DNA of 64,000 nucleotides from Thermomicrobiaceae bacterium (GTDB lineage: Bacteria; Chloroflexota; Chloroflexia; Thermomicrobiales; Thermomicrobiaceae): contig JADBJL010000114.1 in assembly GCA_014874455.1 (NCBI GenBank), positions 1 through 64,000 on the forward strand. The letters are read 5' to 3'. The position numbers were made by a program, and so were the translations under genes. The notes under the pieces were generated by a model. That model searched no databases. It was given only the letters and a program-made list of their open reading frames with translations, and was not told the origin of the DNA. Positions 1-64,000 of the stretch are shown here, one piece after another (position 1 is the first letter of the stretch; each line of letters begins with the position of its first letter).

Positions 1-1465
1 GTTGGAGCTGCTCGACCTCGACCGCGCAGCCGAAGCGGTCGGCCAGGTCTTCCGCTAAGCGCTCGAGTGCCCTGAGGAAATCGGTTGGGGCAGCCGTCTG
101 ACCGCGCAAGATCGTAATCGCATAGCGAGCTTCCGCCAGCGCACGGTCGGCGAGCTCGCGAAGTGTCTCCGATCCCGCAGCTCCGAGTCGCAATTGCAGG
201 ACAGCCAGATCCTGGGCTAGCCCATCGTGCAGTTCTCGAGCCAGGCTCGCGCGCTCCTCGCGAACTGCCGCTTGCGCCAGCTCGTCGTAGAGGTCGATCG
301 CCCGCAGCAGGCTCCCTGTCTGATTGGCGACGGTTCGGATGTACTCGTCCGTCTCCGCTTCCGGCTCCTGGCCAGATCGAAATGTGACAGTGATCCAGCC
401 GTAGCGGGTACCGTCTGCCGTGATCGGATAGACCCGCGCGCTTCTCGCTTCGCTCGGGGCCGGAGGCTCGGCGCGACTCAGGACGACGTCGGCGTCGGCC
501 GGCACCGCGAGGCGCTGGATCGCGCGCCGGGCTGACTCGAGCACCCGGTCGCGATCGCGACTCGCGACAGTCGTCTGGCTCAGCGTCAATAACGCTGATA
601 CGCGCTCCTGTTGGCGACGGAGACCGCTGACGGCCCGCAGGTATTGATCCCCGAGGTAGACGAGCAGAAGCACGTAAGAGGTCAACCACAGAAGGTCGGC
701 GTTGCCGATCGTGGTGTGGAGCGGCGCCGGATAGAAGGCGAACTGGATCTGCGCGAAGGCGGCGGTGACGAAAGACATGGCCAACCAGACATCGATGTCC
801 CGCTGGATCATGACGCTGAGCCTGGCAGCCAGCAGGACATAGAGGGCGGTAATCCCTACGTGCAGCGCGAGCCCGGCGACGGTGTGCCTCAGCAGCGTGC
901 CGGGTGCCAGTGCTTCGGAGGCATCAGAGACGAGTTCCATCAAGTTGGGCAAGGTGAAGCGACCGACCCAGAGGCCGGCGTCCACCAGGGCAATCGAACC
1001 GAGCGCGGCGACAGCGACCGACCAGCGGCGTGGAAGGTGGCCGCCGAGACCGGCGAGCAGGAGAATGCCAGCGGCCAGCCGGGTGATGATCCAACCATAG
1101 ACCGGTGCGTCGCCGATCGCCGGCGGGGTGTAGCCGCTGAAGGGCACGATGAGACCGAACCAGAGGTCCGTGATCGCGATCGAGCCGAAGGCGGCCGAAA
1201 CCGCGAGGTCGAAGGGTTCGCGGCCAAAGGCGTAGCGAATGGCCCCGACGCCAGCAACGAGGGTTGCCACGAGCGCGTTGAAGGTCTCGATCGTGAAGCG
1301 AAGCGTATGGTGTCGGAACGCAACCTGGCCATAGGGGGTGAGGAGCGAGGCTAAGGTTAGGGCGCTCAGGAGTATCCACCAGGCCAGCACCACGGAGTGT
1401 GGCCAGCGCACCAGGCGCGGGCGTTCCCGCCTCGCTGTGATCGGCTGTGCTATGTCCCCGACCAT
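1..1465 (-). CDS. Membrane sensor histidine kinase, HisKA_3/DesK type (3' end outside window)
   Basis: The frame is open from an ATG at 1465 through the left edge, so the C-terminus is missing. The first ~290 residues form about eight hydrophobic helices with short loops. A signalling helix and a GAF-like segment follow (about residues 300-400). The dimerisation/phosphoacceptor box then reads LARELHDGLAQDLA, with the phosphorylated His at about residue 413. This ELHDG form is typical of HisKA_3 kinases that pair with NarL/LuxR-type response regulators. The ATP-binding domain must lie beyond the window edge. The ligand is unknown: the membrane domain matches no sensor I recognise and may sense membrane state or a hydrophobic signal. 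An inverted repeat (1592-1609) and a weak promoter lie upstream. A partner regulator is expected just left of the window; that is inference. Confidence 0.85.
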   Translation of the reverse strand, partial: MVGDIAQPITARRERPRLVRWPHSVVLAWWILLSALTLASLLTPYGQVAFRHHTLRFTIETFNALVATLVAGVGAIRYAFGREPFDLAVSAAFGSIAITDLWFGLIVPFSGYTPPAIGDAPVYGWIITRLAAGILLLAGLGGHLPRRWSVAVAALGSIALVDAGLWVGRFTLPNLMELVSDASEALAPGTLLRHTVAGLALHVGITALYVLLAARLSVMIQRDIDVWLAMSFVTAAFAQIQFAFYPAPLHTTIGNADLLWLTSYVLLLVYLGDQYLRAVSGLRRQQERVSALLTLSQTTVASRDRDRVLESARRAIQRLAVPADADVVLSRAEPPAPSEARSARVYPITADGTRYGWITVTFRSGQEPEAETDEYIRTVANQTGSLLRAIDLYDELAQAAVREERASLARELHDGLAQDLAVLQLRLGAAGSETLRELADRALAEARYAITILRGQTAAPTDFLRALERLAEDLADRFGCAVEVEQLQ

Positions 1466-1540
1466 CGCTGCCGCGGCCGCATAGTGTCCGCCGCGCCGTA
1501 TCTGCCCGCTATCCGAGGCCACGCTGCTCCCTCGTCCTCA

Positions 1541-1568
1541 AGTATTGCAGCGCGCACTGCTCAGTAAA
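1541..1568 (-). promoter_or_regulatory. Possible sigma-70 promoter of the histidine kinase
   Basis: On the minus strand TTTACT (1563-1568) is followed after 16 nt by AATACT (1541-1546). Each hexamer matches the consensus at only four of six positions. It would give a leader of about 70 nt before the ATG at 1465. It is listed mainly because the inverted repeat at 1592-1609 would then lie just upstream of the -35, a typical activator position. Confidence 0.3.
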
Positions 1569-1591
1569 ACTCGTGCAGCTCCGATGTCGCT

Positions 1592-1609
1592 ATACGCCAA
1601 AGGGCGTAT
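1592..1609. promoter_or_regulatory. Inverted repeat, copy 1 (perfect) of a putative operator
   Basis: ATACGCC (1592-1598), spacer AAAG, GGCGTAT (1603-1609): a perfect 7-4-7 inverted repeat 127 nt upstream of the histidine kinase start. Related copies with the same 7-4-7 geometry occur at 2139-2156 and 5802-5819. NarL/LuxR-type response regulators often bind TAC...GTA half-sites like these, so the cognate regulator of the adjacent kinase is a candidate ligand (inference). Confidence 0.55.
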
Positions 1610-1670
1610 GGCGCTCGTGCGGCCGGTTCGGGAGTCGCGGCCCGGCGAAGATTCTCTCTCCGAGAAGGCG

Positions 1671-1700
1671 GGGGCTGGGCGGGCGTGCCCGCCCAGCCCC
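1671..1700 (-). terminator. Strong GC hairpin downstream of the Thr/Pro-repeat lipoprotein
   Basis: GGGGCTGGGCGGGC (1671-1684) and its exact complement (1687-1700) form a 14-bp stem, 22 nt past the lipoprotein stop. No T tract follows on the minus strand, so it may be a pause, RNA-end-protecting or factor-assisted terminator rather than a classical intrinsic one. Confidence 0.55.
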
Positions 1701-1722
1701 GTCCTCTCGCTGCGCTCCGTCA

Positions 1723-2040
1723 CTATGGTTTGGGGGTCGGCGTCGGTGTCCGCGCTGGAGTCGGTGTGTGAGCCGGTGTCGGAGTCCGTGCTGGAGTCGG
1801 CGTCTTGCTGGGTGCCGTCGTCGGCGTCCGCGCTGGGGTCGGCGTCTTGGCGGGAGCCACTGTTGGAGTTCGGGCCACCGTGGGTGTCCTGGCCACGGCT
1901 GGTGTTGGAGTTCGTTGGACAACAGTTGTAGGCGTGGGTGTACGGGTCGCTGTCGTCGTGGCGCGGCGGCACGCGGCGGCGACGGTCAGCACCGCGAGCG
2001 CAGCGAGCATGACGAGAACTGGGTTTCGTAGCCAGCGCAC
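1723..2040 (-). CDS. Putative lipoprotein made almost only of Thr/Pro repeats
   Basis: A GTG start at 2040 is chosen because AAGGAGGGG lies just upstream, giving 105 aa. Residues 1-24 form a lipoprotein signal: WLRNP, a hydrophobic core, then the lipobox VAAAC. Everything after the Cys is low complexity, built from repeats such as TPTPAR, TPTV and TPTPAHTPTPAR, ending in TPTPKP. There is no globular domain. Lipid-anchored Thr/Pro stretches are common as O-glycosylated or wall-spanning stalks, but here the stalk carries no head domain. It follows the glycan genes on the same strand and has its own upstream inverted repeat (2139-2156). A surface spacer or mucin-like glycoprotein is the best guess. 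The repeat DNA may also vary in length between strains. Confidence 0.65.
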   Translation of the reverse strand: MRWLRNPVLVMLAALAVLTVAAACRRATTTATRTPTPTTVVQRTPTPAVARTPTVARTPTVAPAKTPTPARTPTTAPSKTPTPARTPTPAHTPTPARTPTPTPKP

Positions 2041-2104
2041 AGTTTGTCCCCTCCTTGTCTCTCTCACACCTACCCGGTCTGCCGGCCGGCGACCCCAGAC
2101 CTCT

Positions 2105-3040
2105 CTATCGAGCGTAGTGAGGAGCTGCAGAGGCGGGTATACGCGTTTTGGCGTACTGCTGCTCGATGAGGAACTCCGAGAGGCCCGAGGCGAGGTCGTA
2201 CCTCGGCTCCCACTGGAAGTCGCGTCGCATGCGGTCGGGCCGCAGGCAGGAGATTCGGACGTCGCCCGGCCGGGCGGGCTCGTACCGGCGGTGCGCCTGC
2301 CCGAAGTGCGCCTCGAGCAAGTCGAGCAGCTCATTGATGCTGGTCGCACGGCCGCTCCCGACGTTCCAGACGCCGCAGCGATCGCTGTCCAGCAGCCGGA
2401 GCAGGGCCGCCACCACATCGCTCACGTAGATGAAGTCGCGACGTTGCTCGCCGGTGCCGAAGACCGTCACCGGCAGGCCGTGCTGAAGCCTGGAAGCGAA
2501 GATCGCGATCACGCCCCCTTCGAGGTCGGCCCGCTGCCGTGGCCCGTAGACGTTCGCGAGGCGGGCAATGGCGTAGGACAGGCCGCTCTGCTCGACATAG
2601 CACTCCGCGAGATACTTATGCGCACTGTACGGGTTCGCCGGGTGGGGTGCTGAATCCTCGTCAGCTCCCGCGGTCTCACCATAGACGCCTGCGGTGGAAG
2701 CGAAGACGAACCGCCGAGCCCCACACGCCAGTGCGCCGAGCACGACATGCACGGTTCCATTCACGTTCACGAGCCAGTTACGGACCGGATCCTCGACCGA
2801 GCGCGCCACGCTGACCTGAGCCGCCAGATGGATGACCGCCTCTGGCCGGAGGGCGCGAACCAGGCTCGCCGTCAGCGGATTGGCGATGTCGATGGCGACG
2901 ATGTCCAGGCCCCGAGGAAGATACTCGAGGCGTCCGCGCGAGAAGTCGTCCAGCACGATCGGCGTGTCGCCTCGCGCCAGCAGTGTCTCCACGACATGGC
3001 TGCCGATAAAGCCTGCCCCGCCGGTTACCAGTACGCGCAT
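2105..3040 (-). CDS. NAD-dependent sugar epimerase/dehydratase (extended SDR, GalE-like)
   Basis: 311 aa. The N-terminus has the Rossmann nucleotide-binding motif GGAGFIGS (residues 7-14) and the acidic residues LDDFSRG that contact the NAD ribose. The catalytic YxxxK is present as YSAHK. Family members interconvert or dehydrate nucleotide sugars in the cytoplasm (UDP-glucose/galactose 4-epimerase is the archetype); the exact substrate cannot be read. GAGGAGGGG precedes the ATG, and the gene overlaps the end of the deacetylase gene by 16 nt, so it is probably translationally coupled. With the deacetylase and glycosyltransferase upstream it forms a small surface-glycan or glycolipid operon in which this enzyme supplies the activated sugar. 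Confidence 0.85.
   Translation of the reverse strand: MRVLVTGGAGFIGSHVVETLLARGDTPIVLDDFSRGRLEYLPRGLDIVAIDIANPLTASLVRALRPEAVIHLAAQVSVARSVEDPVRNWLVNVNGTVHVVLGALACGARRFVFASTAGVYGETAGADEDSAPHPANPYSAHKYLAECYVEQSGLSYAIARLANVYGPRQRADLEGGVIAIFASRLQHGLPVTVFGTGEQRRDFIYVSDVVAALLRLLDSDRCGVWNVGSGRATSINELLDLLEAHFGQAHRRYEPARPGDVRISCLRPDRMRRDFQWEPRYDLASGLSEFLIEQQYAKTRIPASAAPHYAR
2139..2156. promoter_or_regulatory. Inverted repeat, copy 2 of a putative operator
   Basis: ATACGCG (2139-2145), spacer TTTT, GGCGTAC (2150-2156). It has the same 7-4-7 geometry as the perfect copy at 1592-1609, with the GCGTA cores conserved. It lies 99 nt upstream of the lipoprotein GTG and inside the last codons of the preceding epimerase gene. 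Confidence 0.4.
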
Positions 3041-3867
3041 GAGTCGCCCCTCCTCTCCTTGGTGCTGGCAGGCTGTCTCCTTGCCTCCGGAAGAGCCGGG
3101 TAGGCATGTCGCTGGCCAGCGTGCGAGGTGGCCTCGCCTCCTCGCCCGCGGCGGGTTGCATCGGGGAGGAGTTCGCCCAGCGAGCGAGCGGCGAGCTTGC
3201 GCGCTTCGAGCTGTTCGAAGATGAGCGGTAGCGCAGCCAGCGTCTTCTCCCAGGAACCAGGTGCGCTGTAGGCGTCGGAGTCGTGGAGGAGCAGGATGTC
3301 CCCCGCCTCCGGCTCTCCGATGCGCCGGGCAATGGATGCTGGTGTCGCGTGCGGCTCCCAGTCACGTCCCCAGCGGTTCCAGAGCACAGGCTGCCACCCC
3401 TGGCGCCTGGCCTCCCACCAGGTCGTCAGCGTGAAGACTCCATACGGCGGGCGAAAGAACCTCGTCGGCCGTCCGATCGCGTCCTCGATGACGGCGCGTG
3501 CCCGGCGGAGGTCATCGACGATCTGCCACGGCGGCAGCCGGAGATGATTGCGATGCCGATAACCGTGCACGCCCACGTCGTGCCCGCACTGGACGATTTC
3601 GAGGGCGGGAGATGGAGCTTGCTCCACGCGTTCCCCAACGAGGAAGAAGGTAGCGGTGGCGCCGGCCTGTTCCAGCAGGCGCAAGAAGGCTTCGGTGGGT
3701 GCCCCTGGCCCGTCGTCGAAGGTCAAGGCCACCGCCGAGCTGGACGGGAGGCGATCCAGGACAGGAAAGAGGCGGCGACCTGGCGCTGTGACAGCGACGG
3801 CCGGTGCGGCGTGGCAAACGAGGAGCGTGGCCGCTCCTAAGAAGAGACTTCGTCCAGTGGTACCCAT
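3025..3867 (-). CDS. Polysaccharide deacetylase (NodB/CE4 family), exported
   Basis: 280 aa with an N-terminal hydrophobic segment (residues 8-26) consistent with a signal peptide or anchor. CE4 motifs appear in order: TFDDGP (49-54, catalytic Asp and metal Asp), HGYRH (101-105, metal-binding His pair), RPPYG (139-143) and ILLLHD (191-196). CE4 enzymes use a divalent metal to remove N- or O-acetyl groups from peptidoglycan, chitin-like or other polysaccharides outside the membrane. Because the motif set is complete, it should be active. It overlaps the glycosyltransferase gene by 31 nt and the epimerase gene by 16 nt. The C-terminal ~40 residues are basic and low complexity, lie largely outside the fold, and partly reflect the overlap. 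Confidence 0.88.
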   Translation of the reverse strand: MGTTGRSLFLGAATLLVCHAAPAVAVTAPGRRLFPVLDRLPSSSAVALTFDDGPGAPTEAFLRLLEQAGATATFFLVGERVEQAPSPALEIVQCGHDVGVHGYRHRNHLRLPPWQIVDDLRRARAVIEDAIGRPTRFFRPPYGVFTLTTWWEARRQGWQPVLWNRWGRDWEPHATPASIARRIGEPEAGDILLLHDSDAYSAPGSWEKTLAALPLIFEQLEARKLAARSLGELLPDATRRGRGGEATSHAGQRHAYPALPEARRQPASTKERRGDSCAYW

Positions 3868-5714
3868 CGTAGCCCCCTAGACTGGGACTCGCTGAGGATC
3901 TCTTCCAGGCGGGATTGCGCCGCATCGAGAGTCATCGACGAGGTGTCGAGCACGATCACGCCTGCAGGCTGGCTTTCCGGCTCGCCGTGGCTCAGGACGA
4001 GGATGCGGGCATGAGTCGGCGCCACGATGAGCGTGACCAGGGTAGGCCGGGTGCGTCGCCCAGGCGATGGGAGAAAGTAGACCGGTGCGGTGCCGGTACC
4101 CTTCTGGATCTCCTCCACCGCTTGGCGTACTGCCTGGCGCCGTCGCCACGGGTTGACGAGGGGACGTTGACCGGCACTCTCGACGATCCCGAATGAGATC
4201 TCCGCTGTGGGGTGCAGTCCGCGTGCCCCTCTCTCGTCGACCAGCAAGGTGGCCGGCACGTGCCACTCCTCGAGCCGACTCTGGAGCGCTCCGGCGACGA
4301 GCGGATCCGTCGCGATCACGACGAGGGCTTCCTCGCCCGCGGCGGGTGTGTCGTCCATGGTCGGGAGACGGAGAGTGCGGCCGGTCATGGCGAGCGCGCC
4401 AGGCGACAGCGTGATCCAGAGCGCTGCGGCCGCGAGCGATGCAGCAACCGGGAGGAGCCGGGGGAGTGACCGAGAAGGCGACGTGTGCCCTGAACGCGTG
4501 GCCGGAAGTGGCTCCATGCTCAGGACCGCCGCGCTTGCCGGCAGGTCGCTCTCGAAGCACGGCGTGGAGAGGCGTAACGTGCCAGAGACCATGGCGCGAA
4601 GCATCTGGCGCAGCTCATCGGCGCCGCGCGCCCAGCGGGCTATGCCGATCTCCTCCATCAGGCGAGCGTTGAGACGCCCGTGGCCTGGGATCGGCCGGTA
4701 GACGATGATGGGTCTGCCGAGGGCGATCGCTTCCAGGCAGGTGACCCCGCCAGCGTTCTGGATAAGGCAGTCCGCTGCCGCCATGAGCCGGGGCATATCG
4801 TTCACCCAGCCGAGGATGAGCGCATTCGGGCACCCGTGGAAACGTCGCTCCAGCCTGGCTCGCAGCCGCGCATTCCGGCCAGTCACGACGACGGCGAAGG
4901 CGCCAGCAGAGACCGCGAGGTCAACCGTCTCAGCGAGCGCGCCGACACCCCACGCCCCACCGGTGATCAAGGTCACGAGTGCGTCCTCCGGAATGCCCAG
5001 GGCGCGGCGGGCCGCCGCTCGATCAAGCGGCAGTGCCGTGAAGGCCGGCGCCAGCGGCGGCCGGATCACGCAGGCGGAGTTGCTCCCGGCTCTCTGTACT
5101 GCGCGGGCGCTGGGAGCCGAGACGACGAGGTGCCGGTCGATGCCAGGGGCCGTCCAGAGCCTGTGCACGCCGTAGTCCGAGATCACCGCGACGGTCGGGG
5201 TTGCCAGGCGGCCGGTCAGCCGCAGCCAGCCCAGGGTGGCCGTCACGAGGGGATAGGTCGACACGACGAGGTCGGGTCGCTCGCGCTCGACGATTCGCTG
5301 CAGGCGGCGGCCGAAGAGGAGCCCGCAGAGGAGCCGGATGGCGCCGGCGATTGGCGTGAGGTCGAGGAAGTGAAAGATTAGCTCGTAGCTCCAGGGCGCA
5401 TGCTCGAGCTGAAACTGGTACGTTGAACGCAGCAAGCGATCCAGGCGCGGTGACATGGAGCGGAGGCCGTCGATCGACACAGCCTCGTGACCGGCTCGCT
5501 CCAGCTCGCACTGGAGCGCGCTGGCCATTGCCTCATGTCCGCCGCCGATCGCGGCCCAGAGGATCAGGACGCGCTGCCGGTCTCTGTGCTGGAGCCCTCT
5601 TCCTGGCGCGACGGTGGCGTCGTTTTCGATCTGTCCACGCATCCGCGGGAACAGGATCGCTCTCCCGAAGAGGACAGCACAGGAGATAACCATGACCGAT
5701 ACGACCACCGTCAT
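3837..5714 (-). CDS. MGDG-synthase/MurG-like glycosyltransferase fused to a degenerate deacetylase-like domain
   Basis: The ATG at 5714 is preceded by GGAGGG, so I prefer it to an in-frame GTG 15 nt upstream; 625 aa. A hydrophobic N-terminal segment precedes a GT28 domain: GGGHEAM (57-63), the acceptor region with SDYGVHRLWTAPGID (179-193), and the donor-binding region GGAWGVG (252-258) through NAGGVTCLEA (320-329) and PGHGRLNA (343-350). The family moves a sugar from a nucleotide donor to a lipid acceptor at the inner membrane face. A second membrane helix (about 420-440) leads to a C-terminal ~165 residues whose layout matches a NodB fold, but the metal ligands and catalytic Asp are gone. 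A paralogue of the GT part lies at 41641-42927. First gene of the glycan operon. Confidence 0.8.
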   Translation of the reverse strand: MTVVVSVMVISCAVLFGRAILFPRMRGQIENDATVAPGRGLQHRDRQRVLILWAAIGGGHEAMASALQCELERAGHEAVSIDGLRSMSPRLDRLLRSTYQFQLEHAPWSYELIFHFLDLTPIAGAIRLLCGLLFGRRLQRIVERERPDLVVSTYPLVTATLGWLRLTGRLATPTVAVISDYGVHRLWTAPGIDRHLVVSAPSARAVQRAGSNSACVIRPPLAPAFTALPLDRAAARRALGIPEDALVTLITGGAWGVGALAETVDLAVSAGAFAVVVTGRNARLRARLERRFHGCPNALILGWVNDMPRLMAAADCLIQNAGGVTCLEAIALGRPIIVYRPIPGHGRLNARLMEEIGIARWARGADELRQMLRAMVSGTLRLSTPCFESDLPASAAVLSMEPLPATRSGHTSPSRSLPRLLPVAASLAAAALWITLSPGALAMTGRTLRLPTMDDTPAAGEEALVVIATDPLVAGALQSRLEEWHVPATLLVDERGARGLHPTAEISFGIVESAGQRPLVNPWRRRQAVRQAVEEIQKGTGTAPVYFLPSPGRRTRPTLVTLIVAPTHARILVLSHGEPESQPAGVIVLDTSSMTLDAAQSRLEEILSESQSRGLRWVPLDEVSS

Positions 5715-5801
5715 CGCGCCCTCCGCCACTGTCGATCACTCACAGAGAGGACAGGTATCGACAGCGCACCCTCGGTGTACGGGCATGCAGAAGTGGCGTC
5801 C

Positions 5802-5819
5802 ATACGCTCTTTGGCGTAG
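5802..5819. promoter_or_regulatory. Inverted repeat, copy 3 of a putative operator
   Basis: ATACGCT (5802-5808), spacer CTTT, GGCGTAG (5813-5819): same 7-4-7 layout, GCGTA cores conserved, 88 nt upstream of the glycosyltransferase ATG. No convincing -35/-10 pair stands out between this site and the gene, as would fit an activator-dependent promoter (inference). Confidence 0.45.
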
Positions 5820-5851
5820 CGCGGGGGATCACGTGTGGTAAGCACGGCATG

Positions 5852-5870
5852 AAAACGAGCGGGCGGCTCG
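5852..5870 (-). terminator. Weak intrinsic terminator after rlmB
   Basis: On the minus strand, stem CGAGC (5866-5870 with 5856-5860) and loop CGCCC are followed by TTTT (5855-5852). It lies about 140 nt beyond the rlmB stop. A second hairpin (CTGTGC/GCACAG, about 5875-5891) precedes it. Confidence 0.4.
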
Positions 5871-6006
5871 CTCGCTGTGCGTCGGGCACAGGCGACGAGA
5901 GCGACAGCGAAGCACGGATCGTGCGGCGGGTCTCCTGGGCATGGCGCGTCCAGTGTCGCCCCATTGGGGACGACTCGCGCACGCCAAGATGGTCAACGGG
6001 GGCTGC

Positions 6007-6771
6007 TCAACGTGCTACCGAAGTGTGTCGCTCGCGAGACATCGTCTCCCGGCGGAGGAGTTCATACAGGGCGATGGAGCCGGCCACGGCTGCGTTCAAG
6101 GACGTGACACGCCCGTGCATGGGCAGCACAACCTGGAGATCGGCGCGCTTGAGCAAGACTGGCGACATCCCGCGCCCCTCCGAGCCAACGATCAGCAGCG
6201 CCGGGGTGGGGATGTCGGCCTCGAACAGGCTGTGCGCGCCGGGGCCAGGCTCCAACGCGGTCACCCAGTAGCCGCAGTCGCGCGCTTCGTCCACAGCGCG
6301 TGCCAGGTTGACCACCTGCGCGATCCAGAGGTACTCCACGGCGCCCGCCGAGGCATTGACCACAGCCGGTGTGACGCCAGCGGCTCGGCGCTCCGGAAGC
6401 ACGACGCCGGCCACGCCGACCGCTTCAGCCGTACGCAGCAGCGTGGCGAGGTTCTGCGGATCCTGAAGGTGATCGAGCACCAGAATCGGCCTGCCGCCTC
6501 CCTGGTTGAGGATCTGATCGAGATGCACATAGGGGTACGAGCTGGTCTCGAGCGCCACCCCCTGGTGATTGACCGGGCCGAGTAGCCGGTCGAGCTCGCG
6601 CCGCGGCACCAGGCGCACCTCGATGCGCCGGGCCTGGGCCAGCGTGACCAGTTCCTGGATCCGCCCGTGCCGCTCGATGCCTTCGGCCACCAGCAGAAGC
6701 CGGTGACGTCGCCGCCCGTGCAACGCCTCGTGGACCGCGTTCCGCCCGTAGAGGTATTCGAGCCCACTCAC
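6007..6771 (-). CDS. rlmB: 23S rRNA (guanosine-2'-O-)-methyltransferase, TrmH/SpoU family
   Basis: 254 aa. The N-terminal substrate-binding domain begins [14 protein letters not shown] (4-17). The SpoU methyltransferase domain shows the knot motifs: [19 protein letters not shown], then [11 protein letters not shown] and [22 protein letters not shown] near the C-terminus. These bind S-adenosylmethionine in the trefoil knot. The family methylates the 2'-OH of a conserved guanosine in the peptidyl-transferase region of 23S rRNA, although SpoU proteins with this architecture can have other rRNA or tRNA targets. The start overlaps the cysS stop (ATGA), a gene pair seen in many bacteria, so the two are co-translated. 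Confidence 0.88.
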
Positions 6772-8174
6772 GCCCAGCGCCAGTTGGTACCGGTCGGTGT
6801 GTCTTCCAGGACGACCCCCAGTTCAGCCAGCCGCTCGCGGATCCGGTCGGCGAGCGCCCACTGCCGCTGCTGGCGGAGCTCGGATCGGATCTCGATCAGG
6901 AGCTGGATGAAGGGCTCGACCGCGCGGCCGATTGGAACCTCCGGCTCGTCCAGCCGCAGGCCCAGCACGCCGCTCAGCTCGGCGAGCACAGCCTGCGCGT
7001 AGCGGATCGCCGTGCGGTCGGTCCCCGCTGCCTGGGCCCGGTTGATCGAGCGCGCTAGTTCGAAGAGGTGGGCGAGCGCGACCGGTGTGTTGAAGTCGTC
7101 GTCCATCGCCTGCCGGAAGCCCGTCCGTGTTGCATCGGCCAGGTCGGCCAGCTCGGACGCCGGGCGCTCCGGCGGCGCAGCCTCGGGGTCGTAGCCCCGC
7201 ACCGCACTGCGCAACCGGGCCAGACCCCGGCGCGCCGCCTCGAAGGCCTCATCGGTGAAGGTGAGCGGGCTGCGGTAGTGTGAGCTGAGGACGAGCAGGC
7301 GGAATGGGCCCGCGCCCCCCTGCTCCAGCAGCTCGCGGATCGTGATCAAGTTGCCGATCGACTTGCTCATCTTCTCGCCACCGAGCTGGAGCAGCCCGTT
7401 GTGAACCCAGTAGCGGACGAACGGTTTCTTGCCGGTAAAGGCTTCCGACTGGGCGATCTCGTTCTCGTGGTGCGGGAAGATCAGGTCGGCGCCGCCACCG
7501 TGGATGTCGATCTGCTCGCCGAGGTGGCGGTAGATCATGGCGCTGCACTCGATGTGCCAGCCGGGTCGCCCGGGCCCCCAGGGGCTGTCCCAGGCCGGCT
7601 CGCCGGGCTTGGCCCCTTTCCAGAGCGCGAAGTCCATCGGGTGTTCCTTGCGGGGATCCACCTCGACGCGGGCACCGGCCAGCATCTCATCGAGCGAGCG
7701 GCGTGAGAGCTTGCCGTAGTCCGGGAACGAGGTGACGCGGAAGAAGACATCGCCACCCTCGACCGCGTACGCGTGGCCCTTGGCGATCAGACCGGCGACC
7801 ATCTCGATGATGGTGGGGATCTCCTGGGTGGCACGAGGGTACAGCGTGGCCGGCTTGATATTGAGCGCGGCGGTCTCATCCAGCCAGGCGTCGATGAGCT
7901 GCTCGGCGAGCGCGCTCGGCTCCATACCGAGTGTGGCCGCACGCTGGATAATCTTGTCATCGACATCGGTAAAGTTCATGGCATAGGTGACCTGGTAGCC
8001 CGAGTACTCCAGGTAGCGGCGGATCATATCGAACACGATCGCCGACATCGCGTGGCCGATGTGGGCGTCGGCGTAGACCGTCGGGCCGCAGACGTACATC
8101 CGCACCCGCCCTGGTTCGATCGGGTGGAACGGCTCTTTCTCCCGTGACATGGTGTTCGTGATCTGCAAAGCCAT
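6768..8174 (-). CDS. cysS: Cysteinyl-tRNA synthetase
   Basis: 468 aa, the normal length. Class I signatures are clear: [16 protein letters not shown] (HIGH motif, including the first zinc-binding Cys) and EKMSKSIGN (KMSKS loop). HIECSAM and FPHHENE supply the remaining zinc ligands that select cysteine without editing. The enzyme activates Cys with ATP and charges tRNA-Cys. Translation begins at 8174 ([16 protein letters not shown]). It is the first gene of a two-gene unit with rlmB, overlapping by four bases. Confidence 0.97.
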
Positions 8175-8496
8175 GATCGTCGTCTCGCTCCCTTAGCTGC
8201 CCTCGCCGGGGGGTCGTCCTCCGGAGATTGCCCCGTCTTGGTCGTGTGGCATTCCCTGCAGGTGCTGACTGCTGGCCCGCCGAATCCCCTGCGCGGGTAG
8301 AACGGCTTCGCTCCGGCTGTTGCGCACTGGCAGCTCGACTCGCGGGGACGTCCTCCAGCGCGCTGCAGGCTCAGTTTATCCGTTCACGGCGTGGATGGTG
8401 CAACAGGCGCGGGGTGCCGACAGCAGTCAGCACCCCGCAGCACAGGAACAGACGAGACGAGAGGCACCGAACACGACGAAGTGAGGGTGGCCGCCC
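8175..8496 (-). terminator. cysS upstream region with fmdB hairpin
   Basis: No gene is supported in this 322-nt stretch. It holds a 9-bp inverted repeat, GCGGGGTGC (8409-8417) and GCACCCCGC (8430-8438), with a 12-nt loop, about 60 nt after the FmdB-type gene; a T tract is lacking, so termination is uncertain. The cysS promoter must also lie here, but I see no convincing -35/-10 pair. Confidence 0.4.
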
Positions 8497-8757
8497 TCAG
8501 TCCTCGTCGCCGGACGATCCTGCTTTCGCTGTTGTGCTCGACCTCGCACTGTCGTGGCCGTTCGTCGAGTCGGTGTTCGATTTCCGATTGTCGGTGATGT
8601 AGAAGCCCGAGCCCTTGAAGATGATGCCGGCGGGGAACAGGAGCCTGCGGACTGTTCCACCGCACCGCGGGCAGGTCGTCACCGGGTCGTCGCTGAACCG
8701 CTGCCGCACCTCGAAGCTGTGATTACAGGACGTACACATATACTCGTAGATCGGCAT
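8497..8757 (-). CDS. FmdB-family zinc ribbon protein
   Basis: 86 aa from an ATG at 8757 preceded by GAGGAGGGG. It opens with the family signature MPIYEYMCTSCNHSFEVRQ, then TCPRCGG: two CxxC pairs that bind one zinc. RRLLFPAGIIFKGSGFYITD is the typical conserved end of the ribbon. The last ~25 residues (Ser/Thr/Ala/Asp-rich) look disordered. The role of the family is unsettled: it was named from formamidase regulation and is often annotated as a putative regulatory protein. It stands alone between polA and cysS on the same strand. Confidence 0.85.
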   Translation of the reverse strand: MPIYEYMCTSCNHSFEVRQRFSDDPVTTCPRCGGTVRRLLFPAGIIFKGSGFYITDNRKSNTDSTNGHDSARSSTTAKAGSSGDED

Positions 8758-8839
8758 CCGTTCACCCCTCCTCGACCCGAATTCCGCAGGGTCGCGTCCT
8801 TCGTGAAATTCTACGCACGGCTGCGCGCATGAGCAAGGG

Positions 8840-11614
8840 TCAGCGAGCAAGTTTGATTTGGATCGGCTCAAGGTCATTCCAGTTCAGGCCCACTTTGGCC
8901 TCGACCACGAGCGGCACGTTCAGCTTGACGACGCCCTCCATCAAAGACACCGCCAGCGCCGCGAGTTCAGGCACTTCGGACTCTGGTGCTTCGAAGAGCA
9001 ACTCGTCGTGCACCTGAAGCAGCATGCGGCTGCGCAGTCGCCGCTCAGCGAGTGCATGGTGCACCCGGATCATGGCGAGTTTCATGATATCGGCCGCCGT
9101 GCCCTGGAGCGGCATGTTCACGGCCATGCGCTCGGCGGCCAGGCGCCGGTTCGGGTTGCTGGAGTGGATGTCGGGGACATAGCGTCGCCGCCCGAACAGG
9201 CTCTCGACGTAGCCCTGCTCGGCGGCCCGGCGCCTCGTCTCCTCGAGGTAGCGGTGGACTCCAGGGAAGCGGGCGAAGTACCGGTCGATGAAGCGCTGGG
9301 CGTCCTGACGACTCATGCCGGTATCGCGGGCGAGGCCGAAGGCCTGCATCCCGTACATGATGCCGAAGTTCACCACCTTCGCGATGCGCCGCATCTCCGG
9401 CGTCACGGCGTCGAGCGAGACGCCGAAGACCTCGGCGGCCGTGGCGGCGTGGATATCCTTCCCCTCCCAGAAGGCGCGCGTCAACGCCTCGTCGCCGCTG
9501 AAGTGGGCCATCAACCGGAGTTCGATCTGCGAATAGTCCGTCGAAAGGAAAACGGCTGGCTCGTCGAAGGGCCGGTAGCCCGGCCGGTTGTCGGCGACGA
9601 AAGCGCGCCGTACCTGCTGGCCGAGCTCGCCGCGGGCCGGGATGTTCTGCAGGTTGGGATCGGACGAGCTGAGCCGGCCCGTCGCGGCCACCGTCTGGTG
9701 AAAGATCGTGTGCACGCGCCCGGTCTGGGGGTGAACCTGCCGCGGCAAGGCGTCGACGTAGGTCGACTTCAGCTTGAGGAGTTGCCGGTATTCGAGGATC
9801 GCCTCGACGATCGGGTGCGCGTCGCGCAGTGCTTCGAGCACGTCCTGGCTCACCGAATAGCCCGTCTTGGTACGGCGTCCGCGGGGCAGGCGGAGTTCGT
9901 CGAAGAGCACTTTGGCGAGCTGCTGTGTCGAGTTGACGTTGAAGGGGTGGCCAGCGAGCCGGTAGATCTCGAACTCGCGCTGCCGGATCTGGCCATCGAG
10001 CTGAGCTGAGAGTTCCGCGAGAAAGTCGGTATCGATCGCGATGCCAACCTTTTCCATATCGATCAGCACGTCGATCAGCGGGAGCTCGATCTCCTGGAAC
10101 AGCCGCTCCTGCCGCTGCTCGACGAGCGCCGGGCGCAGCACGTCGACCAGGCGATAGGTCGCCTCGACGTCCGCGCAGGCGTAGCTCGTCGCCTGGGCGA
10201 TCTGCGTCTGATCCATCGTGATCTGCTTGCGACCCCGGCCGATTAGCTCCTCGATCTGTTGCATCTCGAGCCCAAGCTTGGTGAAGGCGAGTTCCTTGAG
10301 CCCGATCGAGGTCTCGCCGAGCAGGTAGGCTGCGATCATGGTATCGAAGGCGATGCGAGGTCGAGGAAAGCCGGCACGTTCCAGCACCAGCGCGTCATAC
10401 TTGCCGTGGTGGGCATAGACGGCGAGGTCGACGCGCCTCAGGTGCGTGGCCAACGCCTGGCGCACCTCGTCGACCGGGAGCTGGTCGTCCCCGGTACTGT
10501 GCCCCAGCGGGATGTAGTAGCTTCGATCCCGCGCGGTGGCGAGCGCGATGCCGACCAGATCGGCGTACATCGGGTGGAGCGCCGTCGTCTCGACGTCGAG
10601 CGCGATCGCCTCTGCCTGAGCGAGGTCGTCGAGGAGCCGTGCCAGGTCGTCGGAGTTCAAGACGGCCGTGCGCTGGGCACTCGGCTGGACAGGTGGCCGC
10701 GAGACTGCGCTGGGCTTGATCGGCTCGGGGAGCTTCGGCACCAGGCTGCGAAACTCGAGCTCGCGAAAGAGCTCCAGCGCCCGCTCGCGCTCGTACCAGC
10801 CGACCCGGCATGCCTCGGGATCGAAGTCCAGTTCGATGTCCCTGACGATGGTGGCGAGTGCCCGACTCGTGAACGCCTGCGCGGCATTGGCCTGGAGCGC
10901 GTCGCGGATGCGTGGCGGGGTAATCTCGTCGAGGTGCTCGACCATAGCCTCGAGCGAGGGGTATGCCTGGATCAGCTTTGTCGCGGTCTTCTCGCCGATC
11001 CCAGGTACGCCAGGGATGTTATCCGATGGATCGCCCACCAGGGCCTTATACTCGGGGAGCCGCTCCGGGGCGAAGCCGTAGCGCTCGATCACGGCCTGGC
11101 GGTCGAAGACGCGGAACTCACCGAATCGCTGGCGACCTGGCAGCACGACCCGGATCCCCCCATCGGCGAGCTGGAGGAGGTCGCTATCTCCGGTCACGAT
11201 CACGACTTCGAGGCCGCGCTGGCGGGCGATGGCGGCGAGCGAGCCGATCAGGTCGTCCGCCTCATAACCCTCCTTGACCATGATCGGGATGTTGAGCGCC
11301 TCGAGGATCTGCCGGATACGCTCCATCTGCTGGCGCAGGTCATTCGCCATCTCTGGCCGGTGCGCCTTGTACTCGGCGTACACCTCGTGCCGGAAGGTAC
11401 GGCCAGAGTCGAAGCAGACCACCGCGTAGTCCGGCTTGAAGGCCCGAAGCACCTCGAGGAGCATGGCGGTAAAGCCGAACACAGCGTTGGTCGGCTCGCC
11501 GCTCGACGTCGCGAGCGTATCGGGTAGCGCGTGGAACGCGCGATAGGCGAGCCCATGCCCATCGACGAGCATGAGGGTGCGTGGCTTTTCCCCCTGCCGC
11601 TCGGCCTCGCTCAC
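8840..11614 (-). CDS. polA: DNA polymerase I with 5' nuclease and apparently active 3'-5' exonuclease
   Basis: GTG at 11614 is preferred because GGAGGAGG lies 6 nt upstream (an ATG at 11638 has no site); 924 aa. The 5'-3' flap nuclease comes first (about 1-290, LMLVDGHGLAYRAFHAL, EGYEADDLIGS). A DnaQ-like 3'-5' exonuclease follows with intact acidic motifs (LDVETTALHP, HHGKYDAL, YACADVEATY). Last is the family A polymerase with motif A DYSQIELRLMAHFSGD, motif B (KVVNFGIMYGMQAFGLA) and motif C VHDELLFE. Some thermophilic Pol I enzymes such as Taq have lost proofreading, but the residues are retained here. It fills repair gaps and removes Okazaki RNA primers. It is monocistronic. Confidence 0.96.
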   Translation of the reverse strand: MSEAERQGEKPRTLMLVDGHGLAYRAFHALPDTLATSSGEPTNAVFGFTAMLLEVLRAFKPDYAVVCFDSGRTFRHEVYAEYKAHRPEMANDLRQQMERIRQILEALNIPIMVKEGYEADDLIGSLAAIARQRGLEVVIVTGDSDLLQLADGGIRVVLPGRQRFGEFRVFDRQAVIERYGFAPERLPEYKALVGDPSDNIPGVPGIGEKTATKLIQAYPSLEAMVEHLDEITPPRIRDALQANAAQAFTSRALATIVRDIELDFDPEACRVGWYERERALELFRELEFRSLVPKLPEPIKPSAVSRPPVQPSAQRTAVLNSDDLARLLDDLAQAEAIALDVETTALHPMYADLVGIALATARDRSYYIPLGHSTGDDQLPVDEVRQALATHLRRVDLAVYAHHGKYDALVLERAGFPRPRIAFDTMIAAYLLGETSIGLKELAFTKLGLEMQQIEELIGRGRKQITMDQTQIAQATSYACADVEATYRLVDVLRPALVEQRQERLFQEIELPLIDVLIDMEKVGIAIDTDFLAELSAQLDGQIRQREFEIYRLAGHPFNVNSTQQLAKVLFDELRLPRGRRTKTGYSVSQDVLEALRDAHPIVEAILEYRQLLKLKSTYVDALPRQVHPQTGRVHTIFHQTVAATGRLSSSDPNLQNIPARGELGQQVRRAFVADNRPGYRPFDEPAVFLSTDYSQIELRLMAHFSGDEALTRAFWEGKDIHAATAAEVFGVSLDAVTPEMRRIAKVVNFGIMYGMQAFGLARDTGMSRQDAQRFIDRYFARFPGVHRYLEETRRRAAEQGYVESLFGRRRYVPDIHSSNPNRRLAAERMAVNMPLQGTAADIMKLAMIRVHHALAERRLRSRMLLQVHDELLFEAPESEVPELAALAVSLMEGVVKLNVPLVVEAKVGLNWNDLEPIQIKLAR

Positions 11615-12454
11615 CGTGGCCTCCTCCGTCAGGCCCATTATACGGGAGCGACCCCGCGCTCGCAGTGGCGACTGCAACCGCTCGCTGTCTCGTTCGTTGA
11701 CATAGTTGCAGCAGACGTGCAGGTTCCGTGCTCCTCCTCACGCGGCTAGCGGCGGGTGCATCCGTGTCGACAGGTTGCCCGCCGCTAGTATCGTGCCGCG
11801 GGTAGAGGTGCGCGGTTAGGCCTTCAGTGTCGGGTGGCAGCGACGAACGATTCGCCGTGAGGCGAGGGTCTGCCTTGAGCATGTGCTGCCATTCGGGAGG
11901 GGCTCAGGTGCTGGCTGCCCAGCCCGGATGCGCGCCGGCTCATCCCCTTCTTGGCCACTTTGTCGCGAGTTCTTAACGTCTCCTTAGCCTGATCTCGTAC
12001 GCTCTGCGAGTACGGGCCCCGGAGTGACGGGCGATCCCATCGCTGCCGTGTACGCGATGTTCGAGGAAGGGACTGCCGGTGGAATGCCTCGGCCTGCACA
12101 GAATCCGAACCGCCCGGCGAAGCGTACCTGTGACGAGCCCGCTGAGTCGGCGCCGGGGGTCGGGCACAGGGCTCCTGCGCGAGGCTCGGCCAGGAAAGGG
12201 CGCTTGACACTGGGGCACGTGAGTCTGTCTCGCTTCGGTGGGGTGCCGCCACGTGGTTCGAGACCGACTGATTGCTATAATTCGCGGTGTCTCGGGTAGG
12301 GAAGCGCGAGCGATGGTTGGGGGAGGGGCGACCTGGATGTACCGGTGCGAAGCGTGTGCGATGGGAGAGACGCGGACTCGTTCATATGCGTGCGGTCGAT
12401 CCGTCTCCCGCGCGTTACCCGAGGCGATTGCGGTGTTCGAGAAGAGGAACGGCT
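11615..12454. other. Long intergenic region between divergent polA and moxR
   Basis: 840 nt without a supportable gene; open frames here have poor codon bias. It contains: (1) an 11-bp perfect inverted repeat, CTAGCGGCGGG at 11746-11756 and 11778-11788, with a 21-nt loop; (2) an 11-nt-period direct repeat, CTTAACG (11972-11978) and CTTAGCC (11983-11989), the spacing used by OmpR/PhoB-type regulators; (3) an extended -10, TGCTATAAT ending at 12281, which would start moxR transcription near 12288 with a leader of about 170 nt. An orphan TTGACA sits at 12204-12209. Confidence 0.5.
12270..12281 (+). promoter_or_regulatory. Extended -10 element, probable promoter of the moxR operon
   Basis: A TG dinucleotide, one base, then a perfect TATAAT (12276-12281). 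The -35 region 17 nt upstream (GTGGTT) is poor, as is normal for extended -10 promoters. It is the only consensus TATAAT in the region and points toward moxR at 12455. Confidence 0.5.
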
Positions 12455-13459
12455 ATGAGCGTTGACGTGCGGGCACTCGCCGAGGTGATCAGCGAGAACG
12501 TCGAGAGGGTCATCGTCGGCAAATCTCGTGAAGTGCGCTTGGTGCTCGTGGCCCTGCTGTGCCGGGGCCACGTGCTGATCGAGGACGTCCCGGGTGTCGG
12601 GAAGACGGTGCTGGCCAAGGCGATTGCCCGCAGCATTGGATCGAGCTTCAAGCGCATCCAGTTCACCCCTGACCTCCTGCCTTCCGACGTGACGGGCGTG
12701 AGCATCTTCAACCAGCAGACGGGGCGGTTCGAGTATCGCCCGGGGCCAGTGGTGGCGCAGATCGTTCTGGCCGACGAGATCAACCGGGCGACACCCAAGA
12801 CGCAGTCGGCACTCCTGGAGGCGATGGAAGAGCGGCAGGTCACCGTCGATGGCGTCACCTACCAGCTTCCGATACCGTTTATCGTGCTGGCCACTGAGAA
12901 CCCGATCGAGTACGAGGGCACCTTCCCGCTCCCCGAGGCCCAGCTTGACCGGTTTCTGATCCGCATCTCGCTCGGCTATCCCAATCACCGGAGCGAGATC
13001 GAGATCCTGAACCGCCAGCACTACCAGCACCCGCTGGAGCGGCTGGGTCAAGTGGTCTCCGTCGACGATCTCGTCGAAGCCCAGGAAGCCGTGCGACGGG
13101 TGCATGTCGACGACCTCCTCAAGGAGTACATCGTCTCGATCGTGGAGGCGACCCGCCAGCACGAGGAGGTCTACCTGGGCGCCGGGCCGCGGGGATCCTT
13201 GGCGCTCTACAACACGTCGCGCGCTTGGGCCGCGATGCAGGGGCGCGACTATGTCATCCCGGACGACATCAAGGAGCTCGCCGAGGTCACCCTGGCACAC
13301 CGTATCATCGTCAGCCCGGCCGCCCGGATGCGGAACGTCGATAGCCGCTCAGTCGTGCGCGACGTGCTGTCGAAGATCCCCGTCCCTGGCGCCCGTCCGG
13401 CCGTCTCGCGACCGGCCGACGCGCCCCGGCGTCGCTTGCCGTTTGGTGCGGAGCGATGA
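12455..13459 (+). CDS. MoxR-family AAA+ ATPase
   Basis: 334 aa from ATG 12455 (AGAGGA upstream); an in-frame GTG near 12287 would only add an Arg-rich, atypical extension. Walker A is [10 protein letters not shown] in [20 protein letters not shown]. Walker B is LADEINR, and sensor 1 is [23 protein letters not shown], which is diagnostic of MoxR. The C-terminal lid follows. These ATPases act as chaperones for assembly or metal loading of partner proteins, commonly VWA-domain proteins or DUF58 proteins. It overlaps the DUF58 gene by ATGA and leads a four-gene operon. The MoxR-DUF58-transglutaminase trio is widely conserved, but its biochemical task is poorly known. Confidence 0.92.
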
Positions 13460-14733
13460 ACTGGCTCAAGCTCAGCGCGCTGGCGCTGCTGATCCTCGCG
13501 CTCTCACAGCTTAACCGCTGGAAGGTCTTCGACAAGCTCTTCTTCGTGCTCCTCGGCTTGCTGCTCCTCTCGTACGTGTGGAGCCGCCTCAGCCTGCGCG
13601 GCCTGATCGTCACGCGACGGACAGCGACTGACCGGGCACAGGTGGGAGACCTGCTGGTCGAGCGGATACGGGTGGAGAACACCAGCCGCTTCGCGAAGCT
13701 CTGGGTGGAAGTGATGGATCACTCGGATCTCCCTGGCCACCGCCTGAGCCGCGTGATCCACCTAGCCGCGCGCGACGCTGCGAACTGGAAAGCCCAGACC
13801 TGGTGCGCCCGGCGGGGCCGCTTCCGGCTCGGCCCGCTGACGCTCTCGTCCGGAGACCCGTTCGGCCTGTTCCCGACCCGGCAGATCGTGCCGCATGTCC
13901 AGGAACTGGTGGTCTATCCGGCCACGGTCGATCTCAGCGGTTTCCGGCTACCCCACGGCGAGCTGGCCGGCGGGAGTTCGCTCCAGCGACGTACTCCCTT
14001 CGTGACCCCGAACGCCGCTGGTGTGCGGCAGTACCTGCCGGGCGACAGCTTCAACCGGATCGCCTGGTCGGCCACTGCCAGAACGGGCCAGCTCATGGTG
14101 AAGGAGTTCGAGCTCGACCCCTCGACTGACATCTGGATCGTCCTCGACATGGAAGCGCGGCACCACGTGCGCGCCGCGGATCCGAGCGGTGGCCGGCGCC
14201 CGGTCGCTGGCGAAGCGCTCCCGCTCAGTTTCTGGCTCGACTCGACCGAGGAATATGCCGTGACGATCGCCGCGTCACTGGCGCGGCACTTTCTCGACCA
14301 GAATCGGAACGTCGGCTTGATCGCCAACACCCGCCAGCCGGTCATGATTCCCGCTGACCGGGGCGCTCGGCAGATGGTGAAGATCCTCGAACTCCTCGCC
14401 ATCCTCAGCGCCGACGGCGAGCGACCGCTCGCCGAGTTGCTGGTGTCGGAGGCGGGATCCCTCACGCGACACAGCACCGCGATCGTCATCACGCCCTCGA
14501 CGGACGAGAGCTGGGTGCGCGGCTTCGTCGAGCTGGCCGCGCGGCATGTGCGCAGTATGGCGGTCATCGTGGAGCCGAGTACGTTCGGTAGCGCTGAGAG
14601 CAGCCTGCTGGTGGTGAGCGACCTTGCAGCCGTGGGCGTCCCGACTTATCTCGTCAAGTATGGGGACGATATCGCGCGGGCGCTGGCGGGACAGGGGCGA
14701 GGCGCTGGCGTGCCAGCGGCCGCGAGCCGGTGA
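13456..14733 (+). CDS. DUF58 domain membrane-anchored protein
   Basis: 425 aa. Two adjacent N-terminal hydrophobic segments (about residues 5-45) anchor the protein. A beta-rich region (about 50-190) with [21 protein letters not shown] is characteristic of the family. The DUF58 core comes next: [29 protein letters not shown] followed by [10 protein letters not shown], a VWA-like strand where a MIDAS-type Asp would sit. It overlaps moxR by four bases and precedes the transglutaminase-like gene, so it is the likely client of the MoxR ATPase. The family is tied to envelope or secreted-enzyme assembly, but no enzymatic activity is established. Confidence 0.88.
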
Positions 14734-14769
14734 CCTGTCGGCGTGCTGGCGAGAGGCGGAGAGCGTGCG

Positions 14770-17562
14770 ATGACCAAGACCTGGTGGAGACGCCTGAGCC
14801 CGCAAGCCGGGTGGTCGACCTTCTGGCTCGTCGCGATTGTGGCTCTGACGGCGACATGGTCGACCGTGCGTGCGGACTGGGTCGACGGGCTGACCATCCT
14901 GCCGGGAATCACCGTCGCTGGACTGGTCATCGGGCTGGTGCTGTCGGGATGGCGCCGGTTGCCGACTTGGCTCTCCCACCTGGTGATGGTCGTCTTCGGC
15001 GCTGGTGTGATCCTCTGGCGCATGAGCAAACAGCTCAGCGACCAGCTTGGCGGTTTGAGCGACAAGCTCTGGTTCCTCTGGACGCGCTGGGCCGAGTGGT
15101 TCGCGGCCATCCAGCACGGCCAGCGGGCCGAGGATCTCTACCTGTTCATCCTCTTGATGGCGGCTATCCATTACCTGATCGCCTACTGCGCGACCTGGCT
15201 CGTGCTGCGGCAACGGCACCCCTGGCTGAGCGTCCTGCTACCGGGGATCGTCGTGCTCACGAACCTGGGCTACTCGCGCAAGGTGTCGCTAGCCTATCTG
15301 TTCCTCTACCTGTTTGCCGCAATGATCCTGGTCGGCAGGGTGAACCTCGCGGCGCGCGAGTGGTCGTGGCGTCGCCTGGGCGTGCCGTATTCCGGAACGA
15401 TCGCCTGGCAGGCCCTGTGGGTGCTGAGTTATCTGGCAGTCGCGGTGATGGTTGGCGGCTGGCTGGTTCCACTCTCCGTGCACAGCCAGCGCGCGGCGGC
15501 TGCTTGGCGTGAGGTGGACGGCCCGTGGGAGCAAGCCCGCGATACGCTGGCGCGCTGGTTTCCGTCGGTTCGTGGCCCAGGCGGCCGCGGCGTCGGGGGC
15601 TTCGCCTCCTTCGGTAACTCGTTCCAGCTTGGCGGCCCGCTCCGGCTCAGCGATACGCCGGTCTTGCTGGTGCAGGGTGAGGCCGCGCCGTACCTCGTCG
15701 CCCACCGGTACAACATCTTCACCGGCCAGGGCTGGCTGACCGATCTGGATCCGTCAAACCAGGCCGATGTGCCACCATACGAACGGTCTGGCCTCGTGAA
15801 CGGGCCGCTCCTCGAGCTCCGAGCCGACGAGCCGTTACCGACTGTGGCCTGGTCGGCTGAAGCGCGGGTGCAGCAGCGCTTTGCCGTCGAGGTGATCGAG
15901 CCCCGCAGCGCCCTGATCTTTACGAGTGGCCAGCCTGTCTCGGTCAGCCGACCGGTGCGCGTTCAGATGAGCTGGTACGACTCCCAGGGAGTGGTGATCG
16001 ACGTGCAAGGCGTCCAGCTCAGTGCCGTGCCACCAGAACTGCGGCCGCTGGTGGAGCTTTTGAAGCAGGCCGATTTCACTCCGCCGCAGCCCACCCCGGC
16101 GCCGACGCCCGAGGCCGGTGATATCCCAACACCAGAGCCTGTCCTGGAAGGAGGCGAGCAGCCGACTCCGACTGCCGCACCGGACGTCACCCCGACGCCG
16201 CAAGGTAGTGAACGGCCGCAGTACGGCTCACCGCCCGAACTGCCTGAAATTCAGGCCTTGTTGCGCCAGCTCCGCCAGCGGGGTATCGAGGCGACTTATT
16301 ACATCGATGACCAGAGTGGGTACCGCGTCAAGTACCTGTGGTACAGCGGCCCGTTACCTGTCTACGATGATGTCGAGGCGGTTTTCGCACAGGATGCGAT
16401 CCGCAAGGGCTACCGCTACGAGATCGTCTCGAGCACCAGTGTCGCGACTCCCGAGCAACTCCGTCAGGCCGCGCAGCTCGCTATGCAGCTCTACTCGGGA
16501 CAGAGCGATCCCTTCATGCCCTGGCAAGACATCATCGCGACCGACTACGGCGTGTATCCAGTGGCGATTTACCAGCGATACACACAGCTCCCACCCACCG
16601 TCTCGGCACGCACAGTCGAGCTGGCTCGCTCGCTCGCCGCCGGGAAGACGAACGCCTACGACGTCGCCGAGGCGATCGAGAGCTACCTGCGAACGCACAT
16701 CACCTACAACGAGAACATCACGCAGCCGCGTGTCGCCGACATCGTCGACTACGTGCTCTTCGAACGCCCCGAAGGCTACTGTACCTATTACGCGACCTCG
16801 ATGGTGGTGCTGCTGCGGATCCTCGGCATCCCGAGCCGGATCGTCGTGGGCTATTACCCAGCGGAGTATGACGAGAAAGCGGGTGGTTTTCTCTACCGGG
16901 ATCTGAACGCGCACGCCTGGGTCGAGGCGTATTTCCCCGGCTATGGCTGGATCCCCTTCGAACCGACGGCCGCGCGGTCGCCCATCGCTCGAGGTATCGT
17001 CCCTGGTGCCGAGGGGTTGAGCGGCGGAGCTGGGCCAGGTGGATCTCTTTCGACCTTTCCGGGCGATGAGCGCCGGTTCCTCTCTCCCGAGGAGTTCGGT
17101 TTGCCAGAGGGTGCGGGTGCAGTTGGCGCTCTCGGCCCGCTGCCGGAGCAGGGTACGCCGCGCTGGCTCGTCGCGCTCCGTGTGGCCGCACTCCTGTCGA
17201 CCCTCCTGGTGATGGCGGGACTGGTAGCCTGGTTCTGGGGCACGAGAGGCCTGTCGCCGATCGGCCAGCTCATGCTGAAGGTACAGCGGGCCGCACGCCT
17301 CTCGGGCCTGCCGTACGAGGCGACGATGACCCCTTACGAGCTGGCTGCGCTGGTCGCCAGCGCGTTGCCTGGTACTCGCCACCTCACGTGGTTTCTCGCC
17401 GACCTCTACACGCGTGAGCGGTATGGCGGGCGTTCGCCGACCGCGGGCGAGCTGGCACAGGCGCAGCGGGCCTGGCGGCAGCTTCGCTGGCGCTTTGTTC
17501 GCCAGTTCTTCCAGACACGCTTGCGCATCGTACCACCCACCGAGTCCGCGACAGGACAGTGA
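14770..17562 (+). CDS. Transglutaminase-like cysteine peptidase-fold membrane protein (TgpA type)
   Basis: 930 aa from ATG 14770 (GGAGAG upstream). About six N-terminal membrane helices (30-260) lead to a large extracellular part. A Pro/Thr-rich linker (about 437-480, PTPAPTPE and similar) precedes the transglutaminase core. The catalytic Cys is in EGYCTYYATSMVVLLR (about residue 670) and the His in LNAHAWVEAYFPGYGW (about 715). The usual DPT is FEPT, so Glu replaces the third catalytic Asp. A single membrane helix (about 800-820) and a cytoplasmic tail with a DUF4129-like helix end the protein. The partners MoxR and DUF58 are encoded upstream. Substrate and reaction (crosslinking, hydrolysis or peptidase) are unknown. 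Confidence 0.85.
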   Translation: MTKTWWRRLSPQAGWSTFWLVAIVALTATWSTVRADWVDGLTILPGITVAGLVIGLVLSGWRRLPTWLSHLVMVVFGAGVILWRMSKQLSDQLGGLSDKLWFLWTRWAEWFAAIQHGQRAEDLYLFILLMAAIHYLIAYCATWLVLRQRHPWLSVLLPGIVVLTNLGYSRKVSLAYLFLYLFAAMILVGRVNLAAREWSWRRLGVPYSGTIAWQALWVLSYLAVAVMVGGWLVPLSVHSQRAAAAWREVDGPWEQARDTLARWFPSVRGPGGRGVGGFASFGNSFQLGGPLRLSDTPVLLVQGEAAPYLVAHRYNIFTGQGWLTDLDPSNQADVPPYERSGLVNGPLLELRADEPLPTVAWSAEARVQQRFAVEVIEPRSALIFTSGQPVSVSRPVRVQMSWYDSQGVVIDVQGVQLSAVPPELRPLVELLKQADFTPPQPTPAPTPEAGDIPTPEPVLEGGEQPTPTAAPDVTPTPQGSERPQYGSPPELPEIQALLRQLRQRGIEATYYIDDQSGYRVKYLWYSGPLPVYDDVEAVFAQDAIRKGYRYEIVSSTSVATPEQLRQAAQLAMQLYSGQSDPFMPWQDIIATDYGVYPVAIYQRYTQLPPTVSARTVELARSLAAGKTNAYDVAEAIESYLRTHITYNENITQPRVADIVDYVLFERPEGYCTYYATSMVVLLRILGIPSRIVVGYYPAEYDEKAGGFLYRDLNAHAWVEAYFPGYGWIPFEPTAARSPIARGIVPGAEGLSGGAGPGGSLSTFPGDERRFLSPEEFGLPEGAGAVGALGPLPEQGTPRWLVALRVAALLSTLLVMAGLVAWFWGTRGLSPIGQLMLKVQRAARLSGLPYEATMTPYELAALVASALPGTRHLTWFLADLYTRERYGGRSPTAGELAQAQRAWRQLRWRFVRQFFQTRLRIVPPTESATGQ

Positions 17563-17572
17563 GGTGTGTGCC

Positions 17573-18517
17573 ATGGGCAGCGTCTATGTCGTCGGTAGTG
17601 TCAATACCGACCTTGTCGTGCGAGCGCCACGGTTTCCCGCGCCGGGCGAGACCGTGGGGGGTGAGACGTTCGCGACGTACGGCGGGGGTAAGGGCGCCAA
17701 CCAGGCCATCGCGGCAGCACGCATGGGCGCGCCTGTCGTGATGGTCGGCGCCGTTGGGGACGATCCCTACAGCGTGCAACGACTCGCCGACCTTGCCGGG
17801 AGCGGCGTCGATATCGAATCGGTTGCCCGGCGTGCTGAGGTGCCGGGGGGAGTGGCACTGATTCTCGTCGCTCAATCGGGTGAGAACGCGATCACCATCG
17901 TCCCCGGCGCGAACGGCACGCTTACGGCAGAGGAAGTCGAGGTCGCGCTCGCCGGGCGGATCGGCCCAGGGGACGTGGTCTGTACCCAGCTCGAGGTGCC
18001 GATCGCGGCTGTTCGTGCGGCCCTGTCGGCGGCCCGGGCGGCAGGGGCGACGGCCGTGCTGAACGCCACACCGTTCATGCCGGAAGCGCGAGCGCTGCTC
18101 GAGCTGGCGGACATCCTGGTCGTCAACAACCTGGAGGCTCGCCAGCTCGCCGGCACTGGGGACGCGCCCATCGAGCGGGCAGTGGAGCGACTGCACCGGC
18201 ATGGCGTGGGCGCGGTAGTGGTAACCCTCGGTGCTGGCGGTGCCTTGTTCTCGATCCCGGCCGGGCGGTTCCGCGTCCCGGCCCCCGCGGTCGACGTCGT
18301 CGATACCACCGCAGCCGGTGATGCCTTTATCGGCGCGCTGGTCTCGCTCCTCGCTCAGGGGCTCGACTGGATGTCGATCGCTGAGCGCGCGGTGTGGGCC
18401 GGAGCGCTCGCTGTGCAGCGCGCGGGCGCCCAACCGTCCCTGCCGCTTCGCTCCGAGGTCGAGCAGGCTACCCGCGCGTGGCCGTTGACCCGCGAACCGG
18501 CGCCGCCATTCGAGTGA
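17573..18517 (+). CDS. PfkB-family carbohydrate kinase, ribokinase-like
   Basis: 314 aa, ten bases after the transglutaminase-like gene. It has the ribokinase motifs: GSVNTDLVVR and GGGKGANQAIAAARMG (sugar binding) near the start, and DTTAAGDAFIGAL (anion hole and catalytic Asp, the usual DTxGAGD with Ala for the first Gly) near the end. Length and the N-terminal GGKGANQA favour ribokinase over fructokinase or adenosine kinase. The reaction would be ATP-dependent phosphorylation of ribose or a related sugar. No ribose transporter is nearby, so the linkage to the MoxR operon may be positional only. Confidence 0.82.
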   Translation: MGSVYVVGSVNTDLVVRAPRFPAPGETVGGETFATYGGGKGANQAIAAARMGAPVVMVGAVGDDPYSVQRLADLAGSGVDIESVARRAEVPGGVALILVAQSGENAITIVPGANGTLTAEEVEVALAGRIGPGDVVCTQLEVPIAAVRAALSAARAAGATAVLNATPFMPEARALLELADILVVNNLEARQLAGTGDAPIERAVERLHRHGVGAVVVTLGAGGALFSIPAGRFRVPAPAVDVVDTTAAGDAFIGALVSLLAQGLDWMSIAERAVWAGALAVQRAGAQPSLPLRSEVEQATRAWPLTREPAPPFE

Positions 18518-18535
18518 ACGTGCGCTCTGACAGAG

Positions 18536-18573
18536 CACACCCGCCGGGCCGGTTAAGGGGCCGGGCGGGTGTG
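18536..18573. terminator. Bidirectional hairpin between convergent PfkB kinase gene and hppA
   Basis: CACACCCGCC (18536-18545) pairs with GGCGGGTGTG (18564-18573); inner GGCC blocks extend the fold. It lies 18 nt after one gene and 31 nt after the other. No U tract is visible on either side. Confidence 0.6.
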
Positions 18574-18604
18574 GAACATGAGCGGCTGGCTGGCCAGCCG
18601 CTTC

Positions 18605-20665
18605 CTACCAGTTGAGCGCGGCGACGAGCAGGAGCGCGACGATATTGACGACCTTGATCATCGGGTTGATGGCAGGGCCAGCGGTGTCCTTGTAGGGATC
18701 ACCGACAGTGTCGCCCGTCACAGCAGCCTGATGGGCGAAGCTGCCCTTGCCACCGTGCGCGCCCGCTTCGATCGCCTTCTTCGCGTTGTCCCAGGCGGCA
18801 CCGCCGGTCGTCATCGAGATGGCGACGAAGAGGCCGGTGGTGATGGATCCGATCAGCAGGCCGCCGACCGCTTCCTTGCCCAGCGTGATGCCGACGACGA
18901 TGGGGCCGAGGACAGGCAGCAAGGCCGGGATCAACATCTCGCGCAGCGCTCGCCGCGTGACGATGTCGACCGCGCGGCCATACTCCGGGCGAGCGGTGCC
19001 CGCGAGCAGGCCGGGGATCTCCCGGAACTGGCGGCGCACTTCCTGTACCACGGCGCCGCCCGCTTTCCCTACCGCCTCCATCAGGATACTGGCGAAGAGG
19101 TAGGGAAGCATGGCGCCGACCAGCAGGCCAATCACCACCCGCGGGTTGGACAGCTCGAACTCGACGGTGCCGCTGATTTCCAGGAAGTACGAGGCGAAGA
19201 GGACGAGGGCGGCGAGGCCTGCCGAGCCGATCGCGTACGCCTTGGTCACCGCCTTGGTGGTGTTGCCCACCGCATCCAGCGGGTCGGTGACCGCCCGAAC
19301 GCTCTCCGGCAACTCGGCCATCTCCGCGATACCGCCAGCATTATCGGTGATCGGCCCGAAGGAGTCGATCGCCACGATCATGCCGGTCATCGAGAGCATC
19401 GCCATCGCGGCGACCGCGAGGCCGTAGAGCCCGGCGTACGGAGTGGTGGGCGACACGGTCAGGTTGTAGGCCGTGTAGATCGCGAGCGCGATCAAGATGA
19501 TCGGCAAAGCGGTCGCCCGCATGGAGACCGCCAGCCCGGCGATGATGTTGGTCGCGTGGCCCGTCTCCGAGGCGAGCGCGATCCGCTTCACCGGCCCGTA
19601 CTTCTCCGAGGTGTAGTACTCCGTGAAGACGACCACGCCGAGCGTCACGATCAGACCGATGAGCGCGCTGAGCCAGAGCTTCGCCGTCGCTGGTAGCGTG
19701 AGCGTGATGCCGAAGAGGGTCACTGGAGAATCGGTGATCACCGGGTTGCCGCCCATGAGCCAGCCGGTCAGGGGCAGGAAGAGGACGGCGGCCAGGATCA
19801 TGCTGGCCGCCAGGCCCTTGTAGAGTGCGCGCATGATCGAACGGCTGCGGTCGAGCCGGACGAAGAACGTGCCGACGATCGACGTGAGGATCGAGGCAGC
19901 GCCGAGCACCAGCGGGTAGACGATCGCTGTCTCGTTCCCGTCGAACACTAGGTTGCCGAGCAGCATCGCAGCAATGGCCGTCACGGCGTAGGTCTCGAAG
20001 AGGTCGGCAGCCATCCCGGCGCAGTCGCCGACGTTGTCGCCGACGTTGTCGGCAATCACCGCGGGGTTGCGCGGGTCGTCCTCTGGGATACCGGCCTCGA
20101 CCTTGCCCACGAGATCGGCACCGACGTCGGCGGCCTTGGTGTAGATGCCGCCTCCGATGCGCGCGAATACCGAGATGAGGCTCCCGCCGAAGCCCAGGCC
20201 CACAAGGGCGGCGACGTCGCGGGTCGCGGCGTAGAAGCCGCTCACCGCCAGCAGGCCCAGGCCCGCGACGAGCAACCCGGTGACTGACCCACCCCGAAAG
20301 GCGAGGGTCAGAGCGGACTCGAGGTTACGCTTGCCGGCTTCGGCAGTGCGGACGTTGGCCCGTACCGCGACACTCATGCCGATGAAGCCGGCCAGGGCTG
20401 AGGCCGTCGCACCGATGAGGAAGCCGATGGCCGTCGTCAGGTTGAGAAAGAGCCATAGCAGTGCGCCGATGACGACCGCGACGACGGCGACAAGCGAGTA
20501 CTGTCGCCGCATGTATGCCTCGGCACCCTCCTGGATGGCCGAGGCGATGGCCCGCATGCGATCGTCGCCCCCTGGCTGAGCGAGTACCCAGCGCACCAGT
20601 GCAGCCCCGTAAAGGACGGCTGCGACGCCGGCCACGATCGCGATCGTGAGTGCAGTGCCGATCAT
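18605..20665 (-). CDS. hppA: Membrane-bound pyrophosphatase, K+-independent type (H+-pumping)
   Basis: 686 aa with about 16 membrane helices. Signature motifs are intact: the acidic pyrophosphate site [44 protein letters not shown], and the second acidic block [19 protein letters not shown]. It hydrolyses cytosolic pyrophosphate and pumps cations outward. The subclass marker reads GNTTKA (Lys near residue 471); K+-dependent enzymes have Ala there. This therefore belongs to the K+-independent class, which pumps protons. It would recover energy from biosynthetic pyrophosphate. Monocistronic, convergent with the kinase gene. Confidence 0.96.
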
Positions 20666-20958
20666 GTACGATGTCCTCCTCCAAACCCTGCCCGACCGTC
20701 ACGCATTTCCCGGTATTCGGCTCGCTCGCAGCGAGACCGGTGGTGGCTGCTGTGCTGAGCGAGCCGCTGCTCGTTTCTGGTCGTGGAGTACGCCCGTGGT
20801 CGCTGACATGGTCGCGTCCGAACGGCGCGCAAGGAAACGCCGGCCTCGCAGAGTGTCGATGCTGAAGGCCGGACGCCCAGTCAACAAGTATGCCTTGAAA
20901 TGGGCTCGTTGTCGTGCGTTACCCTCTCCGTCCTGTCAGCTCGTTGCGCCGGCGCGGC
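20666..20958. other. hppA upstream region
   Basis: 293 nt with no supportable gene. It must contain the hppA promoter and the end of the oxidase operon transcript. A minus-strand TTGACT (near 20880) is the only -35-like hexamer I noticed, and it lacks a good -10 at the right distance. Confidence 0.3.
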
Positions 20959-21258
20959 TCAGAGTTGGTAGAGGGCCAGCATCGCGAGCGTGATGCCGAT
21001 AGCGACGGTGAGGCCCCACCCGAAGATGCCGCGCAGCAGCGGCGCGTCGAACTTCAGGTGCATGTAAAAGCCGACGACCAGTAAGAACTTGGCTGCCGAG
21101 AGCACCAGCAGGATCGGGACGATAGTCCCGTGAAGGTAGTTAACAAGGTAGTAGGTTGCCACCTCGATGACCGTGACGATGGCCAGGATCACCGCGACTT
21201 TGACATAGGTCAGTGGCCCCGGATGGGGACGTTCCAGCGCCTGCGGTGCGTGTTCCAT
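20959..21258 (-). CDS. Cytochrome c oxidase subunit IV (prokaryotic small subunit)
   Basis: 99 aa, three membrane helices (about 18-40, 46-66, 76-97). KFLLVVGFYMHLKFD matches the bacterial small subunit (CtaF/CyoD-like) that stabilises the oxidase and has no redox cofactor. It is the last gene of the ctaCDE operon, 34 nt after subunit III. Confidence 0.85.
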   Translation of the reverse strand: MEHAPQALERPHPGPLTYVKVAVILAIVTVIEVATYYLVNYLHGTIVPILLVLSAAKFLLVVGFYMHLKFDAPLLRGIFGWGLTVAIGITLAMLALYQL

Positions 21259-21292
21259 AGGTCAGCTCCTCTCGTTCGCTGCGCCGGCGGCC

Positions 21293-21895
21293 TCAATACG
21301 GAATCAGGTATACGAGCGTGAAGATGACGATCCAGACGATGTCGACGAAGTGCCAGTAGAGGCCGGCGACTTCGACGCGTTCCGCGTTCGCCGGGCTTAG
21401 CCGGCCGAAGAGCGACAGCAAGATCAGGGTAACCAGCCAGATGATCCCGATCCCGACGTGCGTCCCGTGGAAGCCGGTCAGCACGAAGAACGTCGTCCCG
21501 AAGAGGTTCTGCTGAAGGGAGAGCCCGTGGCGGTAGAACTCGGTGAATTCGAAGTACTGGCCACCAAGGAAGAGCGCGCCCAGCGCTGCCGTGGCGCCCA
21601 GCCAGACGCGGAAGCGGCGCATGTTCCCGTGCTGGATCCCGTGCAGCGCTAGCACCATCGCGAGGCTACTCAGCAACAGGACGGCCGCGCTGACGGAGGT
21701 GTACGGGATATTCAGGATCTCCTGAGGATAGGGCCCCTGGGTACTCCGACCCCGGTAGGCCGTGTAGACCCAGATCAGCGAGCCGAAGAACATGCAGTCC
21801 GAGGCCAAGAAAGTCCACATCAGCATCTTGTTGTGCGAGATGCCGGTGGTCGTGGCGTGGGCTTCCGGCGCGTGGCCGACCGCTGTACTGCTCAA
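21293..21895 (-). CDS. ctaE: Cytochrome c oxidase subunit III
   Basis: 200 aa, five membrane helices, the short form found with caa3 oxidases. Recognisable blocks are KMLMWTFLASDCMFFGSL (start), YFEFTEFYRHGLSLQQN, and the C-terminal GFHGTHVGIG and GLYWHFVDIVWIVIFTLVYL, the family's most conserved piece. It binds lipid and supports proton uptake and enzyme stability. Part of the four-gene oxidase operon, 70 nt after subunit I. Confidence 0.95.
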   Translation of the reverse strand: MSSTAVGHAPEAHATTTGISHNKMLMWTFLASDCMFFGSLIWVYTAYRGRSTQGPYPQEILNIPYTSVSAAVLLLSSLAMVLALHGIQHGNMRRFRVWLGATAALGALFLGGQYFEFTEFYRHGLSLQQNLFGTTFFVLTGFHGTHVGIGIIWLVTLILLSLFGRLSPANAERVEVAGLYWHFVDIVWIVIFTLVYLIPY

Positions 21896-21965
21896 GACCT
21901 CAGCTCCTCCCTACCGTCTCGTGTGCTGTTGCCGACTCCACTCCGAGAAGGTCTGGTGTGCGAAC

Positions 21966-23927
21966 CTACGCGTGCGCCTCCTCGTGGATCGGCTCGAACG
22001 TCCAGCCCAACAAGCTCACGACGACAACGGCGATCCCGAGGCCGACCACCGGGAAGCCGAGGCTTCCGAGCGTGTCGCTCGCGTGCATGACCATGCCGGT
22101 GCCCATCAACGTGAGCCCGATCGCCGTCGAGAGCGGGAACCAGGAGGGCGGCGGCAGGTGGATGTGGGCTTGACCGCCGTGGCCGGAGGGCGTGCTCGGG
22201 CCATGCCCGGCGTGCTGCCCTGGATCCGGATTGTGCGGCCGCTGTGGGCTGCCACCGGTTGGTGGGCCATGGCGCTCCGGCGTCGGGCCGACGACTTCCT
22301 CGGCGCCGTACTTCTCGATCCAGAAGGCGTCACGCCCGCGCACCACCGGCACGACGTCGAAGTTGTGGGCGGGCGGTGGCGAGGGGATCGACCACTCGAG
22401 CGTTCGGCCGTCCCATGGGTCGGCTGGCGCATCGGCGGGCCGCTGGAACGTGCGCACGACGTTGTACAGGAACACCAGGAAGGAGAGCGCGGTCAGGTAT
22501 CCGCCGATGGAGATCACCAGGTTCCAGAGATCCCAACCCATGCCTGCGCTGTAGGTGTAAATCCGGCGTGGCATGCCGTCGATGCCGAGGAAGTGCATGG
22601 GGAAGAAGGTCAGGTTGAAGCCGATGAGGGTGAGCACGAAGTGCAGCTTGCCCAGCCGCTCGTCCAGCATCCGCCCGAACATTTTCGGGAACCAGTAGTA
22701 CGTGGCCGCCAGAACGGCGAAGACCAGCCCGCCGAACAGGACATAGTGGAAGTGGGCGACCACGAAGTAGCTGTCGGTCTGCCAGTAGTCGATCGGCACG
22801 CTGGCGTGCATGACACCGGAGATGCCGCCGATCGTGAACATCGAGATAAAGGTCGCCGCAAACAGGAGAGCGGTGGTCATGCGGATCGAGCCGCCCCAGA
22901 GCGTGCCGAGCCAGTTGAAGATCTTGACGCCGGTCGGGATCGCGATCAGCATCGTGGTGGTCGCGAAGACGGCGTTCGGCACCGGGCCCATGCCGACAGC
23001 GAACATGTGGTGCGCCCAGACACCGAAGGAGAGGAAGGCGATACCCATCCCGGCGAAGACGACGAAGGTATAGCCGAACAGCGGCTTGCGAGAGAACGTC
23101 GGCAGGATCTCCGAGATCATCCCCATCGGGGGCAAGATCAGGATATAGACCTCGGGGTGACCGAAGATCCAGAACAGGTGCTGCCAGATCACGGGGTCGC
23201 CGCCAGCGGCCGGGTTAAAGAAGTTCGTCCCGAAGTAGCGATCGAACATGATCATGACCAGGCCGACGGTCAAGGAGGGGAAAGCCAGCAAGATCAGGAT
23301 GGCGGTGATCAGCGTCATCCAGACGAAGACCGGCATGCGCATCAGGCTCATGCCGGGTGCGCGCATGTTGACGATGGTCACGAAGAAGTTGAGCGCCGAA
23401 GCGAGCGAAGCGACGCCGAGCACCTGCAGGCCCATTACCCAGAAATCGATGTTGAGCCCGGGAGAGTAGAGCTTGCTGCTGGTCAAGTTGGCGTAGCCGA
23501 ACCATCCGCCGTCGGGCGCCGCGCCGAAGAGGAACCCGCTCAGCATCAAGAGGCTGCCGAGCAGGAACGCCCAGTAGCTGAAGGCGTTGAGCCGTGGGAA
23601 GGCGACGTCGCGCGCGCCGATCATCAGCGGGACGAAGAAGTTGAAGAACGCGGCGTTGAGCGGCATCCCCACGAAGAACACCATCATCGTCCCGTGCATG
23701 GTGAAGACCTGGTTGTACGTCTCCGGGCCTAAGAAGGTGTTCTCGGGCACGATCAACTGGGTGCGGATGAGCAAAGCGAGGAACCCAGCGATGAGCAGGA
23801 ACACGATCGATGTCCAGAAGTAGAGGATCCCGATCTTCTTGTGGTCGACGGTCGTCAACCACTCGACGAGCGCTGAGCGCTCGTACCGAGCGCGTTCCAG
23901 CTTGAGCGCGGACTCGACCATCTGCAC
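21966..23927 (-). CDS. ctaD: Cytochrome c oxidase subunit I, caa3-type
   Basis: 653 aa with 12 core helices plus two C-terminal ones. HGTMMVFF supplies a heme a ligand. HPEVYILILPPMGM has the CuB His and the His-Tyr crosslink; then HHMFAVG and the pair HFHYVLFGG (heme a3 and heme a ligands). HPEVY plus a Tyr in the right place assigns it to the A-family oxidases. It reduces O2 to water and pumps protons. The final ~110 residues hold a His/Pro/Gly-rich loop (GPPTGGSPQRP, GHGPSTPSGHGG) before two more hydrophobic segments; the loop is variable and of no known role. Confidence 0.97.
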   Translation of the reverse strand: MQMVESALKLERARYERSALVEWLTTVDHKKIGILYFWTSIVFLLIAGFLALLIRTQLIVPENTFLGPETYNQVFTMHGTMMVFFVGMPLNAAFFNFFVPLMIGARDVAFPRLNAFSYWAFLLGSLLMLSGFLFGAAPDGGWFGYANLTSSKLYSPGLNIDFWVMGLQVLGVASLASALNFFVTIVNMRAPGMSLMRMPVFVWMTLITAILILLAFPSLTVGLVMIMFDRYFGTNFFNPAAGGDPVIWQHLFWIFGHPEVYILILPPMGMISEILPTFSRKPLFGYTFVVFAGMGIAFLSFGVWAHHMFAVGMGPVPNAVFATTTMLIAIPTGVKIFNWLGTLWGGSIRMTTALLFAATFISMFTIGGISGVMHASVPIDYWQTDSYFVVAHFHYVLFGGLVFAVLAATYYWFPKMFGRMLDERLGKLHFVLTLIGFNLTFFPMHFLGIDGMPRRIYTYSAGMGWDLWNLVISIGGYLTALSFLVFLYNVVRTFQRPADAPADPWDGRTLEWSIPSPPPAHNFDVVPVVRGRDAFWIEKYGAEEVVGPTPERHGPPTGGSPQRPHNPDPGQHAGHGPSTPSGHGGQAHIHLPPPSWFPLSTAIGLTLMGTGMVMHASDTLGSLGFPVVGLGIAVVVVSLLGWTFEPIHEEAHA

Positions 23928-23960
23928 GAACTCCTCTGGCTCACTCCGTGCGCGGCGCCT

Positions 23961-24995
23961 CTACTTCAGACTCGTCAGGTAGGCCACGAGTGCTTGGATC
24001 TCTTGGTCGGTAAGCTGCCGTGGAAGCACCATCTTGTTGCCGGGCTTGACGGCTTGCGGGTTTCTCAGCCAGCGAGCGAGGTTCTCCGGGGTGTTCTCGA
24101 GCATCCCGCCCGCGATGATACCACGGCTCCCGACATGCGTCAGGTCGGGGCCGACCTTCCCCTGCGCTTCAGTCCCGGCCACGGTGTGGCACCCCATGCA
24201 GGCGTTGGCCGGAGTGAGGAACAGCTCCCGGCCCTGGGCTGCCAGGGGATCGGCCGGCACCTCGGCCGCTGGTTGCTGCTGCTGGCGGATCCAGGCGTCG
24301 AACTCTTCCTGTGTCTGAACGACGACGGTGAACTTCATGTTCGCGTGCTGGATACCGCAGAATTCGGCGCACTGGCCGGGGAAAACCCCCACTTCCTGGG
24401 GGGTGAACGTCAACACGTTGTTCCAGCCGGGGATCACGTCGCGCTTGCCCGCCAGCCGGGGTACCCAGAAGCTATGGATCACGTCGACGGAATGGAGCTC
24501 GATCCGTACCGGCCGGTCGACGACCAGGTGCAGCTCGTTGGCCGTGACCACGTTCAGTTCGGGGTACTGGAACTCCCACCACCACTGGTGGCCGATGGCG
24601 CGAACGGTCAGTGCCTCGGGGCCGGGCTTGCGGTCGAGTTCGAAGATGAGGGAGAGCGTCGGTACCGCGATGATGGCCAGGATCACGGCCGGTGCCATCG
24701 TCCAGGCGATTTCGAGCCGGGTGTTACCGTGCAGTTGCTCGGGGTGACGATCCTCACCTGGCCGTTGCCGGAAGCGCCAAAGGGCGAACAGCAGAATCGC
24801 GGTGACGAGCACGAAGATCACGACGGAAAGCCAGAAGATCGGGAGAAACAAATCCCAGATCTTGCGCATGCTGTCCCCGGCGGGGCGATTGACCGACTGC
24901 GGGCCGTTGCCGATGGCGCAGCCAGTGAAGGCCACAGCCAGCAGAGTAAGTACCCCAGCACGCAGGGAACGCTTCCAGAGCCTCCCTTTTCCCAT
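23961..24995 (-). CDS. ctaC: Cytochrome c oxidase subunit II fused to cytochrome c (caa3)
   Basis: ATG 24995 is chosen for its GAGGAG site; 344 aa. The lipobox AFTGC near residue 22 marks a lipoprotein. Two membrane helices follow, then a cupredoxin domain with CuA ligands: the His in DVIHSFWVPRL and GQCAEFCGIQHANM (two Cys, His, Met). A Gln-rich linker leads to a C-terminal cytochrome c with ACMGCH heme attachment (about residue 278) and a distal Met in NKMVLPRQLT. The fused cytochrome accepts electrons directly, so a separate soluble cytochrome is not needed. First gene of ctaCDE plus subunit IV. The promoter is at 25066-25094. Confidence 0.96.
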   Translation of the reverse strand: MGKGRLWKRSLRAGVLTLLAVAFTGCAIGNGPQSVNRPAGDSMRKIWDLFLPIFWLSVVIFVLVTAILLFALWRFRQRPGEDRHPEQLHGNTRLEIAWTMAPAVILAIIAVPTLSLIFELDRKPGPEALTVRAIGHQWWWEFQYPELNVVTANELHLVVDRPVRIELHSVDVIHSFWVPRLAGKRDVIPGWNNVLTFTPQEVGVFPGQCAEFCGIQHANMKFTVVVQTQEEFDAWIRQQQQPAAEVPADPLAAQGRELFLTPANACMGCHTVAGTEAQGKVGPDLTHVGSRGIIAGGMLENTPENLARWLRNPQAVKPGNKMVLPRQLTDQEIQALVAYLTSLK

Positions 24996-25065
24996 ATGTC
25001 TCCTCACTTCACGCCGACAGCATCCGGGAGAGGACACCCCGGGTGACTCCCCTTCGCTGCCGCCT

Positions 25066-25094
25066 ATCCTACACCAGGAAGCTGGACCTGTCAT
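25066..25094 (-). promoter_or_regulatory. Promoter of the cytochrome oxidase operon
   Basis: Minus strand: ATGACA (25094-25089), 17-nt spacer, TAGGAT (25071-25066). Each hexamer is close to consensus and the spacing is optimal. Transcription should start near 25059, giving a leader of about 64 nt. Confidence 0.65.
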
Positions 25095-25096
25095 GA

Positions 25097-25111
25097 TCAG
25101 GATTTTCCTGA
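25097..25111. promoter_or_regulatory. Palindrome just upstream of the oxidase promoter
   Basis: TCAGGA (25097-25102), TTT, TCCTGA (25106-25111): a perfect 6-3-6 palindrome two bases upstream of the -35. A wider TGTCA/TGACA pair surrounds part of it. Its position near -40 to -55 suits a transcription activator. The regulator family is not identifiable. Confidence 0.45.
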
Positions 25112-25198
25112 CATCCGTGCGGGGATCAGCCGAGTGCGCCTCGATCCCGGCGATGACCGCTGGCGGAAGAACTGGCCTCGAACCTGCGCCAGGACGTC

Positions 25199-26401
25199 TT
25201 AGGGGAGCCGGCGCTCGATCGGCTCCCGCACGTCGCGGCCGTCGGGCACGACGGGCTCGGTACCCGCCGCACCGGCGCGATCATCGGTCTCCGCTGCTCC
25301 ACTGCGCGGGCCGATCGCCGCGCTCGGGGCGACAGTGAGGCCGACTTGCGCATTGCGGTCGAACGCGGCCAGTCGTGCGCGGTTACAGCGGACACGCACC
25401 CGCGTACCCGGAGAGATGTCGACATACGAGGGTTGGCTGGTCTGAAGTTGCACGCCGCATGGAAGTTGCACCAGGTAGACCGTCTCCGGCCCCTGGAACT
25501 GTCGCGCGAGGACGACGGCGATGCCCTCGGGGTCGGCCTCCAGCGACACGTCGCGAGGGCGCACGAGAAGTTCGACCAGTTCAGGCGCGCGCGCCCTCGC
25601 TTCGAACGCAAACCGCCCGAGGTCGGACTCGGCTAAGACGCCGTTCAGGCGGGCCGGGACGAAGGTGGCCTGGCCGACGAACTGTGCCACCGCACGGTTC
25701 ACTGGGTAATGGTAGACCTTGTCAGGCGCATCCACCTGCTCGATGTGGCCGGAGAGCATGACGGCCACGCGGTCGGCGATCGCCATCGCCTCCTGCTGGT
25801 CGTGGGTGACCAGGACAGCGGTGATCTGGAGGCGCTCCAGCAAGCGGCGCAGTTCAGTGCGCATCTGCAGGCGGAGTTCGGTGTCGAGGTTAGAGAATGG
25901 CTCGTCGAGCAACAGCACCTGAGGGCTAGGCCCGAGCGCGCGGGCGATCGCGACTCGCTGCTGCTGACCGCCGGAGAGCTGGTGCGGGTAGCGCTCACGC
26001 ACGTCCTGCAAATCGGTGAGCCGGAGGAGTTCCTCTACCCGCTGGCGGCGTGCCGCCCGCGAGAGGGAACCGAGGCCGAAGGCGATGTTCTCGGCCACCG
26101 TGAGGTGTGGGAAGAGCGCGTAGTCCTGGAAGACCATGCCGACCCCGCGCCGCTCCGGAGGCACGAAACGGCGCTCGTCCGCCACGACGTGCCCGTGCAG
26201 GGCTACCGTACCGGCATCCGGGCGCTCGAAGCCGGCAATGAGCCGTAGCGTCGTGGTCTTGCCACAGCCGCTGGGGCCGAGCAGTGCCAGGATCTCACCG
26301 CGGTGGACGGTGAGATCGAGGTCGCGTACGGCCGGTCGCTCGATACCTGGATAGCGTTTCCAGACACCGGACAGCTCGATCGCTGGCTCGATGCTCCGCA
26401 T
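25199..26401 (-). CDS. Iron ABC transporter ATP-binding protein (FbpC/PotA-like)
   Basis: 400 aa. Walker A GPSGCGKTT, Q-loop VFQDYALFPHLTV, signature LSGGQQQRVAIARAL, Walker B VLLLDEPFSNLD and H-loop VTHDQ are all intact in the first ~230 residues. The C-terminal ~170 residues form a TOBE-like regulatory region (LVRPRDVSLE) with a polar tail. It powers the fused permease encoded just upstream. Substrate assignment to Fe(III) comes from its partners and from the iron-type operator of the operon, since the ATPase itself resembles many CUT1/POPT family members. Last gene of the unit; 38 nt separates it from the permease gene. Confidence 0.88.
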   Translation of the reverse strand: MRSIEPAIELSGVWKRYPGIERPAVRDLDLTVHRGEILALLGPSGCGKTTTLRLIAGFERPDAGTVALHGHVVADERRFVPPERRGVGMVFQDYALFPHLTVAENIAFGLGSLSRAARRQRVEELLRLTDLQDVRERYPHQLSGGQQQRVAIARALGPSPQVLLLDEPFSNLDTELRLQMRTELRRLLERLQITAVLVTHDQQEAMAIADRVAVMLSGHIEQVDAPDKVYHYPVNRAVAQFVGQATFVPARLNGVLAESDLGRFAFEARARAPELVELLVRPRDVSLEADPEGIAVVLARQFQGPETVYLVQLPCGVQLQTSQPSYVDISPGTRVRVRCNRARLAAFDRNAQVGLTVAPSAAIGPRSGAAETDDRAGAAGTEPVVPDGRDVREPIERRLP

Positions 26402-26439
26402 AACCCTCCCGCCTCGCTGCCCGCGGCAGCCCTACAAGT

Positions 26440-28137
26440 CTACCAGTTGGAGCCGGTTGCTCTTGTCTGCCTTTCTCCACCGCCGGACACCGGCGTACCG
26501 GCCCACTCGGTCGGTTGCTGTCGCCACAAGAGGATGGCCATCGGCAGCGCTGCGACCAGGAAGAGGAGGAACGCCGGCAGAGCGGCGTGTGACCAGAAGA
26601 GCTCGCGGGTGGCGTTCCAGACCTCGGTGGCCAGCGTCTCGTAGCCGATCGGGCTCAAGAGCAAGGTGGCAGGCAGTTCCTTCATCGTCGTCAGGAAGAC
26701 CAACGCGCCACCGCTGGTGATGCCGGGCCAGAGCAGCGGCGCGGTGACGCGCAACCAGACCCTCAGCGGCGAGTGCCCCAGGCTCCGGGCAGCCTCTTCC
26801 ACGTGCGGGCTGACTTGGAGCAGTGAGGCGCGCACGCTCCCGACTGCTTCGGGGAGGAACCGGATGAGGTAGGCCAGCAGGAGCATGGCGAGCGTCTGGT
26901 ACAGAGGAGAGAGATAGCGCGCGCCGAAGGATACCAGCGCTAACGCCGTGACGATCCCTGGTAACGCGTAGCTCACCCAGAGCGGGAATTCGACCAGGCG
27001 GCCGACCCAGCCGGAGTAGCGAACCAGGAGCACGGCGATCGGGAAGGCGGCGGCGACCGAGAGCGCTGCAGCGAGCAGCGAGACGGAGGTCGAGTGCCAG
27101 GCTGCCCGCCAGGTCAGAGCTAACGGGTTGCCGCTCTGCAGCGCCTGGACGACCCAGTACCCGATGACCGCGAGCGGCGTGCCCAATGTCAGCAGGGCCA
27201 GACCGCCGCAGTAGGCGAGACCGACCGGTGTCCAACGGCCCAGTCGAACCCGACGCGGCGGGCGTGAGGCTCCTGAGCTGCTGCGATGGTAGCGGTGGGG
27301 GCCACGCCAGGCACGATCGACGCCGACGATGACGAGCGTGAGGGTTGCCAGGACGAGCGCTAACCCGGCTGCGCCGCTACGGTCGAAGGCCAGCCGGTAC
27401 TGGTTGTAGATCACGCGAGTAAACGCGTCGTAGTTGAGCAGCGAGACAGCCCCGAAGTCGCTGACGACATACAGCGCGGTAAGGAGCGCGCCCGACGCCA
27501 TCGCGGGGCGAAGCTGGGGCAGCGTGATCCTAAGGAAGGTGCTCCACGGGCCGTGACCGAGGGAGCGGGCTGCTTCCTCGAGCGCAGGGTCGAGCGAGCC
27601 GATGACCCCGCGGAGTGAAAGGTACATGTAGGGGTACGTATAGAGCGTGAGCACGAGCCAGGCGCCGGTAAACCCGTAGATCTCGGGGAGCCGCTCGACG
27701 CCGAAGAGCGGCTGGAGCAGCCGTTGGAGGGCGCCGCGTGGCCCGAATGCGGCTACCACCGTGAATGCCCCGACGTAGCTCGGCACGGCGAGCGGCATTG
27801 CGGCGACGACCGACCACAGTCGTCGCGCTGGCAAGTCGGTTCGGGTGGTCAGCCAGGCGAGGGGAAGCGAGAGAACTGCACTGCACCCGGTGACCGCGGC
27901 GGTCAGGACAAGTGTGTTCTGGATCAGGTCGAGGGTGCGACCACGCCAGAGAGTGGCGAGTGTCTGCTCGCCACCCCCCAGCGCGCGCACCACGAGGTAG
28001 ACCAATGGGATCAGCGAAAGCGCTGCCAGACTACCGGCCGGCGCCACGATGAGCGTCGGAGCGCCGAGGCGGCCATACCACGGTCGCCTTCTGGCCTGCT
28101 TCGTCCGAGCCTGCGCCTTGCCGATCCCGATCGCCAT
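26440..28137 (-). CDS. Ferric iron ABC transporter permease, fused two-domain (FbpB type)
   Basis: 565 aa from ATG 28137 (MAIGIGK); longer frames only extend into the preceding gene's end. Twelve membrane helices fall in two homologous halves. Each half carries an EAA loop: EEAARSLGHGPWSTFLRITLP and EEAARSLGHSPLRVWLRVTAP, the coupling helices that dock on the ATPase. Single-chain fused permeases are the rule for Fe3+ FbpB/SfuB/FutB transporters. It moves iron released by the binding protein across the membrane. It starts 19 nt after the binding protein gene ends. Confidence 0.9.
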   Translation of the reverse strand: MAIGIGKAQARTKQARRRPWYGRLGAPTLIVAPAGSLAALSLIPLVYLVVRALGGGEQTLATLWRGRTLDLIQNTLVLTAAVTGCSAVLSLPLAWLTTRTDLPARRLWSVVAAMPLAVPSYVGAFTVVAAFGPRGALQRLLQPLFGVERLPEIYGFTGAWLVLTLYTYPYMYLSLRGVIGSLDPALEEAARSLGHGPWSTFLRITLPQLRPAMASGALLTALYVVSDFGAVSLLNYDAFTRVIYNQYRLAFDRSGAAGLALVLATLTLVIVGVDRAWRGPHRYHRSSSGASRPPRRVRLGRWTPVGLAYCGGLALLTLGTPLAVIGYWVVQALQSGNPLALTWRAAWHSTSVSLLAAALSVAAAFPIAVLLVRYSGWVGRLVEFPLWVSYALPGIVTALALVSFGARYLSPLYQTLAMLLLAYLIRFLPEAVGSVRASLLQVSPHVEEAARSLGHSPLRVWLRVTAPLLWPGITSGGALVFLTTMKELPATLLLSPIGYETLATEVWNATRELFWSHAALPAFLLFLVAALPMAILLWRQQPTEWAGTPVSGGGERQTRATGSNW

Positions 28138-28156
28138 CGCACCCCGGCATGTCGTG

Positions 28157-29332
28157 CTAGAGTAGCCCCACGTCCTGCAGGAGGGCAAGCGTGCCCTGAA
28201 GGTCGTCCAGATCCGACAGATCGATATCCGGTGTCTGGATCTCTCCCAGTGGCACCAGTGCCGGGCTCGGCGACACATCATCGATCAAGGGATACTCGAA
28301 CGTCTGCTCCGCGAAGTACCGCTGTGCCGCCGGGGTCAGCAGATAGTCCACCAGTGCCCTGGCCTGCTCCTGATTGCGCCCAGAGGCGAGGATTCCGACG
28401 CCCGCGACATTGATCAGCGCTCCAGGATCACCGTTGCGATAGAAGTAGTTCGCCGCTGGGAGATCTCGCCCCGCCTGCGACTCCTCGCGCAGCAGATAGT
28501 AATGGTTGACGAACCCTGCCAGTATTTCTCCAGCGATCGTGGCTCGCACGATCGCGGTGTTGTTCTCGTAGGCGCGGGTGCCGAGCGCCTTGAGCCCTAC
28601 GAGCCAGGAGCGGGCCGCATCGTCGCCGCGGAGCACACGCAGCGCGGTGACGAAGGCTTGGAACGATCCGTTCGTCGGCGCCCAACCCAGCTTGTCGCGC
28701 CACCGCTCGTCGCCGGGGAAGTCGAGGATAGATGCCGGGATATCGGACTCGGTGAGCTGGTCGGTATTGTAGACGACGGTTCGAGCGCGGCCGCTGATGC
28801 CGACCCACAGCCCCTGCCGAGAGCGGAACCGTGGCTCGACCCGCTCGAGCAGGTCGCTATCGAGTTCGATGAACCGCCCCTCGCGCGCGAGTGCGCCGAG
28901 CGCGCCAGCGTCCTGCGCAAAGAATAAATCAGCCGGGCTCTGTCCGCCCTCTTCGAGGATCGCGGCGGCCAGCTCGGCGGTGTCGCCGTAGCGGACGCGG
29001 ACGTCGATCCCCAGCGCGCTCTGAACCTGATCCATGAGTGGCCCGATCAGGCTTTCGCTTCGCCCCGAGTACACGGTGAGCGAGCCGCCCACGGTTCCCC
29101 TGGCCACCGGGGTGACGGTCGCGGCCGCCGCTGGCGACGGGGACGCTTGTGCCATCGGCGTCGTCGCACCCGTTGCAGTCGGCTCAGGCGGCGCTCCTGT
29201 GCCGCCAGCGGCGGTCGGCGTCGGGTTCGACCCACTCCCACTACACGCCTGCAGCAGCGGGAGGGCAGTGCCGGCCGCCAGCGCGGCAGCGACCGACCGC
29301 AGGAAGACTCTTCGGTTCACCCGGGACTGCAC
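28157..29332 (-). CDS. Ferric iron-binding lipoprotein of an ABC transporter (FbpA/FutA type)
   Basis: GTG 29332 is preferred because GGAGGAAGGG precedes it; 391 aa. The N-terminus NRRVFLRSVAAALAAG resembles a twin-arginine signal and ends in a lipobox LLQAC, so a Tat-exported lipoprotein is likely. A Thr/Pro/Ala linker follows. The mature protein shows the family pattern: LTVYSGRSESL at the first strand, VVYNTDQL, and GFVNHYYLLREE with the consecutive Tyr pair that ligates Fe(III) in this family. It would capture ferric iron outside the membrane and deliver it to the fused permease. First gene of the transporter operon, directly behind the palindrome-controlled promoter at 29432-29485. Confidence 0.9.
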   Translation of the reverse strand: MQSRVNRRVFLRSVAAALAAGTALPLLQACSGSGSNPTPTAAGGTGAPPEPTATGATTPMAQASPSPAAAATVTPVARGTVGGSLTVYSGRSESLIGPLMDQVQSALGIDVRVRYGDTAELAAAILEEGGQSPADLFFAQDAGALGALAREGRFIELDSDLLERVEPRFRSRQGLWVGISGRARTVVYNTDQLTESDIPASILDFPGDERWRDKLGWAPTNGSFQAFVTALRVLRGDDAARSWLVGLKALGTRAYENNTAIVRATIAGEILAGFVNHYYLLREESQAGRDLPAANYFYRNGDPGALINVAGVGILASGRNQEQARALVDYLLTPAAQRYFAEQTFEYPLIDDVSPSPALVPLGEIQTPDIDLSDLDDLQGTLALLQDVGLL

Positions 29333-29431
29333 GAAGCTACCCTTCCTCCCTGGTATGGTGAGCGTTAGCGCCACAACCCGGGTTCGTGACGGCAACGCTC
29401 GGCTGTGGTCGGCAGCAACCGGCGCTCGCCG

Positions 29432-29485
29432 AATCCCGACAACGTTAGTCGGGATTATCCTAAGGGGCCGAAAGCAGGCTGTCAA
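29432..29485 (-). promoter_or_regulatory. Promoter with abutting palindromic operator, iron ABC operon
   Basis: Minus strand: TTGACA (29485-29480), 17-nt spacer, TAGGAT (29462-29457). Directly after the -10 comes a 25-bp palindrome, AATCCCGAC - seven bases - GTCGGGATT on the plus strand (29432-29456), with perfect 9-bp arms. A bound protein would cover the start point, so repression is expected. The same arrangement occurs at 34667-34720 ahead of the FTR1 operon. Confidence 0.75.
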
Positions 29486-29509
29486 GGGCCGGCGGTGCAG
29501 CGCGCAACG

Positions 29510-29953
29510 TCACCGGTGCGCTCCGATGGCGCGCAACAGCTCGATCAGCTCGGACGCACGCTTGTCGACGTCGGGAGCCGGGCGCCGCGCCTGGACGAGG
29601 GTGTGGAGTTCCTCGATCGCGCGGTCGATCTGCGTGCGCTCCGGTTCCGGTACTTCGGCTCGCACAGCCTGCCACTCGCTGCGCACGTGCTGGATGTCTG
29701 CCAGTGCTGCCTGGTATTCGCTCTGCATCACCACCTGGCCATCGCGCACGACGTCGGGCGTATAGTGCGAGATCCGCAGGACGTCGAGCTGGATCGTCAT
29801 CGACGCGACCGCCTGCGCGAGCCGCTCCTCGGCTGGCGGCCTGGTCGCGGATCTGACCCACAGCCCGCCGGCGGCCAGCAAGGCAAGCGTGGCCAGCGCG
29901 ATCGCTGCCTTAGCCCAGAGGGGGAAGCGGCGCTTCGGGCGGTAGACGACCAT
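29510..29953 (-). CDS. Small single-pass membrane protein, unknown function
   Basis: 147 aa from ATG 29953. A short basic N-terminus (YRPKRRFPLW) precedes one hydrophobic helix (about 15-33), so the rest (35-147) is probably outside. That part is polar and mostly helical, with Glu/Arg heptad-like stretches (EERLAQAVASMTIQLDVLR, QSEYQAALADIQHVRSEWQ). I do not recognise the family. It starts 10 nt after the hydantoinase-family gene and is the last gene of the FTR1 operon. An extracytoplasmic helical protein next to FTR1 could be an accessory subunit, but nothing in the sequence proves it. Confidence 0.7.
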   Translation of the reverse strand: MVVYRPKRRFPLWAKAAIALATLALLAAGGLWVRSATRPPAEERLAQAVASMTIQLDVLRISHYTPDVVRDGQVVMQSEYQAALADIQHVRSEWQAVRAEVPEPERTQIDRAIEELHTLVQARRPAPDVDKRASELIELLRAIGAHR

Positions 29954-29963
29954 CGCTCGCAAT

Positions 29964-32081
29964 TCACCGTCGGACGAGGCTGGTGCCGACCAGCACGGCG
30001 ATCGGCTCGCGGGCTGCTCCATCCAAGCTGAGCGAGTCCAGGTCGAGCGAGAGCGGCCCCCAGTCAGGCACGTTGAGACAGCGCGGGCCCTGGACGATTA
30101 ACACGTTCGGCCGTACCGCATACCAGCGTGCTCCGGAGCTGCCGAACTCCCGGAGCTGCTGCTCCAGTGCCTCGGGCGCGCTGTTCAGATAGGCGCCGTC
30201 GTCAGCGACGAAGCGCACCATGCCCTCGCGGTCGATCACCGCCAGCCGGCGTCGGCGACGGAACGGCCAGAAGCTTCTCCCCATCTCGGCCTGGAAGACC
30301 CGGTAGAAGCCGTTGTCGAAGACCAGCGTCAGGGTCTCCGGGCGCACCCGCAGGGCCTGGGCAGCCAGCGAGCGCGCGATCGCGAGGTCGACGTCGCCGA
30401 GGCGGCTGCCAGTCGCCCCCTGGCAGGTGCCGGCCGCACGCAGGCGGACGGCCGCGCGCTCAGGGATTGGCTCGACGGTGACCTGTACGGTCTTCGGGTC
30501 GGCCCCGTAGCGGACAACCACTTGCTCCAGCTCGCGCACCCATTCCAGGAGCCGCGCAGGCTGGCCCGGGCTGAGGCTGCGCTCTACCTCGGCGCTGATC
30601 GGCGCGAGCGCGACGCCGATCGAGGAGATCACCTCGGCGTGAGGGACGATCTGGTAGTCGACTCCTAGGCGATCGGCCAGCACCGGCACGAGCACGGCTG
30701 CGCCGCCGCCGAGTCCGAGCAGGACGGGGCGCCGCAGGCGGTACTCCCGCACCAGATCGCGCAGGAGCGGCTCGACTTCCTTCGCGGCCTCGTCCAGGAT
30801 CAGCCGCGCGGCACGCTCGACCGGGATACCGAGCCGCTCGGCGAGTGGCGCGATGGCTCGTCGAGCTGATTCCTGGTAGCCACGCGCGTAATCGCCTTCA
30901 GGTACGAGCCCGAGGACGTTCGCCGCCTCAGTCAGCGTGATGGCGTAGCGCCGTCCCTCGTCGTCCACGAGGGCCGCGTAGTCCTCTGGGTCGCCAGGCC
31001 GTGGGGCCAGCGTCACTAGCCGGAGGTTCGAGAGCATCTCGGGCGGGGTGAAGCAGGGATAGGGCAGGCCGGCGATGTGGGCGCTGCGGGGCCCGACACC
31101 AGCTATCTTGCGGCCTCTCAAGCGCACCAGGCTGCCGCCTGCCACTCCGGCAACGCGGACATCCACCGAGCGCAGGCAGGTCGGGTGATCCATAATGCGG
31201 ACGTACTTCATCACCGGGCGGCCCTGGCGAACCACGCCGACGTTCGTGCTGGTGCCGCCCACCTCCATGAAGAGCCCGTCGAGCAGCTTGTGGTAGAGCA
31301 AGGCTCCGGCTACGCTGGCGGCTGGGCCGGACAGGATCGTCGAGGCGGCGACCCGGCGTGCCTCTTCCAGCGGGCTGACCGCGAAGTCGCCGTGCATGAT
31401 CATCAGGGGCACCTGCAGGCCGCTGGCCGTGAGGCTCTGCTCGACCCACCGGGTCGTCTCGGCCATGCGCGGCAGGATGCTCGCGTTGACCGCCGCGGTG
31501 AGTGTGCGCACCTCCAGGCCGTAGAGCCCGCTCATCTCATGGCCGGCGGTCGCCGGGAGGCCAAGGGCCGTCGCCGCGTCCAGAACCGCTCGCTCCGGTT
31601 CAGGATCTTCCACGCCGTACGCCGCGCTCACCGCGATGGCCCGCGCCCCCTGTGCCATGAGCGTCCGCAGGGTATCAGCGATCCGCTCCTCGTTGAGTTC
31701 CTCGGCATCCAGAAAGGCGTGGAACACTCGCAGGCGGCGCTCGGGCGTCAACTGGATCGAGTCGATCCTGGTTCGCCGGAACGCTTCCTTGCGGTTCGCC
31801 TGCTGGCCGATGCCGACGATGCCGACGGGGGCGACGTCGCCCTCGAGCAGGGCGTTGACGGCCTGTGTCGTGCTCAGCACGACGAGCTCGATGCTTCTGG
31901 CATCGATCCCGGCCCGTTGTACGAGCGACCTGAACGCCTCGACCAGACCGCGTGCCACGCCCTCGGGCGCGTGATGCGTGGTTGGAACGGTCACTTTGCC
32001 GACGAGCGCGCCTGAGGCGCTCTCGATGGCGACCGCCTTGGTGAATGTCCCTCCGACGTCGATGCCGACCCTGATACCCAC
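29964..32081 (-). CDS. Hydantoinase/oxoprolinase family protein (HyuA-like)
   Basis: About 705 aa. The start is uncertain: GTG codons at 32081, 32093 and 32099 are all possible, and 32081 puts the conserved VGIDVGGTFTKAVAIE near the N-terminus. This phosphate-binding motif and the central MEVGGTSTNVGVV (adenosine/phosphate motif of the actin-like ATPase fold) define the family. HyuA-type proteins hydrolyse ATP to open cyclic amides such as hydantoins or 5-oxoproline, usually with a HyuB partner; some relatives are carboxylase subunits. No HyuB is seen nearby. The tail (FWPFRRRRRLAVIDREGMVRF) is unusual for the family. It sits 16-28 nt after the FTR1 gene in an iron-controlled operon, so its substrate may be connected with iron acquisition. 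Confidence 0.82.
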   Translation of the reverse strand: MGIRVGIDVGGTFTKAVAIESASGALVGKVTVPTTHHAPEGVARGLVEAFRSLVQRAGIDARSIELVVLSTTQAVNALLEGDVAPVGIVGIGQQANRKEAFRRTRIDSIQLTPERRLRVFHAFLDAEELNEERIADTLRTLMAQGARAIAVSAAYGVEDPEPERAVLDAATALGLPATAGHEMSGLYGLEVRTLTAAVNASILPRMAETTRWVEQSLTASGLQVPLMIMHGDFAVSPLEEARRVAASTILSGPAASVAGALLYHKLLDGLFMEVGGTSTNVGVVRQGRPVMKYVRIMDHPTCLRSVDVRVAGVAGGSLVRLRGRKIAGVGPRSAHIAGLPYPCFTPPEMLSNLRLVTLAPRPGDPEDYAALVDDEGRRYAITLTEAANVLGLVPEGDYARGYQESARRAIAPLAERLGIPVERAARLILDEAAKEVEPLLRDLVREYRLRRPVLLGLGGGAAVLVPVLADRLGVDYQIVPHAEVISSIGVALAPISAEVERSLSPGQPARLLEWVRELEQVVVRYGADPKTVQVTVEPIPERAAVRLRAAGTCQGATGSRLGDVDLAIARSLAAQALRVRPETLTLVFDNGFYRVFQAEMGRSFWPFRRRRRLAVIDREGMVRFVADDGAYLNSAPEALEQQLREFGSSGARWYAVRPNVLIVQGPRCLNVPDWGPLSLDLDSLSLDGAAREPIAVLVGTSLVRR

Positions 32082-32109
32082 GGCCCGCCTCACTCGCACG
32101 CTGGCCCGT

Positions 32110-33393
32110 TTATCCGGCCCCCGTCCCCTGACGTCGCCAGGTTCCGGCCCCGCGCGGCTGCCACCAGAAAGCGTAGAGCCAGGCGGCCAGGTAGACCAGG
32201 AGGAGCAGGCTCTGCGCCGCCACCGTCTCCAGGGTCGCGTGCAGCCCCAGCAGGTCGGCCAGGAACCGGTTGAAGCGCGGGAACGAGTCACCCAGCAATG
32301 TCATCGGGATCGTCCCGATCTGTTGCAGCTCCCAGACGGCGTTGCCGAGGAGCCCGACCGAGAGGAGCATGATGACGGCTACCGCGACGCCGAGAAAGGC
32401 CCGCAGCGGCAGCCGGGCGCCGAGAGCGATGATCGCCCAGCCGATGACGCTCAAGGTCAAGATCGCCAGGCCGATGCCCAGCACGATCCAGAACTCGAGC
32501 CGCTGGGCGATCAGCAGCAGTGCCTGGTAGAAGAGTGCCGTCTCCGCTCCCTCCCGGTAGACCGAGACGAAGCCCAGAGCCGCGATGGCACCGGTGTTGC
32601 CGACAGCCACCGCGTCCCAGACCCGTGCCCGCAGGAACTCCATCCACCGGCGGACATCGAGGCGGCGCAGCAGCCAGAAGCTGATGTAGAACATCAACCC
32701 GACGGCGAGGAGCGAGACCAGCGCTTCGAGCACCTCACGGCCGATCGGTGCCACGCGCAGCACCCAGTTCAAGACGAACCAGGTAAGGACACTGGCCGGG
32801 ATCGCCAGGCCCGCGCCCCACCACAGCGGGCGTCGCAGCGCTGGGTTCTGGGTCTGGATGTACCCCAGGATCGCGGCCAGCACCAGAATGACCTCGAGGC
32901 CCTCGCGGAACAGGATCGAGAACGAGGCCACCATCACCAGCGTCGGGGCGACCAACCCTGGCCCCTCGAAGAGTGCCTCCACCTCGTCGAGGCCCCGCTC
33001 GAGCTCCTGGACCGTGGCGTTGACCTCGGCGGCGGGTGCGCCGGCCTCGATCTGGTTGCGCCACTCGGCGAAGCGGTACTCCAGCTCGAGCGTGAAGTTC
33101 GGATCGATCACGCGCAGCGGGATCTCGACCAGCTCGAAGTGGTCGAGATACGCCTGGCGAGCCAGCCGGAGGGCAGTCTCGGAGTCGCCGACCCGGTAGG
33201 CTTCCTGGCTCTGCCGCATCAGCTCACGGATTGCGGCCAGCTCTCGCTGCACGTCCACCTGCGGCTCCGCGGCTCGCGCGACCGGCGAGGCCACCCCGTT
33301 GAGGAGCACGAAGAGCGCTGCCACCGCGAGCAGGGCAAGCAGGCGTCGCAGCGAGACCCGGGAAGCGCGAGGCACGAGGCTGTCGATCGTCAT
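32110..33393 (-). CDS. FTR1-family high-affinity iron permease (EfeU-like)
   Basis: 427 aa. A signal-like helix (17-37) is followed by an extracytoplasmic helical module (about 51-142), then seven membrane helices. The two REGxE iron-transport motifs are present: REGLE (163-167, FREGLEVILVL) and REGAE (280-284, YREGAETALFY). Their Glu residues pass iron through the membrane. In EfeUOB and related systems the permease works with an extracytoplasmic iron-binding or oxidising partner. Here the partner gene overlaps by ATGA, and its last ~90 residues are homologous to this protein's N-terminal module. Second gene of the operon. Confidence 0.93.
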   Translation of the reverse strand: MTIDSLVPRASRVSLRRLLALLAVAALFVLLNGVASPVARAAEPQVDVQRELAAIRELMRQSQEAYRVGDSETALRLARQAYLDHFELVEIPLRVIDPNFTLELEYRFAEWRNQIEAGAPAAEVNATVQELERGLDEVEALFEGPGLVAPTLVMVASFSILFREGLEVILVLAAILGYIQTQNPALRRPLWWGAGLAIPASVLTWFVLNWVLRVAPIGREVLEALVSLLAVGLMFYISFWLLRRLDVRRWMEFLRARVWDAVAVGNTGAIAALGFVSVYREGAETALFYQALLLIAQRLEFWIVLGIGLAILTLSVIGWAIIALGARLPLRAFLGVAVAVIMLLSVGLLGNAVWELQQIGTIPMTLLGDSFPRFNRFLADLLGLHATLETVAAQSLLLLVYLAAWLYAFWWQPRGAGTWRRQGTGAG

Positions 33394-34544
33394 TGCAGAA
33401 CCTCCAGCGCGTGGTCGAGCTTACCGCTGATCTCGTCGACGAGCGCCTGGAGCTCCTCCGGTGGCCGTCCCTGGCGGATGCCGTCGCGGAGCTCCTTGAA
33501 CTGGAGCTCCAGCTCTTCGACGAACTCCCGCTCACCTCGCTGGATCAGGTCGCCCTCGATCGTCTCGAAGCCTTCCAAATAGGCATCCGCTGCCAGGTCG
33601 TAGGCCTCGTCCTGCTCGCCACGGGCGTAGGCATCGAGCGCCTGCTGCATCAGCGCCTCGATCTCGGCGATCGTCTCGGCCGGGCCCTTCGGCTCGGTGG
33701 TGGCGAGCTGGAGCGCCTTGGCCAGCTCGGCCCGCACCTCGCCGACCGCTTCGTTGACTTCCTCGGGTGAGGCCGGTGCCTGGCCGGGCTGGACAACGAA
33801 GGTACCGAAGACACGATCGAGTTCGGCCAGCTCGTGCTCGATCTCCTCGGCTGCTTCGCTCGATGCGGCCTGCACCTGCGGTGCGATGTCCGAATAGAGC
33901 TGGCTGGCCACGGTGAAGAATCCCCAGGCATCCTGGTACTCGACGAGCTCGACGAGTTGGCCATCCTGAACCGCCTCGCTGTACTCGTGCTCGGCGGACT
34001 CGAGGAGGTTGCGGATAAGCTCTGCCCGGAAAGCGGGGTCGTTCCAGCTCTCGCCAGCGACGGCTTCCATCGTCTCGCGAGTCTGGGAGACCGCGGCCTG
34101 GTGAGCCTGCTGGTAGTCGCTGGCCTGGCTCTCGACCGCTTGCCGGTAGCGATCCAGCGCCTCGCGCAGTGGCTGCGCCAGGCCGCGCTCGGTGAGCGGG
34201 CCCTCGACCTGCTCCCAATACTCGGCGACTGGATGGCCGGCATGGGCTGCAGCGAAGCGCCAGTTCCCAGCCTCGATGCTCGCCGCGCTCGCTTCCAGGT
34301 GGCCCCAGATCTGCGCGAGCGCGCCGGCCAGTTCGAGCGTCTCCTCATCGACGGTGGTCGCCGGAGTGGCGGCCGGCGATGGAGGAGCAGGGGCCGTCGG
34401 TGTCGATGGTGCGGATGTCGGTGTGTCGACCGGTGAGCTCGATGGCGCCGACTCGGCCCCGCACGAGCTGAGCAAGAGGACGACGGCAGCGGCAACGATG
34501 CTCTGGGTCAGTCGCCTGAGCAGACACTGCCCGGCATGCGACAC
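33390..34544 (-). CDS. Iron-uptake partner lipoprotein of FTR1 (EfeO-like role)
   Basis: 384 aa, GTG start with GAGGGAGG upstream. Signal peptide ends in lipobox LLSSC (Cys28). A Ser/Thr/Pro linker (31-63) leads to helical domains. The first (about 66-250) contains HAGHPVAEYWEQVEG (101-115), a His/Glu-rich helix that could bind metal. The last (291-384) repeats the module found at the N-terminus of FTR1. It has no cupredoxin or heme motif, so it is not a classical EfeO/EfeB, but location and co-translation point to the same role: capturing iron for the permease. First gene of the operon behind the palindromic operator at 34667-34691. Confidence 0.8.
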   Translation of the reverse strand: MSHAGQCLLRRLTQSIVAAAVVLLLSSCGAESAPSSSPVDTPTSAPSTPTAPAPPSPAATPATTVDEETLELAGALAQIWGHLEASAASIEAGNWRFAAAHAGHPVAEYWEQVEGPLTERGLAQPLREALDRYRQAVESQASDYQQAHQAAVSQTRETMEAVAGESWNDPAFRAELIRNLLESAEHEYSEAVQDGQLVELVEYQDAWGFFTVASQLYSDIAPQVQAASSEAAEEIEHELAELDRVFGTFVVQPGQAPASPEEVNEAVGEVRAELAKALQLATTEPKGPAETIAEIEALMQQALDAYARGEQDEAYDLAADAYLEGFETIEGDLIQRGEREFVEELELQFKELRDGIRQGRPPEELQALVDEISGKLDHALEVLQ

Positions 34545-34666
34545 GCTCCACTCCCTCCCTCAACAACCGGCACGCTCCACGTGAGCGGCCCGGACACCAG
34601 CAGCTCGACTGCAGCAGGCGCGCCTGAGGCATTGAGGCGTAAAATCGAACCCGGCTCGCTGTCGCA

Positions 34667-34720
34667 AATCCCGACTACATTAGTCGGGTTTAGAATAGCG
34701 ACGTGTCTCGCGCCTGTCAA
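34667..34720 (-). promoter_or_regulatory. Promoter with abutting palindromic operator, FTR1 operon
   Basis: Minus strand: TTGACA (34720-34715), 17-nt spacer, TATTCT (34697-34692), then a 25-bp palindrome (34667-34691): AATCCCGAC, seven bases, GTCGGGTTT on the plus strand, with eight of nine arm positions paired. It matches the element at 29432-29456 at nearly every base and has the same position relative to the -10. Confidence 0.75.
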
Positions 34721-34947
34721 CCCGTCCGCTGGCAGATGCCTTCGACAGGCGTCGAGCGAACGACGATGTGGAGCGTGCCTCCACAACGGCAGCAGGCACC
34801 CCTGTCAGCGGGGGCTCTCGGGGGCGCGATGTCCGGCGGTTATCTCTGCCCACGGTTTCACGCCATGTTCACCATTCGGTGACCCGGAGGTGGTAGGCTA
34901 CGGTCGGGAGCGAGTGGGCGCAGACTCGAGTGTCGAACGGATCGGGC

Positions 34948-35133
34948 ATGGACGAAGAGGCACTGGTGGCCACACGCACCGCGCGTGACGTTTCGAAGCG
35001 AGCGGCCAGCGACGCGAAACGGGTACCAGCAGACAGCTTTGACCGCGCAGTGTGGCTGGCGCTCCTGCTGCTCATCGGCGTCGCCATCCTGCTTGCCGGA
35101 GGCGTCGCGGGCCTGGTGGCCATTCTCCGGTAA
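34948..35133 (+). CDS. Small C-terminally anchored membrane protein, unknown
   Basis: 61 aa. The first ~37 residues are charged (MDEEALVATRTARDV, KRAASDAKRVPAD). One hydrophobic helix follows (about 39-58, LLLLIGVAILLAGGVAGLVA), ending LR, which resembles a tail anchor. It is an isolated plus-strand gene between two minus-strand units. Upstream is TAGGCT (34894-34899) with no good -35, and a short palindrome TCACC-ATTC-GGTGA (34869-34882). No homologue is recognised; codon bias fits the neighbourhood. Confidence 0.5.
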   Translation: MDEEALVATRTARDVSKRAASDAKRVPADSFDRAVWLALLLLIGVAILLAGGVAGLVAILR

Positions 35134-35271
35134 ACTCCGGCTTCACACGTATCCCCTGCGTCGTGCCAGTTGTCTGGCACGGCCTCTGAGCGCTGTCTGC
35201 CGCGCAACGAGGGGTCTCCTGGCGTCCTCAGTGCTCGGGTGATGCTTGCCTGAGCGAAGGACGAGAAGGGA

Positions 35272-35303
35272 CAGCCGGCTGTGGGGAGGGACACAGCCGG
35301 CTG
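35272..35303. terminator. Perfect 12-bp hairpin between convergent genes
   Basis: CAGCCGGCTGTG (35272-35283), 8-nt purine loop, CACAGCCGGCTG (35292-35303). It lies 59 nt after the annealing-protein gene (minus) and 139 nt after the small membrane protein gene (plus), so it can end both transcripts; no T tract. Confidence 0.6.
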
Positions 35304-35361
35304 CGGGGAGGGGAGGGGCATGAGGGAAGTTTCGACGTTTTCGCCAGCCGATCCGGTGGTG

Positions 35362-35973
35362 TCAGCCCACCGTCGCCTGTGACTCATCGATCACGGCGTC
35401 GCGGCGCTGCCGAAGGAGATCGATGAGCTGCGAGGCATCGCGGCGCCCCAGCTCTTCGACCGGGCGACCGAACAGCTCGCGCGCGCGGGCGTCGAGGTCG
35501 TCGTCAGAGAGCCCAGCCTCGCGGGCGATTGCGCGGAGGAAACCGATCTGCCGGGGGGTGGCCGTCACCTCGCCGCCACGACGACCGGCTACCCGGTTGA
35601 GATCGATCGGGGAGTCCACCACCCGCCGGTCGGCCGCACCGAACTCGAAGTCCGGGCAGAACTGGGTGCCATAGCCCAGCGCGGCCAGCGCCCGGCCCAG
35701 CGCCTTCGTCTCCGCCTTCTCGAGGTAGTCCTGGAAGTCGTCGAGCGTCTCACTGCCCCAGCCGGTCGCCGAACCGCCACCAGGGATGCGCACCCGCGCT
35801 CGGAAGACCGCGACTCCGTTGCGGTGCTCGACCAGCTCGGTCTCGATCTCACCGTCTGGGTGCTCGGTGCGGAACCAGAGCAGCCGCCACTTGACCTCCA
35901 GATAGTCGCTCCCGTTGACCTTGGTCAGGTATTTACCCGGTTCGAACCCGGGTCGCTCGCTCTTGTCCACCAT
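35362..35973 (-). CDS. Rad52/ERF-like single-strand DNA annealing protein
   Basis: 203 aa from ATG 35973; longer frames run through the promoter and SOS box and are rejected. The N-terminal ~115 residues (KVNGSDYLEVKWRLLWFR, then EKAETKALGRALAALGYGTQF) match the core seen in Rad52-superfamily phage and bacterial annealing proteins, where AETKAxGRALAxLGYG is the hallmark. The C-terminal ~65 residues (TPRQIGFLRAIAREAGL, LFGRPVEELGRRDASQLIDLL) match the small helical tail common on such recombinases. It would anneal complementary single strands during repair. The family call is by pattern only. The promoter is overlapped by a perfect SOS operator, which strongly supports a DNA-repair role. Confidence 0.72.
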   Translation of the reverse strand: MVDKSERPGFEPGKYLTKVNGSDYLEVKWRLLWFRTEHPDGEIETELVEHRNGVAVFRARVRIPGGGSATGWGSETLDDFQDYLEKAETKALGRALAALGYGTQFCPDFEFGAADRRVVDSPIDLNRVAGRRGGEVTATPRQIGFLRAIAREAGLSDDDLDARARELFGRPVEELGRRDASQLIDLLRQRRDAVIDESQATVG

Positions 35974-35997
35974 GAGCCGTACCCTTTGCGCCAGCGG

Positions 35998-36044
35998 ATC
36001 AGAACATCCGTTCTGATCATACCGGAGGCATGCCCTCCTGTCAA
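35998..36044 (-). promoter_or_regulatory. SOS-controlled sigma-70 promoter of the annealing protein
   Basis: Minus strand: TTGACA (36044-36039), 17-nt spacer, TATGAT (36021-36016), nearly perfect consensus. Overlapping the -10 and the start point is ATCAGAAC-N4-GTTCTGAT (35998-36017), a perfect palindrome that contains GAAC-N4-GTTC, the LexA box of Bacillus and Actinobacteria. LexA bound here would block RNA polymerase. Confidence 0.85.
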
Positions 36045-36245
36045 GGCCGAGTTGCCGCGCCACAGTACCTTCCTGCTCTCGTGCCCGACGGGAGGGATAC
36101 ACCAGTCGAGCGCAGCCGGCTTTGCCGGTGGAGCCAGCGAATCGAGCGCGGCGACAGGCGAGCGTCGGGCCGCTCGCCGGGACAGGCTTGGTGGTAGGCA
36201 TGGTCGCTCTGAGGGGGAGCGAGTTCTCGCGGTTCACGGTGTTGC

Positions 36246-36590
36246 GTGGGCGCGAGGGCAGTCGGTGCGCGCTCGGAGAAGCTCCTGGCGCTCTTCCTGC
36301 GGCTCCTGGACGGCAAGATGCGGTACGATCCCCAGCAGGTGCGTGAGGCGCTGCTTGCGCGGCTCTCACCGGTTCGCGTCCTCACCGCTGGCATCGGCTG
36401 GCACGGGCTCGATGAGTCCACGCGACGGGTTGAGTGGACTGAAAGCAGGCAGCCAGCGGCGCGCTCTGCTCGGGCCGGACGGCGTCGTGAGCTGGCCGCC
36501 CGCGGGCGCACAGCCTCGCACGATAGTCGGTGGCGGTGGTCGATCCGCTGCATTGCGCAGCTCGATGCGGCACAGGACTCGGGAGTCTGA
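36246..36590 (+). CDS. Possible hypothetical protein upstream of fhs
   Basis: A 114-codon frame starting at GTG 36246. The first ~55 codons have the high GC3 and plausible composition of this genome (EKLLALFLRLLDGKMRYDP, LLARLSPVRVLTAGIGWHGL). The last ~45 are Arg/Ala/Ser-rich and unconvincing. No family is recognised. It may be a degraded gene, a genuine small gene, or the fhs leader. The surrounding gap (36045-36603) holds nothing else I can support. Confidence 0.25.
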   Translation: MGARAVGARSEKLLALFLRLLDGKMRYDPQQVREALLARLSPVRVLTAGIGWHGLDESTRRVEWTESRQPAARSARAGRRRELAARGRTASHDSRWRWSIRCIAQLDAAQDSGV

Positions 36591-36603
36591 TGAGGGGGAT
36601 GTG

Positions 36604-38262
36604 ATGAGCACCGATCCGCGGCCGATCGTCGAGATCGCCGAAGAGCTCGGGCTGCGGCCCGATGAGATCGAGCTCTACGGGCCGTACAAGGCGAAAGTCA
36701 ACCTCGACGTGCTCCAGCGCCTCCCCACGCGGCGCGCCAGGTACGTCCTGGTCACTGGCACCACCCCCACCCCCTTCGGCGAGGGCAAGACCACGGTGAC
36801 GGTCGGGCTCGGCCAGGCGTTCGCGCACCTGGGCCTGCGCTCGATCGTGACCGTCAGGCAGTCCTCGCTGGGGCCGGTGTTCGGCACCAAGGGGGCGGGC
36901 GCTGGCGGCGGCAAGGCCCAGCTACTACCGTTTCCGGATCTCGCGCTCCACTTCACCGGCGACAGCCACGCCGTCACCGCCGCCCACAACCTGTGCGCGG
37001 CCTTCCTCGACCACGCCCTCGATCGGGGGGAGGTGGTGCTGAACCCTCGGACGATCACCTGGCCGCGGGTGCTCGACGTCAACGACCGCGCTCTCCGGCA
37101 CATCGTCACCGGGCTCGAGGAGCCCGGTGCCGCAACCCGCTCGACCCGCTTCGACATCACCGCCGCCTCGGAGGTGATGGCGATCCTGGCGCTGGCGACG
37201 GGCTATCGCGACCTCAGGGAGCGGCTCGGCCGCATCGTCGTGGGCTTCACCTACGATGGCCAACCGGTGACCGCGGAAGACCTGCGCGTCGCCGGGTCGA
37301 TGACGGCGCTCCTGGTCGAGGCGCTGAAGCCGAATCTGGTGCAGACGACGGAGCACACGCCCGCGTTCGTCCACACCGGGCCGTTCGGCAACATCGCGCA
37401 CGGCAACAGCTCGGTCATCGCTGACCTGATCGCGACGCGGCTGGCCGACGTCGTGCTGACGGAAGCTGGATTCGGCACAGAGCTGGGAGCGGAGAAGTTT
37501 TTCCATATCAAGTGCCGCGTCAGCGGGCTGGTACCGGACGCGGCGGTGCTGGTGACCTCGGTGCGGAGCATGAAGGTGCAGGGTGGCGTGGGGAGTCGTC
37601 GCACCCGCGCGGCCGAGGAGGAGCTGGCGCGCGAGGACGTCGGCGCGGTCGAACGTGGGTTGGTGAACTTGGCCAAGCACCTCGAGAACCTGGCGGCGTT
37701 CGGCCTGCCGGTCGTGGTGGTGGTCAACCGCTTCCCGACCGACAGCGAGCGGGAACTGGAGCGCGTGCGCTGCGCGGCGCTGGAGTTGGGCGCCGTGGGT
37801 GCCGCGGTAGTCAGCGTGTACGCCGATGGCGGGCGTGGCGGGCTGGAGGCGGCCCGCGCGCTCGTACAGGCGTTCGAGAAGCCGACGGCGTTCCGCCCGC
37901 TCTATGAGCTCGACGCGCCGCTCGAGCAGAAAGTCGAGGTCATTGCGCGCACGCTCTACGGGGCCGGAAGCGTGCGCTTCAGCGCGGCCGCCAGGCGGCA
38001 GCTCGACCTGCTGGCGCGACACGGCTACGACCGGCTGCCGGTCTGCATGGCCAAGACGCCGCTCTCGCTGAGCGCCGACCCGTCACTCCTGGGTCGTCCG
38101 GAGGGATTCGAGGTCACCGTCCGCGAGCTCCGGCTCATGGCCGGCGCCGGCTTCGTAACCGCGCTGCTGGGGGATATCCAGACGATGCCAGCGCTCGGGC
38201 GTCGCCCGCTGGGGGCGGAGATCGATGTGGACGAGCACGGGGTCATCCACGGCTTGCGCTAG
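36604..38262 (+). CDS. fhs: Formate-tetrahydrofolate ligase
   Basis: 552 aa, normal length. The P-loop region reads TGTTPTPFGEGKTTVTVGLGQ (about 52-72), then SSLGPVFGTKGAGAGGGKAQ, NLCAAFLDHAL, and ADVVLTEAGFGTELGAEKFFHIKCR, all diagnostic. The enzyme makes 10-formyl-THF from formate, THF and ATP for purine and fMet-tRNA synthesis. The ATG at 36604 follows a GGGGGA-type site. Monocistronic. Many bacteria carry a ZTP riboswitch ahead of fhs, but I could not find its conserved core here. Confidence 0.96.
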   Translation: MSTDPRPIVEIAEELGLRPDEIELYGPYKAKVNLDVLQRLPTRRARYVLVTGTTPTPFGEGKTTVTVGLGQAFAHLGLRSIVTVRQSSLGPVFGTKGAGAGGGKAQLLPFPDLALHFTGDSHAVTAAHNLCAAFLDHALDRGEVVLNPRTITWPRVLDVNDRALRHIVTGLEEPGAATRSTRFDITAASEVMAILALATGYRDLRERLGRIVVGFTYDGQPVTAEDLRVAGSMTALLVEALKPNLVQTTEHTPAFVHTGPFGNIAHGNSSVIADLIATRLADVVLTEAGFGTELGAEKFFHIKCRVSGLVPDAAVLVTSVRSMKVQGGVGSRRTRAAEEELAREDVGAVERGLVNLAKHLENLAAFGLPVVVVVNRFPTDSERELERVRCAALELGAVGAAVVSVYADGGRGGLEAARALVQAFEKPTAFRPLYELDAPLEQKVEVIARTLYGAGSVRFSAAARRQLDLLARHGYDRLPVCMAKTPLSLSADPSLLGRPEGFEVTVRELRLMAGAGFVTALLGDIQTMPALGRRPLGAEIDVDEHGVIHGLR

Positions 38263-38613
38263 GGACGCTGACGCGAGATACCGAGCACGGATCGTCGCAT
38301 GTCGCGCCCGCGCGGGCGTGCCCGTGCGGGGTCGACCCTTGTTCTGTGACAGCCGGCCCATCGTGCCGGCTCGTTCGAAGACCGTGGAGTCGGGGATCGT
38401 CGGCTCGCCATAATCGGACGGCGCTGGTCATTGCCTGCCTCCGTTCCGAGGTGCCTGCGTCGGCGCGTGCAAGCAGCCAGCGAGGCACTGCCGCTCGGGA
38501 GCTCTCGACGAGATGGTATCCTCGATAGGCGAGGATCGAACCCACCCGTCGCTCCGGCCCGGCGAAGGCTTCGTCGCCGCGTGAGCGGCTGGGACGTGTC
38601 GAGACGTAACAGC
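38263..38613 (+). other. fhs downstream region
   Basis: 351 nt without a supportable gene. A 7-bp hairpin, AGCCGGC/GCCGGCT (38351-38357 with 38365-38371), and the palindrome CGCCCGCGCGGGCG (38305-38318) may end the fhs transcript. No T tract is present. Confidence 0.3.
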
Positions 38614-38730
38614 ATGGCTGAGCTGGTCTGTCCGAACTGTTTGGAGCGCGTGCGCACCGCGGAGCGCGATAGGGGGTCGGCTTCGAGCTGTGTCGAGTGC
38701 GGGTCGGGTTCCTCAGGCGAGCTGGGTTAG
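38614..38730 (+). CDS. Putative zinc-ribbon microprotein (possibly frameshifted)
   Basis: 38 aa: MAELVCPNCLERVRTAERD, a short loop, then CVEC and a Gly/Ser tail. The two CxxC pairs can bind one zinc. There is no obvious ribosome site. A second open frame (+1 relative) overlaps at 38690-38914 and carries EEGERQRYHRRRKPRLSLEELLDFRFSE, which looks more like coding than noise. The pair could be one zinc-ribbon protein split by a frameshift. Function unknown. Confidence 0.35.
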   Translation: MAELVCPNCLERVRTAERDRGSASSCVECGSGSSGELG

Positions 38731-38931
38731 CTCGCCCGGGCGGAGTCGTCCTACTACCGTCGCTGGCCCGACTGGGACGATTGACGATGGCGAAGAGGGC
38801 GAGCGGCAGAGGTACCATAGGCGCAGGAAGCCACGGCTCTCCCTTGAAGAGCTGCTCGACTTCCGATTCAGTGAGTCCTCGCAGGCTGTCTCCGCGCGGT
38901 GCACGGCGGGGTGACCAGGCGGCAGAGCACC

Positions 38932-40767
38932 ATGAGTACGATGCGACAGGCGCTAACTGAGCGACTTGCGTCACTGGAACCCGCCCCAGGCGTCTACCTG
39001 ATGAAGGACGCGCAGGGCCGCGTCATCTACGTCGGCAAAGCCACGTCCCTCCGCGCGCGCGTGCGCTCGTACTTCGGCTCGCGGGCCGGCATGGACGGCA
39101 AGACGCGGGAACTCGTCGAGCACATCGCCGACTTCGAGGTGATTCGAACCGACACGCCGAGCGAGGCGCTTATCCTCGAGAACGAGCTGATCAAGCGCTA
39201 CCGTCCTCGCTACAACATCATGCTCCGCGACGACAAGACGTACCCGTTCATCCGGGTCACGAACGAACCCTATCCGCGGGTGATCGCCACCCGGCGCATC
39301 GTCCACGACGGTAGCCGCTACTTCGGCCCCTATCCCAGCGCCGGAGCGGTGCACCGGACGCTCGAGCTGCTGAAACGCCTCTTCCCCTACCGGGCCTGCG
39401 ACATCGAGATCACCGGAGACGCACCGCGCCCATGCCTCTACTATCACATCGGACGGTGCGTGGGGCCGTGCATCGGCGCGGTCTCGCAGGAGGAGTACCG
39501 CCAGGTCATCGAGAACGTCGTGCTCTTCCTTCAAGGCCGTGGGGAAGACCTGATCCCGAATCTCCGCCGCCAGATGGAGGAGGCCGCCGAACAGCTCGAT
39601 TTCGAGCGCGCGGCGCGGCTGCGCGACGAGCTGAAGGCGATCGAGCATGTTCTCCAGCACCAGAAGGTCATCACCGGCCGGAACGAGTCGTTCGACGTGC
39701 TGGCGGTAGCGCAGGGCCTCGGTGGGGATGCCTGCGTCCAGGTGGGCTTCGTGCGCAACGGGAAGCTCCTCGGTTCCGAGTACTACCTGATGACCGGCGC
39801 GCGGGTGGACGATACGCCGAGCGCTATCTTGAGCTCGTTCGTGGGCCAGTTCTATCAGCAGGCCGCGCAGATCCCCGCCGAGCTGGTGCTACAGCACGCG
39901 CTCGAGGAGCCTGAAGTCGTCAGTGACTGGCTGGCCAGTCGACGCGGAGGTCGTGTCAAGCTCACTGTGCCCAAGCGTGGCCTGCGCCGCGAGCTGGTCG
40001 AGATGATCGCCAAGAGCGCGCGGCAGAACCTCGAGCAGAGTCGCGTGCGCTGGCTCAACGACGAGCAGCGCACCACGGCGGCGCTCAGCGAGCTGGCCGA
40101 CGCGCTCGGCCTCGACCGAATGCCCAGGCGGATCGAATGCTTCGACGTCTCGAACCTCCACGGTACCAACGCGGTGGCGAGCATGGTCGTCTTCGAGAAC
40201 GGGAAGCCGAAGAAGAGCGACTACCGACGCTTCCAGATCAAGCAGGTCGAAGGCCCAAACGACTTCGCGATGATGCGGGAGGCGATCCGGCGGCGCTACC
40301 GGCGAGCGCTCGACGCCGAGCAGACCGAGGCGTGGCAGACGATGCCTGACCTGATCATCGTGGACGGGGGCAAAGGGCAGCTCAGCGCCGCGCTGAGCGC
40401 CCTGGAGGAACTCGGGCTCGCTCTTCCCGTCGCGGCGCTGGCGAAAGAGCACGAGGAGCTGTTCCTGCCCGAGCAGCCCGCACCGATCCTGCTGCCGCGA
40501 GACTCCCAGGCGCTGTTCCTGGTGCAGCGCATCCGCGACGAGGCACACCGGTTTGCGGTGACGTTCCATCGCAAGCGGCGTACCAAGACGAGTATCCGCT
40601 CGGTGCTCGACGAGATCCCCGGTGTCGGCCCGCGCCGGCGGCGAGAGCTCTTGCGTCGCTTCGGCTCAGTGGAGGGCATCCGGCAGGCCAGCCTCGAGGA
40701 ACTGGCCGGTATCAAGGGGATCGGCCGCGCGCTGGCCGAGCAGATCAAGGCTGAGCTGGGCCAATGA
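38932..40767 (+). CDS. uvrC: UvrABC excinuclease subunit C
   Basis: 611 aa. N-terminal GIY-YIG nuclease (PGVYLMKDAQGRVIYVGKA, then RVRSYF), the 3' incision site. The Cys cluster DAPRPCLYYHIGRCVGPCIG is typical. The UVR domain that binds UvrB follows (EQLDFERAARLRDELKAIE), then the RNase H-like 5' nuclease (RIECFDVSNLHGTNAVASMVVF, LIIVDGGKGQLSAAL). Two helix-hairpin-helix motifs end the protein (IPGVGPRRRRELLRRFG, IKGIGRALAEQI). Dual incision in nucleotide excision repair. Start at ATG 38932; 38941 is an alternative. It overlaps tsaC by ATGA. Confidence 0.96.
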   Translation: MSTMRQALTERLASLEPAPGVYLMKDAQGRVIYVGKATSLRARVRSYFGSRAGMDGKTRELVEHIADFEVIRTDTPSEALILENELIKRYRPRYNIMLRDDKTYPFIRVTNEPYPRVIATRRIVHDGSRYFGPYPSAGAVHRTLELLKRLFPYRACDIEITGDAPRPCLYYHIGRCVGPCIGAVSQEEYRQVIENVVLFLQGRGEDLIPNLRRQMEEAAEQLDFERAARLRDELKAIEHVLQHQKVITGRNESFDVLAVAQGLGGDACVQVGFVRNGKLLGSEYYLMTGARVDDTPSAILSSFVGQFYQQAAQIPAELVLQHALEEPEVVSDWLASRRGGRVKLTVPKRGLRRELVEMIAKSARQNLEQSRVRWLNDEQRTTAALSELADALGLDRMPRRIECFDVSNLHGTNAVASMVVFENGKPKKSDYRRFQIKQVEGPNDFAMMREAIRRRYRRALDAEQTEAWQTMPDLIIVDGGKGQLSAALSALEELGLALPVAALAKEHEELFLPEQPAPILLPRDSQALFLVQRIRDEAHRFAVTFHRKRRTKTSIRSVLDEIPGVGPRRRRELLRRFGSVEGIRQASLEELAGIKGIGRALAEQIKAELGQ

Positions 40768-41420
40768 ACGCATCCGGGCAGGCGCGCGTGGTCAGGGCGG
40801 ACGACCCGGAGGCCATTGCCCTGGCGACCTCGGTGCTTCGCCAGGGAGGTTTGGTCGTGTTCCCGACTGATACCGTGTACGGGGTCGGTGCTGCCGTCGA
40901 TCGACCAGACGCCGTGGCACGTATCTACCGAGTGAAGGGGCGACCCCTCGACCGCCCGATCCCGGTACTGATCTCTTCGGTGGATCAAATCGAACGCCTG
41001 GCGGCGCGCGTCGACGAGCGCGTGCGGCGTTTAGCTGAGGCCTTCTGGCCCGGCGCGCTGACCATCGTGGTTCCGGCACAAGACTGGCTTCCCGAGGAGA
41101 TCGTGCGGGAGACCGGAGCGGTCGGCCTGCGCATGCCGGATCATCCAGTCGCGCTGGCGATCATCGAGGCGGCCGGGGGCGCGCTGGCGACGACCAGCGC
41201 GAACCGTTCGGGAGAGAAGGAAGCCTGCACGGCTGAGGAGGCGCTCGAGGCGCTCGGTGACCGGGTCGAGCTGATCATCGATGGTGGCCGCACGCCGGGT
41301 GGCGTGCCCTCGACCGTGGTGGCTGTGACGAACTCCGAGCTGCAGGTGTTGCGCGTCGGCGCGCTCGACCCCGCGCTCGTCCGGCGCGTGTTCAGGGGGG
41401 AGACCGGGAACACCCGGTGA
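40764..41420 (+). CDS. tsaC: L-threonylcarbamoyladenylate synthase (Sua5/YrdC family)
   Basis: 218 aa. The N-terminal LRQGGLVVFPTDTVYGVGA and YRVKGRPLDRPIPVLIS contain the conserved Lys/Arg that bind the nucleotide; WPGALTIV, VGLRMPDH and TTSANRSGEKE are further family signatures. It makes threonylcarbamoyl-AMP from Thr, bicarbonate and ATP for t6A37 modification of ANN-decoding tRNAs. It is the short TsaC form, without the Sua5 C-terminal domain. Co-translated with uvrC by a four-base overlap. Confidence 0.93.
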   Translation: MNASGQARVVRADDPEAIALATSVLRQGGLVVFPTDTVYGVGAAVDRPDAVARIYRVKGRPLDRPIPVLISSVDQIERLAARVDERVRRLAEAFWPGALTIVVPAQDWLPEEIVRETGAVGLRMPDHPVALAIIEAAGGALATTSANRSGEKEACTAEEALEALGDRVELIIDGGRTPGGVPSTVVAVTNSELQVLRVGALDPALVRRVFRGETGNTR

Positions 41421-41534
41421 CCGATGGCTCGTCTTCGCTTTGCCGTTGCTCCTGGTACGCGCGCGGCTGCTGGCGACATCCACTCTGGCGCTGGGGCTCT
41501 GCCACCGAGCTCGCAAGGGGGTACGGTCGTCGTG

Positions 41535-41562
41535 TTGACACGGGTACGCGTGACGCTAGGAT
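41535..41562 (+). promoter_or_regulatory. Promoter of the second glycosyltransferase
   Basis: TTGACA (41535-41540), 16-nt spacer, TAGGAT (41557-41562). A perfect -35 and the same TAGGAT -10 seen at other promoters here. The start would be near 41569, about 70 nt before the gene. Confidence 0.65.
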
Positions 41563-41640
41563 ACTTGAGATTCGGGCTGGGGCACAGGCGTGGCCGGTGA
41601 GTACCATCCCTTGAGGCCGCGCAGAGAAGGGGGAGGATAG

Positions 41641-42927
41641 GTGCCGCGCTGGGCAACTATCGGGATGCTCGGAGTCCTGTCCATGGGCCTCGTGCGCCGT
41701 CGAAGGCGCCGCCGCACGCGGCTCCCGGAGCACCCGCATGCCGCCAGGTCTGGACAGAATGAGAGCTCGCGCGTCCTGATCCTGTCGGCGTCGGTCGGCG
41801 GAGGTCACAATGCAGCCGCCGCAGTGATCCGGAGCGAGCTGAGTCACGCCGGACACCACGTCGAAGTCGTCGACGGGCTGGCGCTGGCCAGCCCTCTCCT
41901 CAGCCGCTACTTCCAGTGGGCCTATCCCTGGCAGTTGAAGTGGGTGCCCTGGCTCTACGAGTGGCAGATACGACTCTCGAACGGGCGCTGGGCGGCGAGC
42001 GTGATACGGCGGCTCTGCGCCGCGTTGTGGAGCGAGCGGCTGCTTGACCTGGTCGAGCGTGTCCAGCCTGACCTGGTGGTGTCGACCTACCCGTTGATGA
42101 CGGCGGTGCTCGGCCGGCTTCGTGCGTGGCAGAGCATTTCCTGCCCCTGTGCCGCCGTAGTGACGGACTACGGCGTGCATCGGCTCTGGACAGCGCCCGG
42201 CATCGATCTGCACTTAGTCGTCTCCAACGACGCTCTCGGCCAGGTGACCGATGCCGATGGCATGGTGGCGGTGATGCAGCCCCTGGTCAGCCCGGCCTAT
42301 CTCGTCCTGCGCGACCGCGAGGCAGCCCGCGCGCGACTGCACCTGCCGCCCCAAGGCTTCATCGCTCTCGTGGTCGGCGGGGCCTGGGGTATCGGCGACC
42401 TCGAGACGATCGCGGCCGATGTCGTCGCCAGCGGTGTCTACACCGTCGTGATCTGTGGCCGGAACGCGGCGCTCGCCGCGCGGCTATCGACCCGCTTCGC
42501 CGGGTGTGAGACCGTCCGCGTGCTCGGCTGGACTGACGAGCTGCCGTGGTATATGGCGGCCGCGGACTGCCTGGTGCAGAGCGCGGGCGGGCTGACCTGT
42601 CTCGAGGCCGTGGCAGCGCGCCTGCCGATCGTCCTCTACCGCCCGGTTGCGGGGCACGGTCGTATGAACGCCTGGGCGATGGAGCGTGCCGGCGTGGCCT
42701 ACTGGGCACGGTCAGCACAGGAACTCACAGCCTTGCTGCGGGCTGCGGCCGCTGGACAGATCCAGCTCGCTCCGCCTCAGGTAGCGAGCGGGCTGCCAGC
42801 CAGCGTCGCGCTGCTCTCACTGCTTCCTGAGAAGACGTGCCAGCGGCCGGATGCCGCAGGCGCGGTGCCGATCTCGACGCGTAACCCCGACAGAGGGTCA
42901 CTCGCCGCCTCCGGGCGGCTGGAATAG
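41641..42927 (+). CDS. MGDG-synthase/MurG-like glycosyltransferase
   Basis: 428 aa, GTG start with GGGGGAGG four bases upstream. A short hydrophobic N-terminus (WATIGMLGVLSMGLV) is followed by a run of seven basic residues, a membrane anchor with positive-inside charge. The GT28 domains follow: SVGGGHNAAAAVIRSEL, VSTYPLMTAVLGRL, VVTDYGVHRLWTAPGIDLHL, VVGGAWGIGDLE, and AGGLTCLEAVAARLPIVLYRPVAGHGRMNAWAME. It is a clear paralogue of the enzyme at 3837-5714, sharing most motif blocks, but it lacks the C-terminal deacetylase-like domain. Likely product: a glycolipid made at the cytoplasmic face. Own promoter at 41535-41562; not in a glycan cluster. Confidence 0.85.
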   Translation: MPRWATIGMLGVLSMGLVRRRRRRRTRLPEHPHAARSGQNESSRVLILSASVGGGHNAAAAVIRSELSHAGHHVEVVDGLALASPLLSRYFQWAYPWQLKWVPWLYEWQIRLSNGRWAASVIRRLCAALWSERLLDLVERVQPDLVVSTYPLMTAVLGRLRAWQSISCPCAAVVTDYGVHRLWTAPGIDLHLVVSNDALGQVTDADGMVAVMQPLVSPAYLVLRDREAARARLHLPPQGFIALVVGGAWGIGDLETIAADVVASGVYTVVICGRNAALAARLSTRFAGCETVRVLGWTDELPWYMAAADCLVQSAGGLTCLEAVAARLPIVLYRPVAGHGRMNAWAMERAGVAYWARSAQELTALLRAAAAGQIQLAPPQVASGLPASVALLSLLPEKTCQRPDAAGAVPISTRNPDRGSLAASGRLE

Positions 42928-42965
42928 CCTGCCCAGACCGCGGTTGCAGGCACCACGCAGACCGG

Positions 42966-43961
42966 TTACGGCGCGCGCTCGGTCGGTTGCGCCTCGCGGG
43001 CCGGGCTCAGCCCGGCATAGGAACCGATGAGCAGGCCGATCGCGCTCCCGAGCAGACCACCGAGGCTTGCGACCAGCACCCAGCTCACCGTCTCCGCGAT
43101 CAGCGGGCGCAGGAGGAGTGCGAGCAGCGAGCCGAGGACGAACCCCGGGAGGATCGCCCACGCCATCAGGTGCTCAGCATGGGAAAGGATCCATTCCTCC
43201 CTGCCTGGCCCGATACCGGTCTCGGTCAGCGTCTGCTGTGCGACATAGGTCTCACCGAGCGCTGCTCCATACACGACATGCAAGATCAGGTTGCCGATAA
43301 TCGGGAGCGGCCCGGCGCCCAGATCCAGGCCCAAGAAGCCCGCACCCGTCGCCGGGAAGAAGACGACGAGCGACGCGATCCAGGGCAGGAGGGAGAAGAG
43401 CACACCGCGGCGCCAGCCGGGCCCGTGCAGCCTCGGCTCCACAAGAAAGGCGTAGAGGATCGCCCACGCGATGCCGGCCGCAAAATGCACCAGCAGTGCC
43501 AGCGGCAGGTTGACCGCCGCGGTCTCGGTGAGCACGTTGTGGGCCAGGCCATCGAACCAGCGCTGCAGCGTCGAGCCGACAGGTAGCGCCTCGGCCAGCG
43601 GACGAACCACCAATCCCCAGGCGCCGATCCAGACTGTCGTTGCCGCTCCGGTCGCTGCGAAGCCGGCCAGGATACTCAACGGCAGCCAATCGCGCAGCCG
43701 ACCAGACGGAAGGCGTTCGGGCTCCCGCGAGGGCCGCCGTGGCACCGGGCGGGCTGCGCCCGCCGCCGGGCCGGTGACGACTTCCTCGGCAGGTCTCAGC
43801 CATCCGGTTACCAGCACCACGGCGCCGACGATGACCGCAGCCGCGGCCATGATCGCCTGCGCATAGCGCCCCTGAACGAGGTGGAAAATGCCAGCCGGAA
43901 TCGCGATGACGAGAAGCACCAGGTAGACCAGATCCCAGATCGCCCATCGTCGGTTCGCCAT
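42966..43961 (-). CDS. Polytopic membrane protein, unknown function
   Basis: 331 aa from ATG 43961 (GAGGAGGG upstream). Eight or so hydrophobic segments. The first pair (WDLVYLVLLVIAIPAGIF, AIMAAAAVIVGAVVLVTGW) is separated by a Pro/Arg-rich cytoplasmic loop (PVPRRPSREPERLPSGRLRD) from a second bundle rich in Gly and Ala. Conserved-looking patches are LVHFAAGIAWAILYAFLVEP, PATGAGFLGLDLGAGPLP and HVVYGAALG, with His residues inside helices. I do not recognise the family with certainty. It is transcribed divergently from another unknown membrane protein at 44317. Confidence 0.7.
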   Translation of the reverse strand: MANRRWAIWDLVYLVLLVIAIPAGIFHLVQGRYAQAIMAAAAVIVGAVVLVTGWLRPAEEVVTGPAAGAARPVPRRPSREPERLPSGRLRDWLPLSILAGFAATGAATTVWIGAWGLVVRPLAEALPVGSTLQRWFDGLAHNVLTETAAVNLPLALLVHFAAGIAWAILYAFLVEPRLHGPGWRRGVLFSLLPWIASLVVFFPATGAGFLGLDLGAGPLPIIGNLILHVVYGAALGETYVAQQTLTETGIGPGREEWILSHAEHLMAWAILPGFVLGSLLALLLRPLIAETVSWVLVASLGGLLGSAIGLLIGSYAGLSPAREAQPTERAP

Positions 43962-44316
43962 GTTGCCCTCCTCTCGTCGGGCTTCATTCGCAATCCACTG
44001 TGCGGGTACAGCGATGCGGACGATTTGGGTGGCTGGCTCGTCTATCGTGTGCACCAGGGTTGAGGATCGGCCTCCGCGACGTGCGGGTGACGCTACCGGA
44101 TTGGCTCAGTGTCGCACCGCTGGAGCACCCGCTCGATTGTCACGAAGCTCTCTAGAAGTAGAGTGTAGCGCAGGAGACGAGCAGGAACCAGGGCGACGAG
44201 CGCTGGGGGCCCGAGCAGGCGGGCTTCTGCCGTGACTCGGTGGTCGCGGTTGGCCGCGGGTCGGGCGAGCGGTTAGGATTGCACCAGAGACCGGACGCAG
44301 GCGGAGGATAGCCGGC
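43962..44316. other. Divergent intergenic region between two membrane-protein genes
   Basis: 355 nt, no gene. On the plus strand TAGGAT (44274-44279), 18 nt after TTGGCC (44250-44255), is a plausible promoter for the gene at 44317. The minus-strand promoter is not evident. Confidence 0.35.
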
Positions 44317-45168
44317 GTGCTGCCGAACGTCCATCGAGCGGTTTTCCTGCGGCTTACCCTGCTCGGGCTGGCCAGTGCTGTCCTGCTCGCCGGTGTCGGG
44401 CTGCTGGCCCAGCGGGTCGAGCCACCGCTCGGGAGCGTCCCGATCATCGATTCCGGAGGGCGAAGCTACTGGTTGGCCGGGCTGGCCCTGGCCATGATGT
44501 GCGGCGTGGCTTATCAGCTCGCTGACCGCACCACGATTTATGCGCGGGTCACCGCGGCTGCTCGGGGCGTGCGCTACGATCCTGTGCCCGATCTGCCGCT
44601 GGCGTGGATTCTGCCGTTCACGACCTTTATCGGGGCCGTGCTACTGCTGAGTGTCTACCACTCGCTCACGGCTGTCGCCGCGATCGCGCTCGGCTCGTTC
44701 CTGGCGCTCGTGGCGGGGACAGGGGCACGGCACTACCTGTACGATGCCGACGAGCAGGCGCGTAGCTATGCCCGGGTCGTCCACACGCTGGCAGTGCACG
44801 GCGTGGCGCTCGTGACGCTGGCCATGATCTATATCAACAAGCTGCGCAGTCTCTACTCGGGTACCGCTGTGCTGCTGCTGGCCGGGTTGCTTCTCCTGCA
44901 ACTCTCGGAGGCCGAGGACATCCCGCTCGATCGGCGGGTGCTGTACGCGGTCGTGGGTGGTCTGGTGCTCGGCGAGATCACCTGGGCGCTCAACTACTGG
45001 CGGGCGACTGGCTGGCTCGGTGGGGCGGTACTCCTGGTCTTCTTCTACCTGCTCGCGGGAGTGATCCTGGTGCGGATGCAGCGCGGCGTGCTCGTGCGCG
45101 ACGTGCTGGAGTACGGAGCCGTGGCCACCCTGGCGTTCGGTGTGCTGGTGTGGGCTGCGTTGCGATAG
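44317..45168 (+). CDS. Polytopic membrane protein, unknown function
   Basis: 283 aa, GTG start with GCGGAGGA upstream. About eight membrane helices spread over the whole length with short loops; the longest loop (about 75-95) is cytoplasmic, with YARVTAAARGVRYDPVPD. No catalytic motif is visible. Chloroflexota genomes carry several such uncharacterised proteins, and I cannot place this one. It is followed after 12 nt by a 61-aa coiled-coil gene and then rarA, so they may be co-transcribed. Confidence 0.7.
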   Translation: MLPNVHRAVFLRLTLLGLASAVLLAGVGLLAQRVEPPLGSVPIIDSGGRSYWLAGLALAMMCGVAYQLADRTTIYARVTAAARGVRYDPVPDLPLAWILPFTTFIGAVLLLSVYHSLTAVAAIALGSFLALVAGTGARHYLYDADEQARSYARVVHTLAVHGVALVTLAMIYINKLRSLYSGTAVLLLAGLLLLQLSEAEDIPLDRRVLYAVVGGLVLGEITWALNYWRATGWLGGAVLLVFFYLLAGVILVRMQRGVLVRDVLEYGAVATLAFGVLVWAALR

Positions 45169-45180
45169 CGAAGGTGACGC

Positions 45181-45366
45181 ATGCGTGACGACGAGCGCTC
45201 GCTGCACGAACTGCTCCTCGAGCTCGATCGCCTGGAAGAGCTGCGCGAGGATCTGATCGAGTTGGGCATCCACTCGATCGAGGAGTTGGACGCCCGTATC
45301 GAGGAGCTCCACCGGCTCCTCGACCAGTTGAGCAGTGAGCAACCTGATGAGCATGGATCTGTTTGA
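45181..45366 (+). CDS. 61-aa acidic coiled-coil protein
   Basis: Starts at ATG 45181 after GAAGGTGA. Composition is dominated by Leu, Glu, Asp and Arg in heptads ([39 protein letters not shown]), so a helical hairpin or dimeric coiled coil is expected. The phrase [16 protein letters not shown] resembles the small helical proteins that accompany DNA-metabolism genes, but no function is known. Its last codons overlap the start of rarA, implying translational coupling with the replication-repair ATPase. Confidence 0.65.
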
Positions 45367-46729
45367 GGCGAACCGCCGCGAGCAGCTCAGGCGCCGGGCG
45401 CCGCTGGCCGACCGGATGCGCCCCCGCACGCTCGACGAGCTGCTCGGGCAGGAGCGAGTAGTGGGGCCCGGTACGTTGCTCCGACGGGCGATCGAGCAGG
45501 ATCAGCTTAGCTCGCTGATCCTCTGGGGACCGCCGGGCAGCGGCAAGACGACGCTCGCCCGGATCATCGCCAGCGTCACGCGAGCCCACTTCGTGCAGCT
45601 CTCGGCGGTCACCGCCGGGGTGGCCGACCTCCGGCGGGAGGTGCAGCAGGCGGCCGAGCGGCTGGGCATGCACGGGCAGCGTACCATCCTCTTCATCGAC
45701 GAGATCCACCGCTTCAACCGAGCCCAGCAGGACGCGATCCTGCCCTACGTCGAAGACGGCACGATCATCCTGATCGGCGCCACCACCGAGAACCCCTACT
45801 TCGAGGTGAACTCGCCGTTGCTCTCCCGCTCGCGCGTGGTCGTGCTGGAGGCGCTGGGCGACGAGGCCATCCGATCGATCGTCGAGCGGGCACTGGAGGA
45901 CGCCGAGCGCGGGCTCGGCGGGCAAGGGCTGACGATCGAACCAGCGGCGCTCGATCTCCTGGTGAACCTGGCGAACGGCGACGCGCGCTTCGCCCTGAAC
46001 ACGCTGGAGCTGGCAGCGGTCGGCGCGCACGACGGCGTGATCACCGAGCAGCTCGTCCGCGAGGCCGCCATGCAGCGGATGGCGGTCTACGACCGGGTCG
46101 GCGACGCGCACTACGACACCATCTCGGCGCTGCACAAGTCGATCCGCGGCTCGGATCCCGACGCCGCGCTCTACTGGCTGGCGCGGATGCTCGAGCGAGG
46201 CGACGACCCGCTCTATGTCGCTCGGCGGCTGGTACGGGCCGCCTCGGAGGATATCGGCCTAGCCGACCCGCAGGCGCTGGTGGTGGCGATGGCGGCCCAG
46301 CAGGCTGTCCACTTCATCGGCATGCCGGAAGGAGCACTGGCGCTCGCCGAGGCGGCCGTCTATCTGGCGCTGGCGCCGAAGAGTAACGCGCTCTACCAGG
46401 CCTACGGCGCCGCCCAGCGCGACGTGGCCGAGACGCGCAACGACCCGGTGCCCTTGCACCTGCGCAACGCGCCGACGAGGCTGATGCGCGAGCTCGGTTA
46501 CGGACGCGGCTACCGCTACGCCCACGACGAGCCAGGGGCCATCGGTACCCAGCAGTATCTCCCCGAGCGACTTGCCGGCCGGCGATACTACCGCCCGAGC
46601 GGTCGCGGATTCGAGCGCGAGCTGGCCCAGCGGCTCGAAGCGATCGCGCGGCGTCGCGCGCAGGCACGAGAGGAGCGGCATGACCGAGATCTCCGTGAAG
46701 AGGCGTCCGAACAACCGCCGCAACGATGA
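45335..46729 (+). CDS. rarA: Replication-associated recombination protein A, AAA+ ATPase
   Basis: Up to 464 aa. Start candidates are GTG 45335, ATG 45347 and ATG 45353; the conserved part starts at [12 protein letters not shown]. Walker [14 protein letters not shown], Walker [17 protein letters not shown], sensor 1 [21 protein letters not shown]. The C-terminal tetramerisation region includes [29 protein letters not shown] and [15 protein letters not shown], diagnostic of RarA/MgsA/WRNIP1. It acts at stalled replication forks. Its end overlaps rph by 50 nt. Confidence 0.94.
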
Positions 46730-47414
46730 GCTGCGCCCGGTCGAGATCATCCCGGGGTATCTGCCGTATGCCGAAGGATCGGCATTCATCGCGCTCGGCC
46801 ATACCCATGTGCTCTGCGCGGCCACGGTGGAGCAGCGCGTCCCGAACTTCCTGCTCGGGAGCGGGCGGGGATGGGTGACAGCGGAGTACGGCATGCTCCC
46901 GCGCAGCAGTCGGGAGCGCATCCCGCGAGAGCGCTCCGGCCCCGGCGGGCGAACGGCGGAGATCCAGCGCCTGATCGGCCGCTCGCTCCGTGCGGCGGTC
47001 GACCTCGACGCGCTGGGGGAGCGGACGATCATCATCGACTGCGACGTGCTCCGGGCCGACGGCGGCACCCGCACAGCGGCGGTAACCGGCGGCTGGGTGG
47101 CGCTGTATCAAGCCCTGCAGGGGCTGGTCTCGGCGGGCGTTCTGCCGCGCTTGCCCATCGTCCGTCAGGTGGCGGCCGCGAGTGTGGGGCTCGTTGCCGG
47201 GGAAGCGAGGCTCGACCTCCAGTACGAGGAAGACAGCGTGGCGGACGTCGACTTGAACGTCGTGATGACCGACCGGGGCGAGTTCATCGAGATCCAGGGA
47301 ACCGCTGAGACCACACCGTTCGGGCGAAGTCACCTCGACGAGTTGCTTGAGCTGGCCGAGCGAGGGATCAGCGAGCTCATGATCGTCCAACGGCGGGTAC
47401 TCGGCCTGGGATAG
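46680..47414 (+). CDS. rph: Ribonuclease PH
   Basis: 244 aa from ATG 46680 (GAGAGGAG upstream). [16 protein letters not shown], then [43 protein letters not shown], and [18 protein letters not shown] are the family's conserved blocks; the last contains phosphate- and RNA-contacting Arg residues. [23 protein letters not shown] holds the catalytic Asp. A phosphorolytic 3'-5' exonuclease that trims tRNA precursors. It overlaps rarA by 50 nt in another frame. No dITP/XTP pyrophosphatase gene follows, unlike in many bacteria. Confidence 0.96.
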
Positions 47415-47509
47415 AGCGGTTCTACACGCCCGCCAGGTGGAGCTCGAGGCAGTACCCCGCTGTCGCTCCTGCTTGGCCCGGACGGTCTCTCCCGGGTCGG
47501 AGGTCGATG

Positions 47510-48115
47510 TCAGCCCGTCTCGATGTAGCCCTTGGTGGTGGGTAACTGCTGGCCACGACGAGGGTCGAGCTGGGTCGCCGCGTCGAGGGCGCGGCCGAGC
47601 GCCTTGAAGACGGCCTCGACCTGGTGGTGCGAGTTGCTACCGTACAGCGTCACCAGGTGGAGGTTCATCCTGGCCTCGTGGGCGACGGTCTCCAAGAAGT
47701 GACGCACCAGGTCGGTGTCGAGCTGGCCGAACGGCTGCGGCAGGAACGGCTCTCGCTGGACGTAGTAGCCTCTGCCACCGAGGTCGACCGCCACGTGCGC
47801 CAGTGCCTCGTCCATCGTGACGGCGGCATCGCCCATACGTTGGATGCCTCGCCGGTCGCCGAGCGCCTCGCGGAGCGCCTGCCCGAGGCAGATCGCCACG
47901 TCCTCCGTGGTGTGGTGTGGGTCGATGTGCAGGTCTCCCTGTGCCTGGACAGTCAGGTCGAAGAGCCCGTGGCGGGCGAAGAGGGCCAGCGCGTGGTCGA
48001 GCGCGCCGATGCCGGTCGTGATGTCGGCCTGGCCCGAGCCGTCGAGCACCAGCGAGACCACTACCGAGGTCTCGCCAGTCGTCCGCTCGATCCTGGCCTG
48101 CCGCGGTGCGCTCAT
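47510..48115 (-). CDS. hisB: Imidazoleglycerol-phosphate dehydratase
   Basis: 201 aa, the monofunctional form without the N-terminal phosphatase seen in Escherichia coli. Metal-binding His clusters are intact: [34 protein letters not shown], and the C-terminal [15 protein letters not shown]. It removes water from imidazole glycerol phosphate, step 6 of His synthesis. ATG 48115 overlaps the hisC stop (TCATGAGC). The hisC-hisB pair is detached from any other his genes in this window. Confidence 0.95.
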
Positions 48116-49221
48116 GATGCGACCTCGGCCGCGATCTCGCGCAGAGCCTGGAGGAGCCGGTCGGTGTGTTCGGGTAGCCCCACGGTGATGCGCAGGTACG
48201 GGCGTAACAACGGGTCGTCGTACTTGCGGACGAGGATGCCCCGCGCGAGCAAGCGGCGATGCACGTCGTGGGCGTCGCCGCGGGTCACGTGGACGAGGAT
48301 AAAGTTGCCGCGCGACGGGTATGGCCGCAAGAAGTCGAGACGCCGCAGGCCGCGGAAGAGCCGCCCTCGCTCGAGGCGGATCCGGATGACCTTCTGCATT
48401 TGGACTGAAAGATCGGCAAGCGCTGCCTCGATGGCGCGCAGAGCGAGGACGTTCACGTTGAACGGGGGCTTGACCCGCCAGAGCGCCTCCGCGAGTACAG
48501 GCGGGAAGATCCCGTAGCCGATGCGGAGCCCGGCGAGTCCGGCCCACTTGCTGAAGGTACGCAGCACCACAAGGTTCTCGAATTCCCGGCCCAGTGGCAA
48601 AAGGGTTCGGCCGGCGAACTCGTAGTACGCCTCGTCCAGCACGACCAGCACGCCGGTGCGGAGCAGGCGCACAAGTTGCTGGGAGGTCACCAGCTTGCCG
48701 GTGGGGTTGTTGGGCGAGGCGAGGAACACCAGCTTCGTCCGCTCGCTGATCGCCGCCTCGATCTGGGCGACGTCCAGCTCGAAGTCGTCGAGACGCGGCA
48801 CGGCACGCACTGTGGCGCCGAAGAGCGGCGGCCGGGCCAGATAGACCCCGAACGTCGGCACCGGGACGATCACCTCGTCGCCGGGCTCGATCGTCGCCAG
48901 CAGGAGCAGGTCGATCAACTCGTCAGAGCCGTTGCCGACGATGATCTGGCCCACCTCGACGCCGGTGTAGGCTGAGAGTGCCCGGCGTGCCGCTTCCTGC
49001 GCGGCATCGGGGTACAGGTGGTAGTGGTCAGGGCGGGTCAGGACGTCGAGCACGCGCGGCGAGGGGCCGTAGGGGTTCTCGTTGGCGTCGAGCTTGATCA
49101 GGGAATCCAGTGGAAGGCCGGTTTCGCGCGCGACCGACTCCAGGCTCTCGACGGGCCGGTAGCCTGAGAGCTCGCGTACCACCCGGCGAACCAGCTCGCG
49201 TTCAGCGGCGATGCGCCTCAC
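48112..49221 (-). CDS. hisC: Histidinol-phosphate aminotransferase
   Basis: 369 aa from GTG 49221 (AAAGGAT upstream); longer frames are unconvincing. Class I/II aminotransferase fold: [14 protein letters not shown] at the N-terminus, [30 protein letters not shown], and [16 protein letters not shown], where the Lys binds pyridoxal phosphate. RGNFILVHV and LRITVG carry substrate-phosphate Arg contacts. It transfers the amino group from Glu to imidazoleacetol phosphate. Divergent from the carboxypeptidase gene. Confidence 0.93.
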
Positions 49222-49315
49222 TGCTCGCCTATCCTTTCCCGGTGTATCCCACCCGACCGCCGTTTCCCCCGGCCAGTACAATCGCGTCGGGGCGCCAGCA
49301 GGTGCAGGGTACACC

Positions 49316-50629
49316 ATGATCGTGGACGGCGGCCAGCGGCGAGACATGGATCGACGGCCCACAGCAGGGAAACGCCTGCTCTCACTTGCGCTGGTTCTCG
49401 TGGCGCTCTGCGCGGCGCTCTCGCCAGGCTGGCCGAGAACCGGGAGCGCGGCGGCTGAGGTCGTGGAGCCGCTGGGTTTTCCCTTCGCGCGGTCACCCGC
49501 TCTCGCGCTGTCCACATCAGACATCGTACCACCGGCCAGCGCGCTGCATCGGACAGCACCGCAGCGCCCTGACGGGCGCTCGTGGCGCCCGTTCGCCTCG
49601 GTGCCTGAACCACCTCGCTTGACGGCGAAAGCAGCGCTCGCCGTTGACCTGACGAACGAGGCGCTCCTCTACGCAGATCACGCGGACGACCCGCTCCCGC
49701 CGGCCAGCACGACCAAGATCGTCACCGCGCTGGTCGTCGAGCGCACGCTCGACCTCGACGAGGTGGTCGAGGTCGAGGCTAGCGACCTCGTGGATTCCAC
49801 GGTCTATGCCAACATGGGCCTGGTACCTGGGGATCGGCTCTCCGTCGAGGGGCTGCTCACCGGACTGCTCGTCGCGTCGGCTGGCGACGCGGCCAACGCG
49901 CTGGCCAGAGCTACCGGGCAGCGGTTGGGAGCGCCGACCGAGGCCGCGGCACGGCAGCGCTTCGTCGCCGAGATGAACCGGCTGGCGCGGGAGCTGGGCA
50001 TGCGCAATTCCTGGTTCGTCGCCGCCGATGGTCGCGATATGCCAGGGCAGGTGGTGACGGCACGCGATCTGGCGATCGCGACCGAAGCGCTGTTCCAGGT
50101 GCCAGCACTGGAGCGGATCGTCTCGCTGCCGCTCGCTACCGTGCCTGTCGAGGGGCTCAACGCCCGGGAGATCACCGTCTACAGCACGAACCAGATGCTT
50201 GCGCTCCCAGGCGTGCATGGGGTCAAGACCGGAACCACCCCAGCGGCCGGGCAGTGCCTCGTCGCCGCAGTCTGGCGGGGTGACGCGCGCGTCGTCACCG
50301 TGGTGCTCGGGAGCCAAGATCGCTATGCCGATACGCAGGCGTTGCTCGACTGGCTCGACCGGCACTTTACCTGGCTGCGAGTGGCGCCCGATGGAGGATA
50401 CGAGCCGCTCGACGTTGCCCTGCGCGAGCGGGGCCTGGCGCTAGCGACGAGCCGAACCCTGCTCCTGAGCACCGAGGATGCCGCGGCGCTGGAGGTGAGG
50501 TTGGAAGAAAGCGCGGAGCAGGCCAAGACTGCGCGGCAGCAACGAGGTACAGTAGTATTGCTGGTGAGAGGTCACGAAGTCCTCCGGCTGCCCCTGTACG
50601 CGGCGGATCGGTTTGCGCCGACGTCTTGA
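49316..50629 (+). CDS. D-alanyl-D-alanine carboxypeptidase (S11, DacF-like) with altered SxN motif
   Basis: 437 aa from ATG 49316 (49346 is possible). Signal segment 20-45. Catalytic S131-T-T-K134 and K304-T-G306 are intact. The second active-site triad, normally S-x-N, reads S188-A-G190 (VASAGDAANAL), so Asn is replaced. S11 enzymes cleave the terminal D-Ala from peptidoglycan stem peptides outside the membrane. The C-terminal ~90 residues (LDWLDRHFTWLRVAPDGG onward) form the usual beta-rich domain, but no amphipathic anchor helix is seen. A TACAAT (49277-49282) is the likely -10. Whether the altered triad affects activity is unknown. Confidence 0.87.
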   Translation: MIVDGGQRRDMDRRPTAGKRLLSLALVLVALCAALSPGWPRTGSAAAEVVEPLGFPFARSPALALSTSDIVPPASALHRTAPQRPDGRSWRPFASVPEPPRLTAKAALAVDLTNEALLYADHADDPLPPASTTKIVTALVVERTLDLDEVVEVEASDLVDSTVYANMGLVPGDRLSVEGLLTGLLVASAGDAANALARATGQRLGAPTEAAARQRFVAEMNRLARELGMRNSWFVAADGRDMPGQVVTARDLAIATEALFQVPALERIVSLPLATVPVEGLNAREITVYSTNQMLALPGVHGVKTGTTPAAGQCLVAAVWRGDARVVTVVLGSQDRYADTQALLDWLDRHFTWLRVAPDGGYEPLDVALRERGLALATSRTLLLSTEDAAALEVRLEESAEQAKTARQQRGTVVLLVRGHEVLRLPLYAADRFAPTS

Positions 50630-50664
50630 GGGCCGCGTGGGATGAGGCAACAGGAGCGCACGCG

Positions 50665-51561
50665 GTGGAGCGGCGGCTGCAGCGCGTCCTCGCCGAGCAT
50701 GGCGTAGCGTCGCGCCGCAAAGCGGAAGAGCTGATTCGAGCGGGCCGCGTCTCGGTCGACGGGACGGTTGTCCGTGACATGGGCGTGCGCGTCGATCCCG
50801 AGCGGCAGGATATCCGAGTCGATGGCCGGCCGCTGCGGCCGCAGCGACGGCGCTACATCGTCCTGCACAAGCCGGTCGGTTACATAACGACGACGAGCGA
50901 CGAGCGCGGCCGGCGAACGGTACTCGAACTCGTTGGCGTGCCGGAGCGGGTGGTGCCGGTCGGCCGCCTCGACCGCGACAGCTCGGGGCTGCTCCTGCTC
51001 AGTAACGATGGCGACCTGATCTATCGCATCACCCACCCTCGCTACGAGCTGGAGAAGGAGTACGAGGTGCTGGTCGACGGTTTCCCGCCGCCGAGTGTGG
51101 TCGAGCAGCTCCGGCGGGGGGTGACCGTCGATGGGCGCCCGGTGGCCGTGCGCTCGATCGAGCCGATCCGCACTGAGGAAGCGGGTACGGTCTTTCGGGT
51201 GGTGATCCACGAGGGGCGGAACCGGATCGTTCGGCGGATGTTCGAGCGCGTAGGGTATCCTGTGCTGCGGCTGGTGCGGATCCGGATCGGCCCGCTGCGA
51301 CTGGACGGGATGCCGCCTGGGGCCTGGCGCGACTTGACGCCTGGTGAGTTGGAGGCCCTCTTTCGCGCCGTCGGCCTGAGGCCGCCGCAACAGGGCGGTT
51401 CCGGTGCGTCGGGAAGACGTGCTGGCGGCAGGCGGCCAGGTGCAGGGGCCAGGCGCGACTTCGGTGGAGTGGAGCGTGGGGCTAGAGGAGTGTCGCGACG
51501 CCCCGATCGTCGTCGCGATCGACGGGCCGGGCGGGGCCGGGAAGAGCACCGTCGCGGCTGA
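50665..51561 (+). CDS. rluB: Pseudouridine synthase RsuA/RluB family
   Basis: 298 aa from GTG 50665 (CAGGAG upstream; TTG 50626 is a weaker option). An S4 RNA-binding domain (RLQRVLAEHGVASRRKAEELI, about 3-50) precedes the catalytic domain with VPVGRLDRDSSGLLLLSNDGD (catalytic Asp). HPRYELEKEYEVLVDG and IHEGRNRIVRRMFERVGYPVLRL follow. Most likely RluB, which modifies 23S rRNA position 2605, although RsuA/RluF relatives look alike. The last ~60 residues are Gly/Arg-rich and are encoded where the frame overlaps cmk by 86 nt. Confidence 0.87.
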   Translation: MERRLQRVLAEHGVASRRKAEELIRAGRVSVDGTVVRDMGVRVDPERQDIRVDGRPLRPQRRRYIVLHKPVGYITTTSDERGRRTVLELVGVPERVVPVGRLDRDSSGLLLLSNDGDLIYRITHPRYELEKEYEVLVDGFPPPSVVEQLRRGVTVDGRPVAVRSIEPIRTEEAGTVFRVVIHEGRNRIVRRMFERVGYPVLRLVRIRIGPLRLDGMPPGAWRDLTPGELEALFRAVGLRPPQQGGSGASGRRAGGRRPGAGARRDFGGVERGARGVSRRPDRRRDRRAGRGREEHRRG

Positions 51562-52204
51562 GGTAGCCCGCCGGATCGGTGGGTTGTACTTCGACACCGG
51601 AATCGTCTATCGCGCCCTCGCACTCATTGCGCTGGAGAACGGCGTCGCGCTCGACGATGAGGCGACGCTCGCGAAGCTGGCGCGTGAGCTGCGGATCCGG
51701 GTGTCGCCGCCGTCGAAGCAGGATGGCCGGCTGTACGATGTCTGGCTGGACGATCGCGATGTCACCTGGGCTATCCGGACGCCGGAGATCGACCGTGCGG
51801 CGTCGCAGGTCGCTGCCTATCGCGAGGTGCGCTCGGCGCTGCTCGAGCTGCAGCGCGAGATCGGGCGATCGGGGCGAGTCGTGATGGCGGGGCGCGATAT
51901 CGGGACAGTGGTCATGCCCGATGCGCCGGTGAAAGTCTGGCTCGACGCAAGCTTGGAGGAGCGTGCCCGGAGACGACAGCGCGACCTGGCCGCTCGCGGC
52001 GTCATGGCCTCGCTGGAGGAGGTCAAAGCCGAGCTGGCCGAGCGCGACCGGCGCGATCGGGAGCGCGCGGTGGCACCGATGCGCCCGGCAGAAGACGCGG
52101 TGGTGATCGATACCGATGGGCGGAGCGTCGAGGAGGTCGTCGAGCTGGTGCTCAGGCTGATCGAGGAGCGGTGCGGCTGTGCGCGACATGTCCGGCATCC
52201 CTGA
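51476..52204 (+). CDS. cmk: Cytidylate kinase
   Basis: 242 aa from GTG 51476 (GGAG upstream); 51464 is also possible. P-loop VVAIDGPGGAGKSTVA near the N-terminus; LYFDTGIVYRALAL is the CMP-binding segment. VVMAGRDIGTVVMPDAPVKVWLDA and ERARRRQRDL are conserved, and RDRRDRERAVAPMRPAEDAVVIDTDG is the typical C-terminal block. It phosphorylates CMP and dCMP. The gene lies inside an overlapping chain, sharing 86 nt with rluB and 26 nt with plsC, the common rluB-cmk-plsC order. Confidence 0.94.
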   Translation: MGLEECRDAPIVVAIDGPGGAGKSTVAAEVARRIGGLYFDTGIVYRALALIALENGVALDDEATLAKLARELRIRVSPPSKQDGRLYDVWLDDRDVTWAIRTPEIDRAASQVAAYREVRSALLELQREIGRSGRVVMAGRDIGTVVMPDAPVKVWLDASLEERARRRQRDLAARGVMASLEEVKAELAERDRRDRERAVAPMRPAEDAVVIDTDGRSVEEVVELVLRLIEERCGCARHVRHP

Positions 52205-52961
52205 AGCCTGGCGACTCTCGCCCAGGCGCCGGCTGAAGACGCTCATCTTCAAGACCGCGCGCCTGTTCGTCGTGCCCGCCCTGCGACTGCTGATCCGTTT
52301 CCGCATCGAAGGGCTCGAGCACGTGCCGCCGGTCGGGCCGGCGCTCGTCGTGGCCAACCACCTCCACAACGCCGACCCGGTGTTGATCATCGCCGCCTAT
52401 ACCCGGCCGGTGCTCTTCATGGCGAAGAAAGAACTCTTCAGCGTCCCGGTGATCCGCTGGTTCGTCCGCCAGTCCGGCGCCTTCCCGGTGGATCGCGGCA
52501 AGCCTGACCGGTCAGCGCTGCGCCACGCCGAGAAACTTCTATCGGAAGGCATGCTGGTCGGCATCTTCCCGGAAGGGACGCGGAGCATCACCGGCGGCCT
52601 CACCGCACCGCACCCTGGTGTCGCGCTGCTGGCGCTGCGAGCCGGTGTTCCAGTCATCCCGACCGCGATCTGGGGCACGGAGGTACTGCCGTTCAACGGT
52701 TACAAGGGCCGGGTGCGTGGCCGGGGTTGGCCGCGTGTCACGGTGCGCATAGGCCAGCCCTTCCTGATCGCGACGCGAGACGAAGCCGGGCAACGCCGGG
52801 ATCTGGACGAGGTGGCGGAAGAGATCATGCTGGCGATCGCCCGGCTGCTGCCGCCGCAGTACCGCGGCGTCTATGCCGACCATCCGGCGCTCCGGGAGCA
52901 GGGGCATGCGCCTGGTGTCCTGCGGCCGGCCCCCGCTGGGAGCGCGACGGAGACCAGATGA
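52179..52961 (+). CDS. plsC: 1-acyl-sn-glycerol-3-phosphate acyltransferase
   Basis: 260 aa, GTG 52179 (ATG 52188 possible). Acyltransferase motifs: NHLHNADPV (HxxxxD catalytic dyad, H in VANHLHNAD), FPVDRG, GIFPEGTRS (glycerol-phosphate binding), and VPVIPTAIWGTE. The N-terminal LRLLIRFRIEG helix is the usual membrane-associated start. It makes phosphatidic acid from lysophosphatidate and acyl donor at the inner membrane face. The tail after ~235 is Pro/Ala-rich. It overlaps cmk by 26 nt and the acetyltransferase gene by four. Confidence 0.9.
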   Translation: MRDMSGIPEAWRLSPRRRLKTLIFKTARLFVVPALRLLIRFRIEGLEHVPPVGPALVVANHLHNADPVLIIAAYTRPVLFMAKKELFSVPVIRWFVRQSGAFPVDRGKPDRSALRHAEKLLSEGMLVGIFPEGTRSITGGLTAPHPGVALLALRAGVPVIPTAIWGTEVLPFNGYKGRVRGRGWPRVTVRIGQPFLIATRDEAGQRRDLDEVAEEIMLAIARLLPPQYRGVYADHPALREQGHAPGVLRPAPAGSATETR

Positions 52962-53566
52962 GCCAGCCTCCCCCTCAAGAAGCGCGGCTCTCCTCGGCGG
53001 GAGAGCCAGCCGGGCCGCTCTACACCTGGTGGCGAGGCGACCCGCTCCCCACGCTCCCTGTGCTACCCGGCCTCGCGATCGAGCTCGCGCGCGAGCTCGA
53101 CCTGCTCGCCGAGCTGAGCGGCCTCCCTGTAAGTGAGGTGCAGGCTCGCCTCGATGCTGGGCACCGGCCTTACCTGGCGCGGCTGGACGGCGCGCCGGTC
53201 GCGTACGGCTGGGTGGCCACCAGGGCTGCGTCCATCGGCGCACTGGGCATCTCCTTCTCGGTGCCGCGAGGGACCCGCTACCTGGGGGACTTCGTCACGC
53301 TGCCGCGCTGGCGCGGCCGAGGCATCTACCCGCGCCTGTTGCGGGCTATCCTGAAGCGAGAGGGAGAAGCCGACCGGTTCTGGATCGGCCATGATACCCC
53401 CAATGTCGCTTCGGCTCGCGGCATTCTCAAGGCCGGATTCACGAGAGTTGGAGAGATCTACCGGTTGCCAGACGGGTCGTTTGGGGTGGTTGCGGCCGAC
53501 TCGCTCGAGCGGGCGCGGGCCGGGGCGGCCCTGCTCGGCATCCGCCTGCTAGAGGCCGGGCAGTGA
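52958..53566 (+). CDS. GNAT-family acetyltransferase
   Basis: 202 aa, start overlapping plsC (ATGA). The acetyl-CoA site is LGDFVTLPRWRGRGIYPRLLRAILK, matching the GNAT motif A (R/Q-x-x-G-x-G/A). ISFSVPRGTRYLGDF is the preceding beta-4. Residues 165-185 (ASARGILKAGFTRVGEIY) complete the fold. The first ~70 residues are unusual, with a Pro-rich opening (SQPPPQEARL) and a helical segment (ELARELDLLAELSGLPVSEVQARL). Substrate unknown. End of the rluB-cmk-plsC chain. Confidence 0.82.
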   Translation: MSQPPPQEARLSSAGEPAGPLYTWWRGDPLPTLPVLPGLAIELARELDLLAELSGLPVSEVQARLDAGHRPYLARLDGAPVAYGWVATRAASIGALGISFSVPRGTRYLGDFVTLPRWRGRGIYPRLLRAILKREGEADRFWIGHDTPNVASARGILKAGFTRVGEIYRLPDGSFGVVAADSLERARAGAALLGIRLLEAGQ

Positions 53567-53672
53567 CGTGAGCCCGGTGCTTCTCCGCTCGTCGCTTCCG
53601 TGCCTCGCCCGTTCGTGCTAGGCTACGCCCGGCGTCGGGCCGCAGGCTATGCAGGGAGGAGCGAAGGCAACA

Positions 53673-54665
53673 GTGCGCATCGACGTGCACACGCATTTCT
53701 ACCCCTCGGGGTACCTGGCGGAGATCCAGCGCCACAGCGACCACGCAACGGTCGGTGTCGACGACACAGGCCAGCTCGTGCTCCACTACGCCGGTGACTA
53801 CAATGTGCTGGCTCCCGCGCACCACTCGATCGAGGCACGACTGGCCGACATGGCGGCAGCCGGGATCGACCTCTCGGTGATGTCGCTGACCACGCCGGGG
53901 GTACACGTCGAGCGCCCGGAGCGTGGCGTTTCCCTGTCGCGGCTCGTCAACGACGAGTATGCCGACCTGCAGCGCCGGTACCCGGATCGCTTCCGGTTCT
54001 TCGCCACGCTCCCGCTGCAGGCGCCGGACGAGGCGGCGAAGGAGCTGGAGCGGGCGGTGCGCCAGCTCGGGCTCGTCGGCGCCATGATCTTCTCGAACGT
54101 CAACGGCGAGCCGGTCGATCTCCCCAAGTTCTGGCCGATCTACGAGGCAGCCGAGGCGCTAGGCGCGCCGATCGTCGTCCACCCGACGGCGCCGGCCTTC
54201 GCCGAGTACTTGAGCGAGTACCGCTTGGTGGCATTGCTCGGCTTCGCCTACGACACCACCATGGTGGCGGTGCGGATGGTGCTCGGCGGTGTGCTCGACC
54301 GCTTCCCTGGCCTGACGCTGATCCAGACTCACCTCGGTGGGGTGCTCCCGTACCTGGCTGAGCGGGTGCAGCGTGGCTATGCCGTCTACCCCGAGCTGAA
54401 GGGGAGGCTCCGGCGCACGCCGATGGAGTACTTCCGCGAGATGTACCTCGATACGGTGCTCTTCGACCCGGACTGTCTGAAGCTGGGGCTGGCCTTCGCT
54501 GGTGAAGACCGGCTGCTGCTGGGCAGCGATCATCCCCACCAGGTCGGCGACCTGTTCAAAGCTGTCCGGGTGATCGAGGAGCTTCCGGTGGAGCCAGCGA
54601 CCAGGGAGAAGATCCTGAGTGGCAACGCCCGGCGCCTCTTCAAGCTCGGGCCAGCGGCGGCCTGA
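53673..54665 (+). CDS. Amidohydrolase-2 family protein, ACMSD-like decarboxylase
   Basis: 330 aa from GTG 53673, which gives the family start MRIDVHTHFYP; ATG 53649 would place the GGAGGAG site inside the gene. Metal ligands: HTHFYP (residues 6-11), a His in APIVVHPTAP, and HLGG in LTLIQTHLGGVLPYLAE. The Asp is in LLLGSDHPHQVGD. The pattern fits the aminocarboxymuconate-semialdehyde decarboxylase subfamily, zinc enzymes that decarboxylate or hydrate aromatic ring-cleavage products. The true substrate is open. It is followed after 24 nt by a gamma-glutamyltransferase. Confidence 0.85.
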   Translation: MRIDVHTHFYPSGYLAEIQRHSDHATVGVDDTGQLVLHYAGDYNVLAPAHHSIEARLADMAAAGIDLSVMSLTTPGVHVERPERGVSLSRLVNDEYADLQRRYPDRFRFFATLPLQAPDEAAKELERAVRQLGLVGAMIFSNVNGEPVDLPKFWPIYEAAEALGAPIVVHPTAPAFAEYLSEYRLVALLGFAYDTTMVAVRMVLGGVLDRFPGLTLIQTHLGGVLPYLAERVQRGYAVYPELKGRLRRTPMEYFREMYLDTVLFDPDCLKLGLAFAGEDRLLLGSDHPHQVGDLFKAVRVIEELPVEPATREKILSGNARRLFKLGPAAA

Positions 54666-54689
54666 AGGGGGCATGGGAGGGAGGACACC

Positions 54690-56387
54690 ATGCGACGGAC
54701 TGCATGGGTGCTCGACCGTACGGAGGCCATCGGCGAGCGCGGGATGGTCGCCGCGAAGCACGAGCTGGCCGCCGAGGTCGGCGCGCAGGTGCTGGAGGCG
54801 GGCGGCAACGCCGTCGACGCTGCCGTCGCGACCGCGTTCACGGTCGGCGTCGTCGAGCCGTTCATGAACGGGATCGGCGGCGGTGGACTGATGCTGGTCT
54901 ACCTGGCTGACCGCCGCCAGACCGTGGCCATCGACTTCGCGATGACGGCCCCCCGCGCCGCGCGCCAGGACATGTACGAAGTGCTGGATGCGACCAGCCC
55001 GAGCATGTTCGGCTGGCGCGCCGTGCGTGACGACGCCAACATCCATGGCCCGCTCTCGATCGCGGTGCCGGGCACGGTCGCCGGGCTGGCGCTGGCCGCC
55101 GAGCGCTACGGCACCATGCCGCTGCGCGAGTTGATGCAGCCAGCGATCCGCTACGCCCGCCAGGGCTTCCCGGTGAGTTGGCACACCAGCTTCGAGATCG
55201 CTCAGGATCTCGAGCTACTCAACCGCTACCCTTCGACGCGGGCGATTTTTACCCGCGATGGCCTGCCCTGGCCGGTGTTGACCGGGCTGGAGCAGACCCT
55301 GCTCGTCCAAGCCGACCTGGCCCGCTCGCTGGAGGCGATCGCCGAGCAGGGCCCCGATGTCTTCTACCGGGGCGAGCTAGGCCGGACGCTGGTCGAGGGC
55401 CTGCGCGGCTTGGGCGCGATCCTGACCGAAGACGACTTGCGCTCCTACGAGGTGCGCGTCGCCGAGCCGCTCTGGGGGCACTACCGCGGCTACCGGGTCG
55501 CGACGGCTCCGGCGCCGTCCGGCGGCCCCACGCTGCTCGAATGTCTCAACCTGATGGAGTGCTTCGACCTGCGGGCGAGCGGCCACAACACCGGCGAGAC
55601 GCTCCATCGCCTGATCGAGGCATTCCGCCAGGCCTTCGTCGACCGCTTCGCCTACCTGGCTGACCCCGCCTTCGCCGACGTTCCGGTGGCTGCGTTGATC
55701 GATCCGGCCTACGCGCGCGAGCAGGCCTCGCGCATCGGCGAGCAGGCCCGGCTGACCGTCGAGCCGGGTGCCCCGGAGCGATTGGGAGTCCGCCAGCGCT
55801 ACGCCCGCTCGATGCCGAATTACGGCGCTGGCTCGACCACGCACCTCTCGGTCGTCGACCGCTGGGGCAACGCCGTCTCGCTGACCCAGACCTTGCTTTC
55901 GGCCTGGGGCTCGCGGGTGGTGGCGCCCGGCACCGGCATCCTGATGAACAACGGGATGATGTGGTTCGACCCCGAGCCGGGCCGCGCTAACTCGATCGAG
56001 CCGGGCAAGCGGCCGCTGGCCAACATGTCGCCCGCGCTCGTCTTCAAGGAGGAGCAGGTCTACCTCTCGCTGGGCGCGATGGGCGGGCGGAAGATCATCA
56101 ATGCGCTGGCCCAGATCATCTCCAACGTAGTCGACCACGGCATGGGAATCCAGGCGGCCATCACCGCCCCGCGAGTGGACTGTAGCCTGCATCCGGTTCA
56201 AGTCAGTAGCCGGATCGAACCCGCGGTCGTCGAGGGGCTGCGGGCGCGCGGTCACCGGCTGCAGGTGGTCGTGGAGGACGTGGGGAACGTCCCCTTCGCC
56301 AGTCCGGTGGGTATCCTGGTCGAGGCGGACGGCACGCTGCGCGGCGGTGCCAACCCGTACTATCCGGCGATGGCGATCGGCGTCTAG
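54690..56387 (+). CDS. ggt: Gamma-glutamyltransferase family, no signal peptide
   Basis: 565 aa, normal length. Conserved blocks: GMVAAKHELAAEVGAQVLEAGGNAVDAAVAT, MNGIGGGGLMLVYL, PSGGPTLLECLNLME. The autocleavage site with the catalytic Thr is GAGSTTHLSVVDRWGNAVSLTQT; then LNNGMMWFDPEPG and GKRPLANMSPALV. It self-processes to two subunits, then moves or hydrolyses a gamma-glutamyl or acyl amide. No signal peptide is seen, so it acts in the cytoplasm, unlike periplasmic GGTs. Several cytoplasmic relatives hydrolyse amide intermediates in catabolic pathways, which fits the amidohydrolase, LLM and RidA neighbours. Its stop shares CTAG with the convergent LLM gene. Confidence 0.9.
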   Translation: MRRTAWVLDRTEAIGERGMVAAKHELAAEVGAQVLEAGGNAVDAAVATAFTVGVVEPFMNGIGGGGLMLVYLADRRQTVAIDFAMTAPRAARQDMYEVLDATSPSMFGWRAVRDDANIHGPLSIAVPGTVAGLALAAERYGTMPLRELMQPAIRYARQGFPVSWHTSFEIAQDLELLNRYPSTRAIFTRDGLPWPVLTGLEQTLLVQADLARSLEAIAEQGPDVFYRGELGRTLVEGLRGLGAILTEDDLRSYEVRVAEPLWGHYRGYRVATAPAPSGGPTLLECLNLMECFDLRASGHNTGETLHRLIEAFRQAFVDRFAYLADPAFADVPVAALIDPAYAREQASRIGEQARLTVEPGAPERLGVRQRYARSMPNYGAGSTTHLSVVDRWGNAVSLTQTLLSAWGSRVVAPGTGILMNNGMMWFDPEPGRANSIEPGKRPLANMSPALVFKEEQVYLSLGAMGGRKIINALAQIISNVVDHGMGIQAAITAPRVDCSLHPVQVSSRIEPAVVEGLRARGHRLQVVVEDVGNVPFASPVGILVEADGTLRGGANPYYPAMAIGV

Positions 56388-57361
56388 CGATTGCCGAAGT
56401 AGGGTAGCACCTCGCGGCCGAGCAGCTCGATGGCGGCGACCGGATCCGGCCCGAGGGGCGGGCCGAAGCTCAGGTGCCGGGCGCCCATCTCCACCAGGCG
56501 CTCTAGCCGCGGGAGGATCTCCTTCGGGGTGCCGACCAGTCCGATCCGGAGCATCGGCTCGCTGACCAGCCGCCTGGCCTTGTCTGGATCGCGCTCGATG
56601 AGCAAGGCCCGCTCGATCGGCTGGAAGTCCTCCCGCGCCAGTCCCAGGCGCTCGAGGATCAGCGGGCTGAGCGCGCTCCCGTAGTAGGCGATCTTGTCGC
56701 GCAGCACAGCCTCGGCTCGCTCGCGGTCGTCCGCGATCGAGCACCAGACACAGGCGGCCAGGTCGATGTCGTCGAGCGAGCGGCCGGCGCGAGCCGCCCC
56801 CTCGGCGACCAGCGGGGCGACGGTCGCGAAGTGCTCTGGCGGAAAGAGCAGGGGTAGGGCGCCGTCGGCCAGCTCGCCAGCGAGCCGCAGCATCCCCGGG
56901 CTCATGGCGCCCAGGTAGATCGGCACCGGGTGAGCTGGGAAGCGCAGGTACGCCTCCGGCCCCCAGCCGGGGATGGGCTCTCCGGCGAGCGCGGCCCGGA
57001 TCGTGTGGATGGCACGCCGGGTCGCGGCCAGCGGCCGCTCCTGGCGGATACCGATCCACTCGAGGAAGTTGCCGGCTCCAGCAGAAAGACCGAGCAGGAA
57101 GCGGCCGCCGCCCAGCTCGTCCAGCGTCGCTGCCAGCATGGCGATCTCGGCCGGGTGCAGCGTGTAGGGGTTGAGCACGCCGCTGCCGACGGCGATCCGC
57201 TCCGTGACCTGAAGCATGGTCGTCAGGAGCACCGGCGCGCTGCGCAGGAACAGGTCGTGGCTGACCCAAATCTGATGGAATCCGGCGGCATCGGCGGCAC
57301 GCGCCAGCCGCGCGTACTCGCGGAGCGGTAGGTCGTTGTTCAGCCGGATGCTGAACCTCAT
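56384..57361 (-). CDS. LLM-class flavin- or F420-dependent oxidoreductase
   Basis: 325 aa. Luciferase-like TIM barrel: MRFSIRLNNDLPLREYARLARAADAAGFHQIWVSHD at the start, ERIAVGSGVLNPYTLHPAEIAM, and ELGGGRFLLGLSAGAGNFL (cofactor-phosphate loop). PVPIYLGAMSPGMLRLAGELADGALP is the C-terminal signature of the F420 branch (mer-like). FMN cannot be excluded. No substrate is readable. It is co-translated with ridA by ATGA overlap, convergent with ggt. Confidence 0.85.
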   Translation of the reverse strand: MRFSIRLNNDLPLREYARLARAADAAGFHQIWVSHDLFLRSAPVLLTTMLQVTERIAVGSGVLNPYTLHPAEIAMLAATLDELGGGRFLLGLSAGAGNFLEWIGIRQERPLAATRRAIHTIRAALAGEPIPGWGPEAYLRFPAHPVPIYLGAMSPGMLRLAGELADGALPLLFPPEHFATVAPLVAEGAARAGRSLDDIDLAACVWCSIADDRERAEAVLRDKIAYYGSALSPLILERLGLAREDFQPIERALLIERDPDKARRLVSEPMLRIGLVGTPKEILPRLERLVEMGARHLSFGPPLGPDPVAAIELLGREVLPYFGNR

Positions 57362-57762
57362 CTGCTCGCTCTGCTACCGATCACCGCGTCGGCCTCGATC
57401 TCGACCAGATAGTCCGGGCCCACCAGCCGGCTGACCTCGATGAGCGTGTTGGCCGGTCGGATCTCGCTGAAGTAGGCGGCGTGGGCACGACCCACCGCTT
57501 CCCAATCATCGGCGTTGGTGACGTAGACGCGCGTGCGCACCACGTCGGACAGCGAGGCTCCGGCAGCTTCGAGCGCCCGCTTGATCTTCTCGAGGATGAA
57601 GCGGGCCTGCGCCTCCGGGTCTCCCCGGCCGACGACATTGTCCTGGTCGTCGGTGGCGGTGGTGCCGGAGACGAACACCAAGTCGCCGACGCGCACCGCG
57701 CGCGAATAGCCGACTCGCCCTTCCCAGACCGTGCCTGAAGAGATCCGGATCCGCTCGACCAT
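57358..57762 (-). CDS. RidA-family deaminase
   Basis: 134 aa from ATG 57762 (AGGGAGA upstream). VGYSRAVRVGDLVFVSGTTATDDQDNVVGRGDP is the family's N-terminal half. VRTRVYVTNADDWEAVGRAHAAYF and RPANTLIEVSRLVGPDYLVEIEADAV carry the substrate-binding Arg and the trimer Glu. RidA-type proteins hydrolyse reactive enamine/imine intermediates released by PLP enzymes. This one looks like a Rid4-7 type rather than archetypal RidA, which fits a catabolic cluster. First gene of the ridA-LLM unit. Confidence 0.85.
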   Translation of the reverse strand: MVERIRISSGTVWEGRVGYSRAVRVGDLVFVSGTTATDDQDNVVGRGDPEAQARFILEKIKRALEAAGASLSDVVRTRVYVTNADDWEAVGRAHAAYFSEIRPANTLIEVSRLVGPDYLVEIEADAVIGSRASR

Positions 57763-58113
57763 GCGGTGTCTCCCTGCCCTGCTGCCCGAAGCACAACGCG
57801 GAACTGTACCATCGTCTGAAGCGGGCACACCAGCCGCCGGTCATGCCCGAGTGCCGACTCCCGCAGGCAAGGCATGACGGCCCTCGCGTTGCGCCTCGCC
57901 GGAGCGAGTCGCGCGCCAAAAAAGGCCCCGCCGGCAATGAGCCGACGGGGCCAGGGCTGTGAGGAGGGGAGGAGTATGCTTACCCGGCAGCAACCACGAG
58001 GCCCAAACCAGTGCGGCGACCATCGGTACGAGCTGTAGTCAAACAGAAGGTTAGTCAATCGCGCCAGCGATGTCAAGTCGCCGTGGGTCTCCAGGGCGGA
58101 GCAGGGTACACGC
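57763..58113 (-). promoter_or_regulatory. ridA leader with promoter and internal terminator
   Basis: No gene is convincing in these 351 nt. Minus strand: TTGACA (58076-58071), 17 nt, TAACCT (58053-58048), start near 58041. About 90 nt further is a strong intrinsic terminator (57918-57952), and then ~155 nt remain before ridA. It is either a leader with an attenuator or riboswitch-like switch, or a discrete small RNA of about 120 nt. A 60-codon frame starting at 58023 (MVAALVWASWLLPG) overlaps it but has no ribosome site. Confidence 0.5.
57918..57952 (-). terminator. Intrinsic terminator with T6
   Basis: Minus strand GGCCCCG plus GCCG stem halves (57952-57942) pair with CGGC plus CGGGGCC (57934-57924) around a short loop. 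A run of six T (57923-57918) follows immediately. This is the best intrinsic terminator in the window. It can stop transcripts from the promoter at 58048-58076, and any read-through from the lipocalin-like gene ending at 58114. Confidence 0.8.
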
Positions 58114-59253
58114 TCACGAGGGACGCGGAGGAGGTGGCAGATGGGTAGCCACGTGCTCGCCTCCGGAGCCGGACGCGTAGCCGGTCAACTCCACGTAGCC
58201 GAGGCCGGCTACCGGCCGGCCGTCGTCGAGGCCATGTACCTCGACCGCGCCTTCCCAATAAATCACGCCGGTCGATGCGACCGCCTGGAGCTCCTGGTCG
58301 AGAAGGAGCGGGCTGACCGTCAGCCTGAGGCGCTCGGCTGGGAGTTCCACGATCCACCCGGAAGGGTACGTCGCACCGGTGTGCGGGCTTGTCCACTGGC
58401 CGGTCGCGGCGATAGCGAAGTCGTCGCCGCGCAGGTAGACCGGTGAGCCGTCGGGCTGGACGAGCGTGCCGCTCCCGAAGACGACATGCCCCGCGCCGTC
58501 GTGCGTGTTCCAGAGCATCAGCTCGCGGCCATCGTCGAGCTGGATCGCGAACCAGTTCCAGCCGCCGCGGCCGGCCAGGAGGAAGTTGCCCCACTGGTGA
58601 TCCATCCAGGCCTGTCCGGTGACGGCCAGTGACTGCCCCTCGACGCTCAGGGTGCCGGTCGCTTCCAGCCGGGTACGCGAATAGTAGTACGAGCCGGTCT
58701 CCGGAGCCCAGGCGAAGTAGCCGTCCTCGTCGTGGAGCACCGGTGGCTTGGTGTCGCGCAGGTTGAGGGTGATCGCGTACCCGGGCATCGTTGCCTGGAT
58801 CCGGTCTTCGCCCGTCCCGAGTTCGAGTTGCCATTCGGCCACGCGTAAGACGACGGGAGGCTCGTGTCCCGGCCTTGGCCCGATGGCCGTTCGCTCGGCC
58901 CAGCGGAATGCCTGGCGCTGGAGGTCGGTGATCGCGAAATGGGCAGCGTACGCGGTGGGATAGCCGAACCGTTGCCCCTGGAAGACCACGAACTCGAAGC
59001 CGAAGCGCCTGCCGCTCGCGTCCACGAGGTGACCGGTGTAGTACCACCACTCGGTCAGGACGTCGTGCGGGCCGTGGTCGCGCGGGAAACGTATCGGCTG
59101 GGGCGCTGGCACCGGCGTGAGGAACAGGCTGGCTGGGCGCTCGGCAGGGGAGGCTACTGGCTGTGGCGTGGCGCTCGGTGTGCCAGCGCGGTCGGCACCG
59201 CACGCGGCCACCAGCAGCGTGACGCACAGGTTCATGAGCAAGAGACGCCGCAT
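58114..59253 (-). CDS. Lipocalin-like lipoprotein (AttH/CrtC family)
   Basis: 379 aa from ATG 59253. Signal peptide ends in lipobox LVAAC (near residue 17), then a Pro/Ala/Ser linker. PRDHGPHDVLTEWWYYTGHL is the family hallmark. GRRFGFEFVVFQGQRFG and WMDHQWGNF are other conserved blocks of the tandem lipocalin fold; the latter corresponds to catalytic or ligand residues in carotenoid 1,2-hydratase CrtC. The family binds or hydrates hydrophobic molecules. The gene begins four bases after the MMPL exporter stops, so it may hand over or modify the exported lipid on the outer face. Confidence 0.85.
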   Translation of the reverse strand: MRRLLLMNLCVTLLVAACGADRAGTPSATPQPVASPAERPASLFLTPVPAPQPIRFPRDHGPHDVLTEWWYYTGHLVDASGRRFGFEFVVFQGQRFGYPTAYAAHFAITDLQRQAFRWAERTAIGPRPGHEPPVVLRVAEWQLELGTGEDRIQATMPGYAITLNLRDTKPPVLHDEDGYFAWAPETGSYYYSRTRLEATGTLSVEGQSLAVTGQAWMDHQWGNFLLAGRGGWNWFAIQLDDGRELMLWNTHDGAGHVVFGSGTLVQPDGSPVYLRGDDFAIAATGQWTSPHTGATYPSGWIVELPAERLRLTVSPLLLDQELQAVASTGVIYWEGAVEVHGLDDGRPVAGLGYVELTGYASGSGGEHVATHLPPPPRPS

Positions 59254-59255
59254 AC

Positions 59256-61463
59256 CTAGTGTTCCCAGCCCCGCTCGGGGAGGAGCCGGAGCATCACTGG
59301 TGGCACCCACCAGTTCCAGTCTCCCAGCAGCCGCATGGTGGCCGGTACGAGCAGCACGCGGACGACGCTGGCGTCGAGCGCGATTGCCAGCCCGATTCCG
59401 AGACCGAGCGCCTTGATCAGGACGACGTCAGCGCTGACGAAGGCGGTGGCGACGACCACGAGGATGAGCGCGGCTCCGGTGATGATCCGGCCGCTACGAG
59501 CCAAGCCGCTGGCCACGGCTTGCCGGTTATCGCCGGTCTGATCCCAGGCCTCGCGGACGCGACTGAGGAGGAAGACCTCGTAGTCCATGCTCAGGCCGAA
59601 CAGCAGGCAGAACATGACGATCGGCAGCGAGGCTTCGATGAACCCGAGCGGCCGGAAGCGGAGCAGGCTGCTCAAATGGCCGTCCTGAAAGACGAAGACG
59701 AGTGCCCCGTAGCTCGCTGTCAGGCTCAGCGCGTTGAGGATGACTGCCTTGAGCGGCAGGAGCACGGAGCGGAGCAGGAAGAAGAGCACGACGTAGGTCG
59801 CGACGACCACGGTCAGCGCGGCGTAGGGGAACTCGCTGTACATCAGGTCGACCACGTCGACGATCTCCGCAGTGCCGCCGTCCACCAGCATGCGCAATCC
59901 TGGCCCGGGATCCATCGCCCGGATGGTCTGGAGCAGTGCCTTCGCCTGGTCACTCGCTGGGAGAGCGTCGGTGTACACGTAGATAGCCGCGACGTGCTGG
60001 CCTGCGAGTTGCCGGTAGGCACTGGCGATCACCGGGTCGTGGATGAGCGACGGCTCAGTATAGAGGAGCTGGTACTGGCCCAGCGAGATCCGTGGGTCGA
60101 TGGTGACGATACTGGAGATGCTCGCGACGCGCGGGTCGGCCGCGATCCGTCGGGTCAGGTCGTAGAGGGCAGCGATCGTCTGCGGGTCGTTCACCGGGCG
60201 CTCGCTCTGCACGGCCACGATGATGGGCGAGAGCGCACCGTCGCCGAAGGCAGCGCGGAAGCGCTCGAACGCCTGGCGCGAGGGCGTCGTGGTCGGAAGG
60301 ATCGTCGCATCGGGCGAGCTCAACCGGACGTGCAGGAACGGTGCTCCGAGGGTCAAGAGGAGCACGACCACCGGGATCGCGACCCGCCACGGGTGCGTCA
60401 TGACCACATTGGAGACTCGTACCCAGAAGGCGCCGGTCTCGGCCGCGCGCCGGTGCACCGTCAGCGCGTTGATCCGGTGGCCGAGGCTGCCCAGGAGAGC
60501 TGGCAGGAGCGTCAGCGCGGCCGAGACCGCGACCAGGACGACCAGCACGCCAGCGATCCCGACCGAGCGCATGAACAGGAACTCGAAGAATGCCAGCCCG
60601 CTCAACCCGATGAGCACCGTCAGCCCGGAGAAGAAGACCGCCCGGCCAGCGGTGGCGGTGGTGACCTCGACAGCGCGCGCCACGGTGCCGCGCTCGAGTT
60701 CCTCGCGGAACCGGCTGACGATGAAGAGCGAGTAGTCGATGGCCAGCCCCAACCCGAGCAGGGTGGCGACGTTGAGCGTGAAGATGGAGAGCTCGGTCAC
60801 GCGAGTAATGGCGTAGACCAGCGCCAGCACGATGGCCACGCTGACCCCGCCGACCGCGAGCGGGACGCCAGCGGCGACCAGACTGCCGAAAACGAAAACC
60901 AGAGCGGCCAAGGCGAAGGGGAAGGCGATCAGCTCGGCTCGCCGCAGGTCGCGCTCGGTCACGGTCTCCAGGTCGGCGTAGAAGACTGGGGAGCCTGCCA
61001 GCCTGACCTCAAGCTCGGTGGGGACGATCGACCGCTCGATATCGTCCTTCAGCCGTTGGGACTCTTCTGGGGGAAGGTTGATCCGCACGAGCGCGTAGGC
61101 CAGCGACCCGTCGGGCGCGATCTGGCTCGGGTTCTGGTCGAACCAGGAGATGCTCCCGATCTCGGGGATGCTCGTGAGCTGGCTGAGGGCACGGTGCGCC
61201 TGCTCGATGAACGCGGGGTCGGTTGGCTTGAGACGAGGATGGCTGAAGAGGACGATCAATGTGGCAGGGCTGTACTCGGGGATCTCCTGCTCGAGCAGCG
61301 CCCGGGCGCGGGCCGCTTCGGTGTGCGGGCTGGAGAAGCCACCGACTTCGAGTGCGCTCGAGACGCGGGGTAGGAAGGGAAGCGTGACCAGGAAGAAGAC
61401 GATCCAGGCCGCGATGACGATCCACCGGTGCCGGAACGATTGCCTCCCGATCCAACGGAACAC
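59256..61463 (-). CDS. MMPL/RND-family lipid exporter
   Basis: 735 aa from GTG 61463 (GGAGGC upstream); an in-frame extension to 61595 is not supported. Twelve membrane helices in two halves, each with a large extracytoplasmic loop (about 40-160 and 375-520). The proton-relay Asp lies in the conserved GLGLAIDYSLFIVSRFREE (first half), with GLSMDYEVFLLSRVREAW in the second, both typical of MmpL. Such proteins move lipids, siderophores or pigments across the membrane using the proton gradient. The lipocalin-like lipoprotein follows by a few bases and probably acts with it. Divergent from the methyltransferase gene. Confidence 0.9.
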   Translation of the reverse strand: MFRWIGRQSFRHRWIVIAAWIVFFLVTLPFLPRVSSALEVGGFSSPHTEAARARALLEQEIPEYSPATLIVLFSHPRLKPTDPAFIEQAHRALSQLTSIPEIGSISWFDQNPSQIAPDGSLAYALVRINLPPEESQRLKDDIERSIVPTELEVRLAGSPVFYADLETVTERDLRRAELIAFPFALAALVFVFGSLVAAGVPLAVGGVSVAIVLALVYAITRVTELSIFTLNVATLLGLGLAIDYSLFIVSRFREELERGTVARAVEVTTATAGRAVFFSGLTVLIGLSGLAFFEFLFMRSVGIAGVLVVLVAVSAALTLLPALLGSLGHRINALTVHRRAAETGAFWVRVSNVVMTHPWRVAIPVVVLLLTLGAPFLHVRLSSPDATILPTTTPSRQAFERFRAAFGDGALSPIIVAVQSERPVNDPQTIAALYDLTRRIAADPRVASISSIVTIDPRISLGQYQLLYTEPSLIHDPVIASAYRQLAGQHVAAIYVYTDALPASDQAKALLQTIRAMDPGPGLRMLVDGGTAEIVDVVDLMYSEFPYAALTVVVATYVVLFFLLRSVLLPLKAVILNALSLTASYGALVFVFQDGHLSSLLRFRPLGFIEASLPIVMFCLLFGLSMDYEVFLLSRVREAWDQTGDNRQAVASGLARSGRIITGAALILVVVATAFVSADVVLIKALGLGIGLAIALDASVVRVLLVPATMRLLGDWNWWVPPVMLRLLPERGWEH

Positions 61464-61636
61464 GCTGCGCCTCCCTGAGCGCCCTACACCGCTCCCTATA
61501 ACCCGCTCAGGTGTACCACACCAGCCGGTGTCCTCGGCCAGCTCGGCTCGAGCGCGCTCAGGCGGCTGCGCACGGTTTGGCGCGACGACGTCCACCGACG
61601 ATAATCGACGGTGCGGAGTCAGGTGGAGCAGGGACG

Positions 61637-62446
61637 ATGAGTGACGGCACCGAGATCAAGCACCGGGTGCGAGAGCAGTTCGGCGCGGCGGCCGAGGCAT
61701 ATGTGCGTAGCCGGTCGCACGCGGCGGGGCACGACCTGAGGCGGTTGGTAGAGTGGGCCGCGGTGCGGCCTGGTGAGCTGGCGCTCGATGTCGCGACTGG
61801 TGGCGGCCATACCGGACTGGCGCTGGCTCGGCAGGGTGCTCGGGTCATCCTGCTCGACCTGACCACGAGGATGCTCCAGGCCGCGCGCCGCGCCGCGGCC
61901 GATCGCGGCGTCGTACCGGCCGGCTTGCTCGCGGCCGACGCCGAGGCATTGCCGCTGGCCGATGGCTGTGTCGGCCTGGTGACGTGCCGGATTGCCCCGC
62001 ACCACTTCGCCGAACCGGAAGCGTTCGTCCGAGAGGTGGCGCGTGTCCTCGAACCGGGCGGGCGTCTCCTGTTGCTCGACAGCCTAGCCCCAGCCGACCG
62101 CGAGCTCGACCTGTTGGTCAACGAGCTCGAACGGCGCCGCGACCCCAGCCACGTGCGCTCCTACACGCTGGCTGAGTGGTGTGGCTTCCTGTCCCGGGCA
62201 GGACTTCAGATCCAGCGCCTCGAGGTGATCTACCGTCGCCACGAGTGGGAAGACTGGACGGTTCGCTCGGGGATGACCGAGGCGGCGAGGGATGCGCTCG
62301 CGCAGTGGTTGCTGAGCCAGGAGGGAGTGTGCCGCTTCCTCGACGTCGACCTCGCACAGGGGCGTGTCGCCAGCTTTCGCGACGACAAGGTGTTGATCCA
62401 AGCGCGCAAGCCGCTGTCGCAACCGGCAGCGTTCTCCGATCGATAG
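61637..62446 (+). CDS. SAM-dependent methyltransferase (class I, UbiE-like)
   Basis: 269 aa from ATG 61637 (GGAGCAGGGA upstream). Motif I ALDVATGGGHTGLALARQGARVILLDLT (about 48-75), motif II AEALPLADGCVGLVTCRIAPHHF, and RVLEPGGRLLLLDSLAP are the standard Rossmann methyltransferase signatures. The wording ATGGGHT, HHF matches a subgroup often annotated as methyltransferase type 11. The C-terminal half (ELERRRDPSHVRSYTLAEWCGFLSRAGL) holds the substrate pocket. Product unknown. Confidence 0.88.
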   Translation: MSDGTEIKHRVREQFGAAAEAYVRSRSHAAGHDLRRLVEWAAVRPGELALDVATGGGHTGLALARQGARVILLDLTTRMLQAARRAAADRGVVPAGLLAADAEALPLADGCVGLVTCRIAPHHFAEPEAFVREVARVLEPGGRLLLLDSLAPADRELDLLVNELERRRDPSHVRSYTLAEWCGFLSRAGLQIQRLEVIYRRHEWEDWTVRSGMTEAARDALAQWLLSQEGVCRFLDVDLAQGRVASFRDDKVLIQARKPLSQPAAFSDR

Positions 62447-62600
62447 TTGCTGGCCTCGCGTGCTCTCCGGCTGGCTGGCGCGCATGGTCATCGAGGTGGT
62501 ACGGGATACTGTGCGAGAATGGAGATCGGGGGTGCTGTGGCTCGGCTGCTCGACGGCTAACCGGCCAGGGCAGTAGAGCGCTCCGGAGCGAGGGGGATTC

Positions 62601-63428
62601 GTGTCTGGGATCAGCACGGACGGGCTGATACACATCGCGCTCGAACTGGCAGGGATGCGCCAGCTTCCGGCCGACAGCGCAGTGTACGTCTCCGGGGAGG
62701 CGCTGGCGCGAGTCCTGTTCGGGATCGATATCGGGCCGGCGGAGTTGCTGATTGCGCGTGAGCTGGGCTGCGACGGCGTCATCGCTCATCACCCGGCTGG
62801 TGGCAGCGCGACGCTCCGTTTTCCGGAAGTACTTGCCCGTCACGTCGAGCTGATGGTCGAGCACGGCGTACCGCGCGAGGTGGCCCGCGATGCGATCAAG
62901 CCGCTGGTGTCGCGCGCGATCCTGCGCGCCCAGGCGGCAAACTACGACCACGCGCCGTCGTTTGCCCGGCTGCTGCGGATGCCCTTTCTCAATATCCATC
63001 TCCCGCTGGATGAGATCGGCCGGCGGTTGATGGTCGAGGCGATCGAGCGACACACGGCCAGCCTCGGCCGGGAACCGGTGGTGCAGGATGTCATTGACGC
63101 GCTCCTGACACTCCCTGAGTTCGCCCAGGCTCCCACGCAGGTCATGGTGCCGGTCGGCGCGGTCGACCGGCCGGCGGGCAAAGTAGCGGTCGTGCATGGT
63201 GCTGGGACGAATGGCGGCGCTGCAGTGGCGAAGGCATACTTCGATCATGGTGTATCGACAGTGGTCTACATCCACATTGCGCCGGAGGAAGTCGAGCGGC
63301 TGCGCGCGGACGGCCGCGGCAATCTGATCGTGGCGGGCCACATCGCGGCTGATCTGGTGGGAATTAACCGGTACGTCGCCGAACTCGAGGCGCGTGGGCT
63401 CGAGGTCGTTCGCGCAAGTGGCCTGTGA
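62601..63428 (+). CDS. NIF3/DUF34-family metal-binding protein
   Basis: 275 aa, GTG start with GAGGGGGA upstream. GCDGVIAHHPAGG contains the family's metal-binding His pair. FARLLRMPFLNIHLPLDEIGRRL resembles the second block (normally xxHTxxD). GHIAADLVGINRYVAELEARGLEV is the C-terminal GHxxSE...G-like block, but with AAD in place of SE. NIF3 proteins are toroidal hexamers with two metals, and their physiological role is disputed (GTP cyclohydrolase I type 2 annotation is not proven). A few substituted ligands make this a divergent member. The next gene starts 13 nt later. Confidence 0.8.
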   Translation: MSGISTDGLIHIALELAGMRQLPADSAVYVSGEALARVLFGIDIGPAELLIARELGCDGVIAHHPAGGSATLRFPEVLARHVELMVEHGVPREVARDAIKPLVSRAILRAQAANYDHAPSFARLLRMPFLNIHLPLDEIGRRLMVEAIERHTASLGREPVVQDVIDALLTLPEFAQAPTQVMVPVGAVDRPAGKVAVVHGAGTNGGAAVAKAYFDHGVSTVVYIHIAPEEVERLRADGRGNLIVAGHIAADLVGINRYVAELEARGLEVVRASGL

Positions 63429-63441
63429 AAGAGTCGCTGCG

Positions 63442-64000
63442 ATGGCGGGAAGGCGGAAGTTCGAACGACCGGTGAAGATTCCCGTTCGGTACCTCGCCTC
63501 GCTCCCGGAGCGAGCGGGCCGGGCCAGCGCGGCGCTGGTCGGAGGCGTGACCTACGAGTTCAGCGAGACGGTGCTGCCGGACTTCGTCCGCCGCTCGAAG
63601 CTGTACGAGGCGACGGTGGCTCGTTTGCTGCGGATCATGGTCGAGCTCGTGGGTGACGTGCGCGGTGTGTACCCGAACGCTCCGATGACCGTCGAAGAGC
63701 TGACGGTACGCAAGGCGGCGGGGAACGTCGTCGAGCTGGCCAGCGTGCTCGTAGCGGGCTGGTCTCCGCTGTGGCTGCTCGCCGGAGTCGCCGATGCGAT
63801 CGGTGGATCGAAGGCTTACCTGCGCGCGCTGGTGGCGGAGCTGGAACAGGCTGGGCTGCTGCGACCGGGCACCGATGTTTCATCGGTGGAAGACCTGCTC
63901 TCGAGGCTGGAAGGGACATCGGGCGTGCTCGCCGACGCGGTGGATGTCCCGCCGCTGAACGTGAGCGAGCTGCGGGCCTCGCTACGGGCGCTCCGGAGCC
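63442..64000 (+). CDS. Unknown protein (3' end outside window)
   Basis: The frame opens at ATG 63442, 13 nt after the NIF3 gene, and runs through the right edge (186 codons visible). The N-terminus is basic (MAGRRKFERPVKIPVRYL). Then ASLPERAGRASAALVGGVTYEFSETVLPDFVRRSKLYEATVARLLRI, followed by helical hydrophobic segments (ASVLVAGWSPLWLLAGVADAIGG). This resembles peripheral-membrane or repeat-helix proteins, but I do not recognise a family. Codon bias is fully native. Operon with the NIF3 gene is likely. Confidence 0.75.
   Translation, partial: MAGRRKFERPVKIPVRYLASLPERAGRASAALVGGVTYEFSETVLPDFVRRSKLYEATVARLLRIMVELVGDVRGVYPNAPMTVEELTVRKAAGNVVELASVLVAGWSPLWLLAGVADAIGGSKAYLRALVAELEQAGLLRPGTDVSSVEDLLSRLEGTSGVLADAVDVPPLNVSELRASLRALRS

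Follow-up and report, generated by a model that had tools for sequence, protein, structure and literature searches.

Two 25-bp palindromes in the window, the 64,000-nucleotide stretch of Thermomicrobiaceae DNA analysed here, are probably operators of an IscR-type, Fe-S-sensing Rrf2 protein, most likely the one that the same genome encodes on contig C87, whose holo form would repress two iron importers. One palindrome precedes a ferric iron ABC importer operon, with the gene encoding the ferric-binding protein followed by those encoding the permease and the ATPase, and the other precedes an FTR1 operon (Table 1). Both promoters show the TTGACA-N17 form on the minus strand and, in each, the first base of the palindrome is located directly after the -10. 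A sequence-only reading of this DNA had reported both palindromes, with limits that are exact to the base, and its proposal of an operator common to two iron-uptake operons, which would mask the start point when occupied, agrees with the abutment of both palindromes on the -10.

Table 1. Operators, promoter elements and genes of the two iron-import operons, with positions in the window
Feature	Position	Strand	Basis or remark
Operator 1, 25-bp palindrome, IscR type-1-like	29432-29456	.	AATCCCGACAACGTTAGTCGGGATT; directly 3' of -10
Operator 2, 25-bp palindrome, IscR type-1-like	34667-34691	.	AATCCCGACTACATTAGTCGGGTTT; directly 3' of -10
fbp promoter, -35 TTGACA	29480-29485	-	Sequence; 17-bp spacer
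fbp promoter, -10 TAGGAT	29457-29462	-	Sequence; geometry kept in relatives
FTR1 operon promoter, -35 TTGACA	34715-34720	-	Sequence; 17-bp spacer
FTR1 operon promoter, -10 TATTCT	34692-34697	-	Sequence; geometry kept in relatives
FbpA-type ferric iron-binding protein, ABC importer	28157-29332	-	Pfam SBP_bac_6; best PDB match 7w3w, E 8.6e-82
FbpB-type permease, two BPD_transp_1 domains	26440-28281	-	Pfam; true start inside open frame
FbpC-type ATPase with TOBE domain	25199-26401	-	Pfam
Lipoprotein, FTR1 operon gene 1	33390-34544	-	Sequence resembles part of FTR1 protein
FTR1/EfeU iron permease	32110-33393	-	PF03239, 4e-21
Hydantoinase/oxoprolinase A-like protein, FTR1 operon gene 3	29964-32291	-	PF01968, PF05378; true start inside open frame
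170-aa protein, last FTR1 operon gene	29510-30022	-	Position kept in relatives

The lipoprotein encoded by the first gene of the FTR1 operon shows no Pfam or NCBIfam match; its orthologues are similar to the FTR1 protein of the window by blastp, and we infer an EfeO-like role for it. The FTR1 permease scores below the cut-off of the EfeU/Ftr1 NCBIfam models. The hydantoinase/oxoprolinase A-like gene is found in the same order in the FTR1 operons of relatives, and the 170-aa protein encoded by the last gene shows no Pfam match. Both genes (29510-32291) remain FTR1-linked across the Thermomicrobiaceae.

The consensus of the Thermomicrobiaceae sites, AATCCCGACTAAATTAGTCGGGATT, agrees with the Escherichia coli IscR type-1 consensus, ATASYYGACTRWWWYAGTCRRSTAT (PMC3899308), in 21 of 25 positions and, within the type-1 core SYYGACTRWWWYAGTCRRS, in all 19, a core match reached by chance in 12 of 200,000 random palindromes. 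Taken individually, the cores of operators 1 and 2 match the E. coli consensus in 16/19 and 18/19 positions, respectively. By comparison across relatives, the 25-bp element is most likely the binding site of an Rrf2/IscR-family Fe-S sensor, not of Fur or IdeR. The site sequences bear out the earlier view that the operator is of neither the Fur nor the IdeR type. The suggestion that its recognition may be new is not upheld: the site is of the IscR type-1 kind, and also shows the GAC-N7-GTC arrangement of the Myxococcus xanthus RisR site.

In the 3.37-Mb genome, the full motif with up to two mismatches is present only at the two window sites, and the reversed-pattern control gave none; this genome was scanned by pattern and not by matrix, and weaker sites were possibly missed. 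The loose core CCCGAC-N7-GTCGGG with two mismatches gave 527 matches versus 619 for the reversed control, and is useless in a genome this rich in GC. A match with three mismatches on contig C100 was taken as chance: it is near the contig end, ahead of and overlapping short frames, and no iron gene adjoins it. At the sequence level, the motif is not found mainly inside genes or ahead of non-iron genes, a distribution that the sequence-only reading had named as contrary to its proposal: both window sites precede iron genes and, wherever a target could be identified in relatives, it was nearly always an iron-uptake or Fe-S gene.

Among 200 relatives scanned, the motif was found in most Thermomicrobiaceae genomes and in few others. 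Within this family, the site is present at every readable fbpA promoter (16/16, two further orthologues being left out because contig ends cut their upstream DNA) and at every readable FTR1 promoter (13/13). A matrix was built from Thermomicrobiaceae promoter sites only. The fbp loci of six genomes (G004, G008, G009, G014, G016 and G019) and seven FTR1 loci had escaped the strict pattern and were outside its training set, and all of them score at least 24 bits; for the site of a distant fbp-like operon in G007 the score is 20.8 bits. Counted from the initial T of a TTGACA-like -35, the palindrome begins 27-32 bp further on at 27 of the 28 family sites, and the 28th shows a spacing of 30 bp on the other strand; at the few contig-end sites the promoter itself decided the orientation, and their spacings are therefore not independent. 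Other targets in relatives are Peripla_BP_2 genes (L048, L049, L061 and L064), which are typical of siderophore or haem uptake, and a gene encoding an imelysin (L047). A putative Rrf2-type operator is present on most or all iron-uptake operons, those of fbpA, FTR1 and Peripla_BP_2, which is a RirA-like way of working. Family sites also precede nitroreductase-like genes (L045 5996, with a similar protein at L069 68), whose products are possible ferric or flavin reductases of the iron regulon. The sites at L042, L055, L057, L058, L070 and L071 show no clear target, several of them because they face a contig end.

The clue that best links a cognate regulator to its operator is autoregulation. The matrix was run over 80 named loci encoding relatives of the Rrf2 protein of this genome, with a site defined as one of at least 12 bits and no more than 300 bp upstream of rrf2. 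Such sites were found in 13 of the 79 loci with upstream DNA versus 6 of 2436 control windows (Fisher 2.5e-16), and most of these six control matches are at sufC/sufB junctions. All 13 Rrf2 proteins with an upstream site show the YLEQ helix and three Cys, the presence of the helix being partly due to selection, since the loci were fetched by conserved peptides that include it. Independently of the matrix, scanning 400 Chloroflexota genomes by pattern shows rrf2-suf or rrf2-iscS promoter sites in G063, G172, G181, G213, G270, G314 and G338 (G270 and the frameshifted rrf2 gene of G314 were judged by eye) and a site ahead of sufU in G206. The scan of 200 relatives shows another rrf2-sufC-sufB site, in G067. 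The palindromes AAACCGAC...GTCGGTTT of G229 and G485 were rejected, as they resemble terminators or repeats and not operators. Dormibacterota-like genomes have IscR-type sites, scoring 14-25 bits, between sufC and sufB (L202 7262, L205 7277 and L211 2154), and not ahead of rrf2 alone.

The genome contains two Rrf2 genes, one on contig C87 and one on contig C46. The iscR-like gene of C87 is upstream of iscS and encodes a 146-aa protein with the type-1 recognition residues E43 and Q44 and the cluster cysteines C92, C102 and C108. The nearest named records belong to a Thermomicrobiaceae MAG (99% identical) and to Thermalbibacter longus (89%). This protein stays below the NCBIfam cut-offs of the IscR equivalog (96.3 bits, cut-off 207.55), the RirA equivalog (56 bits, cut-off 193) and CymR (135.7 bits, cut-off 195), and differs from CymR, which has no cluster Cys, in having three. 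His107 is the fourth cluster ligand of E. coli IscR, and an Arg takes its place in the C87 protein (alignment by eye, with the E. coli sequence as reference). A Glu8 is present where Streptomyces NsrR has Asp8, which binds the cluster (PMC5411485). Because of these two replacements, the cluster chemistry of the C87 protein may differ.

Three Fur-family genes are present in the genome, and one of them is the first gene of its suf operon (L079, contig C109). In Thermomicrobiaceae this operon contains the fur-family gene, then sufC and sufB, with a divergent NifU/SufU-like gene (L079 1492-3345 on G000:C109, L120 and L280). The fur-suf and iscR promoters of the genome lack the full palindrome and show canonical Fur-type boxes, GAGAATNATTCTC. 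They share TTGACGAATCCCGATC...GTAAGGT, with the half-site AATCCCGA in the spacer and then GAGAATCATTCTC or AGAATGATTCTC, whose sequence is that of a Fur-type box, an arrangement kept in genera g1 and g6. The half-operator AATCCCGA, which may be a weak Rrf2 contact, lies inside the 17-bp spacer at L016 1290-1360 (iscR) and L079 1410-1475 (fur-suf) and is likewise kept in g1 and g6. Fe-S assembly in this genome looks to be under Fur control, with a possible weak contribution of Rrf2. The window, which contains both iron operons, shows no GAGAATNATTCTC-like Fur box at up to two mismatches.

Several other proteins were considered as owners of the palindrome. That a Fur-family protein binds it, such as the product of the first suf operon gene, is very improbable; iron-uptake genes are commonly Fur-repressed and one of the three Fur-family genes is suf-linked, but the Fur-type box GAGAATNATTCTC of the fur-suf and iscR promoters is quite unlike the palindrome CCCGACTAANNTAGTCGGG, and the Fur protein of contig C15, whose gene adjoins a znuA-like gene, is probably a Zur. 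Because the fur-suf and iscR promoters carry Fur-type boxes, Fur would have a different target and the palindrome would not be a Fur site. Slightly less improbable, and still highly so, is an IdeR-like iron repressor of the DtxR family, encoded on contig C38. The genome has a single clear gene of this family, and in Actinobacteria iron uptake is under DtxR/IdeR repression; the C38 protein, however, is closest to the MntR model of NCBIfam (TransRegMntRTherm, 251.9 bits, below the cut-off of 350; DtxR model, 112). The IdeR/DtxR box is a palindrome of the TTAGGTTAG type, which the operator does not resemble by inspection, and in other Chloroflexota the matrix points to rrf2-suf promoters and not to dtxR genes. 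The least probable owner is the second Rrf2 protein, that of contig C46, whose gene adjoins one encoding a hemerythrin-like protein: it belongs to the right family and has three Cys, but its recognition helix, NYLGKIL, lacks E43/Q44, unlike every Rrf2 whose gene carries the palindrome (13 checked), and the genes around its own suggest a role in nitric-oxide response like that of NsrR. Fur, MntR/DtxR and the C46 protein are all judged to be unlikely regulators. Fur and DtxR/IdeR were the families named in the sequence-only reading, which had not considered the Rrf2 family; the most likely regulator is instead the Rrf2/IscR-like protein of the genome.

The ancestral IscR site could also have been taken over in Thermomicrobiaceae by another, unrecognised protein, which we regard as about as improbable as ownership by Fur. 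Autoregulation is degenerate in the family: the rrf2 promoter of this genome has only a degenerate site, with the half-site AATCCCGATC in the -35/-10 spacer, and the rrf2 promoters of genera g2 and g4, like those of three genomes from the wider order, showed no site. Since the site is degenerate here and absent in g2 and g4, autoregulation is not kept in Thermomicrobiaceae. Some incomplete family genomes, moreover, show no detectable C87-type gene. Seven MAGs lack a strong match, G012 (91% complete) and six others (54-87%); most of them have sites or iron operons, and the congeners of all except G007 have the gene. The less complete family MAGs are mostly without a detectable copy, beyond what completeness would suggest. 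The degenerate autoregulation, the MAGs that lack a strong match, the scores under the model cut-offs and the Arg at the His107 position all count against the C87 protein as regulator. Against such a takeover, 13 of the 14 Thermomicrobiaceae genomes that are at least 90% complete contain a C87-type gene, with an unchanged recognition helix.

If the C87 protein is the regulator, then under sufficient iron and Fe-S its cluster would be present and the holo dimer would occupy the 25-bp site just 3' of the -10, covering the start point and thus preventing, by occlusion, the fbpABC-like operon and the FTR1 operon from being transcribed. Under iron or Fe-S shortage, or with oxidants, the cluster would be lost and the importers derepressed, as cluster loss under iron shortage lifts repression by RirA and by Rhodobacter IscR (PMC6748827, PMC4618611). 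We infer which protein binds, what type of cluster it has and in which direction the operons respond. The system resembles that of E. coli IscR in a palindrome of 25 bp whose core and centre are the same, in sites that overlap the promoter, in the E43/Q44 helix, in the three Cys and in a gene that adjoins iscS. It differs in that the Thermomicrobiaceae targets are iron importers and not isc, in the Arg for His107 together with a score under the IscR equivalog cut-off, and in that the genome lacks a complete site for autoregulation. The general iron-uptake repressor of Rhizobiales, RirA, likewise belongs to the Rrf2 family and probably has an Fe-S cluster (PMC6748827, PMC10510648), but its operator is the IRO box and not an IscR type-1-like site, it belongs to a different phylum, and the C87 protein falls far under the RirA model cut-off. 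Rhodobacter sphaeroides IscR is a cluster-bearing IscR-type repressor of iron-uptake genes with a promoter-overlapping palindrome (PMC4618611); its site, however, is a 19-bp Iron-Rhodo-box resembling the RirA box, and it has a single Cys versus three in C87. M. xanthus RisR (PMC9973013) is a three-Cys Rrf2 protein with a GAC-N7-GTC palindrome over Fe-S operon promoters, but controls isc and suf, and a general iron-uptake regulon is not seen in the passages covered.

A type-1-like site as general iron-uptake operator in Chloroflexota was not found in the literature searched, nor was anything on point about iron regulators of this phylum; RegPrecise has a Chloroflexi collection, which may contain an earlier IscR regulog prediction. 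A concrete regulator and operator are thus proposed for iron uptake in a phylum without any in the literature searched, and the system suggests that Fe-S sensors came to control iron import more than once outside Alphaproteobacteria. The sites are strong and simple, suited to a direct binding or reporter assay, and cultivable relatives exist, in Thermomicrobium or Thermalbibacter. The chances seem to us about even that, in Thermomicrobiaceae, an Fe-S-sensing Rrf2 protein replaced Fur/IdeR as general iron-uptake repressor, independently of RirA, while Fur moved to Fe-S assembly. If true, the usual targets of Fur and Rrf2 regulators would have been exchanged.
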